This document shows, piece after piece, positions 1-34,947 of a stretch of 34,947 nucleotides of DNA. The stretch lies in the NCBI GenBank assembly GCA_017465025.1, contig JAFTXM010000095.1, positions 1-34,947 on the forward strand, given 5' to 3'. Made by a program: the position numbers and the translations under genes. A model generated the notes under the pieces. It ran no database searches, was not told the DNA's origin, and saw nothing but the letters and a program-made list of their open reading frames with translations. The stretch's first letter is position 1; every line of letters begins with the position of its first letter. Source of the stretch: Oscillospiraceae bacterium. GTDB taxonomy: Bacteria; Bacillota; Clostridia; Oscillospirales; Oscillospiraceae.

Positions 1-711
1 ACCGCCACCAAGGGCTGGACCGAGCATGTTTTTCCCAACCAGAGCTTTGAAAGACTTCTTGAGGTCAAGGACATGCTGGATGAGGCCGGACTTATCCCCT
101 TTGCCATGAGCGGCCACACCAATCTCATGGACACCCAGCGCATCGGCGATTTCGTTAAGAACATCCGTATGGCCCACTTCTTCGGCTGTGACTATATCGT
201 CTCTTCCATCGGCGAGGCACACCTTGAGGACAAGGCCGTTGCCTCCAACGAGGTCGTGGCAGAGCATATCAAGGATCTGGTGCCTTACCTTGAAAAGTAT
301 GATATGAAGCTGGTTCTTGAGGTCCACGGCGATCACGGCACAGGCGTCATCCTCAAGGAAATAGCGGAGCTTGTAGGCTCCGAGCGGGTCATGGTCAACT
401 ATGACACCGCCAACGCCATCTTCTACGGCGATGTGAACGTGCCCGATGACTTTGCCGCCTGCATTGACAAGGTTGGTTACGTGCATCTCAAGGAAAAGGC
501 CGGCGGCCGTCAGGAGTGGGACTTCCCTGCACTGGGTAAGGGCTATGTCCAGTTTCCTGAGATTTTTGCCATGCTGGACGAGAAGGATAATCTCAGCCCC
601 TTCTCCATTGAGATAGAGTTTACCCAGGCTGGCCCCAAGGACCTGGACGAGATAAACAAGGCCGTCGTTGACTCTGCTGAGTATCTGCGTGCACAGGGCT
701 TTGAGTTTTAA
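1..711 (+). CDS. Sugar phosphate isomerase/epimerase (AP endonuclease 2-type TIM barrel), 5' end outside window
   Basis: The frame is open from the first base, so the N-terminus lies upstream of the window; 236 residues are visible. The product looks like a xylose-isomerase-like TIM-barrel enzyme of the IolE/IolI/hydroxypyruvate-isomerase type, which isomerises or epimerises sugars or inositol derivatives in the cytoplasm using a divalent metal. Metal-ligand-like elements appear in family order: the Glu of LVLEVHGD, the Asp of NYDTAN, the His of YVHLKEK and a late Glu in IEIEFT. It ends 9 bases before the Gfo/Idh/MocA gene, whose ribosome binding site (AAGGAG) overlaps the stop. That tight coupling to a sugar dehydrogenase is typical of inositol or sugar-acid catabolic operons. 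The exact substrate cannot be read from the sequence. Confidence 0.85.
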   Translation, partial: TATKGWTEHVFPNQSFERLLEVKDMLDEAGLIPFAMSGHTNLMDTQRIGDFVKNIRMAHFFGCDYIVSSIGEAHLEDKAVASNEVVAEHIKDLVPYLEKYDMKLVLEVHGDHGTGVILKEIAELVGSERVMVNYDTANAIFYGDVNVPDDFAACIDKVGYVHLKEKAGGRQEWDFPALGKGYVQFPEIFAMLDEKDNLSPFSIEIEFTQAGPKDLDEINKAVVDSAEYLRAQGFEF

Positions 712-720
712 GGAGCAGTC

Positions 721-1707
721 ATGAAGGAACTTAAAATCGGTCTGGTTGGCGTTGGCGGCATGGGCGCCGTCCACTTTGCCAACTTTCAGGAAATAGATGG
801 CTGCCGTGTGGCGGCTGTGGTGGGTTCATCCAAGCGTGCAAAGGACACTGCCGAAAAATGGGGTGTGCCCTGCTTTGAAAGCATTAGCGCCATGGTGGAA
901 AACTGCGATATAGACATCGTGGATGTCTGCACTCCTACCTATACTCACCATGATCTGGTCATGGAAAGCCTTAAGCTCAAAAAGCACACAATCTGTGAAA
1001 AGCCTATCGCCCTTTCCTATAAGGATGCCGAGGAAATGCTCGACGAGGCTGAAAAGCAGGGCGTACAGCTTTATATAGCTCAGGTTTTGCAGTACACCAA
1101 GGAAGTGGAGTATCTGCGTGAGGCAGTCAGAACAGAGTGCTTCGGCAAGCCTCTGGATGCCTACTTTGAGCGCCTTTCCGCCTGCCCCCAGTGGGCTATG
1201 GACGGCTGGCTCTTTGATGTGAACAAGTCCGGTCTTCTGCCCTATGACCTGCATATCCATGATCTTGACGTGATCGTCTCCCTTTTCGGCAAGCCTGAAA
1301 AGTTCAGCATCAGCTCCTGTCAGGGTGACGGCAAGAGCTATCCGGAGCAATTCCGCGCCCAGTACGACTATGGCAGGCTCCACGTGGGCGGCGAGGCCGC
1401 ATGGTTCAATGCCGATATTCCATGGACTGCCCGCTGGCGTGTCTACTTTGAAAACGGCATGATGATAAATGACGGCAATACTCTCACCGCCTATCAGTTC
1501 GGTTCCGAGCCCAAGGTCTATGACTGTACTGACGATGTGATGGTGTCCACCGGCATCAACGTACCTCCCTGCGGCTGGTACTACAATGAGCTCAAGCATT
1601 TTCTTGAGTGCGTCCGCGAAAACAAGCCCACGCCCTATGTGAGCCGTGAGCAGCTTCTGACCGTTATGGAACTTCTGGAGGAGATATCTGCACCATGGAG
1701 AAAATGA
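721..1707 (+). CDS. Gfo/Idh/MocA family NAD(P)-dependent oxidoreductase
   Basis: This is a 328-residue cytoplasmic sugar or inositol dehydrogenase-like protein. The N-terminal Rossmann fold shows GVGGMG at residues 10-15 for NAD(P) binding. The family EKP signature is at residues 93-95, with the Lys expected to assist catalysis. The C-terminal domain carries DLHIHDLD at residues 176-183, the usual place of the catalytic histidine. The length matches the family (about 330-380). The start is set by AAGGAG just upstream. It is translationally coupled to the isomerase before it, and its last 13 bases overlap the N-acetyltransferase gene. Dehydrogenase plus isomerase suggests a two-step sugar or cyclitol conversion; the substrate is unknown. 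Confidence 0.9.
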   Translation: MKELKIGLVGVGGMGAVHFANFQEIDGCRVAAVVGSSKRAKDTAEKWGVPCFESISAMVENCDIDIVDVCTPTYTHHDLVMESLKLKKHTICEKPIALSYKDAEEMLDEAEKQGVQLYIAQVLQYTKEVEYLREAVRTECFGKPLDAYFERLSACPQWAMDGWLFDVNKSGLLPYDLHIHDLDVIVSLFGKPEKFSISSCQGDGKSYPEQFRAQYDYGRLHVGGEAAWFNADIPWTARWRVYFENGMMINDGNTLTAYQFGSEPKVYDCTDDVMVSTGINVPPCGWYYNELKHFLECVRENKPTPYVSREQLLTVMELLEEISAPWRK

Positions 1708-2456
1708 AAGTAGAAAAGTATTTTAAGCGCATCGGCCTTGAAATGCCTGAGACTATAGTCCCCGACGGCCAGCTTCTCAAAAAGCTCCACTTTGCCCACT
1801 GCACTACCGTGCCTTACGAAAATCTGGACATTATCCGCGGCATCCCCCTCAGACTGGATGACGAGGGGCTCTATCAGAAAGTGGTGGAGGAAGGAAAGGG
1901 CGGCTACTGCTTTGAACTCAACGGCCTTTTTGCATGGCTTTTGAGGGAACTGGGCTACAAGGTCACGGAGTATGCCTCCCGCTACCTCCGCGGCGAAAGC
2001 TCCATCCCCATGCGCCGCCACAGGGTGCTTAGGGTTGAAGCCACAGACGGCGTGTACTGCGCGGATGTGGGCATTGGTGAGGTCTGCCCCCGCTATCCTC
2101 TCAAACTTGTTGAGGGCCTTGAGCAGCCCCAATTTGACGAGTGCTACCGCTTTGATAAGGACGAATTTCTCGGCTGGGTACTGATGGACTATTATAAGGG
2201 CCAGTGGCGGCAGTTCTATTCCTTCACGGAGGAACCCCAGCTGCCCCAGGACTATGTTGCCCTCAGCTGCTACTGCGAGAAGCACCCCGACTCTCCCTTC
2301 ATCCATGCGGAGATGTTCTCCCTCAAAACTGCCACAGGCCGCATCACGCTGGACGGTAATGTGTACAAGGAATTTAAGGACGGCGAAGTTACTGTAAAGG
2401 AACTGAGAGAGGATGAAATGCCCGCCGCCTATGCAAAGTTCGGCCTTGTAAAGTGA
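1695..2456 (+). CDS. nat: Arylamine N-acetyltransferase family protein
   Basis: A 253-residue cytoplasmic enzyme of the NAT family, which transfers acetyl from acetyl-CoA to arylamines or arylhydrazines. The catalytic triad is present in the expected spacing: Cys72 in GGYCFELN, His109 in MRRHRVLRV and Asp124 in ADVGIG. The early PYENLDI motif (residues 40-46) is also characteristic of the family. It overlaps the end of the oxidoreductase gene by 13 bases, so it belongs to the same transcript, and it is followed by a strong hairpin terminator. Its physiological acceptor is not evident; a role with the two sugar enzymes upstream is not obvious and may be coincidental co-transcription. Confidence 0.9.
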   Translation: MEKMKVEKYFKRIGLEMPETIVPDGQLLKKLHFAHCTTVPYENLDIIRGIPLRLDDEGLYQKVVEEGKGGYCFELNGLFAWLLRELGYKVTEYASRYLRGESSIPMRRHRVLRVEATDGVYCADVGIGEVCPRYPLKLVEGLEQPQFDECYRFDKDEFLGWVLMDYYKGQWRQFYSFTEEPQLPQDYVALSCYCEKHPDSPFIHAEMFSLKTATGRITLDGNVYKEFKDGEVTVKELREDEMPAAYAKFGLVK

Positions 2457-2458
2457 AC

Positions 2459-2491
2459 AAAAAAACCTGAGTTTTAAACTCAGGTTTTTTT
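2459..2491. terminator. Bidirectional intrinsic terminator
   Basis: CCTGAG and CTCAGG arms enclose a short TTTTAAA loop and are flanked by A and T runs on both sides. It lies between the convergent N-acetyltransferase and metallophosphoesterase genes, so it can end transcription from either strand. Confidence 0.9.
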
Positions 2492-3083
2492 ATATCTCCA
2501 ATTCGTATCTGCCGGAGGCATTTATAATTTGGGTGTCACCGCATTGAATGATACGCTGGAATTTGTTGCTGCCGTAGCTTTTGTGCACGTGCCCGTATAC
2601 CCAGTACTTGGGCTTGTATTTTTCAATCAGCTTCAAAAAGCACTCAAAGCCTCTGTGCGCAGGGTCGTCCTGATCGCCGTAGCCCTGAACAGGTGCGTGG
2701 CTCACAACTATGTCCACGCCGCCGGCTCTGAATAATTTAAATCTCAGCTTACGTATACGCCGGCGCATTTCCTTTTCTGTATACTGATGTGCGCCCAGAT
2801 TGTACCTCATGCAGCCGCCAAGCCCCAGAATACGAACGCCGTTTATAACCACCAGTTTGCCGTCAATACACTCGCAGCCCTCCGGCGGACGGTAGGCATA
2901 GCTTGCGTCGTGATTGCCGTGTACATACAAAAGCGGGCGATTAGCCATAGTAACAAGGAAACTCAGGTAGCTGGCCTTGAGATCACCTGCGGAAAGAATC
3001 ATGCTGTAGTCCTTGAGCATACCGGGCCTGTAATGATCCCAAAGATAAGTGCTCTCTTCGTCTGCTACCACGAGTATTTTCAC
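2490..3083 (-). CDS. Calcineurin-like metallophosphoesterase
   Basis: A 197-residue cytoplasmic protein with the metallophosphoesterase motif series: an N-terminal beta strand ending at Asp8, G33-D34 in SAGDLK, GNHD at 56-59, His129 in VVSHAP and GHVH at 164-167. These bind the two-metal centre in phosphodiesterases and phosphatases. The first motif is D-x-E rather than the usual D-x-H, a substitution worth noting. There is no signal peptide. Its start overlaps the end of the upstream BMP/ParB-like fusion gene by 4 bases, so the two are translationally coupled. The substrate is unknown; similar small proteins are often annotated only as phosphoesterases. Confidence 0.88.
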   Translation of the reverse strand: MKILVVADEESTYLWDHYRPGMLKDYSMILSAGDLKASYLSFLVTMANRPLLYVHGNHDASYAYRPPEGCECIDGKLVVINGVRILGLGGCMRYNLGAHQYTEKEMRRRIRKLRFKLFRAGGVDIVVSHAPVQGYGDQDDPAHRGFECFLKLIEKYKPKYWVYGHVHKSYGSNKFQRIIQCGDTQIINASGRYELEI

Positions 3084-5029
3084 GCCTTGCTTTCCTCTCT
3101 TTCTGTTGTTTCATCCAAAGGGATGATGCCAAGGAGCTTCACCATGTCCACAGAGTGGGGGAGAAGCTGGTCAAAGCCGGGGAGAGAGCCGTCCACATTG
3201 TCGCAGAACCAGTCCATCTCCATCAGCTCTTCTGCGTTGGGTTCGGTTTCTCCGCTGAAACGAAGAATACCGTTCTGGTCGTACACCGGGGTCTTGAAGG
3301 GGGAAATCTCACCCTTTATGATTCCGGCTTTGAGTATTTCGGCCAGCGCTCTCACGCCGCTGGGCAGATCGGGGCTCAGCTGTACGTTTATAACACCGCT
3401 GCCCATGCCCCACCAGTAGTTTATGGCTCTGTCACTGTGTACATTGCCGAGGGCACCGTTCATGTGCGCCAGCACGACCCTTTCATAGAAAGTGCCCCAA
3501 TCCCAGTATGGCACAGCCAGAGGCTGCATACTGCCGTCATCCAGAAGCTTGTATGTGCCCCACTCATAGGCTCTGTGGGAATAAATCGGATTTGCGGCAT
3601 CCCGGTTTGAGATAACGGTTATTCCTTCGCCCACAAATTCCAGCAGGGGGTCGCCTTCCGTGCAGGACCAGAGAAGCTTGACCCTTGCCCGTGGATTTGT
3701 CATGCGCACACCCAGAGCAAAGGCGTTGATGCTGGCGGGAACACCGTAAATGGGGTAGTTTGCCACATAGCCCACCACGTCGCTGTCTGCCATAGCGCCA
3801 GCAATAGCGCCGGTTATGAACTTGGCTTCGTAAATGCGGCTGTAGTAGGTGCGGACACCTGCATAATGGCGGTACAGCGCGCAGTTGAAAAGCTTTACTT
3901 CAGGGTGCTCTGCCGCTATGCGGCGGCAGGCGTCCATCATAGGGGGCGTTGTGGCGAAGATAAGCTCTGCGCCCTCTGCCACGGCCTTCTCCATTGCGGA
4001 AATATAGTCCTTGTCAAAGGCGTTGTATACCCTTATATCCACGCGTTTTCCAAGCCGATTTTCGAGATTTTCCCTGCCCAGTTCGTGGGCGCGGGTCCAT
4101 GCGCTGGTAGCCGGGTCAAAGGCGTATATGAAGGCCACGGAACAGTGTTCCAGTTTGCCCACACCGAAAAGCTTTGTCATCAGACTCTGCTCCAGCTGCT
4201 CAGGGTCAGTACTCAGCTCAAGGGGCAGCTTTTCAAGCTGCGTCTTTACATCGGCCCACATGCCGGAGAGGTTTTTTGTAAGCTCCGCGACGCTCTGATC
4301 CTTGATCTCCTGAAAGCTGAAAAGCTCAAGCATGGAAAGAAGCGCTTCGCAGGGCAGAATGTCCAGCTTTTCGCTGTTGACCTTTTCAAAGGCTGTGCTG
4401 AAATGGGACAGGCCGGCGGAGAAGCTTCTGCGCTCATCCTCTGTCCACACATGACCCGGCTCAAAGCCCAGTGCGGCGTGGAGCTTGGCGTACTGCCCCC
4501 TGTGCCGAAACTGCACCCGGTACAGTCCTGCCAGCTGGTAAAAGCTCATAAACTCATAATAAACCTGTACATCGTGGTCTTTGGAGTATTCCGGAACTAT
4601 TCTTGTGACCACTGCGGGAATGGTGGCCGCGCCGTAGCTTTTCAGAACGCTTGCCCGCTTGTTGCCCTCCTGCACATAAAAGCGGCCCATGTATTCAAAG
4701 CACACTATCGGGTCGCGTATGCCCTCGTCGCTGAGATGAGCGTCACAAAGGCTTATCCACTTTGTCGCAAATTCGCTGTCCTCGTCCAGAATGGGCATGA
4801 AGTTTGCAGCCAGTGCGGAAACGCGGCCCGCGCTCTTTACGCCTATGATAAGCTCGGACGGCACGTTCACTATGCCCAGCTTCACACGGCCGGAAACAGT
4901 GGATTCATCCAGAATATCGTCCAGCACCGGCGGGAAGGGGTGCTCGCCGCGGTTTATGGCGTTTTTATAGTACTTCTGCCCAAGCTTGTAAGCATTATTA
5001 TATTGATTAACAGCTTCTTGTCTGTTCAT
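3080..5029 (-). CDS. ParB-like domain / BMP (PnrA-like) ligand-binding domain fusion protein
   Basis: A 649-residue protein. The start is the ATG at 5029, which has GGAGG 8-9 bases upstream; an upstream in-frame start lacks such a site. The N-terminal part (about residues 50-145) resembles a ParB/sulfiredoxin-type fold, with the EGNKR box at 121-125 in a 'you must supply this value to be accepted' context. A helical linker spans roughly 150-290. The C-terminal part (about 296-615) resembles the BMP/PnrA/Med family of periplasmic-type ligand-binding proteins. No signal peptide or lipobox is present, so the binding domain should be cytoplasmic, as in the Bacillus Med protein. It is co-transcribed with a metallophosphoesterase. 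Function is unknown; a ligand-sensing regulator is a reasonable guess. Confidence 0.8.
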   Translation of the reverse strand: MNRQEAVNQYNNAYKLGQKYYKNAINRGEHPFPPVLDDILDESTVSGRVKLGIVNVPSELIIGVKSAGRVSALAANFMPILDEDSEFATKWISLCDAHLSDEGIRDPIVCFEYMGRFYVQEGNKRASVLKSYGAATIPAVVTRIVPEYSKDHDVQVYYEFMSFYQLAGLYRVQFRHRGQYAKLHAALGFEPGHVWTEDERRSFSAGLSHFSTAFEKVNSEKLDILPCEALLSMLELFSFQEIKDQSVAELTKNLSGMWADVKTQLEKLPLELSTDPEQLEQSLMTKLFGVGKLEHCSVAFIYAFDPATSAWTRAHELGRENLENRLGKRVDIRVYNAFDKDYISAMEKAVAEGAELIFATTPPMMDACRRIAAEHPEVKLFNCALYRHYAGVRTYYSRIYEAKFITGAIAGAMADSDVVGYVANYPIYGVPASINAFALGVRMTNPRARVKLLWSCTEGDPLLEFVGEGITVISNRDAANPIYSHRAYEWGTYKLLDDGSMQPLAVPYWDWGTFYERVVLAHMNGALGNVHSDRAINYWWGMGSGVINVQLSPDLPSGVRALAEILKAGIIKGEISPFKTPVYDQNGILRFSGETEPNAEELMEMDWFCDNVDGSLPGFDQLLPHSVDMVKLLGIIPLDETTEREESKA

Positions 5030-5061
5030 GATTTTTCCTCCAAAAGGTTTTTGCTCCCTGC

Positions 5062-5090
5062 ATATTAGCATAATAAGCCTGAAAAGGCAA
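5062..5090 (-). promoter_or_regulatory. Promoter of the ParB/BMP fusion - phosphoesterase operon
   Basis: On the minus strand TTGCCT (5085-5090) is followed after exactly 17 bases by TAATAT (5062-5067). It sits about 35 bases upstream of the GGAGG and start at 5029. The opposite strand carries another promoter a few bases away, so this is a divergent promoter pair. Confidence 0.6.
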
Positions 5091-5106
5091 ATGAATTGTG
5101 CGTTAC

Positions 5107-5135
5107 TTGCAAATAAGCCACTCTTGGGATATAAT
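5107..5135 (+). promoter_or_regulatory. Promoter of the GT39-type glycosyltransferase gene
   Basis: TTGCAA (5107-5112), a 17-base spacer and a perfect TATAAT (5130-5135), giving a short leader before the GGAGGAG ribosome binding site at 5159. Confidence 0.75.
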
Positions 5136-5168
5136 AAGCTTTACGGCAGATTTCCAACGGAGGAGCGC

Positions 5169-6719
5169 ATGGATAAACTTCAAAATTCAAAGGAAAAATT
5201 AAAATATGGACGGCTGTGCTTCTGGCTCATTCTGGCGCTGGGCATTTTTGCACGGGCCTTTCAGTTCGGCAGCATCCCTGCCGGGATAAATCAGGACGAG
5301 GCATTTGCCGCTTACGAGGCCTGGTCGCTTTTGAAATACGGGGTGGACACGGCGGGCTACCATAATCCCGTGTACCTCACCGCATGGGGCAGCGGTATGA
5401 ACGCCCTTGAAAGCTATCTCATGATGCCATTTATTGCCCTTTTCGGCCTTGAGGTCTGGGCTATCCGTATGCCCCAGCTCATAGTTGCCATACTGAGCAT
5501 CTGGGTGGTCTATCTTCTTGTGCGCCGCCTTGTGAACGAAAAGGCCGGGCTTATCGCCATGCTGATGCTGGCCATCTGCCCCTGGCATATCCTCATGTCC
5601 CGCTGGGGGCTTGAGTCCAATATGGCGCCGGGCTTTCTCCTCTTTGGCCTGTACTTTTTTGTGAAGGGCCTTGAAAAGCCTGAATTTCTCCCGCTGTCGG
5701 CTTTGATGTACGGCCTTTCTCTCTATGCCTACGCAACCTACTGGATTTATATTCCCTTTATCATCCTTTTCCAGCTTATCTATGCCATAGCCTGCGGGAA
5801 GATACGCTTTGACAGGTATCTTGTGCTATCCGGCGTGGTTCTGGCTGCTCTGGCAACGCCGCTGCTGCTGTTTCTCGCTATAAATAACGGCTACATGGAG
5901 GAGATAATTCTTCCCTTCATGTCAATTCCCAAAATCCTCTATATGCGCACAAGCGAGATAAGTTTTGAGGAAAAAGCCAGAAAGCTTGAGCTTATTAAGG
6001 ATATCTTTGTTGAACAAAGTGACGGCTGGATATGGAACAGCCCTTCAAAATTCGGCCTTTTCTATTTTATCTCTGCGCCCTTTGCCATCTTCGGCCTTTG
6101 CTACTGTATAGTACGCATAGTAAAATGCATCCGTGAAAAGCGCTTCTGCCCTGAAGTTTTCGTGCTCATTCAGCTTCTTATCGCCCTGCCTCAGCTCATT
6201 CTGGTGAAGATAAACGTAAATAAGGTCAATATTCTCTTTATCCCCATTGTTATCCTCATTGCGCTGGGCATATATTTTGCCTGCTCGCTGACCTTCCGCC
6301 ATGTGCTGACCGCGGTTATAGGCATATACCTTGTGCTCTTTGCCGGATTTGAGCATTATTATTTCACCGAGTATAATGATGAGTGCAATCCCCATTTTGA
6401 CTACGGCATGGAGGAGGCGCTGGAGCTTGCCATGGAAAAAGGCGACAGGGTCTACTTTGAGCCGGGCACCTATTATCCCAAAATCCTTTTTTACACCGAG
6501 TACCCTGTGGAGCAGTTCCGTGAGGAGGTAGACTATCTTTTCTACCCCTCGCCCTACCTTGTGGCGGTGGAATTCGGGCGCTTCAGCCTGTGGTACAATC
6601 CCCATATGCCCGACCCCACCGGCGCTTATGTGCTTCGCACCGGGGTGGATATGGGCGTGCTGGCGGAAGAAGGCTTCACCCTTGAGCAATTCGGCGTTTA
6701 TACCGTAGCATATAAGTAA
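5169..6719 (+). CDS. Membrane glycosyltransferase, GT39/PMT-like (ArnT-type fold)
   Basis: A 516-residue polytopic membrane protein. The ATG at 5169 is chosen because GGAGGAG precedes it at good spacing; the reading frame is open further upstream across the promoter. After the first membrane segment comes NQDEA (residues 41-45), whose acidic pair matches the extracytoplasmic catalytic Asp-Glu of PMT/ArnT-like C-type glycosyltransferases. Several hydrophobic segments follow (roughly 84-125, 130-260 and 320-430), and a soluble C-terminal domain of about 90 residues closes the protein. Such enzymes move sugars from polyprenyl-phosphate donors to proteins, lipids or polymers on the outer membrane face. 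Acceptor and donor are unknown, and no other glycan genes flank it. Confidence 0.82.
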   Translation: MDKLQNSKEKLKYGRLCFWLILALGIFARAFQFGSIPAGINQDEAFAAYEAWSLLKYGVDTAGYHNPVYLTAWGSGMNALESYLMMPFIALFGLEVWAIRMPQLIVAILSIWVVYLLVRRLVNEKAGLIAMLMLAICPWHILMSRWGLESNMAPGFLLFGLYFFVKGLEKPEFLPLSALMYGLSLYAYATYWIYIPFIILFQLIYAIACGKIRFDRYLVLSGVVLAALATPLLLFLAINNGYMEEIILPFMSIPKILYMRTSEISFEEKARKLELIKDIFVEQSDGWIWNSPSKFGLFYFISAPFAIFGLCYCIVRIVKCIREKRFCPEVFVLIQLLIALPQLILVKINVNKVNILFIPIVILIALGIYFACSLTFRHVLTAVIGIYLVLFAGFEHYYFTEYNDECNPHFDYGMEEALELAMEKGDRVYFEPGTYYPKILFYTEYPVEQFREEVDYLFYPSPYLVAVEFGRFSLWYNPHMPDPTGAYVLRTGVDMGVLAEEGFTLEQFGVYTVAYK

Positions 6720-6741
6720 ATTTGAATATTCTGCACATAAT

Positions 6742-6769
6742 AAAACCATCTTTATAAGGAGATGGTTTT
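6742..6769 (+). promoter_or_regulatory. Hairpin holding the next gene's ribosome binding site in its loop
   Basis: AAAACCATC (6742-6750) and GATGGTTTT (6761-6769) form a perfect 9-bp stem. The 10-base loop contains most of AAGGAG (6756-6761), the ribosome binding site of the gene starting at 6774. The stem is followed by T-rich sequence, so it could also act as a weak terminator for the glycosyltransferase gene. Either reading implies control of the downstream small gene. Confidence 0.55.
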
Positions 6770-6773
6770 TATT

Positions 6774-7208
6774 ATGATAGAACAGGACACCATAAGACTT
6801 CTGCGGGAATGTGATGCGGGCGTAAAAATGGGCATAGACTCCATAGAACAGGTCATTGACGATGTGCAAAGCGAGCTTTTCAAACAGATCCTCACCGACA
6901 GCTGCAAAGAGCATAAGCAGCTTTCAAGCGAGATAGCAAACGAGCTGCATCGCTTCTGTGACGAAGGGAAAAGCCCCAACCCCATTGCAAAGGGAATGTC
7001 GTGGATCAAGACCAATATGAAGCTTGGCATGGACGACTCGGATAAGACTGTTGCCTGCCTCATGACCGACGGCTGCAACATGGGCGTAAAATCCCTGAGT
7101 ATGTATCTCAACCAGTACAAGGCTGCCGAGGAAAAGGCCAAGGACATCGCCAAAAAGTTGATTGCAATGGAAGAAAAACTGGCAGTGGATATCCGCCAGT
7201 TCCTTTGA
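6774..7208 (+). CDS. Small alpha-helical protein, ferritin-like/DUF2383-like
   Basis: A 144-residue, entirely helical, soluble protein. The ATG at 6774 is preferred over the ATG at 6762, because AAGGAG directly abuts the latter. The helices carry Glu/His pairs, for example E46-H47 and later Glu residues (E119, E120, E133, E134), in the style of ferritin-like four-helix proteins. The composition and length resemble Clostridial proteins annotated as ferritin-like or DUF2383-like. I cannot confirm a metal site. It follows the glycosyltransferase by 54 bases and is closed by a strong bidirectional terminator. Its ribosome binding site lies in a hairpin loop, suggesting translational control. Confidence 0.7.
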   Translation: MIEQDTIRLLRECDAGVKMGIDSIEQVIDDVQSELFKQILTDSCKEHKQLSSEIANELHRFCDEGKSPNPIAKGMSWIKTNMKLGMDDSDKTVACLMTDGCNMGVKSLSMYLNQYKAAEEKAKDIAKKLIAMEEKLAVDIRQFL

Positions 7209-7215
7209 GAATATT

Positions 7216-7252
7216 AAAACACCCATATCCTGAGGCGGAATATGGGTGTTTT
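7216..7252. terminator. Bidirectional intrinsic terminator
   Basis: A perfect 13-bp stem (AAAACACCCATAT at 7216-7228 with its complement at 7240-7252) and an 11-base loop, with A/T runs at both ends. It separates the convergent ferritin-like and AEC transporter genes. Confidence 0.92.
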
Positions 7253-7286
7253 ACATAATTAGATATACATATTACGGTTTACATAA

Positions 7287-8186
7287 TCAAACAAGGAAGC
7301 TTGTCCACATAGGTATACTCACGGCAGACAGCGCAGTGGACAGGAAGATGAGCTTTGCGGATAAAGCCCGGTTGCCGCCGTAGATAGTGCAGAGCATGGT
7401 GGAATTGGTGGCGGCGGGCATAGCGGCTATCAGCACCAGCATACCGCGGATAGTCTCATCCACGTTCAGCAGCCCCGTCAGCAGATATACGACCGCCGCA
7501 AGTCCGAAGAGGCGTATGATAATATAGGGGATGGCGCGCCACTCGGTAAACATATCCTTCAGCGGTACGCTGCCCAGAACAGAGCCTATCACCAGCATAG
7601 CACAGGGGGATGTGGCCTGTCCGATGAAGGCGGTGGCGTTTGTGATGACCTGAGGTACAGGTACTTTCAGCGCGTACAGCACCGTTGCGATTGCACCTGC
7701 CACAAAAGGCGGATTGAATATCTTCCTGAACGATGCTTTTCCGCAGAGCAGGAACACTCCCAGAGAGAAGCACACCAGATTATAGACGATGCACATTACC
7801 GAGGCATAAAACTCCGCGCTTGCGCCAAGGGCGGCGGCGCACACGGGGATTCCCATGTAGGTGGCATTGCTGCAAAGTATCTCGAACATATAAACGCCGG
7901 CATCATCTTTGGGCGCTTTCAGCAGCCTGACCGTTATCACAGCCACAAGGCCGCAGAGAGCGAAAAAGGCCAGGGAAAGCCAGATGGCGGTAAACATCTG
8001 CCGGTTGTTAACGCCGGCATCGGAGCTGACAATGGCGCTGAAAAGATAGAAGGGGAGAATGACCTTGACCACCACGTTGGACATTGCAGAGGCGGTGTCC
8101 TCGTTCATTACTTTCAGCTTACGGCACACAAAGCCTGTGGCGATGGCAAAGAATATAACTATTATCTGATTTGTAGCTGGTGACAT
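7287..8186 (-). CDS. AEC family (auxin efflux carrier-like) transporter
   Basis: A 299-residue integral membrane protein with about ten hydrophobic segments arranged as two halves, as expected for the AEC/bile-acid-sodium-symporter fold. Members export or import organic acids such as malate or malonate, or auxin in plants. The N-terminal segment and the conserved first-half region (LPFYLFSAIVSS, about residues 40-51) fit the family. The start at 8186 is supported by AAGGAG on the minus strand 8 bases upstream. That site overlaps the stop of the aldo/keto reductase gene, so the two genes form an operon with a 12-base gap. The substrate is not deducible; the redox partner gene hints at a small organic acid or carbonyl compound. 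Confidence 0.85.
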   Translation of the reverse strand: MSPATNQIIVIFFAIATGFVCRKLKVMNEDTASAMSNVVVKVILPFYLFSAIVSSDAGVNNRQMFTAIWLSLAFFALCGLVAVITVRLLKAPKDDAGVYMFEILCSNATYMGIPVCAAALGASAEFYASVMCIVYNLVCFSLGVFLLCGKASFRKIFNPPFVAGAIATVLYALKVPVPQVITNATAFIGQATSPCAMLVIGSVLGSVPLKDMFTEWRAIPYIIIRLFGLAAVVYLLTGLLNVDETIRGMLVLIAAMPAATNSTMLCTIYGGNRALSAKLIFLSTALSAVSIPMWTSFLV

Positions 8187-8198
8187 TATGTAAACTCC

Positions 8199-9386
8199 TT
8201 AGGCCCTGGCGGTCTTTTCTCTTTTTGCCGCTTCCTCGCGCTCACGGCAGATATCCGCCCATCTGGGCAGCCCGGACAAGAACTTGTCCGCCTCCTGCAT
8301 CACAGAGGGCACGTCAATGCCCTGAGGGCAAATGGCGGAGCACTGTCCGCAGCCGATGCAGGCGGAGTACACCTTGTCGGCATCCATAGCATCGTACTGC
8401 ATGGAGACATTGACGCTGGGGTAAAATACTGCGTCCATGTACAGGGAGATAAGCGTTGGGATATCCAAGCCCGCGGGGCAGCCGTCGCAGCAGTAGCGGC
8501 AGGCGGTGCAGGGGATAGCGGCCTTGAGCTTTTCTGCGGCGGCAAAGGCAAGCTCGGTCTCCTCGCCGTTAAAAGGCTTGTGCTCGCTGAAGGTCTTTAC
8601 ATTATCCACCATCTGCTCAAGGTCGGACATACCGCTGAGCACCACGGTGACATTTTCAAGGCCCTGGAGGAAGCGGAAGCCCCAGGCGCTTATGCTCTCG
8701 TCCGGACGCAGCGCCCTGAACCTTGAGTCAAATTCCTCAGGCATTCTGGACAGCTTTCCGCCTCTTAAAGGCTCCATGACCCATACCGGGATGTTCCTTT
8801 CGCATAAAAGCTCATATTTGGCCTTGGCGTTCTGAAGGGTCCAGTCCAGATAGTTCAGCTGAATCTGGCAAAACTCCATCTCATCCCCGCAGTAGTCAAG
8901 AAATTCCTTAAGTCCCTCGGCCCTTGAGTGGCAGGAAAAGCCCAGATGCTTTATCCGTCCGGCTTTGCGCTGCTCAATGAAATAATCAATGATGCCAAGC
9001 TCTTTATTCATATAGGTACCAACGGAGTTTTCGTTGACATTGTGAAGAAGATAAAAGTCAAAATACTCAACGCCGCACTTTTCAAGCTGCTCTTCAAAGG
9101 TGGCAGCGGGATCATAGTGGCTTGCGATCTGATGGCCGGGGTATTTATCCGCCAGATACCAGCTTTCTCTGGGGTAGCGGCTAAGCGACTTGCCTATGGC
9201 AATTTCGGAAGTGCCGCTGTGATAGGGAACAGCAGTGTCAAAATAATTTACGCCGTTGGCAATGGCGTAGTCCACCATTTCGTCAAGGCTTGCCTGATCT
9301 ATGCTGCCGTCCTCTGCAACAGGAAGACGCATTGTGCCAAGGCCCAGAGATGATAGGGATAGCTCTTTGAATTTTTTATAAATCAT
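8199..9386 (-). CDS. Aldo/keto reductase with C-terminal [4Fe-4S] ferredoxin-like domain
   Basis: A 395-residue cytoplasmic enzyme. The N-terminal TIM barrel has the aldo/keto reductase tetrad Asp50, Tyr55, Lys81 and His115. The C-terminal part carries two CxxCxxCxxxCP clusters (Cys293-296-299-303 and Cys343-346-349-353), the pattern for two [4Fe-4S] centres. This architecture is common in anaerobes, where the protein may take electrons from ferredoxin as well as NAD(P)H. The start is supported by GAGGAG 8 bases upstream. A promoter sits just upstream at 9428-9456, and the AEC transporter follows 12 bases downstream. The substrate is unknown. Confidence 0.92.
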   Translation of the reverse strand: MIYKKFKELSLSSLGLGTMRLPVAEDGSIDQASLDEMVDYAIANGVNYFDTAVPYHSGTSEIAIGKSLSRYPRESWYLADKYPGHQIASHYDPAATFEEQLEKCGVEYFDFYLLHNVNENSVGTYMNKELGIIDYFIEQRKAGRIKHLGFSCHSRAEGLKEFLDYCGDEMEFCQIQLNYLDWTLQNAKAKYELLCERNIPVWVMEPLRGGKLSRMPEEFDSRFRALRPDESISAWGFRFLQGLENVTVVLSGMSDLEQMVDNVKTFSEHKPFNGEETELAFAAAEKLKAAIPCTACRYCCDGCPAGLDIPTLISLYMDAVFYPSVNVSMQYDAMDADKVYSACIGCGQCSAICPQGIDVPSVMQEADKFLSGLPRWADICREREEAAKREKTARA

Positions 9387-9427
9387 AGCCTGCTCCTCAC
9401 CTTTACTTTGTTATTTTTTCTGTACCC

Positions 9428-9456
9428 AATATATCACAATCGCCCAATGCTGTAAA
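9428..9456 (-). promoter_or_regulatory. Promoter of the aldo/keto reductase - AEC transporter operon
   Basis: On the minus strand TTTACA (9451-9456), a 17-base spacer and TATATT (9428-9433), about 40 bases before the start at 9386. Confidence 0.65.
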
Positions 9457-9494
9457 TATTGAGCTTTTGCGCTGCTCATGGGGGAGCCGACCGC

Positions 9495-9526
9495 AAAAAA
9501 GGACGAAGCCGCAAAGCTTCGTCCTT
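9495..9526 (-). terminator. Intrinsic terminator of the ABC importer operon
   Basis: An 11-bp perfect stem (9499-9509 with 9516-9526) and a 6-base loop, followed on the minus strand by a run of T. It begins 5 bases after the ATPase stop. Confidence 0.9.
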
Positions 9527-9531
9527 GAAAA

Positions 9532-10329
9532 TTATTTGCTCAAAAGCACCTGATCGCTTTCAAGACTTGTGCCGCTGTGGTGGGCAAAAAGCTCCATAAG
9601 CTGATGCTTGGTCAGATTTTTCTTCTCTTCGCCGGATACGTCGAAGATTATCCGCCCTTCGTTCATCATGATAAGTCTGTTGCCGTGCTTGATAGCGTCG
9701 GACATATTGTGGGTTATCATCAGGGTGGTCAGATTATTTTCCTTGACAATCTGGTCGGAAATCTCCAGTACCTTTGCGGCGGTGGCGGGGTCGAGAGCGG
9801 CGGTGTGCTCGTCCAGAAGCAGCAGCTTCGGCTTTCTCAGCGAGGCCATCAGCAGCGTCAGCGCCTGTCTCTGTCCGCCGGAGAGCAGACCCACCTTCAC
9901 GGTCATGCGGTCCTAAAGGCCCAGCTCAAGGGTTTTGAGCCTCTCCACGAACATTTCGCGCTCTGCGTTGCTTATGCCCCAGCGAAGCCCGCGTCTGCTG
10001 CCCCGGCGCAATGCCAGCGCAAGGTTTTCCTCCATCCACATATTGGGCGCGGTGCCCATCATGGGATCCTGAAAAACGCGGCCTATGAGTGCGGCTCTCT
10101 TATGCTCGGGCAGGGCGGTGATATCCTGACCGTCGAGGATTATTCTGCCCTCATCCACGGGCCATACACCGGCCACGGCATTGAGCATAGTGGATTTGCC
10201 TGCGCCGTTGCCGCCGATGACAGTGACGAAATCGCCCTCATTGAGCTTGATATCAAGCCCCTGCAAGGCCTTTTTCTCATTAACGGTGCCGGGATTGAAA
10301 GTTTTTCTGACATTGATAAGTTCAAGCAT
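9532..10329 (-). pseudogene. ABC transporter ATPase interrupted by an in-frame TAG
   Basis: The reading frame runs 263 sense codons as an ABC ATPase of the TrpXYZ-like importer family, but codon 139 is TAG (9913-9915). The N-terminal piece carries Walker A (GGNGAGKST, residues 39-47) and the Q-loop. The C-terminal piece carries the LSGGQRQ signature, Walker B (LLLLDEH) and the ITHN H-loop. The frame is kept on both sides. Homologs, as I know the family, have a Glu there (LGLEDR...), so a single GAG to TAG change explains it. An ATG at 9906 sits 7 bases after the stop behind a weak AGGAC, so reinitiation is conceivable. Alternatives are a recent nonsense mutation, a sequencing error or suppression. 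The start at 10329 has GGGAGGG upstream and overlaps the permease stop by 8 bases. Confidence 0.85.
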
Positions 10330-11278
10330 TTTTGCTGCCCTCCCTGCGCTTCAGCGCCCTGAACGAGCTTCTCGACTGCTCCTTCAGATAGGGTACAGCC
10401 AGAAACAGCGCAACGATCAAAGCGGTAAAGAGCTTAAGGTCGTTGGAGTTGAACTTGAGCCAAAGCACCACGATGACTACCAGATAGTACACCGCACCGC
10501 CCAGCACGGTAAAGCTCATTGTGCCGAAGAAGTTAAGCTTTTTGCCCAGAATGGCGCGGCCCAGAACTTCGCCTATGATGACCGCTGCCAGTCCGATAAC
10601 TATAGCGCCGCGGCCCATGTTTATGTCTGCAAAGCCCTGATACTGGGCCATAAGGCCGCCTGCAACAGCCACGATGCCGTTGGAAATGGCAAGACCCAGC
10701 ACCTTCATGGAGTCCACATTGATGCCCTGTGCGCGGCTCATATTGGGGTTGGAGCCGGTAGCGCGGATGGAGCAGCCCTGCTCTGTGCCGAAGTACCAGT
10801 AGAAAAAGCAGATAAGGCCGAGGGCGATAAGTGCGCCCTTGAGTATGGCGGAGGGTACATGGCGGGAAGAGAGGATGAGGTCGAACTTGTCCACGCTGAC
10901 GGCCTTGTTGGCGGCCATACCCATGATACGCAGGTTAATGGAATAGAGGGAAAACTGAGTGAGAATACCGGAAAGAATGACGGGTATGCCAAGCTTGGTG
11001 TGCAGAAGTCCTGTCACAAGACCGGCGGCGATTCCGGCGAGCAGAGCCGCCAGCATGGCCACCCAGACGTTCTGACCGGAAAGAATGAGCATTACAGCCA
11101 CAGCGCCGCCCGTTGTAAACGAGCCGTCAACCGTAAGGTCAGCCACATCCAGCAGCCTGAAGGTGATATAAATTCCGAGGGCCATAAGTCCCCATATTAT
11201 ACCCTGCGCAATGCCGCCGGGCATATTTTTGAACAGCCTCAGTATATTCAGGGAGGCGAGGTAAGCTGTAACAGTCAA
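10322..11278 (-). CDS. ABC transporter permease, LivH/BPD_transp_2-type (TrpY-like)
   Basis: A 318-residue inner-membrane permease with about nine hydrophobic segments and the branched-chain/aromatic importer permease pattern (DVADLTVDGSF near residues 43-53). The start is a TTG at 11278: a TAGGAG ribosome binding site at the end of the preceding gene lies 9-10 bases upstream, whereas the first internal ATG (11224) has none. It lies between the substrate-binding protein (5-base gap upstream) and the ATPase (8-base overlap downstream). It would form the membrane pore of an importer whose leader peptide points to tyrosine and phenylalanine. Confidence 0.88.
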   Translation of the reverse strand: MTVTAYLASLNILRLFKNMPGGIAQGIIWGLMALGIYITFRLLDVADLTVDGSFTTGGAVAVMLILSGQNVWVAMLAALLAGIAAGLVTGLLHTKLGIPVILSGILTQFSLYSINLRIMGMAANKAVSVDKFDLILSSRHVPSAILKGALIALGLICFFYWYFGTEQGCSIRATGSNPNMSRAQGINVDSMKVLGLAISNGIVAVAGGLMAQYQGFADINMGRGAIVIGLAAVIIGEVLGRAILGKKLNFFGTMSFTVLGGAVYYLVVIVVLWLKFNSNDLKLFTALIVALFLAVPYLKEQSRSSFRALKRREGSKNA

Positions 11279-11282
11279 AGCT

Positions 11283-12242
11283 TTATTCTCCTATCGCAAC
11301 GTAATCTTCGGGGATCTCAATGCCGAGGGTCTCGCAGTTTGCTGCATTGTACTTCTTGGTGAAGGTGGGAGCGTAGCGGATCTCCATGGCGGAAACATCA
11401 GCGCCGTCAACGAGAATTTCGGCTGCCATCTCGCCGGTAGCGTAACCCAGATCGAAGTAGGAGATGCTCAGGGTGGCCACGCCGCAGCCGCCGCAGATGC
11501 CTTCCTCACCGGCAATGATGGGAACGCCGGCAACCAAAGCTACGTTGTTGATGGCTTCAGTGCAGCTGGCGGCGGTGTTGTCGGTGGGGATGTAGATTAC
11601 ATCACACTCGTCGCAGGCGGTCTGAGTGACGGCGGCAACGTCATTGGAGTCAGCAAAGGTGTAGGTAGACACGGTGTAGCCCAGCTCTTCAAGCATGGGG
11701 GTGATGGTGTCGGCCTGGAACTTGGAGTTGGGTTCACTGGAGCAGTAGAGAATACCCACGTTCTTGGCGTCGGGGAAAATTTCATTGAGCATTGCGGCCT
11801 GACCGTCCAGAGGAGCAAGGTCGGAAGTGCCGGAGATGTTGGTGCCGGTCACGCCGGTCCATTCGTCAATTGCCAGGGCTGAGCCGTAGTCGGTGATGGA
11901 GGTGCCCAGAATGGGTATCTCATTGGTGGCAGAGGCGGCGGCAAGCATGGCGGGAGTGGCGTTTGCGAGGATAAGGTCAACCTCATCGCCTACGAACTGG
12001 CTGCAAATAATGCTGCAGGTGGCGCTGTCACCGGAGGCGTTCTGCTCCTGGAATACAACACTGTCGCCCAGCTTGTCGGTGAGAGCGGTCTTGAAGCCTT
12101 CGGTAGCGGCATCAAGAGCGGGATGCTGCACCAGCTGGCAGATACCGACAACGTACTGGTCGGCGGGGGCGGCAAAAGCGGAAGCACCGCACATCGCAAA
12201 GATGAGCGCCAGAGCGCATATGATACTTGTGATCTTCTTCAT
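11283..12242 (-). CDS. ABC transporter substrate-binding protein (ABC_sub_bind, TrpX-like)
   Basis: A 319-residue exported protein. The ATG at 12242 is chosen because GGAGAG precedes it by 8 bases; the frame is open upstream across the leader. The first 27 residues form a signal peptide ending in SAFA-AP. A lipobox is not convincing, since the only early Cys sits in FAMCGAS. The mature part has the two-lobe fold of the ABC_sub_bind (PF04392) family, which includes the streptococcal tryptophan binding protein TrpX. It heads a permease-ATPase operon, and the upstream attenuator is rich in Tyr and Phe codons. I infer an aromatic amino acid ligand, probably tyrosine or phenylalanine; this is not proven by residues. 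Confidence 0.88.
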   Translation of the reverse strand: MKKITSIICALALIFAMCGASAFAAPADQYVVGICQLVQHPALDAATEGFKTALTDKLGDSVVFQEQNASGDSATCSIICSQFVGDEVDLILANATPAMLAAASATNEIPILGTSITDYGSALAIDEWTGVTGTNISGTSDLAPLDGQAAMLNEIFPDAKNVGILYCSSEPNSKFQADTITPMLEELGYTVSTYTFADSNDVAAVTQTACDECDVIYIPTDNTAASCTEAINNVALVAGVPIIAGEEGICGGCGVATLSISYFDLGYATGEMAAEILVDGADVSAMEIRYAPTFTKKYNAANCETLGIEIPEDYVAIGE

Positions 12243-12284
12243 TTTTGTTCTCTCCTTGATTTTTCTGTAAAATGTTTTGACCAA

Positions 12285-12316
12285 ACAAAAAAGCCGCACA
12301 GCCGGTCTGTGCAGCT
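12285..12316 (-). terminator. Attenuator terminator in the ABC importer leader (segments 3:4)
   Basis: On the minus strand the arm at 12307-12316 pairs with the arm at 12292-12301 (10 positions, one C-A mismatch, 5-base loop) and is followed by six T (12287-12292). It lies between the leader peptide ORF and the substrate-binding gene, so it must be bypassed for operon expression. Confidence 0.85.
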
Positions 12317-12410
12317 CAAGAAAAATAAAAGAACAAATCGCTCTAATTGCAGCACAAACCCTTATTACTCTCTTTGAAAAAGTAATAATAATAGTAATAT
12401 GCAGCTGCAA
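12304..12410 (-). promoter_or_regulatory. Mutually exclusive attenuator segments 1:2 and 2:3
   Basis: Read on the minus strand, TTGCAGC (segment 1, 12404-12410, the Ala codons just before the Tyr run) can pair with GCTGCAA (12347-12353). GGTTTGTGC (segment 2, 12352-12360) can pair with GCACAGACC (segment 3, 12304-12312) over 9 positions with one T-G wobble. Segment 3 is also the 5' arm of the terminator. A ribosome stalled on the Tyr codons would cover segment 1, free segment 2 and allow the antiterminator. Pairings are read by eye, not folded computationally. Confidence 0.7.
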
Positions 12411-12426
12411 AAAAGTGTCTGAACAT
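12343..12426 (-). CDS. Tyr/Phe-rich leader peptide of the ABC importer attenuator
   Basis: A 27-codon ORF on the minus strand whose product begins MFRHFFAAAYYYYYYFF and ends ...GLCCN before TAG. It has a textbook ribosome binding site, AGGAGG (12435-12440), 8 bases before the ATG, directly behind a strong promoter. Six consecutive Tyr codons (12382-12399), with Phe on both sides, are the control-codon pattern of leader peptides such as PheL or HisL. The peptide itself probably has no function; its translation rate reports charged tRNA-Tyr and tRNA-Phe. It is too short for ordinary gene finders. Confidence 0.88.
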   Translation of the reverse strand: MFRHFFAAAYYYYYYFFKESNKGLCCN

Positions 12427-12454
12427 CTTACGTTCCTCCTGCTTGGATGAGCTG

Positions 12455-12483
12455 ACTTTAGCACTTTTAACCAGTGAAGTCAA
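12455..12483 (-). promoter_or_regulatory. Promoter of the attenuated ABC importer operon
   Basis: On the minus strand TTGACT (12478-12483), a 17-base spacer and TAAAGT (12455-12460). The predicted transcript begins about 8 bases upstream of the leader-peptide ribosome binding site. Confidence 0.8.
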
Positions 12484-12658
12484 CAGAAAAAATAAAGTTT
12501 GTCGATTTGCACCATTACACTTTAAATGGACATAGTAAAATTGCTGCGCCTTGAACAAAATGACGACAGAATTCAGGCCTGACGGAGCGGTGAAGAAAAA
12601 ACTCTTTATTTCTTGGTGATATTATGTTAATCTCTTAATCGGATAAACCCATACTTTA

Positions 12659-12705
12659 CCGCATCTGATTTGGAACAATGTCCCCGGCAGAAGCGTCAAA
12701 TGCGG
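12659..12705 (+). promoter_or_regulatory. Possible structured 5' leader of the DUF1002 gene
   Basis: CCGCAT (12659-12664) and ATGCGG (12700-12705) are complementary. The helix extends inward by TGA/TCA across one mismatch and encloses about 27 bases that include a smaller GGACA-type hairpin. It lies 25 bases before the start at 12731. I do not recognise a known riboswitch class; it could be a chance fold. The rest of the 12484-12730 gap shows no gene and no convincing promoter. Confidence 0.35.
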
Positions 12706-12730
12706 CAGAGTACGAAAGGACAACAAATTT

Positions 12731-13639
12731 ATGACTAATATAAGGTTTAAGAAATTTATATCCCTGCTTTTGACTGCGGCGCTGTTTCTTGGGCTGTCGG
12801 CCTCGGCCTTTGCCGTAAATATGCAGAGTCGTGCGGTTATCGGTGCAAATCTGGACCAGACCCAGATAGCGCAGGTCTATCAGGCCTTTGGCGTGCCCAG
12901 AGGCAGTGCCATAGAGCTGTATGTCACAAATGCGGAGGAGCGTATGTATCTTGAGGGGCTTGTGGATGAATCCATAATCGGCACGCTCTCCATTTCCTGC
13001 GTGTATGTGGAGCTGCTGCCCGCAGGCTCCGGCATGGATGTGACCACCAGCAATATCACATGGTGCACCCCTCAGATGTATATCAGCGCCCTTGCCACTG
13101 CCGGTGTCACTGACGCCCGTATCATAGTTGCAGCTCCCGTCCCTGTCAGCGGTACGGCGGGGCTTACCGGCGTATACAAGGCCTACGAGGACTTGACCGG
13201 CCAGAAGCTGGACAGCGTTGCGAAGCTTGTCAGTACTCAGGAGCTGACCATCACCGGCGAGCTGGCTCAGGAAATAGGCCAGATGGACTCCACTTCCATC
13301 GTCTCTGAGCTTAAAATGATGCTGGACTATACCCGCAACATGAGCGATGAAGAGATACGCGCCCAGATCGAGGCCATAGCGGGACGTTATAATGTGCGCC
13401 TGACCGACACTCAGTACAGCCAGCTTATAAGTCTCTGCCGCTCTCTTGAGGGGCTGGACTCTGACTCTCTCAAGCAGCGCGTGGAGGGCGTACAGGATAC
13501 CCTCACCAAGGTCTCCAATGCCAAAACCCAGATAGTGGGCTTTGTAGATACCGTGAAGAAGGTAGTCACGTCCATAGCAAGCTTCTTTGAGACCATATCC
13601 GACCTTATCGGCACCATACAAGTACCCACTCAACAGTAA
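12731..13639 (+). CDS. DUF1002 domain-containing exported protein (YpuA-like)
   Basis: A 302-residue protein with an N-terminal signal peptide (about residues 1-28, ending SASAFA). The mature part matches the DUF1002 family, to which Bacillus YpuA belongs: an early 'slow positions' Tyr/Gly-rich segment around VPRGSAIELYVTN, a cysteine-containing NITWCTPQMYISAL stretch, then a helical C-terminal half. Members are secreted or cell-surface proteins of unknown function, usually in sporulating Firmicutes. A GAAAGGA ribosome binding site precedes the ATG. The gene stands alone between divergent and convergent neighbours, has a possibly structured leader, and is followed about 100 bases later by a terminator. 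Confidence 0.88.
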   Translation: MTNIRFKKFISLLLTAALFLGLSASAFAVNMQSRAVIGANLDQTQIAQVYQAFGVPRGSAIELYVTNAEERMYLEGLVDESIIGTLSISCVYVELLPAGSGMDVTTSNITWCTPQMYISALATAGVTDARIIVAAPVPVSGTAGLTGVYKAYEDLTGQKLDSVAKLVSTQELTITGELAQEIGQMDSTSIVSELKMMLDYTRNMSDEEIRAQIEAIAGRYNVRLTDTQYSQLISLCRSLEGLDSDSLKQRVEGVQDTLTKVSNAKTQIVGFVDTVKKVVTSIASFFETISDLIGTIQVPTQQ

Positions 13640-13741
13640 GAACCAAAGAGAAAATAAAGTATAAAGCCACCTGAGAGATATTTGTTTGTACTGCCCCAGA
13701 TTGTGCGGACAGCACAAATGAGTAAAACTGAATAATGCAAG

Positions 13742-13779
13742 TAAGGGATAGCTCGATTTAGGACTATCCCTTTGCTTTT
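13742..13779 (+). terminator. Intrinsic terminator after the DUF1002 gene
   Basis: AAGGGATAG and CTATCCCTT form a 9-bp stem around a 12-base loop, followed by TGC and six T. It lies at the convergent junction with the DUF4830 gene. Confidence 0.7.
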
Positions 13780-13780
13780 T

Positions 13781-14242
13781 TCACACCTTAGGCACGGTTT
13801 TTATCCCATGAATGAAGCCGTTCATTGAGTTCGTATGTATGTCCCCGGCGATGACCTTCTGACCCTTCACATAGATGCAGATGTAAACCTGTTCATCCCC
13901 CGCGCCATCGTAATTTGTAAGCAGATAGGTATACTGGCAGCATTCGTCTCCCAAGTGCTTTGTCAGATCGTAGCCCTGAGCGATTTGCAGAGTGTTGTAC
14001 TCGGTCAGCACCGGGTCAAGGGCATCGGGGATGACGATGGTTTTTGCCTCCTCGCTGGTCGGGTCAATTTCCCAGCCCAGCTCAGAAAGGAACATTTGCC
14101 GACCTTCCAACGTCGAAAGGCCGGTGCTTTCGTTTTTGTAGGCTATAAGCCATCTGCCCAGAATAAGCAGAAAAAAGAAAAGTGAGGCAAAGAAAACAAT
14201 GCTCAAGGCCCTTTTTCTGGTGAATTCGGCAACTTTTTGCAT
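13781..14242 (-). CDS. DUF4830 domain-containing membrane-anchored protein
   Basis: A 153-residue protein. The ATG at 14242 is chosen because AAAGGAG sits 8 bases upstream; an in-frame codon further up lacks support. Basic residues are followed by one hydrophobic segment (about 15-35), then an extracytoplasmic domain with the DUF4830 pattern: LGWEID, an IPD segment, an EYNTLQIAQGYDL stretch and a final VIAGDIHTN...GFIHGI block. The family is found in Clostridia and has no known function. The gene is divergent from the pseudouridine synthase and convergent with DUF1002. Sporulation or envelope links are only suspected from its taxonomic distribution. Confidence 0.85.
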   Translation of the reverse strand: MQKVAEFTRKRALSIVFFASLFFFLLILGRWLIAYKNESTGLSTLEGRQMFLSELGWEIDPTSEEAKTIVIPDALDPVLTEYNTLQIAQGYDLTKHLGDECCQYTYLLTNYDGAGDEQVYICIYVKGQKVIAGDIHTNSMNGFIHGIKTVPKV

Positions 14243-14277
14243 AGGCACAACTCCTTTGGCTTTGTACAATAAAGCTA

Positions 14278-14306
14278 TTCAAAGCGTTGCCCCGGTATGC
14301 TATAAT
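14278..14306 (+). promoter_or_regulatory. Promoter of the pseudouridine synthase gene
   Basis: TTCAAA (14278-14283), a 17-base spacer and a perfect TATAAT (14301-14306), about 30 bases before the start at 14336. Confidence 0.65.
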
Positions 14307-14335
14307 AAGCGGGACAAATTATTTGGAGTGAGCAC

Positions 14336-15049
14336 ATGGCACAGATGAGACTGGACAAATTCCTTGCCGACATGGGCATAGCCACCCGCAAGGAGCTGAA
14401 GCAGATAATAAAGAGCGGGCGCGTCTGCATCAACGGCGCGGCAGTTACTCAGCCGGAGATGAAGCTGGATGCGGAGAAGAGCGCTGTTACACTGGACGGC
14501 AGAGCGCTCAACTACACCCGCTATCACTATTACATGATGGACAAGCCTGCCGGAATTCTCTCGGTCACGGAGGATAAGAAGCAGGAAACGGTTCTGAGCC
14601 TTGTGACGCCGGAGATGCGCCGTATGGGGCTGTTCCCGGTGGGAAGGCTGGACAAGGACACCAGCGGCCTTTTGCTGCTCACCGATGACGGAGACTTTGC
14701 CCATCGGGTGATTTCGCCAAAATCGGGAGTGCAAAAACTATATTATGCCAGGGTGGACGGAAAACTGGATGATGCTGACATTGCCGCCTTTGCCGAGGGT
14801 ATCGTCCTCAAGGACGGAACGCGGTGCCTCCCCGCAAAGCTGGAGCTGACGGGGGAGAATGAGTGTCTCGTCACAGTCATGGAAGGGAAGTATCATCAGG
14901 TGCGTAGGATGCTGGCTTCCCGTGGTGCGCCCGTAATTGAGCTGCGCCGCCTGTCCATAGGCGCTCTGAAGCTGGATGAGAGCTTGGGCGCGGGCGGTTT
15001 TCGTGAACTTGACCAAACAGAAATACAGCTGGTGTATATTGCAACTTAA
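14336..15049 (+). CDS. rsuA: 16S rRNA pseudouridine synthase, RsuA/RluB/E/F family
   Basis: A 237-residue cytoplasmic enzyme. The N-terminal S4 RNA-binding domain (about residues 4-50, with RLDKFLADMGIATR) precedes the catalytic domain, whose GRLDKDTSG motif (103-111) places the catalytic Asp at residue 106. The later YHQVRRM block is also typical. Members convert a specific uridine in rRNA to pseudouridine; the small size and S4 domain fit RsuA (16S U516), but RluB or RluF-like targets are not excluded. GGAGTGA precedes the ATG. It is a single-gene unit behind its own promoter. Confidence 0.9.
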   Translation: MAQMRLDKFLADMGIATRKELKQIIKSGRVCINGAAVTQPEMKLDAEKSAVTLDGRALNYTRYHYYMMDKPAGILSVTEDKKQETVLSLVTPEMRRMGLFPVGRLDKDTSGLLLLTDDGDFAHRVISPKSGVQKLYYARVDGKLDDADIAAFAEGIVLKDGTRCLPAKLELTGENECLVTVMEGKYHQVRRMLASRGAPVIELRRLSIGALKLDESLGAGGFRELDQTEIQLVYIAT

Positions 15050-15091
15050 CGAAAAAACACTTTAAATCTCAGGCCTTTTTCGACGGAAGAG

Positions 15092-15125
15092 ACATAATGT
15101 GAAAAAAATTCACAAAAAATTATGT
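15092..15125. promoter_or_regulatory. Nested inverted repeat upstream of the CdaR-like regulator gene
   Basis: ACATAAT (15092-15098) and ATTATGT (15119-15125) form the outer arms. Inside is TGTGA-N7-TCACA (15098-15114). It ends 10 bases before the -35 box of the promoter at 15135, a usual position for an operator. The regulator is unknown; the inner dyad resembles a CRP/FNR-type site with one extra base in the spacer. Confidence 0.5.
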
Positions 15126-15134
15126 AAGTTTCTA

Positions 15135-15163
15135 TTGAAAATCACATAAAAAAGAGTTATTAT
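15135..15163 (+). promoter_or_regulatory. Promoter of the CdaR-like regulator / ftsEX cluster
   Basis: TTGAAA (15135-15140), a 17-base spacer and TATTAT (15158-15163), about 80 bases before the start at 15246. The -10 region overlaps one copy of the repeated ATTATGTAA nonamer (15159-15167). Confidence 0.7.
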
Positions 15164-15245
15164 GTAAAAAGAGAAATGCGGATTTATGGTCTATTTTTAC
15201 TATAACTCTTTGGATTAGTTGCCGCAGGCATGGGAGGAAAGGTTT

Positions 15246-16340
15246 ATGTCCAGTAAATTGTTCCAGAATGTGATCATTCAGATGAAGGACGCGGTGGATC
15301 GCACCATTGGCGTCGTAGACGAACAGGGCTTTGTAGTAGCCAGCAACGAGCTTGCCATTATCGGCTCCCGGCTCGATGATTTTCACCTTTACGATTTTGA
15401 CGGGGAGAACAGCGCAGTCATTACCGAGAACAGGGTTTACTGCCCCCTCTCTTCCGACAGCACCAAGCTCGATTTTGCCGCCTTTGCCGAGGGCACCGAT
15501 CCTCTGACGAAAACTATCTGTGCTGTGTCTGCTGTGGCCTTCAACGAGGCCAAGAGCAATTATGAGGAAAAGCACAACAAGGCTGCCTTTGTGAAGAATA
15601 TCATTTCCGACAATATTCTTCCCGGTGATGTCTACGTGCGTGCCAAGGAACTGCACTTTGTCACTGATGAACCCCGCTGCGTCTTTCTTGTGCGCCAGTT
15701 GGAAAATTCCGATGTTGCTGCGGTGGAGCTTATCCAGCGCCTTTTCCCCGACAGACAGAAGGACTTTGTCCTCAACATCAATGAGACCGATGTTGTCATC
15801 GTCAAGACTCTGCCCAATTTCAACTGCTCTGACGAGATATACAAGACTGCCTGTGAGATAGAGAAGCTTCTGCACGAGGAGCTGGGCATCAAGACCGTCA
15901 TAGGCATCAGCACCAATGCCCGCCACCTGCGTGAGCTGTCCGACAGATATAAGGAAGCTCAGGCTGCCATTGAGGTAGGCCGCGTGTTTGAAAGCGAAAA
16001 GACCATCATCAACTATGAAACTCTGGGCCTGGGCCGTATAATCTACCAGCTGCCCACCACTCTCTGCGAGATGTTCCTCAATGAGGTCTTCAAGAAAAGC
16101 CCCATCGACACTCTCGATGAGGACACACTGGACACCATCAACCGCTTTTTTGAAAATAACCTCAACGTCTCCGAGACCTCCCGCAAGCTCTATGTTCACC
16201 GCAACACTCTGGTGTACCGTCTTGAGAAGATCAAGAAGATCACCGGCCTTGACCTGAGAGAGTTTGACCATGCCATTGTGTTCAAGGTGGCGATGATGGT
16301 CAAGATGTATCTTGACTCTCTCAACGGCTCCAAGTTTTAA
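15246..16340 (+). CDS. CdaR/PucR-type transcriptional regulator with C-terminal HTH
   Basis: A 364-residue cytoplasmic protein. The ATG at 15246 is chosen for GGAGG 9 bases upstream. The C-terminal segment (about 303-340, NLNVSETSRKLYVHRNTLVYR) is the PucR C-terminal helix-turn-helix (HTH_30), which also ends CdaR. The N-terminal about 100 residues look like a small sensor-like domain, and the middle (130-260) resembles the degenerate GGDEF-like domain found in this family. Members respond to sugar diacids, purines or amino acids. Here it sits 68 bases upstream of ftsE on the same strand, so it may regulate, or simply be co-transcribed with, the cell-division and hydrolase genes. The ligand is unknown. 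Confidence 0.85.
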   Translation: MSSKLFQNVIIQMKDAVDRTIGVVDEQGFVVASNELAIIGSRLDDFHLYDFDGENSAVITENRVYCPLSSDSTKLDFAAFAEGTDPLTKTICAVSAVAFNEAKSNYEEKHNKAAFVKNIISDNILPGDVYVRAKELHFVTDEPRCVFLVRQLENSDVAAVELIQRLFPDRQKDFVLNINETDVVIVKTLPNFNCSDEIYKTACEIEKLLHEELGIKTVIGISTNARHLRELSDRYKEAQAAIEVGRVFESEKTIINYETLGLGRIIYQLPTTLCEMFLNEVFKKSPIDTLDEDTLDTINRFFENNLNVSETSRKLYVHRNTLVYRLEKIKKITGLDLREFDHAIVFKVAMMVKMYLDSLNGSKF

Positions 16341-16408
16341 GGAAAATTAAAGCTTTTGATGATAAAATAAAACATCTTTATTGATATTTCTGGAGGACAG
16401 ATAAAGAT

Positions 16409-17101
16409 ATGGTTCTAATGAGGAATGTGACCAAGGTCTACGAGAGCAGCAATACTCTCGCTCTTGACGGGGTTGACCTTACGATTAATGAGGGCGAGTT
16501 CGTCTTTCTTGTTGGCCCTTCCGGTTCCGGCAAAACCACTATAATGAAGCTTATCACCGGTGAGGTGCGCGCCACCTCCGGTCAGGTCATCGTCAATGAC
16601 TTTGACATTACCAATATAAAGCGCTCCAAGCTCCCCAAGGTGCGCCGTACTCTCGGCGTTATCTTCCAGGACTACCGCCTTATCGAGAATATGACGGTGT
16701 ATGACAATGTGGCTTTCGCAATGCGTGTTGTGGGCGCATCCGCCCGCGCTATCAGAAAGCGCGTACCCTACGTTCTGGAGCTGGTCGGCCTTGAGGGCCG
16801 CGAAAAGCGCCTGCCTACCGAGCTTTCCGGCGGTGAGCAGCAGCGTGTGGCCATTGCCCGCGCACTGGTCAACAACCCCCGCATGATAGTGGCCGACGAG
16901 CCTACCGGCAACCTTGACCCTGTACGCAGCCTTGAGCTTATGCTTCTTTTTGAGAAGATAAACGAGATGGGCACCACCATTATGGTGGTCACCCACGAGA
17001 AGGAACTGGTCAATGCTTTTGCAAAGCGCGTCATCACCATAGATGGCAGCCATATCATTAGCGACGGAATGGATGGGTATTTCGGATATGAGTTTGAGTA
17101 G
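16409..17101 (+). CDS. ftsE: Cell division ATP-binding protein FtsE
   Basis: A 230-residue ABC ATPase with Walker [10 protein letters not shown] (residues 36-44), the Q-loop (FQDY), signature LSGGEQQR, Walker [13 protein letters not shown] and an H-loop in VTHEKE. This is FtsE, which works with FtsX on the cytoplasmic membrane face to activate extracellular peptidoglycan hydrolases rather than to transport. GGAGG stands 12 bases before the ATG. It ends in TAG and overlaps ftsX by 14 bases, which shows that TAG is a real stop here. The two M23 genes just downstream are the likely hydrolase partners. Confidence 0.95.
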
Positions 17102-17975
17102 AAGCGGTTATCTTATTCGCGAAGGCTTCCGCAGCATCACAACGCACGGCTTTATGTCCTTCGCCTCAGTGACTATCATAATGGCCTGCCTTATCATCAT
17201 GGGCAGCGTGTCACTGCTTTCTGTTAATATTGACGTTCTTATAAAGGATCTGGAAAACCAGAACGAGATGGTGGCATTTGTGGATGACTCTATCTCTGAC
17301 ATTGAGGAAGCCCGCAACCTCGGTATTTACATAGGGGATACCCCCAATGTGGCAGAAGCGGAGTTCGTTTCCCGTACCGATGCTATGGATGCGTTTATGA
17401 GCAAGTACGATGCTTCTCTCATGGAAGGCATTGATGAGACTGTGTTCCGCCACCGCTTTGTGGTCACCCTTCTGGACATTTCCGCCATGGCGGAGACTAA
17501 GGCTGCCCTTGAGAATATCACCGGTATAGCCAAGGTCAATGCCCACCTTGAGTACGCAAAAACCTTTGTGACCATCCGCAACGTGGTCACCGTCGTGTCC
17601 CTTGCCCTTATATGCATGCTGGTGTTTGTGTCCATCTTCATCATGTCCAACACCATCAAGCTTGCCACCTTCGGTCGCCGCGAGGAGATAGCCATCATGA
17701 AGATGGTTGGCGCAAATAACTCCTTTATCCGTATGCCCTTCATTATCGAGGGTCTTGTTCTGGGTATTCTGGGCGGCGGTCTCGCCTTCTTTGCCGAGTG
17801 GGGCATTTATGAGCTTCTCACCGGCAAGCTGATGGCAAGCTTTACCGGCAGCTTTATTTCAATAGTGCCTTTCAGGTCCGTTGCACTTGTTGTGCTTATA
17901 CTGTATCTGGGTACCGGCGTTGTGGTCGGTGCTGTTGGCGGCACCAACGCCATCAGAAACTACCTGAAAGTGTAA
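17088..17975 (+). CDS. ftsX: Cell division protein FtsX
   Basis: A 295-residue membrane protein. The ATG at 17088 is chosen because GGATGGG precedes it; the frame is open 15 codons further upstream inside ftsE. The layout is one N-terminal transmembrane segment (about 22-46), an extracellular loop domain (about 50-155), then three transmembrane segments and a FtsX-type ABC2 membrane domain. The extracellular loop normally contacts peptidoglycan hydrolases or their activators. It overlaps ftsE by 14 bases and is followed 66 bases later by the first M23 peptidase gene, an order seen in many Firmicutes. Confidence 0.95.
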
Positions 17976-18041
17976 TAATACCCCGGGTATTTGGCGCGTA
18001 TGCGCCCGGTGCCCTCCCCGACAATGGAGGAAATATATTTA

Positions 18042-19340
18042 ATGAAGAAAAACAAGAAGTTTGTCCATATCGTTGCCATGATTCTGGCTGTGCTGATGGT
18101 GTTGTCGCTGCTGGTCAGCTTTGTTCCCGTCTATGCCAGCGCCCAGGTCACACAGGCCGATATAGACGCTGTCAGAAGTGAAAGAAACAGGCTCTCTGCC
18201 AAGGTGGATGAGTGCAAGGAGCGTCTCGAGCTTTTAAAAACTCAGGAGGCCAATGTACTTGAAACCAAGGCCGCTCTCACCGAGCAGAACCGTCTCGCCC
18301 AGGAGCAGATCGACCTTATCCAGACCCAGATCGATATCTATTCCGATATGATCGCGGTCAAGGCACAGGAGCTTGATGAGGCCATCAACAGGGAAGAGCG
18401 CCAGCTCCAGCGCTACCGCACCAGAGTGCGTGCAATGGAGGAAAACGGCGGCTATAATATCCTTGCTATCCTGCTCAACTCCTCTGATTTTGGTGAGCTT
18501 ATGTCCGGTGTGGACGATATGGGCGAGATAATGGAGTCTGACAGGGCTCTTGAGGACGCTTACATAGCAGCCCGTGAGGAGACCGAAGAGGTCAAGGCCG
18601 GCTACGAGGCTGAAAAGGCTGAGTACGAAGGCCAGCAGGCCGAGCTTCGCGCCGAACAGGAAGCCCTGAAAATCCAGATGGACGAGACTACTGCCATGCT
18701 TGAGGCTCTGGCAGTGGAGATTGAGACGGCTATAGCCGAATATAAGGCTGCAGAGGCTGCAGAAGCCGCCGCAGCAGCGGAGATAACCAACATAATTGCT
18801 CAGTACAATGCCCAGAAGGCCGCAGCCCTTGCCGCCCAGCAGCAACAGCAGCAGCAGGTGGTAAATCCTGACGGCTCTGTTACTCAGGTCACCACCCCCG
18901 CACAGCCCTCTGCCCCCTCCGGTACCGGCTCTCTGGTCTGGCCTGTGCCCTCCAGCATGACCATCACCAGCCGCTACGGCAACCGTAGCGACCCCTTTAC
19001 CGGTGCCACTGCCTACCATAGCGGCATTGATATAGACGGCTTCAACAAGGCCGGCAACCCCATCATTGCAGCAGACAGCGGTACAGTCGTTACCGCCTCC
19101 AGCAACAGCGGCTACGGCAACTATGTCATCATAGACCACGGCGGCATGAAAACTGTCTACGCTCATATGTCCGGTTTTGCCGTGTCCACAGGACAGGCTG
19201 TAAGCCAGGGACAGACGATAGGATATCTGGGCGATACTGGCCGCGCCACTGGTGTTCACCTGCACTTTGAGGTTTATGTAGGTGAAAGCAGGACTGACCC
19301 CGCCGCATATTTCAGCGGCATGTCATATTACAATTGCTGA
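18042..19340 (+). CDS. Murein hydrolase activator-like M23 peptidase with coiled coil (first copy)
   Basis: A 432-residue exported protein. The ATG at 18042 has GGAGG about 11 bases upstream; the frame is open further up. A signal peptide covers about residues 1-33. A long coiled coil (about 36-265, with the ALEDAYIAAR stretch) resembles EnvC/PcsB. A Gln-rich linker of about six Gln follows. The C-terminal LytM/M23 domain has all zinc ligands: His326 and Asp330 in HSGID, and His408 in HLHF. It should therefore be an active endopeptidase, unlike degenerate EnvC. FtsEX just upstream is its probable regulator. It shares strong identity with the next gene, indicating tandem duplication. Confidence 0.9.
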   Translation: MKKNKKFVHIVAMILAVLMVLSLLVSFVPVYASAQVTQADIDAVRSERNRLSAKVDECKERLELLKTQEANVLETKAALTEQNRLAQEQIDLIQTQIDIYSDMIAVKAQELDEAINREERQLQRYRTRVRAMEENGGYNILAILLNSSDFGELMSGVDDMGEIMESDRALEDAYIAAREETEEVKAGYEAEKAEYEGQQAELRAEQEALKIQMDETTAMLEALAVEIETAIAEYKAAEAAEAAAAAEITNIIAQYNAQKAAALAAQQQQQQQVVNPDGSVTQVTTPAQPSAPSGTGSLVWPVPSSMTITSRYGNRSDPFTGATAYHSGIDIDGFNKAGNPIIAADSGTVVTASSNSGYGNYVIIDHGGMKTVYAHMSGFAVSTGQAVSQGQTIGYLGDTGRATGVHLHFEVYVGESRTDPAAYFSGMSYYNC

Positions 19341-19355
19341 TAAAGAGTTGATAAT

Positions 19356-20567
19356 ATGCTTTTTTCCAGAAAGAAAAAGCTTTTTTGTGGGATACTTTCC
19401 CTTGTCCTCATCCTCTCGGCCTTTCCCATCGGGGCTCAGGCTGTATCCGAGGAGGAGCTGGATGTGCTCAAGGCTGAGCGCGATGCACTGGTAAGACAGC
19501 GTCAGACCCAGCAGAAGCTCGTAAACGAGCTTCGGGAGCAGCAGGCGGGCGTGCTTGAAGTCAAGCAGGCTCTGGATGAGAGAAATACCTTTACCATCTG
19601 GCAGCTGGAGCTTACCCGACAGGAAATTGAGCTTTACAACCACATGATCGCAGAGAAGAACATGGAGGTTGAAGAGGCTCTCCGCCTTGAGACCGAGCAG
19701 CTTGAAAGATACCGCGTACGCGTCCGGGCAATGGAGGAAAACGGCAATACAGGCTTTCTTGACCTGCTGCTGAATACCTCTGACCTTGGCGAATTTCTCA
19801 CCGCTATGGACGATATGGGTGAGATAATGGAGTCTGACAGAGCTCTTGAGGATGCTTATATCGCCGCCAGAATGAATACCGAGAAGGTTCGCGCCGAGTA
19901 CGAGGACTATAAAATCAGCGTGGAGCTGATTCAGGCGGATTTGCAGGCTCAGCAGGCCGAGCTTGAAGCCGAGCTTGAGGAGGCAAACCAGCTTATAAAC
20001 CAGATAACGGCTGACATTGAGAGCAATGCTGCCATTCTGGAGGAGTTTGCCGCCGCTGAGAGACAGGCGGAGACCAATGTGGCCAATATGGTCATCGCTC
20101 TTGAGAAGGAGCGCAAGGCCAAGGAGGCGGCAATGGTCAAGGGTACCGGCTCCTTTATCTGGCCTGCCCCCACCAGCACCTATCTCACCAGCCGCTTCGG
20201 CCTTCGTGTCCATCCCGTCACAGGCGTCCAGAAAAGCCATACAGGCATCGATATCGGTGCAGGTGCCGGTGATAATGCCCTTGCCGCAGATGGCGGGACA
20301 GTCACTATGGCCGGGTGGAACGGCGGCTATGGCAACTGCGTCATGATTGACCACGGCAACGGCTATAAGACCCTCTACGCCCATCTTTCGTCCATTTCCG
20401 TGGCAAAGGGCGCGGTGGTGGACAAGGGTGCAGTGGTAGGCTACGTGGGCAGTACAGGTGTTTCCACCGGACCGCATCTTCACTTTGAGGTCTGGTCGGG
20501 AGAGTCCCGTATTGACCCCGAGCAGTTCTACAGCGGACTGACTTTCTCTCCCAATGCGGGAGTTTAA
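19356..20567 (+). CDS. Murein hydrolase activator-like M23 peptidase with coiled coil (second copy)
   Basis: A 403-residue exported protein starting at the ATG behind AAAGAG, 15 bases after the first copy. A signal peptide covers about residues 1-28. A coiled coil runs to about 255 and shares RVRAMEENG and the GEIMESDRALEDAYIAAR block with the first copy. The M23 domain keeps its zinc ligands His295, Asp299 and His376, so it should be catalytic. It lacks the Gln-rich linker of the first copy. Two active paralogs beside ftsEX may give partly different targets or timing in division or sporulation. Confidence 0.9.
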   Translation: MLFSRKKKLFCGILSLVLILSAFPIGAQAVSEEELDVLKAERDALVRQRQTQQKLVNELREQQAGVLEVKQALDERNTFTIWQLELTRQEIELYNHMIAEKNMEVEEALRLETEQLERYRVRVRAMEENGNTGFLDLLLNTSDLGEFLTAMDDMGEIMESDRALEDAYIAARMNTEKVRAEYEDYKISVELIQADLQAQQAELEAELEEANQLINQITADIESNAAILEEFAAAERQAETNVANMVIALEKERKAKEAAMVKGTGSFIWPAPTSTYLTSRFGLRVHPVTGVQKSHTGIDIGAGAGDNALAADGGTVTMAGWNGGYGNCVMIDHGNGYKTLYAHLSSISVAKGAVVDKGAVVGYVGSTGVSTGPHLHFEVWSGESRIDPEQFYSGLTFSPNAGV

Positions 20568-20582
20568 AGGTAAAATATCGAC

Positions 20583-20612
20583 CCGGACAGCCTCTTTTCA
20601 GGGACTGTCCGG
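20583..20612 (+). terminator. Hairpin between the second M23 gene and the S41 peptidase gene
   Basis: CCGGACAG (20583-20590) and CTGTCCGG (20605-20612) form an 8-bp stem with an internal CCT/AGG extension. The T run that follows is short, so it is a weak terminator or an attenuating hairpin. A second small hairpin (GCCGC/GCGGC, 20647-20661) lies just before the next ribosome binding site. Confidence 0.5.
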
Positions 20613-20675
20613 TTTGGCTGAAAAGCCGCATTAATTTCTTGATTTGCCGCTGCGTGCGGCAGAACGGAGGATGCT

Positions 20676-21923
20676 TTGAAAAGATTATTCCGCAGGCTGA
20701 TGTATAATCTGGGCAGTCTTATAAGTGCCTTTTTCAACATCGGCATTTCCCTGAAATTCGTCATCCTTGTCTGTGTCATCCTGACGGCAGGCACTTACTT
20801 TATCACCAACAAAGTGGCCATTGACAATGTTGGCGGCACTGAGGACTATGCCGAGGCCATGCGCTACATAGAGATAAAGGATATAGTGGACGAAAAGTTC
20901 ATCGACACGGTGGACAGGGGCTCAATGGGGGACTCTGCTGCGGCTGCCATGGTAGCCGGCCTTGGCGATAAATGGAGTTATTTTATGTCCTCTGATGAGT
21001 ATAAGACCTATCAGCTCTATTCCTCCGATGAATATTCAGATATCGGTCTTAGCATAATGAAGGATGACAGCGGCGGCTATCAGGTCATCTCCGTCAATCC
21101 CGGCTCTCCCGCGGCATGGGCGGGTCTGACCCCCGGCATGGTCATCACCGATGTGGACGGGGAGGATGTTACGGCCTTTGATGCCGACTATGTCCGTCAG
21201 CTTATCCGCGGCAAGCTCAATACCGTTTTCACCCTTGGAATAAACTTCGGGCAGAACACTATCACCGTTGACTGCACAGGCTTCTATGTAAGCCCCGTAA
21301 GCTACCGTATGGAGAAAACAGAGGCCGGTTATATAAAGATAGACAACTTTGAGGCCGGCAGCGGTCAGGATGCAATAAATGCCATTGAGGAGCTTCTCTC
21401 CCAGAAGGCTGTTGCTCTGTGCATAGATTTACGCGGCAATCCCGGCGGCTTGAAAGCTGAAATTGCAAAGCTTCTGGACTATCTTCTTCCAAAAGGCGTT
21501 CTTTTCTCTGAAATGGACAAGGACGGCAATCAGAACGTGATCGAGTCCGACGGTATGTGCGTTCAGATTCCCATCGTCGTGCTGATAAATACTGAAACAT
21601 ACAGTGAGGCCGAGCTTTTTGCTGCCGTGCTTCAGGAGTATAACTGGGCGCTTCTGATGGGTGAGCCTACCAGCGGCAGAACAAGGACCCAGTCCACAGT
21701 GGAGCTGGCAGACGGCAGCGCCATCCGCCTTTCCACCAAGACCTATCTTACACCCAACGGCAATGACATCAGCACCAACGGCGGCGTTGTTCCCGACTCC
21801 ATTGTTTTCAACACCGACGCATCCGCCACAGGTACTACAGAGGGTACTACCGGCGTTTCCGACGGTACTGCCAGTACCTCCGCCGATGATCAGCTCATGG
21901 CGGCCCTCAAATATTTGAGTTGA
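20676..21923 (+). CDS. S41 family (CtpA-like) C-terminal processing peptidase with Arg at the expected Lys
   Basis: A 415-residue membrane-anchored protein. The start is TTG at 20676, behind GGAGG, because the upstream ATG is followed at once by a stop. There is one N-terminal transmembrane segment (about 27-46). A PDZ domain spans about 118-200 (SDIGLSIMKD...GSPAAWAGL). The S41 core follows, with DLRGNPGG at 251-258. Ser310 (TYSEAEL) aligns with the nucleophile. The position of the general-base Lys (family GxxTxGKG) holds Arg335 in EPTSGRTRTQ. It may be weakened or inactive. It is the last gene of the ftsEX/M23 block; its stop overlaps the -35 box of the greA promoter. Confidence 0.88.
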   Translation: MKRLFRRLMYNLGSLISAFFNIGISLKFVILVCVILTAGTYFITNKVAIDNVGGTEDYAEAMRYIEIKDIVDEKFIDTVDRGSMGDSAAAAMVAGLGDKWSYFMSSDEYKTYQLYSSDEYSDIGLSIMKDDSGGYQVISVNPGSPAAWAGLTPGMVITDVDGEDVTAFDADYVRQLIRGKLNTVFTLGINFGQNTITVDCTGFYVSPVSYRMEKTEAGYIKIDNFEAGSGQDAINAIEELLSQKAVALCIDLRGNPGGLKAEIAKLLDYLLPKGVLFSEMDKDGNQNVIESDGMCVQIPIVVLINTETYSEAELFAAVLQEYNWALLMGEPTSGRTRTQSTVELADGSAIRLSTKTYLTPNGNDISTNGGVVPDSIVFNTDASATGTTEGTTGVSDGTASTSADDQLMAALKYLS

Positions 21924-21948
21924 CACAGAGGAACTTTATTTATATAAT
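21920..21948 (+). promoter_or_regulatory. Perfect-consensus promoter of greA-lysS
   Basis: TTGACA (21920-21925), a 17-base spacer and TATAAT (21943-21948). The -35 box overlaps the stop of the S41 peptidase gene. A second TATAAT (about 21991) closer to greA lacks a good -35. Confidence 0.8.
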
Positions 21949-22017
21949 ATCCATTTGTGTACAGCGTATTTCAAAGAACGAATAATTGCTTATAATAACA
22001 AAAAAGGGGACTTATTG

Positions 22018-22506
22018 ATGACTAATTCTAACAGATTTAAAATGAGTCAGGAGCGCCTTGACGCTCTCAAGGAGGAACTGTACTATCTGGAAACAGTCAG
22101 AGAAAAAGAAGTTTCCGAGCTGATCAAGGAAGCCAGAAGCTTCGGCGATCTGAGCGAAAACAGTGAGTATGACGAAGCCAAGACCGAGCAGGGCAAGCTT
22201 TACTCCAAGATAGCTGAGATCAAAAAGCTCATTGAAAACGCAGAGATCGTCGACAACATGGAGCTGAACGCCCCCAAGGACACTGTTACTCTTGGCAGTA
22301 TCGTCACTGTTCTTGATATGGAGGATGATTTTGAGGAGCGCTATGAGATAGTCGGCTCTCAGGAAGCAAATCCCAAGGCTGGCAGAATCTCTGATGACTC
22401 TCCCGTAGGTAAGGGTCTCCACGGTCATAAGGCCGGCGAAGAGGTCAGCATTGAGGCTCCCGGCGGTGTCATCCGTCTGAAGATAGTCTCCGTGGAGAAT
22501 AACTGA
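22018..22506 (+). CDS. greA: Transcription elongation factor GreA
   Basis: A 162-residue cytoplasmic protein. The ATG at 22018 follows AAGGGG by 8 bases; an in-frame start at 21955 is less likely because the GreA N-terminus begins here. The N-terminal coiled coil carries the acidic tip DLSENSEYDEA (about residues 43-53), which enters the RNA polymerase channel to trigger cleavage of stalled transcripts. The C-terminal domain ends in the usual GGVIRLKI. Length is standard. It is co-transcribed with lysS, an arrangement common in Clostridia. Confidence 0.95.
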   Translation: MTNSNRFKMSQERLDALKEELYYLETVREKEVSELIKEARSFGDLSENSEYDEAKTEQGKLYSKIAEIKKLIENAEIVDNMELNAPKDTVTLGSIVTVLDMEDDFEERYEIVGSQEANPKAGRISDDSPVGKGLHGHKAGEEVSIEAPGGVIRLKIVSVENN

Positions 22507-22516
22507 CAGTATATCA

Positions 22517-22549
22517 GGCGCGGCTTTGCCGCGCCCTTGCTGAGTTTTT
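22517..22549 (+). terminator. Weak terminator-like hairpin between greA and lysS
   Basis: GGCGCGGC (22517-22524) and GCCGCGCC (22528-22535) form a very stable stem with a 3-base loop, but the T run (22544-22549) begins 9 bases later. An outer TCAG/CTGA pairing may bring it closer. It probably reduces rather than stops lysS transcription from the greA promoter. Confidence 0.55.
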
Positions 22550-22582
22550 GTAAATAAAGAATTTATATTAGGTGGTTTCATC

Positions 22583-24088
22583 ATGAGCGAAGTAACAAAC
22601 AACAACCAGCAGGCTCCCCAGCCCCAGCAGGAGCTTTCCGAGCTTCTCCAGATACGCCGCGATAAGCTCACGGCTCTCCAGAGTGAAGGCAGAGACCCTT
22701 TCCATCAGACCAAGTATGAAAGAAGTGCCTGGTCAGCTGAGATAAAGGCTGATTTTGATGCCTTTGAGAATAAGACCGTCTCCGTTGCAGGACGCATCAT
22801 GTCCAAGCGCGGTATGGGCAAGGCCATTTTCTGCCACATAAAGGATGATCGCGGCCTTATCCAGCTTTACATCAAGAAGGACGCTGTTTCCGAACAGGAA
22901 TTTGCCGACTTCCGCAAGTACGACATTGGCGACATAATCGGTGTTTCCGGTTTTGTTTTCAAAACCAAGACTGAGGAAATTTCCGTCCATGTGGAGAAGG
23001 TGACCCTTCTCTCCAAGTCTCTGCGCCCCCTGCCTGAAAAGTTCCACGGCATGACCAATACCGAGCTTAAGTACCGCCAGCGCTATGTGGACCTGATGGT
23101 CAATGATGACAGCCGCCGTAATTTTGAGATCCGCTCCCGCTTCATCAGCTTCATGCGCCGTTATCTGGACGGCCGCGGATATATGGAAGTGGAGACCCCT
23201 GTTCTCAATACTATTGCCGGTGGCGCCGCAGCCAGACCCTTTATCACTCACCACAACACCCTTGATATTGATATGTACCTTCGCATCGCCACCGAGCTTC
23301 CCCTCAAGCGCCTTATAGTCGGCGGCATTGAGCGCGTTTATGAGATAGGCCGTATCTTCCGCAACGAGGGTATGGACACCAAGCACAATCCGGAGTTCAC
23401 TACCGTTGAGCTTTACGAGGCCTATGCCGACTTCCACGATATGATGGACATTGCCGAGGGCATTATCTCCGGCGCTGCCAAGGAAATTCTGGGCACTTAC
23501 GAAGTCGAGTGGCAGGGTGAACAGATAGATCTCAGCCCCGGCTGGCGCAGACTGAGTATGGTTGACGCTGTACGTGAATATGTGGGTATCGACTTTGCTG
23601 CTATCTCCGATGATGCCGAGGCGGTCGCTGCTGCCAAGGCTATCGGCGTTGAGCTTTCCGATGCTGCAGAGAAGACCTGGGGCAACGCCCTCTACGCCTG
23701 CTTTGACCAGCGCGTTGAAGAGAAGCTTATCCAGCCCACCTTCATCACCATGTACCCGGTTGAGGTTTCTCCCCTCACCAAGCGGTCTCCCGCAGACCCC
23801 AGACTCACCGAGCGCTTTGAGCTTTTCGTCTGCCACAGTGAGCTGGCCAACGCCTACTCTGAGCTCAATGACCCCATTGACCAGCGTTACCGCTTTGAAA
23901 AGCAGGTCGAGCAGCGCGAGCGCGGCGACGATGAAACCGAAATGCTGGATGAGGACTTCCTGATGGCTCTGGAGTACGGTATGCCTCCCACCGGCGGCAT
24001 GGGTATGGGTATTGACCGCTGTGTCATGCTCCTGACCGGCTGCGCCTCTATAAGAGACGTTATCCTTTTCCCCACTATGAAGCCCTGA
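22583..24088 (+). CDS. lysS: Lysyl-tRNA synthetase, class II
   Basis: A 501-residue cytoplasmic enzyme that charges tRNA-Lys. The N-terminal OB-fold anticodon-binding domain (about 60-160) precedes the class II core: motif 2 is FRNEGMDTKHNPEFT (about 258-272) and motif 3 is the GMGMGIDR stretch near the C-terminus. Length is normal. AGGTGG precedes the ATG. A Gln/Pro-rich N-terminal stretch of about 20 residues is an ordinary extension. A terminator follows directly. Confidence 0.97.
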   Translation: MSEVTNNNQQAPQPQQELSELLQIRRDKLTALQSEGRDPFHQTKYERSAWSAEIKADFDAFENKTVSVAGRIMSKRGMGKAIFCHIKDDRGLIQLYIKKDAVSEQEFADFRKYDIGDIIGVSGFVFKTKTEEISVHVEKVTLLSKSLRPLPEKFHGMTNTELKYRQRYVDLMVNDDSRRNFEIRSRFISFMRRYLDGRGYMEVETPVLNTIAGGAAARPFITHHNTLDIDMYLRIATELPLKRLIVGGIERVYEIGRIFRNEGMDTKHNPEFTTVELYEAYADFHDMMDIAEGIISGAAKEILGTYEVEWQGEQIDLSPGWRRLSMVDAVREYVGIDFAAISDDAEAVAAAKAIGVELSDAAEKTWGNALYACFDQRVEEKLIQPTFITMYPVEVSPLTKRSPADPRLTERFELFVCHSELANAYSELNDPIDQRYRFEKQVEQRERGDDETEMLDEDFLMALEYGMPPTGGMGMGIDRCVMLLTGCASIRDVILFPTMKP

Positions 24089-24104
24089 AATCAATAAATT
24101 CTAT

Positions 24105-24143
24105 GACCCAAGATGCCTACTGGTATCTTGGGTCGTTTTGTTT
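24105..24143 (+). terminator. Intrinsic terminator of lysS
   Basis: GACCCAAGAT and ATCTTGGGTC form a perfect 10-bp stem with a 10-base loop, followed by GTTTTGTTTT. Confidence 0.9.
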
Positions 24144-24150
24144 TAGTTCA

Positions 24151-24167
24151 ACGGGAGTCGAACCCGT
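24151..24167 (-). other. tRNA T-arm-like fragment (possible tRNA relic)
   Basis: On the minus strand ACGGG-TTCGACT-CCCGT is an ideal T stem and loop, with the TTC of the T loop in place. No acceptor, D or anticodon arm is seen upstream, and no CCA follows. It lies between the lysS terminator and the minus-strand terminator at 24187. It may be the remnant of a deleted tRNA or of an attachment site, or chance. Confidence 0.35.
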
Positions 24168-24186
24168 ATTATGCCAGATATACATA

Positions 24187-24216
24187 AAACAAAAGGGCCA
24201 CCTGAGACGGTGGCCC
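24187..24216 (-). terminator. Intrinsic terminator of the trmH - pseudo-P-type ATPase operon
   Basis: On the minus strand GGGCCACC and GGTGGCCC form an 8-bp stem with a 6-base loop, followed by TTTTGTTTT. It is about 40 bases after the stop at 24260. Confidence 0.92.
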
Positions 24217-24259
24217 ACGGGCAAAAACGGAGATTACGGTCTTTACCCGGAATTAAAAT

Positions 24260-26728
24260 TTACTTCATGAAAACGGATATAAGGAAGATGGGAAGTGCGG
24301 TGACAAGCATGAACATGAGGATGAAACTCAGTGCGATAGAGCCGGTGGTCATTATCTTCAAAAATACAACGAGCATACCCAGAACCGCGCTGAGTGCGCT
24401 GATGAGGAGATTGAGTCTTGTAGCCATGTACATGCTCCGTCCCGTGTCAGCCATTGCAGTGATGGGGGCGAGACCTTCGCGGCATACGACCGCTGCGATC
24501 TTGCTGTTTTCGGAGGGCTGGGTTTCGGTAATCTTGAAGCGCTCCACATAGGGAGGAAAGTCGTAACCGTCGGTTGCGATATCAAAGGTATCCTTGAGCA
24601 TTTCGGGGGTCACGTTGAAATCTCTCAGTGCAAAGATGGGGTGACGGTTGGAACGCATCAGATCCACCAGAGCCTTCCGGACAAGGGGGAGAGCCTGATA
24701 GTTCATGCCGAATATGCCGTAGAGAATTCCGTCAATGGCCAGAAGCACAGAGGTCTTTTCCACGAGACGGAAGGGGAAACGCACGTTCATAAGTCTCATA
24801 AGCTCGCTGCTGCCGCACAGGACCACATGACCGTCGATGATGGCTTTCATTCCGCCACCGGAGAGATATTCAAAGCTCTCCATGGGGCGTATGGTGCAGT
24901 TGTTCTGCTCCATTTCGTCGGCAAAGCACTTTGCAGCGCCGCAGCCGGAAGCAATCATCATGGTTCCGGCGTAGGATATCACCTTCTGTGCATCCTCATC
25001 GGCGAAAATTCTGATGGACTCGATGCTTATAGTTCCGGCAGGAAAGATATCCCTATCAGTGACTATCATGTTGTTGCTCTGTCCCACATCACAAAGACCG
25101 GACCAACCTGCTATTGCGGCACCGCTGGAGAAAATCTTGTTGGAACCGAGGAAGAAGGGGAAGGCAAAGCACAAAAGTGCAGTAAAGGGAACTGCGGGAG
25201 CCAGGATCGAGGAAAAGATAAAAGCGAACTCGTGGAAGCTCTTGGTAACAGCGGCTATTATTGTGCTCAGTATAACTGCAAGGGCCAGGAACATGGGAGA
25301 GAGCTTGGCAAAGAGCGTTTCGTCGGGTGCAGCCTCTTCGGCGCGGCGGACAAAGCCTGTGACGGGTCTTGCAGTTTTGAGGAGGGTGATGTCACTGCCG
25401 CGTACGTCGTTTTCGCCGGTTATGGTGTAGGTTTTCTTTGCAATGGCGGGTACGCGCAGAGCCTTGCGGAGACCCCTTACGCTGAAAAGGGAAGAGTACA
25501 TAATGCCGATGAGGGAAAGGCTGGACAGTGCGCACAGGGGCATGTGGTCAACAGTTCCTGTGGCTATAACGATGGCAGCATCAACGCTTGTGATGATGCA
25601 GCTAATTACTGCCAGCCCGTCAGCGCCCAGATTGAGCCTTGCGGTCTTGAGTATGGCGTTTGTCACCACATCCAGACCAAGCAGCATAATGGTGAACTGC
25701 AAAGCCATGCACATTGCGGCAGCCACGGGCAGATACCCCAGCATACCGGGAACGGGGAAGCCCAGAGATATGTAGCACATCACTACCAGCAAAAACGCAC
25801 TTATGTGCAGACGGTATCTGGTAGAATGAACGAACGAACCGTAGTACTTGGATGCCTGCTCACAGCTGACCTCGCGGCCCAGATCCTCGTCGTCGTCCTC
25901 CATTGTGGCGGAAGAGCTTGTGCGGCTGGTGCCGCGGACTCTGAGGAATACGGAGGCGAAGAGGGAAGCCACATACTCGGAAAAACTGGGAGGAGCATAA
26001 CCTTCATCCAAAGGATCATCCTCACGCTCGTCCAGCTCAAGCTCCGGGTCGTAGCGGTAATCGGCTGCTCTGGCATACTCGCTCAGATCACCGGTCACAT
26101 CGCGGAAGCTGTCTTCAAAAAGGCTTTCCTCGTCAACCTTGTCAACCACATACTTGGGCTGAAAACTTTTTTTCTTCTCGGCCTTGTTTTTCTTGAAGGA
26201 GAACAGAGACTTCCTTTTTGTTTCGGCAGACTCCTCGAAGCTGTACTCATAGTCGTAATCTTCTTCAAAATCGCCGGGAGCGCTGTAGGAATTCTGCCTG
26301 TTGTGGACGTAATCCTCATCGGCGCTCAGGTCAAAATCATTTTCACTGTATTCGTCCTTGTCCCAACCGGGCTTGCCGCCCAGATTGAAACGGCTGTCAA
26401 ACTCATCACGGAACCTTGGACGAGGGGTTGACACGTTCTCCGGAGCTCTGAACAGGTCCGTTTTGGTGCTGGACATATCTGTAAAATCTTCTTCAGCTTT
26501 GAATTCGGAGAGAATGTCGTCTATGGACGCATCGTAACTATATTCATTTATATAATCAAATTTGTCCATATAATCTGTCCAATCGTCTTCGTAGCTTCCT
26601 GTTAGAGTATCAATGTCCATCGGGACTCTGAAAACCGGTCTTCTTGGGCGACGGGCTTTCCTTATAAGAGGCATTGTCCTCATGGGCGCCCACTGGGTAT
26701 GACTTGTATTTATGCGCTCATGTTCCAC
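24260..26728 (-). CDS. P-type ATPase-like membrane protein lacking catalytic motifs
   Basis: An 822-residue protein. A GTG at 26728, 8 bases after AGGAGG, is the best start; earlier GTG/TTG codons overlap the ribosome binding site. The first 300 or so residues are polar and very acidic, with a Lys-rich patch near 175-190, and are probably disordered. About eight hydrophobic segments follow. The stretch from about 530 onward has the order of a heavy-metal P-type ATPase, but the DKTGT phosphorylation site is replaced by DRDIFPAGT (558-566), GDGxND is absent, the TGD-like position reads LRDFN and no CPC motif is seen. It should not pump by the usual cycle. It lies 39 bases after trmH on the same strand. 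Role unknown; scaffold or sensor is a guess. Confidence 0.75.
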   Translation of the reverse strand: MEHERINTSHTQWAPMRTMPLIRKARRPRRPVFRVPMDIDTLTGSYEDDWTDYMDKFDYINEYSYDASIDDILSEFKAEEDFTDMSSTKTDLFRAPENVSTPRPRFRDEFDSRFNLGGKPGWDKDEYSENDFDLSADEDYVHNRQNSYSAPGDFEEDYDYEYSFEESAETKRKSLFSFKKNKAEKKKSFQPKYVVDKVDEESLFEDSFRDVTGDLSEYARAADYRYDPELELDEREDDPLDEGYAPPSFSEYVASLFASVFLRVRGTSRTSSSATMEDDDEDLGREVSCEQASKYYGSFVHSTRYRLHISAFLLVVMCYISLGFPVPGMLGYLPVAAAMCMALQFTIMLLGLDVVTNAILKTARLNLGADGLAVISCIITSVDAAIVIATGTVDHMPLCALSSLSLIGIMYSSLFSVRGLRKALRVPAIAKKTYTITGENDVRGSDITLLKTARPVTGFVRRAEEAAPDETLFAKLSPMFLALAVILSTIIAAVTKSFHEFAFIFSSILAPAVPFTALLCFAFPFFLGSNKIFSSGAAIAGWSGLCDVGQSNNMIVTDRDIFPAGTISIESIRIFADEDAQKVISYAGTMMIASGCGAAKCFADEMEQNNCTIRPMESFEYLSGGGMKAIIDGHVVLCGSSELMRLMNVRFPFRLVEKTSVLLAIDGILYGIFGMNYQALPLVRKALVDLMRSNRHPIFALRDFNVTPEMLKDTFDIATDGYDFPPYVERFKITETQPSENSKIAAVVCREGLAPITAMADTGRSMYMATRLNLLISALSAVLGMLVVFLKIMTTGSIALSFILMFMLVTALPIFLISVFMK

Positions 26729-26767
26729 TTTCAACACCTCCTCTGTTTTTAATAAATGATCCGTTTA

Positions 26768-27520
26768 TTACAGGCTTCTCTGCCTGAGAATTTCATACAT
26801 TGTGATAGCGGCGGCAGTGGATGCGTTCAGGGAATTGAGTTTTCCCCGCATGGGAAGGCTTATAATAAAATCACAGCTTTCCCGCACCAGCCTGCCCATT
26901 CCATCTCCCTCAGAGCCGATCACAAGAGCGATGCTCCCGCCAAGATCAGTGCTCCAGAGCTGGTTTTCGCCGTCTGCGGCAGTACCGTATATCCATACGC
27001 CCCTGTCCTTAAGCTCCTTCATGGCAGCAGGGATATTGGGGACACGGGCTATAGCCATGTGCTCTACAGCACCGGCGGAGGATTTATCCACTATAGCGGT
27101 CAGCCCTGCGCTGCGGCGCTTGGGGATTATCACACCGTGAGCGCCTGCGCACTCGGCTGAACGGATGATGGCGCCCAGATTGTGAGGATCGCTTATCTCG
27201 TCGCAGATAATTATAAAAGGTGCCTCGCCGCGTTCCTCAGCGACGGCGAAGATATCCTCTATAGTGCAGTACTCCCGCACGGCGGCTAAAGCGATAACGC
27301 CCTGATGAGCCTTGGTCTGGCTCATAAAATCAAGCTTACGCTTATCGGCCTCGACCACTACAATGCCCTTCTCTCTGGCCTTGGAAGCAATGTGACCGAG
27401 AGTTTTGTCAACCTCACCCTTGGAGATGAAAATCTTATCTATATTTCTTCCGGCCCTCAACGCCTCAATAACGGCGTTGCGACCTTCAATTATATCATTC
27501 TTGAATTCAGTCTGTTCCAT
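26768..27520 (-). CDS. rlmB: TrmH family RNA 2'-O-methyltransferase (RlmB-like)
   Basis: A 250-residue cytoplasmic SpoU/TrmH enzyme that methylates a ribose 2'-OH, probably 23S rRNA G2251. The ATG at 27520 follows GAGGG by about 9 bases; an in-frame start at 27538 is upstream of it. The N-terminal substrate-binding domain (GRNAVIEAL, about 9-17) is followed by the SPOUT knot with NLGAIIRSAECAGAHG (about 119-134), GSEGDGMGRL and the final SLNASTAAAI. Its start is divergent from the rhomboid-like gene. A pseudo-P-type ATPase gene follows in the same operon. Confidence 0.92.
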   Translation of the reverse strand: MEQTEFKNDIIEGRNAVIEALRAGRNIDKIFISKGEVDKTLGHIASKAREKGIVVVEADKRKLDFMSQTKAHQGVIALAAVREYCTIEDIFAVAEERGEAPFIIICDEISDPHNLGAIIRSAECAGAHGVIIPKRRSAGLTAIVDKSSAGAVEHMAIARVPNIPAAMKELKDRGVWIYGTAADGENQLWSTDLGGSIALVIGSEGDGMGRLVRESCDFIISLPMRGKLNSLNASTAAAITMYEILRQRSL

Positions 27521-27548
27521 AATTAAGACCCTCAACATAACGTTGTCT

Positions 27549-27570
27549 ACATAATATCACAAAATTATGT
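27549..27570. promoter_or_regulatory. ACATAAT / ATTATGT inverted repeat between divergent genes
   Basis: ACATAAT (27549-27555) and ATTATGT (27564-27570) are exact inverted copies 8 bases apart. The minus-strand half includes TGATATTAT, an extended -10-like element that could serve trmH. The same arms occur upstream of the CdaR-like gene. Confidence 0.5.
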
Positions 27571-27634
27571 AAATTAAAAGGATTATTTTTCGTTTTATAG
27601 AATTTTATTGTTACAATTATTTACAAAAAAGCAA

Positions 27635-27663
27635 TGGACATATTGCAAAAAAAGTATTATTAT
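27635..27663 (+). promoter_or_regulatory. Promoter of the rhomboid-like gene
   Basis: TGGACA (27635-27640), a 17-base spacer and TATTAT (27658-27663), 28 bases before the start at 27692. Confidence 0.55.
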
Positions 27664-27691
27664 TGATAAAACCACCTTAGGAGAGTCCAGT

Positions 27692-28522
27692 ATGAAAAAT
27701 CCCAGAAATATCATTGATAATTTTTGCAGAAAGCATCCGGACTTTGGCATTCCCAACCTAATGAAATACGTGACCATTGCCAATGTTGCTTTCTGGATAA
27801 TCAGCGCGGTAAACCCCGTGCTCATGAGTTACCTCACCTTCAACCCTGCGCTCATTCTCCGCGGTCAGGTGTGGCGGCTTGTCACCTTTGCCCTCTATCC
27901 GCCCAGCATGGGTATTCTTGCATTCATAGCTTTCTATTTCTACTATATGATTGGAACAACTCTTGAACAGTACTGGGGTACGGCTCAGTTCAACATTTAC
28001 TTTTTCACCGGCATAATACTGACTGTCATTTACGGCTTTCTTATGTATTTCATTACGGGGATGACCTTTAATCTGACGGCGCAGTACGTGTATCTTTCCA
28101 TGTTCTTTTCCTTTGCCGTGCTGTTTCCGGATATGCAGGTGCTGCTTTTCTACTTTATCCCCATCAAGATAAAATATCTTGCCTACGTGGATGCGGCGCT
28201 GTTTGTGGCCGGCGTGTTCACAGGCAGCTTTCCCTCAAATTTTCTGCCTGTTGTTGCTGTCATCAACTTCCTTATCTTCTGCGGCGGCGATCTTCTCCGC
28301 TCTATGCCCAGAAGACCCAGTGCCAACACCATTAATTTCCGCAAGGAGTCCCAGCGCATCCGCCGCGAGCAGCAGGCGGAGCTTTATAAGCACAAATGCT
28401 CGGTCTGCGGCAGGACGGACAAGGACTATCCCGACCTTGAGTTCCGCTACTGCTCCCGTTGTGAGGGCTATCACTGCTTCTGCCAGGAGCATATTTATAA
28501 TCATATTCATTTCACTGAATAA
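27692..28522 (+). CDS. Rhomboid-like membrane protein without protease motif, C-terminal zinc ribbon
   Basis: A 276-residue protein; the ATG at 27692 follows AGGAG by 8 bases. About six hydrophobic segments carry the rhomboid/derlin landmarks: WR (61-62) in the GQVWRLVTFAL stretch, and Gly88, Glu91 and Trp95 in the IGTTLEQYWG stretch. The catalytic GxSG and the late His of true rhomboid proteases are missing; the corresponding helix reads NLTAQYVYL. The soluble C-terminal tail (about 236-270) has Cys236, Cys239, Cys254 and Cys257 plus further Cys/His residues, a zinc-ribbon pattern. It is likely a derlin-like pseudoprotease, perhaps handling membrane proteins. It is monocistronic. Confidence 0.85.
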   Translation: MKNPRNIIDNFCRKHPDFGIPNLMKYVTIANVAFWIISAVNPVLMSYLTFNPALILRGQVWRLVTFALYPPSMGILAFIAFYFYYMIGTTLEQYWGTAQFNIYFFTGIILTVIYGFLMYFITGMTFNLTAQYVYLSMFFSFAVLFPDMQVLLFYFIPIKIKYLAYVDAALFVAGVFTGSFPSNFLPVVAVINFLIFCGGDLLRSMPRRPSANTINFRKESQRIRREQQAELYKHKCSVCGRTDKDYPDLEFRYCSRCEGYHCFCQEHIYNHIHFTE

Positions 28523-28555
28523 AAAAAGTAACCTCCCACCGGGAGGTTACTTTTT
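28523..28555. terminator. Bidirectional intrinsic terminator
   Basis: A perfect 15-bp stem (28523-28537 with 28541-28555), a 3-base loop and A/T tails. It separates the convergent rhomboid-like and zinc-ribbon genes, two bases from the stop of the latter. Confidence 0.95.
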
Positions 28556-28556
28556 G

Positions 28557-30554
28557 TCAGCCTATTCTCACATATTCGCAGCTGTTGGTCTGGGCATTTA
28601 TGGCATAGCTGCTGTACTTGGAATATATGAAGGTGCCTTTGTCTGAAAGATTGGCTATGTATGTGTTTATCCCATCATTATTTACGGAGAAACGGCCGCC
28701 TTCTGCCGCCAGAGGCAGCTCGATGGGGTGGCTGGTGTTGCCGTTTGCATTTATGCTCAGCGTAATTACAAAGTCCTTTATCTTCACAGCTGATGTGAAT
28801 CTGCCGCAGGGGAGCTGTACGCCTATGGTCATGGGGATAAGTGTGGGGTCGCCGCTGCTCATTTCCCATGTGCCGCAGTAGGGGATATAGGATTTGAGCA
28901 CATTGAGCCAGGCATCCTTGGAATCAAAGGCGTAATCGTAGCCTTCAAGCCACACGTACGCCTCGTACAGACGACCTTCGGCGCACATATCATAAAAGGG
29001 CTTTGTGAAATCTCCGGCCTCAACAGCTTTTTTCGCGTATTCCTCAGAGTTCTTGTAGCTGCCAAGCTCATTGAACAGCCTGCTTATGTCGCTGCAAATC
29101 GGCGCAAAATCTCCGGACGGGGGATCTTCAATCAAGATTTCAACACCGTCTCCCTTGCAGATTTCCCTGAAGTCGGCGGAAAGCTGTGAGCCAAGCTCAG
29201 CAAAGGCGGACTGGGCGATGTATATTACGCTGTTCTCATCGGAACTGTTGCTTATTTTGGAAAAAATTCCGCGCATGGAATATTTTTCGGTCAGCTCGTA
29301 AAGCTTCATAGCCCTTTGATAGAGAGCTTCTTTTGCCAGGTCTGCGCTGTCAAGATAATTGCCCATTGCATTGAAAGCGTCTCTGGAGGCGAGGAATAAG
29401 CCTTCGTCAAGAGCTGCCTTTGCCGCGTCATAGTCAGCCTTTTTCAATGCGTCATAATGTGCCTGCACGGCCTCCTGCGCGGTCTTGCGAAGAGCGGGAG
29501 CGTCCTTGTAATCTCCCAGCGCTGCAAAAAGCGAATCCGCTTCATTGTACAGCGCCACCGACACCGTCTCATTCTCAGATAGCTCGGAGCGTTTCCTCCC
29601 TATAAGCAAAAGTCCCTCAATATCGTCCTTTGCGGCGCAGTCCATCAAGTATACACCCTTTGCATAGGGCACTTCGTATATGGCCTTTTCCATGCTGTCG
29701 GCATAGTCGCCCAGCTCCATAAATGCCTCCTGCGCCATGTCGTACTTTCCTGCGCCCAAAAGCATCTGAGCGTTGCTGTAGGCTTTTTTCTGCGCCATGT
29801 ATTCCGGTACGGTCATAGCGAGGAATATGAGCGCCGCAAGAACCGGTATAAGCACTATGCTCCAGATAACAGCGCTTTTTTTCTTCTTTTTGCTCAGCTC
29901 TTCGTCTTCTTTTTCTATTCTGCGCTCAAGCTGCTGCCTTTGCAGACTCTCAGAACGCAGCGAGGAAATGTTGACAGCCTTCAGTGCGCTGTACACACGG
30001 CGGCAGCCGTGACATTTCGTCTCATGCTCGTGATTGACGAGTCCGCAGGCGCAAAACCACAGCCCCCGGTCATCCTGCGGGAGATAGGTGCAGTCATCGC
30101 CATAGCGTATGGCGAACTGGGCGGAAAGCTCGCTGTCGCCGTAGGCCTCCAAAAGAGTCCTGGGAGATTTTGTGCTTTCCCAAGGGCTTTCTTCATCCTG
30201 CCAGATACTGCCGTCATTAAAGATGACCTGAACTACCCTGACTTTATAGGAGCAGGCGCTGCTGTCAGGAATAATCACGGCGGTCTTCTGACCGAAATCC
30301 TCGTCTCTTGGAATTTGCAGACCCTGGTACATATATTCCACAGGGTCGAGCGATTTTCCAGCCGCGTCAAAGGGCTCGATCACGAGCTTTACGGCGGTGA
30401 TGATGTTGTCGGAAATGTTCTTGAAGCGAAACTGAGCCATGATCGAATGGGAAAGCCTGTCATCCAGCAAGCTTCCCGCGCATATCAAAAGGGGAGCGTC
30501 GTCGGCATATTTTGCGCTGTCAAGGGAAAATAAACGTTTATATCTCTCTGCCAT
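28557..30554 (-). CDS. Zinc-ribbon, single-TM protein with TPR-like repeats, unknown function
   Basis: A 665-residue protein. The N-terminal cytoplasmic domain (about 1-150) looks like a beta-sandwich (the QFRFKNIS...TAVKLVIEPFD pattern). A zinc ribbon follows: Cys168, Cys170, Cys181 and Cys184. After a basic/acidic linker comes one transmembrane segment (about 227-249). The rest is extracytoplasmic: repeats of the YDxAxxxFxxLGDYxDS type at about 258-560, then a C-terminal beta-rich domain of about 100 residues. GAGGTG precedes the ATG. It is 9 bases after a small membrane protein gene under one promoter. I do not recognise a function; similar repeat proteins are common in gut Clostridia. Confidence 0.8.
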   Translation of the reverse strand: MAERYKRLFSLDSAKYADDAPLLICAGSLLDDRLSHSIMAQFRFKNISDNIITAVKLVIEPFDAAGKSLDPVEYMYQGLQIPRDEDFGQKTAVIIPDSSACSYKVRVVQVIFNDGSIWQDEESPWESTKSPRTLLEAYGDSELSAQFAIRYGDDCTYLPQDDRGLWFCACGLVNHEHETKCHGCRRVYSALKAVNISSLRSESLQRQQLERRIEKEDEELSKKKKKSAVIWSIVLIPVLAALIFLAMTVPEYMAQKKAYSNAQMLLGAGKYDMAQEAFMELGDYADSMEKAIYEVPYAKGVYLMDCAAKDDIEGLLLIGRKRSELSENETVSVALYNEADSLFAALGDYKDAPALRKTAQEAVQAHYDALKKADYDAAKAALDEGLFLASRDAFNAMGNYLDSADLAKEALYQRAMKLYELTEKYSMRGIFSKISNSSDENSVIYIAQSAFAELGSQLSADFREICKGDGVEILIEDPPSGDFAPICSDISRLFNELGSYKNSEEYAKKAVEAGDFTKPFYDMCAEGRLYEAYVWLEGYDYAFDSKDAWLNVLKSYIPYCGTWEMSSGDPTLIPMTIGVQLPCGRFTSAVKIKDFVITLSINANGNTSHPIELPLAAEGGRFSVNNDGINTYIANLSDKGTFIYSKYSSYAINAQTNSCEYVRIG

Positions 30555-30562
30555 TGCACACC

Positions 30563-30793
30563 TCAGATATCCGGCAAATCATCGCTCTCCACGGCTTTTC
30601 TGCCGTATCCACCTCTGTCAGGAAGCGCTATAATGAGCATATAGCCTATGACCCAGAGGAAAATTGCCATAACAAGGTATTTTTTCTCCGGCCAGCCTTT
30701 CATAACAGCGACTCTGTAAAATTCAGCGGAAACAAGAATATGTACGGCCAGTAAGGCAAGAGCAATCACAGCAGTCACTATACTCACGATCAT
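30563..30793 (-). CDS. Small two-TM membrane protein, unknown function
   Basis: A 76-residue protein. The ATG at 30793 is chosen because AAGGGTGG precedes it by 8 bases; an in-frame GTG at 30805 is too close to that site. Two hydrophobic segments (about 5-22 and 37-55) flank a short basic loop with a WPEKKY stretch. It is the first gene behind the strongest minus-strand promoter in this part of the window, and the zinc-ribbon gene begins 9 bases after its stop. It may assist or anchor that protein. Confidence 0.7.
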   Translation of the reverse strand: MIVSIVTAVIALALLAVHILVSAEFYRVAVMKGWPEKKYLVMAIFLWVIGYMLIIALPDRGGYGRKAVESDDLPDI

Positions 30794-30821
30794 CACACAA
30801 ACCACCCTTGTTTTTTATACT

Positions 30822-30851
30822 ATTATAATTATGTAATCCACCTTATGTCAA
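30822..30851 (-). promoter_or_regulatory. Consensus promoter of the small membrane protein - zinc-ribbon operon
   Basis: On the minus strand TTGACA (30846-30851), an 18-base spacer and TATAAT (30822-30827). One copy of the nonamer ATTATGTAA (30828-30836) fills the spacer next to the -10 box. Confidence 0.8.
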
Positions 30852-30984
30852 GTAAAATGTACAGCAGCCATGCGGTGTGAGGGCTGAATATATCTGAAAA
30901 CATCATGCAATTAAGGTTACATAATATAGTATACAACGGTTATTTTACCCGATAAAAAATTTTTAGAAAAATGAAAAATAATGC

Positions 30985-31016
30985 TTGCATTTTTTAAAAC
31001 AGTGTGCTAATATAAT
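30985..31016 (+). promoter_or_regulatory. Promoter of tRNA-Pro
   Basis: TTGCAT (30985-30990) followed after 17 bases by TAATATAAT (31008-31016). It lies about 25 bases before the mature tRNA 5' end. Confidence 0.65.
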
Positions 31017-31040
31017 CAGGCGCAAGAGAAAAGCGAATAT

Positions 31041-31116
31041 CCGGGTGTAGCGCAGATGGTAGCGCGCTTGAATGGGGTTCAAGAGGCCGCTGGTTCAACT
31101 CCAGTCACTCGGACCA
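31041..31116 (+). tRNA. tRNA-Pro (anticodon GGG)
   Basis: A full cloverleaf of 76 bases with encoded CCA. The acceptor stem CCGGGTG/CACTCGG has one G-U pair and discriminator A; the D stem is GCGC/GCGC; the anticodon stem is CTTGA/TCAAG with loop ATGGGGT; the T arm is GCTGG-TTCAACT-CCAGT. The anticodon is GGG (31074-31076), reading CCC and CCU. The loop has A32 and U38, a pair known to be typical of tRNA-Pro(GGG), and G37. Confidence 0.95.
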
Positions 31117-31154
31117 AAAAAGAGCTGAAATCGAAAGATTTTGGCTCTTTTTGC
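31117..31154 (+). terminator. Terminator of tRNA-Pro
   Basis: AAAAAGAGC...AAATC pairs with GATTT...GCTCTTTTT through a GAAA loop with two wobble pairs, ending in five T. Confidence 0.9.
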
Positions 31155-31211
31155 TATATTTTGCAACTTTTTAGAGCGCGTATCTTTTTCACACCCGCTG
31201 CATCTAACATC

Positions 31212-31377
31212 TCATCTAACACAATTACACCCGTTCAAGTATGCTGCCCAATCTCTCAGCAGGTGATCTTTCGGTACTAGTGCATCCACATCTGTGATCA
31301 CTGGCTCTCGTCTATTGTCTTTTCTCCAATTCTCCATAAAAACACCCCCGTTTCTTCCATTCTAACAGAAACAGGGG
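31212..31377 (-). mobile_element. 5' fragment of an IS1182-type transposase gene, decayed
   Basis: A 41-codon ORF starting at 31337 reads MENWRKDNRREPVITDVDA and continues LVPKDHLLR, the conserved start of IS1182-family transposases. After LLR the sequence departs from the family and stops at 31212. Upstream on the minus strand is a hairpin (31345-31377, CCCC-GTTTC arms) just before the ATG, as in several IS leaders. The rest of the element is absent. The remainder of the 31155-31490 gap holds a separate long hairpin (31406-31440) and no gene. Confidence 0.7.
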
Positions 31378-31405
31378 CTGCTGTATAACCTTTTTTGACA
31401 CGCTG

Positions 31406-31440
31406 ATGCACCCCGAAAGTTAGACACTTTCGGGGTGCAT
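31406..31440. repeat. 15-bp perfect hairpin beside the IS fragment
   Basis: ATGCACCCCGAAAGT (31406-31420) and its exact complement (31426-31440) with loop TAGAC. T runs are weak on both strands, so it is not a clear terminator; it may be an IS end structure or a terminator for the importer operon ending at 31491. Confidence 0.6.
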
Positions 31441-31490
31441 TTCATGGAAGCGGTTTTTTGTTTTTTGCAGGCTGACTTAGTATTTTAGCT

Positions 31491-32549
31491 TTACTGAGGC
31501 AGGGCCTTTGCCACCAGAGCAGAATACATCTCATCCGTAAGCTCACAGCCGTAGAAGAGCTTATAATACTCAGCGACCTCTTCCTTCAGGTCATAGTCCA
31601 CATAGTCAGGATACAAAAGCTCGCCCAGCCACAGAAGCCCCAGATAGCGCTGCACCGCAGGGGGAGAGGAAAGCCAACCGTAAGGGCCGTAGGGCGCTTC
31701 AAAGTAATTTCCGGATGCTATGGCCTCGACAGCCTGCCACGCCTCCATGCCACCCACCTCGTCATAGATGCTGGCCGGGTCAAAGAGGATAAACTCCGGA
31801 TTCCAGAGCATTATCTGCTCAAGGTCGCTCTCATTGCCGTCGCCGTGGGGCACCACATCATCCACAACCGCAAGATTTTTGCCCATGGTATTGATGGTAT
31901 CGGCATGGAAGGAGCCTTCCGCCATGACATTGACACCTGCATCACCAAGGCAGTAGAGCAGAGTCTTTCTTGCACCGGCAGCATCCACCTTCTGCATGAG
32001 TACATCAATATTATCCAGCGTATTCTGACACCATAGCGCAAGCTCTTCCGCCTGTTCTTCTCTGCCCAGAAGCTGGCCCAGCATACGGTAGGCCTCGGGG
32101 GCAGTATTCACTGTGGCGTAGACGTGGACAAAGGGGATTCCGGTCTGCTCAGTTAGAGCCTGAAGATCATCCTTGGTGGAGCTTTTGGTCTCGCCCACAT
32201 CTATAACCACATCGGGAGCGGCTGCCAGAAGAGCCTCAAGGTCCATCTCGCCCTTGCCGCCGTAGAGCTGGCCTATCTCATTGGCGTTTATAATATACTC
32301 GGGCAGGTAAAGCTCCGCTCCGGAAGAAAAGGCATTGCTGACACCCACCATCATATCACCCGCTATGGGGATGATATAGACCTGAGCCAGCGGACCGGAC
32401 ACGGCGATCCTCGTGACCTTGCCCGGAAGAGTTACTGTTCTGCCGGTGGAATCGGTAAATTCTCTTGCGGCACTGTCTGCCAAGGCAGTCGATCCAAGGG
32501 AAAGCACAAGACACAAAGCCAGAAACACGCATACTAAGGACTTTTTCAT
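31491..32549 (-). CDS. ABC transporter substrate-binding protein, helical-backbone metal receptor type
   Basis: A 352-residue exported protein of the Peripla_BP_2 (class III, TroA/BtuF-like) family. The ATG at 32549 follows GGAGG by 9 bases; the frame is open further upstream. A signal peptide (about 1-25, ending in TALADS) is present, without a convincing lipobox. The mature part begins with REFTDSTGRTVTLP, the usual entry for iron-siderophore, cobalamin and molybdate binding proteins. Its start overlaps the ATPase stop as ATGA. The operon head is a MobA/ModE-like protein, so molybdate or tungstate, as in the MolABC type, is more likely than iron. Confidence 0.88.
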   Translation of the reverse strand: MKKSLVCVFLALCLVLSLGSTALADSAAREFTDSTGRTVTLPGKVTRIAVSGPLAQVYIIPIAGDMMVGVSNAFSSGAELYLPEYIINANEIGQLYGGKGEMDLEALLAAAPDVVIDVGETKSSTKDDLQALTEQTGIPFVHVYATVNTAPEAYRMLGQLLGREEQAEELALWCQNTLDNIDVLMQKVDAAGARKTLLYCLGDAGVNVMAEGSFHADTINTMGKNLAVVDDVVPHGDGNESDLEQIMLWNPEFILFDPASIYDEVGGMEAWQAVEAIASGNYFEAPYGPYGWLSSPPAVQRYLGLLWLGELLYPDYVDYDLKEEVAEYYKLFYGCELTDEMYSALVAKALPQ

Positions 32550-33343
32550 GATATACCTCCTGATTTGTTTTTTATATTGGCCGGAACACATATCCGGGCA
32601 TGGTCATCATAGAGGCTGAGCACATCCACATCCACGGCGTAGAGCCTTTGCATATTCTTCTTTGTCAGTACCTCTTTGGGGCTGCCGCTGTGAAGAATAC
32701 GCCCGTCCTGCACGGCCAGAATACGGTCAGAGAACATATAGCTTTGCTCCGGATGATGGGTGGTCTGAACTATGGTATATCCCTCTTTGGAGAGAGCCTT
32801 CATCTGCTCCAGCACCCGCAGCTGATTGCCGAAATCAAGATTTGCGGTAGGCTCGTCCAGCATGAGAATGGGGGCATTTTGCGTCAGCGCCCGGGCCAGC
32901 ATCACAAGCTGACGCTCGCCGCCGGAGAGTCTGTGAAAGCAGCGCTCGGAAAGCTCGCTTATTCCGATTTTTTCAAGCGCCCATTCACAGCGCTCAAAGT
33001 CCTTTTTTCCGGGCGAGGCAAAGCGGGAGAGGGAGGCGGTGCTTCCCATGAGCACTATATCGGATACGCTGTAATTGAAGCTGGGATTTGAAGACTGGGG
33101 AATGTATGCCACCTGACGGGCAGACTCCCGGGCCGTCATTTTGCGGCTGTTCTGTCCGTTTATCAAAACCTCTCCCGTATACCCTGACAGAAGCCCCAGC
33201 ATACAGCGAAAAAGCGTGCTTTTGCCTACGCCGTTAGGACCGAGGATGGAGACAAACTCGCCCTTTTCCACCTTGAAGCTGATATCGTGGAGCACCGGCC
33301 TGTCCCCATAGGAAAAGGAGAGATTTTTTACCTCAATGCTCAT
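32546..33343 (-). CDS. ABC transporter ATPase, FecE/BtuD/MolC-type
   Basis: A 265-residue cytoplasmic ATPase. The ATG at 33343 follows GGGGG by about 8 bases. Walker A GPNGVGKST is at 35-43, the signature is LSGGERQL, Walker B is ILMLDEPTANLD, and an H-loop lies in TTHHPE. It overlaps the permease by 11 bases and the binding protein by 4, so the importer is a tight four-gene unit. Among family members the closest context is the Mo/W-type FecCD importers, but the ATPase itself does not report the substrate. Confidence 0.92.
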   Translation of the reverse strand: MSIEVKNLSFSYGDRPVLHDISFKVEKGEFVSILGPNGVGKSTLFRCMLGLLSGYTGEVLINGQNSRKMTARESARQVAYIPQSSNPSFNYSVSDIVLMGSTASLSRFASPGKKDFERCEWALEKIGISELSERCFHRLSGGERQLVMLARALTQNAPILMLDEPTANLDFGNQLRVLEQMKALSKEGYTIVQTTHHPEQSYMFSDRILAVQDGRILHSGSPKEVLTKKNMQRLYAVDVDVLSLYDDHARICVPANIKNKSGGIS

Positions 33344-34358
33344 AGTGATCCCCCTTTCCGCTGATAAGCCAAAGAAAGAAGGGCGCACCCACAAAGGCGG
33401 TGAGTATGCCTATGGGTATGCCGGAGGAGCTGACATTTCTGGATATATTATCCACCACCATGAGGAAAATGCCGCCGCCTAAAATGGAGGCCGGCATGAG
33501 ATAACGATAGTCCGAGCCTACAATACGGCGCATCATATGGGGAATGACCAGACCCACCCAGCCTATCATGCCGCTGACGGATACGGCAGAGGCTGTCACC
33601 AGAGTGGCGCATATAACTATCCCTACTCTCAGCCGCTGGGCATTGACGCCTAAGGCTCTGGCTTCATCGTCGCCCATAGTGAGCACGTTCAGCTTCCAGC
33701 GCAGCAGCATAAGCGGTACTATGCCGAAGAGCATGGGCAGCAACACAATGTCAAAATCCCTCCAGCTTGCACCGGCGAGAGAGCCCATGAGCCAGTAGGT
33801 TATCTGGGGCAGCTTGTTGCCCGGGTCGGCCACCAGCTTTATAAAGGATGTACCGGACTGAAAAAGGGAGCTTATCATAATGCCTGCCAGAATAAGCCCC
33901 AGCACCCTGTCACCCTTGGCGTGGCGGCTGACAGTGAATACCAGCGCCACGGTGAGAAGGCTGGCAGCAAAGGCAAAGACTGTAATGTATACGCTGGAAA
34001 GCCCTATCAAAATGGCAAGAGCCGCGCCGAAGCCGGCACCGGCGGACGCGCCCAGTATATCCGGCGAGGCCATGGGGTTCTGGAACACTCCCTGATAGGC
34101 CGCCCCCGCCGAAGAAAGGCAGGCGCCTACAAGCACGCTCAGCAAAATTCTGGGCAGGCGCACATTCCACGCCGCCGCCTCCATCTGAGCAGTCCAGAAC
34201 TTTTCAATCGGCAGCCCCATCCGGCTTGCCAGAATACCCAACAGCTCCTTCAGCGGCACGGGATAGCGGCCTACGGTGAAGGAGACAAGAATGCAGCCTA
34301 TGAGCACAAGCACCATCAGCAGTATTATCGCACGGTGCTTTTTGTCCGCCGCTGTCAT
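33333..34358 (-). CDS. ABC transporter permease, FecCD/BtuC/MolB-type
   Basis: A 341-residue inner-membrane permease with about ten hydrophobic segments. GGGAGGG precedes the ATG at 34358. FecCD landmarks are visible: the ASPDILGASAGAG stretch in the first half, the LARLGVNAQRLR-like ALGVNAQRLR loop, and the SVSGMIGWVGLVIPHMMR block. It lies 18 bases after the MobA/ModE-like gene and overlaps the ATPase by 11 bases. FecCD permeases carry iron chelates, cobalamin, heme or molybdate; the neighbour argues for the last. Confidence 0.92.
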   Translation of the reverse strand: MTAADKKHRAIILLMVLVLIGCILVSFTVGRYPVPLKELLGILASRMGLPIEKFWTAQMEAAAWNVRLPRILLSVLVGACLSSAGAAYQGVFQNPMASPDILGASAGAGFGAALAILIGLSSVYITVFAFAASLLTVALVFTVSRHAKGDRVLGLILAGIMISSLFQSGTSFIKLVADPGNKLPQITYWLMGSLAGASWRDFDIVLLPMLFGIVPLMLLRWKLNVLTMGDDEARALGVNAQRLRVGIVICATLVTASAVSVSGMIGWVGLVIPHMMRRIVGSDYRYLMPASILGGGIFLMVVDNISRNVSSSGIPIGILTAFVGAPFFLWLISGKGDHYEH

Positions 34359-34376
34359 ATTTTCACCCTCCCCAAA

Positions 34377-34947
34377 TCAAAGTCCGCTGTCAAAAATTTC
34401 TGCAAAATATTCGCCGTAAAGCTCGTTGGCCTGCTCCTTGAGCCTTTTACTGTAGGCGTTATATCTGTCCAAAAGCAGCTTTCCCTTTTCGGTTAGCACT
34501 GAGCTGCTGCCGTGGGAGCCGCCCTGACTTCTTTCAACAAGGCTGTAATTGAGCTGCCCTTCCAGACGGCGTATTATATTCCAGCAGCTGGAGTAGCTGA
34601 GCTGCATACGCTGCCCCGCCGCACGGACAGATTTTGTCTCATCTATAAGTGTGAGCAGGGTTGCAAGCCTGTCATCAAAAAAGATTTTCTCCTTGCTGAG
34701 AGATACGCTTATCACTGGGCGGACAAGCTGGGAATTGTGCATCTCCAGAAGGCGGGAAAAGTCCTCCGGAGTGTCCGCATCGTGAATGGTGCCGGGATCG
34801 TCCAGCTCTATCGCTTTAAGTCCTGCCCCGCAGCTGTCCACCGCACCCTGCAGGCCGCCCTCGCCGCTGTGGGAGAGAATGGCGGGAAAATATTCACTGG
34901 ATATGAGAAGGGGGTGCCCGGTCTGCCCCTGACACATGGGGCAGGCA
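34377..34947 (-). CDS. MobA-like nucleotidyltransferase / ModE-type HTH fusion, 5' end outside window
   Basis: The frame stays open to the right edge of the window; 190 residues of the C-terminal part are visible. The first visible part (GHPLLISSEYF, then a GGLQGAV stretch and a DADTPEDF stretch) matches the end of MobA/MocA-type nucleotidyltransferases, enzymes of molybdenum-cofactor assembly. After a short linker comes a LysR-like winged helix of the ModE type (KIFFDDRLATLLTLIDETKS... and GGSHGSSSVLT). An apparent start at 34937 lies inside a conserved CPMCQGQTGHP-type stretch, so the true start is upstream. It heads the importer operon and probably senses molybdate, or regulates and processes the cofactor. 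Confidence 0.82.
   Translation of the reverse strand, partial: ACPMCQGQTGHPLLISSEYFPAILSHSGEGGLQGAVDSCGAGLKAIELDDPGTIHDADTPEDFSRLLEMHNSQLVRPVISVSLSKEKIFFDDRLATLLTLIDETKSVRAAGQRMQLSYSSCWNIIRRLEGQLNYSLVERSQGGSHGSSSVLTEKGKLLLDRYNAYSKRLKEQANELYGEYFAEIFDSGL

Follow-up and report, generated by a model that had tools for sequence, protein, structure and literature searches.

The window, that is, the whole stretch of 34,947 nucleotides that was analysed (Oscillospiraceae bacterium GCA_017465025.1, contig JAFTXM010000095.1, positions 1 to 34,947), carries on its minus strand what is very probably a ribosome-mediated transcription attenuator that responds to tyrosine, and probably also to phenylalanine, and controls a tyrosine importer. 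The source genome, of an uncultured lineage of gut Clostridia, comprises 1.88 Mb in 143 contigs and is 71.7% complete. A promoter, a Shine-Dalgarno site, a Tyr-rich ORF of 27 codons and an intrinsic terminator follow one another in this order from 12483 to 12287, and the ATG of the importer operon lies 49 bases 3' of the terminator arm. The elements are listed below with the evidence on which each was placed.

12478..12483, minus strand: -35 hexamer TTGACT; sequence
12455..12460, minus strand: -10 hexamer TAAAGT, preceded by TGC; sequence, common to relatives
12435..12440, minus strand: Shine-Dalgarno AGGAGG for the leader ORF; sequence
12343..12426, minus strand: leader ORF, 27 codons plus stop, MFRHFFAAAYYYYYYFFKESNKGLCCN; ATG at 12426 to TAG at 12343
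12400..12410, minus strand: segment 1, part over the Ala codons, TTGCAGCTGCA; partner of segment 2 in the fold, weak covariation
12382..12399, minus strand: control codons, six Tyr in a row between Phe codons; sequence, with Tyr/Phe-rich runs in relatives
12381..12388, minus strand: segment 1, Tyr-codon part; pairs with 12369-12362, covariation
12362..12369, minus strand: stop-region arm, partner of the Tyr codons; covariation
12347..12360, minus strand: segment 2, GGTTTGTGCTGCAA; sequence and fold
12307..12317, minus strand: segment 3, GAGCTGCACAG; 2:3 and 3:4 covariation
12291..12301, minus strand: segment 4, right terminator arm, CTGTGCGGCTT; 3:4 covariation
12287..12292, minus strand: six-T run of the intrinsic terminator; sequence
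11283..12242, minus strand: ABC_sub_bind (PF04392) substrate-binding protein, predicted tyrosine binder (Glu246, Tyr262); family and residues
10322..11278, minus strand: permease BPD_transp_2 (PF02653); family match
9532..10329, minus strand: ATPase ABC_tran with one in-frame stop; family match

The promoter, the Shine-Dalgarno site, the 27-codon ORF, its Tyr run and the terminal T run, all of them reported in the earlier note, were recovered base for base. The two promoter hexamers are separated by 17 nt in the window, and TTGAC was found at the same spacing in 60 of 64 leaders of relatives, the exceptions being L009, which lies at the edge of a contig, and the three diverged leaders L147, L151 and L153. 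Folding of the leader region on the minus strand, which had been proposed as a check, gave -50.7 kcal/mol for 12448-12285 against a shuffled mean of -36.4 (z -3.46), with none of 200 shuffles as stable. Three mutually exclusive pairings had also been described; the 2:3 helix (9 pairs) and the 3:4 helix stood as they were given, but the 1:2 hairpin is longer than the Ala-codon version stated, as it extends over the Tyr codons, whose partner is the sequence around the stop codon (12388-12381 with 12369-12362). Relatives usually have their stop codon within 12362..12369, which the ORF of the window passes in another frame.

An inverted repeat, ACTTTAGCAC-N6-GTGCTAAAGT, lies across the -35 and -10 hexamers in many importer promoters of relatives and is decayed in the window (12455-12480). 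With at most one mismatch it was found in 10 of 41 genus genomes, always at the importer promoter, and it was absent at this threshold from the window's own genome. A repressor site is possible, and covariation does not support it, the arms being matched at 81.9% of positions against 80.6% in shuffles, a level reached by 50 of 1000 shuffles over 37 distinct promoters.

Conservation of the leader ORF was observed across the genus, in which an ortholog of the importer gene was detected at E<=1e-80 in 75 of 101 genomes. Of 76 regions that precede the importer gene in the genus, 64 contain a Shine-Dalgarno-led short ORF rich in Tyr and Phe codons (at least four in seven codons); among the reverse strands 3 of the 76 did so, and among 760 dinucleotide shuffles 18. 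Twelve regions lack such a leader; L006, L124 and L138 have 173, 53 and 0 nt of upstream sequence, respectively, with the 3' part of a leader present at the contig edge in L006, and nine have full upstream sequence and fall below the cut-off (L013, L014, L141, L143, L144, L145, L146, L149 and L157, the last with a Phe-rich ORF of score 3). The segment analysis kept 61 of the 64 leaders, L147, L151 and L153 being excluded as diverged, and the segment 2 motif GTTTGTGCTGC was found with at most three mismatches in 61 of the 64. The pattern F-x-FA-x-AY-x-YYYF recurs in many of the ORFs, and Trp occurs in one of 61. Exactly 5 nt lie between the end of the stop and the start of segment 2 in 37 of 61 leaders. 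In 14 of 61, the window among them, the ORF has a different frame and continues beyond the usual stop and across segment 2; a ribosome terminating at a stop of either type would, as we infer, cover segment 2. These 14 out-of-frame ORFs most often have a tail containing Cys-Cys. The three diverged leaders are Tyr-rich and have a different promoter, diverged RNA arms and their own terminator, which suggests turnover of the RNA with retention of the Tyr codons. Missing conservation of the Tyr run or of the paired arms, the observation that the earlier note had named as speaking against its reading, was looked for and not found.

The helices were examined in an alignment of 48 of 50 non-redundant leaders, from which L016 and L017 were omitted (their segment 2 differs by three bases); one leader set took 49 of the 50, without L026. 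Pairing was 90.6% for helix 2:3, with 28 double-change cells against 10.4 in shuffles, 87.0% for helix 3:4, with 43 against 14.9, and 90.5% for the helix that joins the Tyr codons to the stop region, with 42 against 15.5, none of 500 shuffles reaching the observed double-change count in any of the three, and these counts are to be taken as support and not as probabilities because the shuffles ignore relatedness and the Tyr-codon helix was picked after the alignment had been seen. The numbers of pairs with a double change are not above shuffles (3:4 reached by 92 of 500, the Tyr-codon helix by 62 of 500), nor are further pair types (280 and 208 of 500, respectively). The Tyr-codon helix is the best supported part of 1:2 across relatives. 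The Ala-codon helix covaries weakly, with 74.6% pairing against 72.1% in shuffles and 11 double-change cells where shuffles give 6.6, a count that 20 of 500 reach; sliding it by +3 gives 24. A duplex-energy test of 1:2 at -8 kcal/mol did not discriminate, being passed by 47 of 50 real leaders and by 67% of shuffles. The fold from the leader to segment 2 has a mean of -26.2 kcal/mol, against -18.5 for random synonymous versions drawn with the peptide fixed and the base composition unmatched, and in 40 of 50 leaders at most two of 40 versions were as stable, which supports the whole 1:2 hairpin; the effect in the window itself is small (-20.9 against -17.6). A further alignment contained 96 of 127 pooled leaders after removal of near copies (L176 and L233 were not pooled), namely 46 importer leaders and 50 others, and in the non-importer leaders alone, those of aroF included, helix 2:3 was paired at 78.9% against 75.1%, with 32 double-change cells against 11.8, both reached by none of 500 shuffles.

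The arrangement found here is that of an attenuator: a short ORF clusters codons of the regulated amino acid, the 2:3 and 3:4 helices are mutually exclusive and covary, the 1:2 hairpin includes the control codons (through the Tyr-codon helix, and weakly through the Ala-codon part), and the genes downstream make the amino acid or, as the binding-site residues suggest, would import it. With Tyr-tRNA, and probably also Phe-tRNA, charged and plentiful, the translating ribosome would pass the Tyr and Phe codons to the stop and cover segment 2, upon which segments 3 and 4 would form the terminator and the importer would be off. With Tyr-tRNA short, the ribosome would stall on the Tyr run and mask segment 1, and the free segment 2 would pair with segment 3 before segment 4 is made, giving read-through into the importer; RNA without translation would form 1:2 and 3:4 and terminate. 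Folds with the ribosome as a mask gave, at some stall positions, a 2:3 helix of 9 pairs as long as segment 4 had yet to be made; once it was there, a 3:4 helix of 11 pairs formed. In this crude model without segment 4, the minimum was 2:3 when the A-site held Tyr 10, 11 or 14 or any codon from Phe16 to Ser20, but not when it held Tyr 12, 13 or 15, and 2:3 shrank from Asn21 onward. After addition of segment 4, 3:4 prevailed at each of the six Tyr codons, and read-through must therefore be kinetic, with 2:3 forming first, the order on which read-through also rests in textbook attenuators. An importer of tyrosine under ribosome-mediated attenuation, as the earlier note had proposed, is what the conserved ORF, the covarying helices, the leaders before aroF-tyrA and the residue signature described below together point to.

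The nearest named orthologs of the importer gene were found in an Oscillospiraceae bacterium (94% identical) and in Candidatus Limivicinus (71%). The ATPase gene of the operon contains an in-frame stop at 9913-9915, which would be a private mutation or an assembly error, because the gene is open in one frame at 82 of 83 loci covering both of its halves and is interrupted only at the locus of the window. The designation TrpXYZ-like holds at the level of the protein family but not as TrpX, since the window protein scores 223.5 bits against a cut-off of 390 for the TrpX equivalog NF041285 and, among solved structures, is closest to the tyrosine binder CD0873 of C. difficile (PDB 6HNI, E 2e-47). 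CD0873 has been shown to bind tyrosine; the hydroxyl of the ligand is held by its Glu263, a position taken by Ala in the Phe and Trp binders, and at its Tyr279 the Trp binder has Gln (PMC6816091). Glu246 and Tyr262 of the window protein occupy the columns of these same two selectivity residues, and the window protein, a PF04392 member with both of them, is predicted to be a CD0873-type tyrosine binder, from which we infer tyrosine transport. Both residues are present in 77 of 81 proteins, three others being cut short there and one, a paralog, differing; all 80 loci of the ortholog group in named genomes that were checked have both. The pair marks the ortholog group independently of the leader, because it is fixed with or without one.

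The same genome contains a second importer of the family, 42% identical to that of the window (L218:760-1674), whose ATG lies 78 nt behind a T-box (L218:418-682, 102.2 bits) and which has Tyr in place of the tyrosine-specific Glu. Specifiers were read in 21 genus T-boxes as the triplet in GAA-N-NNN at position 82-86. This rule finds a triplet in 17 of the 21, with GTC in 14, of which 13 lie before a valyl-tRNA-synthetase-like protein (one checked), and with single cases of ATG before a MetN ATPase and of AAC before an ORF without a name; at position 82-86 it finds no triplet in four, the pheS T-box included. By this calibration the triplet of the paralog's T-box is TTC (UUC, Phe), a specifier that no second Phe case confirms because the rule misses the pheS T-box. 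Phenylalanine appears to have its own T-box importer in the window's genome, and from the Phe T-box and the missing Glu together, the paralogous importers seem to depend on different devices for sensing phenylalanine and tyrosine. The element of the window itself gave no match to the T-box model (RF00230) at the gathering score, and none was present for 12200-12600 among six matches to E 5; the model works on this genome, where T-boxes were found elsewhere. No Rfam family matches the element.

A covariance model built from the importer leaders matched 87 of the 101 genus genomes searched at E<=0.01. A further match away from the importer was found in 54 of 101 at E<=1e-6, and 43 genus genomes have both kinds, the last two numbers being hand counts. 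In 40 of 40 loci read among these 54, the window's genome included, aroF follows, with tyrA on the same stretch; in the window's genome this second leader is MRFGFAVKYFCYYYFDKE, and behind it are a DAHP synthase and then a prephenate dehydrogenase, as identified by Pfam. Of 400 genomes from the taxonomic family, 134 gave matches at E<=1e-6, and these represent 44 of 106 genera. Among 39 family loci, chosen mostly among the better matches, aroF follows in 31 and the importer in five (L198, L199, L200, L202 and L235), and the remaining three leaders precede genes for a chorismate mutase-prephenate dehydratase (L228), an AMP-binding enzyme resembling a phenylacetate-CoA ligase (L231) and a sodium symporter (L232, with a Tyr-rich leader). 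In the order, a model of the 96 leaders gave matches at E<=1e-5 in 76 genomes out of 394, spread over 48 of 169 genera, and among the best 29 order loci besides the window's genome, a set that overlaps in part with the family loci, aroF follows in 28 and the importer in one. From this distribution of targets, the aroF site looks ancestral and the importer site a recruit, and aroF-tyrA is probably the main and older target of the leaders.

The Tyr run of the window stands between Phe codons on both sides, and Phe codons are common in the leader ORFs (13.8%, against 20.4% Tyr), so that the signal may not be Tyr alone. That the leader instead senses phenylalanine, or both amino acids equally, and that the importer is a general one for aromatic amino acids, is possible and, in our judgement, rather unlikely. 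Phe bias was observed in three importer leaders (L150, L152 and L155) and in the aroF leaders of the order, where Phe exceeds Tyr in 20 of 28. The two leaders, out of 38 in the family, in which Phe outnumbers Tyr most strongly, at 7:1 and 5:1, belong to the phenylacetate-CoA-ligase-like and the chorismate mutase-prephenate dehydratase genes (L231 and L228), one case each. Among the importer leaders of the genus, however, Tyr exceeds Phe in 41 of 61 and Phe exceeds Tyr in nine, and the diverged leaders L147, L151 and L153 keep 7, 6 and 5 Tyr against 0, 1 and 2 Phe. The tyrosine-specific Glu is found even behind Phe-biased leaders, though it is fixed across the ortholog group regardless of the leader, and the apparent presence of a separate Phe T-box importer in the same genome likewise counts against the phenylalanine or general aromatic reading.

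Two other readings concern the leader product. The recurring FA..AY..YYYF pattern could reflect an arrest of the TnaC type, in which an F-x-FA-x-Y nascent peptide stalls the ribosome on a ligand and not on empty A-sites; the residues vary outside the aromatic codons, the FA/AY part doubles as an RNA arm, and the two Tyr codons are used about equally (TAT 134, TAC 124), which makes this reading highly improbable. A conserved, translated-looking ORF with a Shine-Dalgarno site would also be expected of a small functional protein followed by an unrelated constitutive attenuator, but three helices covary, codon choice favours the 1:2 hairpin at constant peptide, and 14 of 61 ORFs have another frame and another C-terminus with the RNA kept, so that such a protein is extremely unlikely.

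T-boxes often do the amino-acid sensing in Firmicutes, and few cases of amino-acid leader peptides have been described there. The trp, his, phe, leu and ilv leaders of Proteobacteria are attenuators with a control-codon ORF, alternative pairings and an intrinsic terminator; the present element is like them in its control-codon ORF, its 1:2, 2:3 and 3:4 alternatives and its intrinsic terminator before the target, and differs in its host, a member of Clostridia (Bacillota), in Tyr as the main control codon and in having a transporter among its targets. Histidine leaders of Bacilli were surveyed in 2010, reportedly by Naville and Gautheret. Their hisS/hisZ leader peptides replace T-boxes (PMC2965389), so that leader peptides stand in for T-boxes in Firmicutes there as here, whereas the codons there are His, the genes hisS paralogs and the hosts Bacilli. 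According to that 2010 survey, none had been shown outside Proteobacteria and Actinobacteria before the histidine leaders, save an atypical one, and its text contains no mention of tyrosine, phenylalanine or aroF (PMC2965389). The leucine-rich attenuator peptide of Staphylococcus aureus ilv-leu (PMC5794164) is likewise an amino-acid leader peptide in a Firmicute, as described there for leucine and branched-chain biosynthesis. The candidate uORFC-13-1 resembles the present leaders as an uORF with a terminator before aroF and a proposed aromatic control codon, and is set apart by its published description, with Phe codon(s), no transporter target, and 24 representatives from Acholeplasma and unassigned environmental sequences only (PMC8632094). 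The aroF leader of Corynebacterium glutamicum, which contains Phe-Tyr-Phe (PMC4046766), is also an aromatic leader peptide before a DAHP synthase gene, but belongs to an Actinobacterium and has, as reported, three aromatic residues and a biosynthetic target; a survey of Actinobacteria reports no conserved RNA structures before phenylalanine and tyrosine operons there (PMC1262725). In Streptococcus suis, trpXYZ encodes a homologous importer in which premature termination is likewise tied to amino-acid shortage, whereas the reported sensor is a T-box with a UGG specifier and the substrate tryptophan (PMC9382623); the word T-box is absent from the main text of the CD0873 paper (PMC6816091). Among titles and abstract openings of open-licence papers, neither a Tyr leader for such an importer nor an aroF attenuator of Oscillospirales was found, and the Tyr/Phe leader family is apparently undescribed so far.

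Judged by these sequence tests, the element fits and would work like a ribosome-mediated attenuator that is unusual in its amino acid, host group and target. It is likely that an order-wide family of Tyr/Phe leader-peptide RNAs forms an aromatic regulon in Clostridia, with a division between tyrosine read by the ribosome and phenylalanine read by a T-box on paralogous importers, and this regulon would comprise aroF-tyrA and the tyrosine importer, with a pheA-like, a phenylacetate-CoA-ligase-like or a sodium-symporter gene added in individual genomes. The leader family occurs across an order of gut bacteria, and its codons let one propose a substrate for a widespread importer family. The window's genome would represent a natural experiment, with two paralogous aromatic importers in one genome, one of them read by the ribosome and the other by a T-box.
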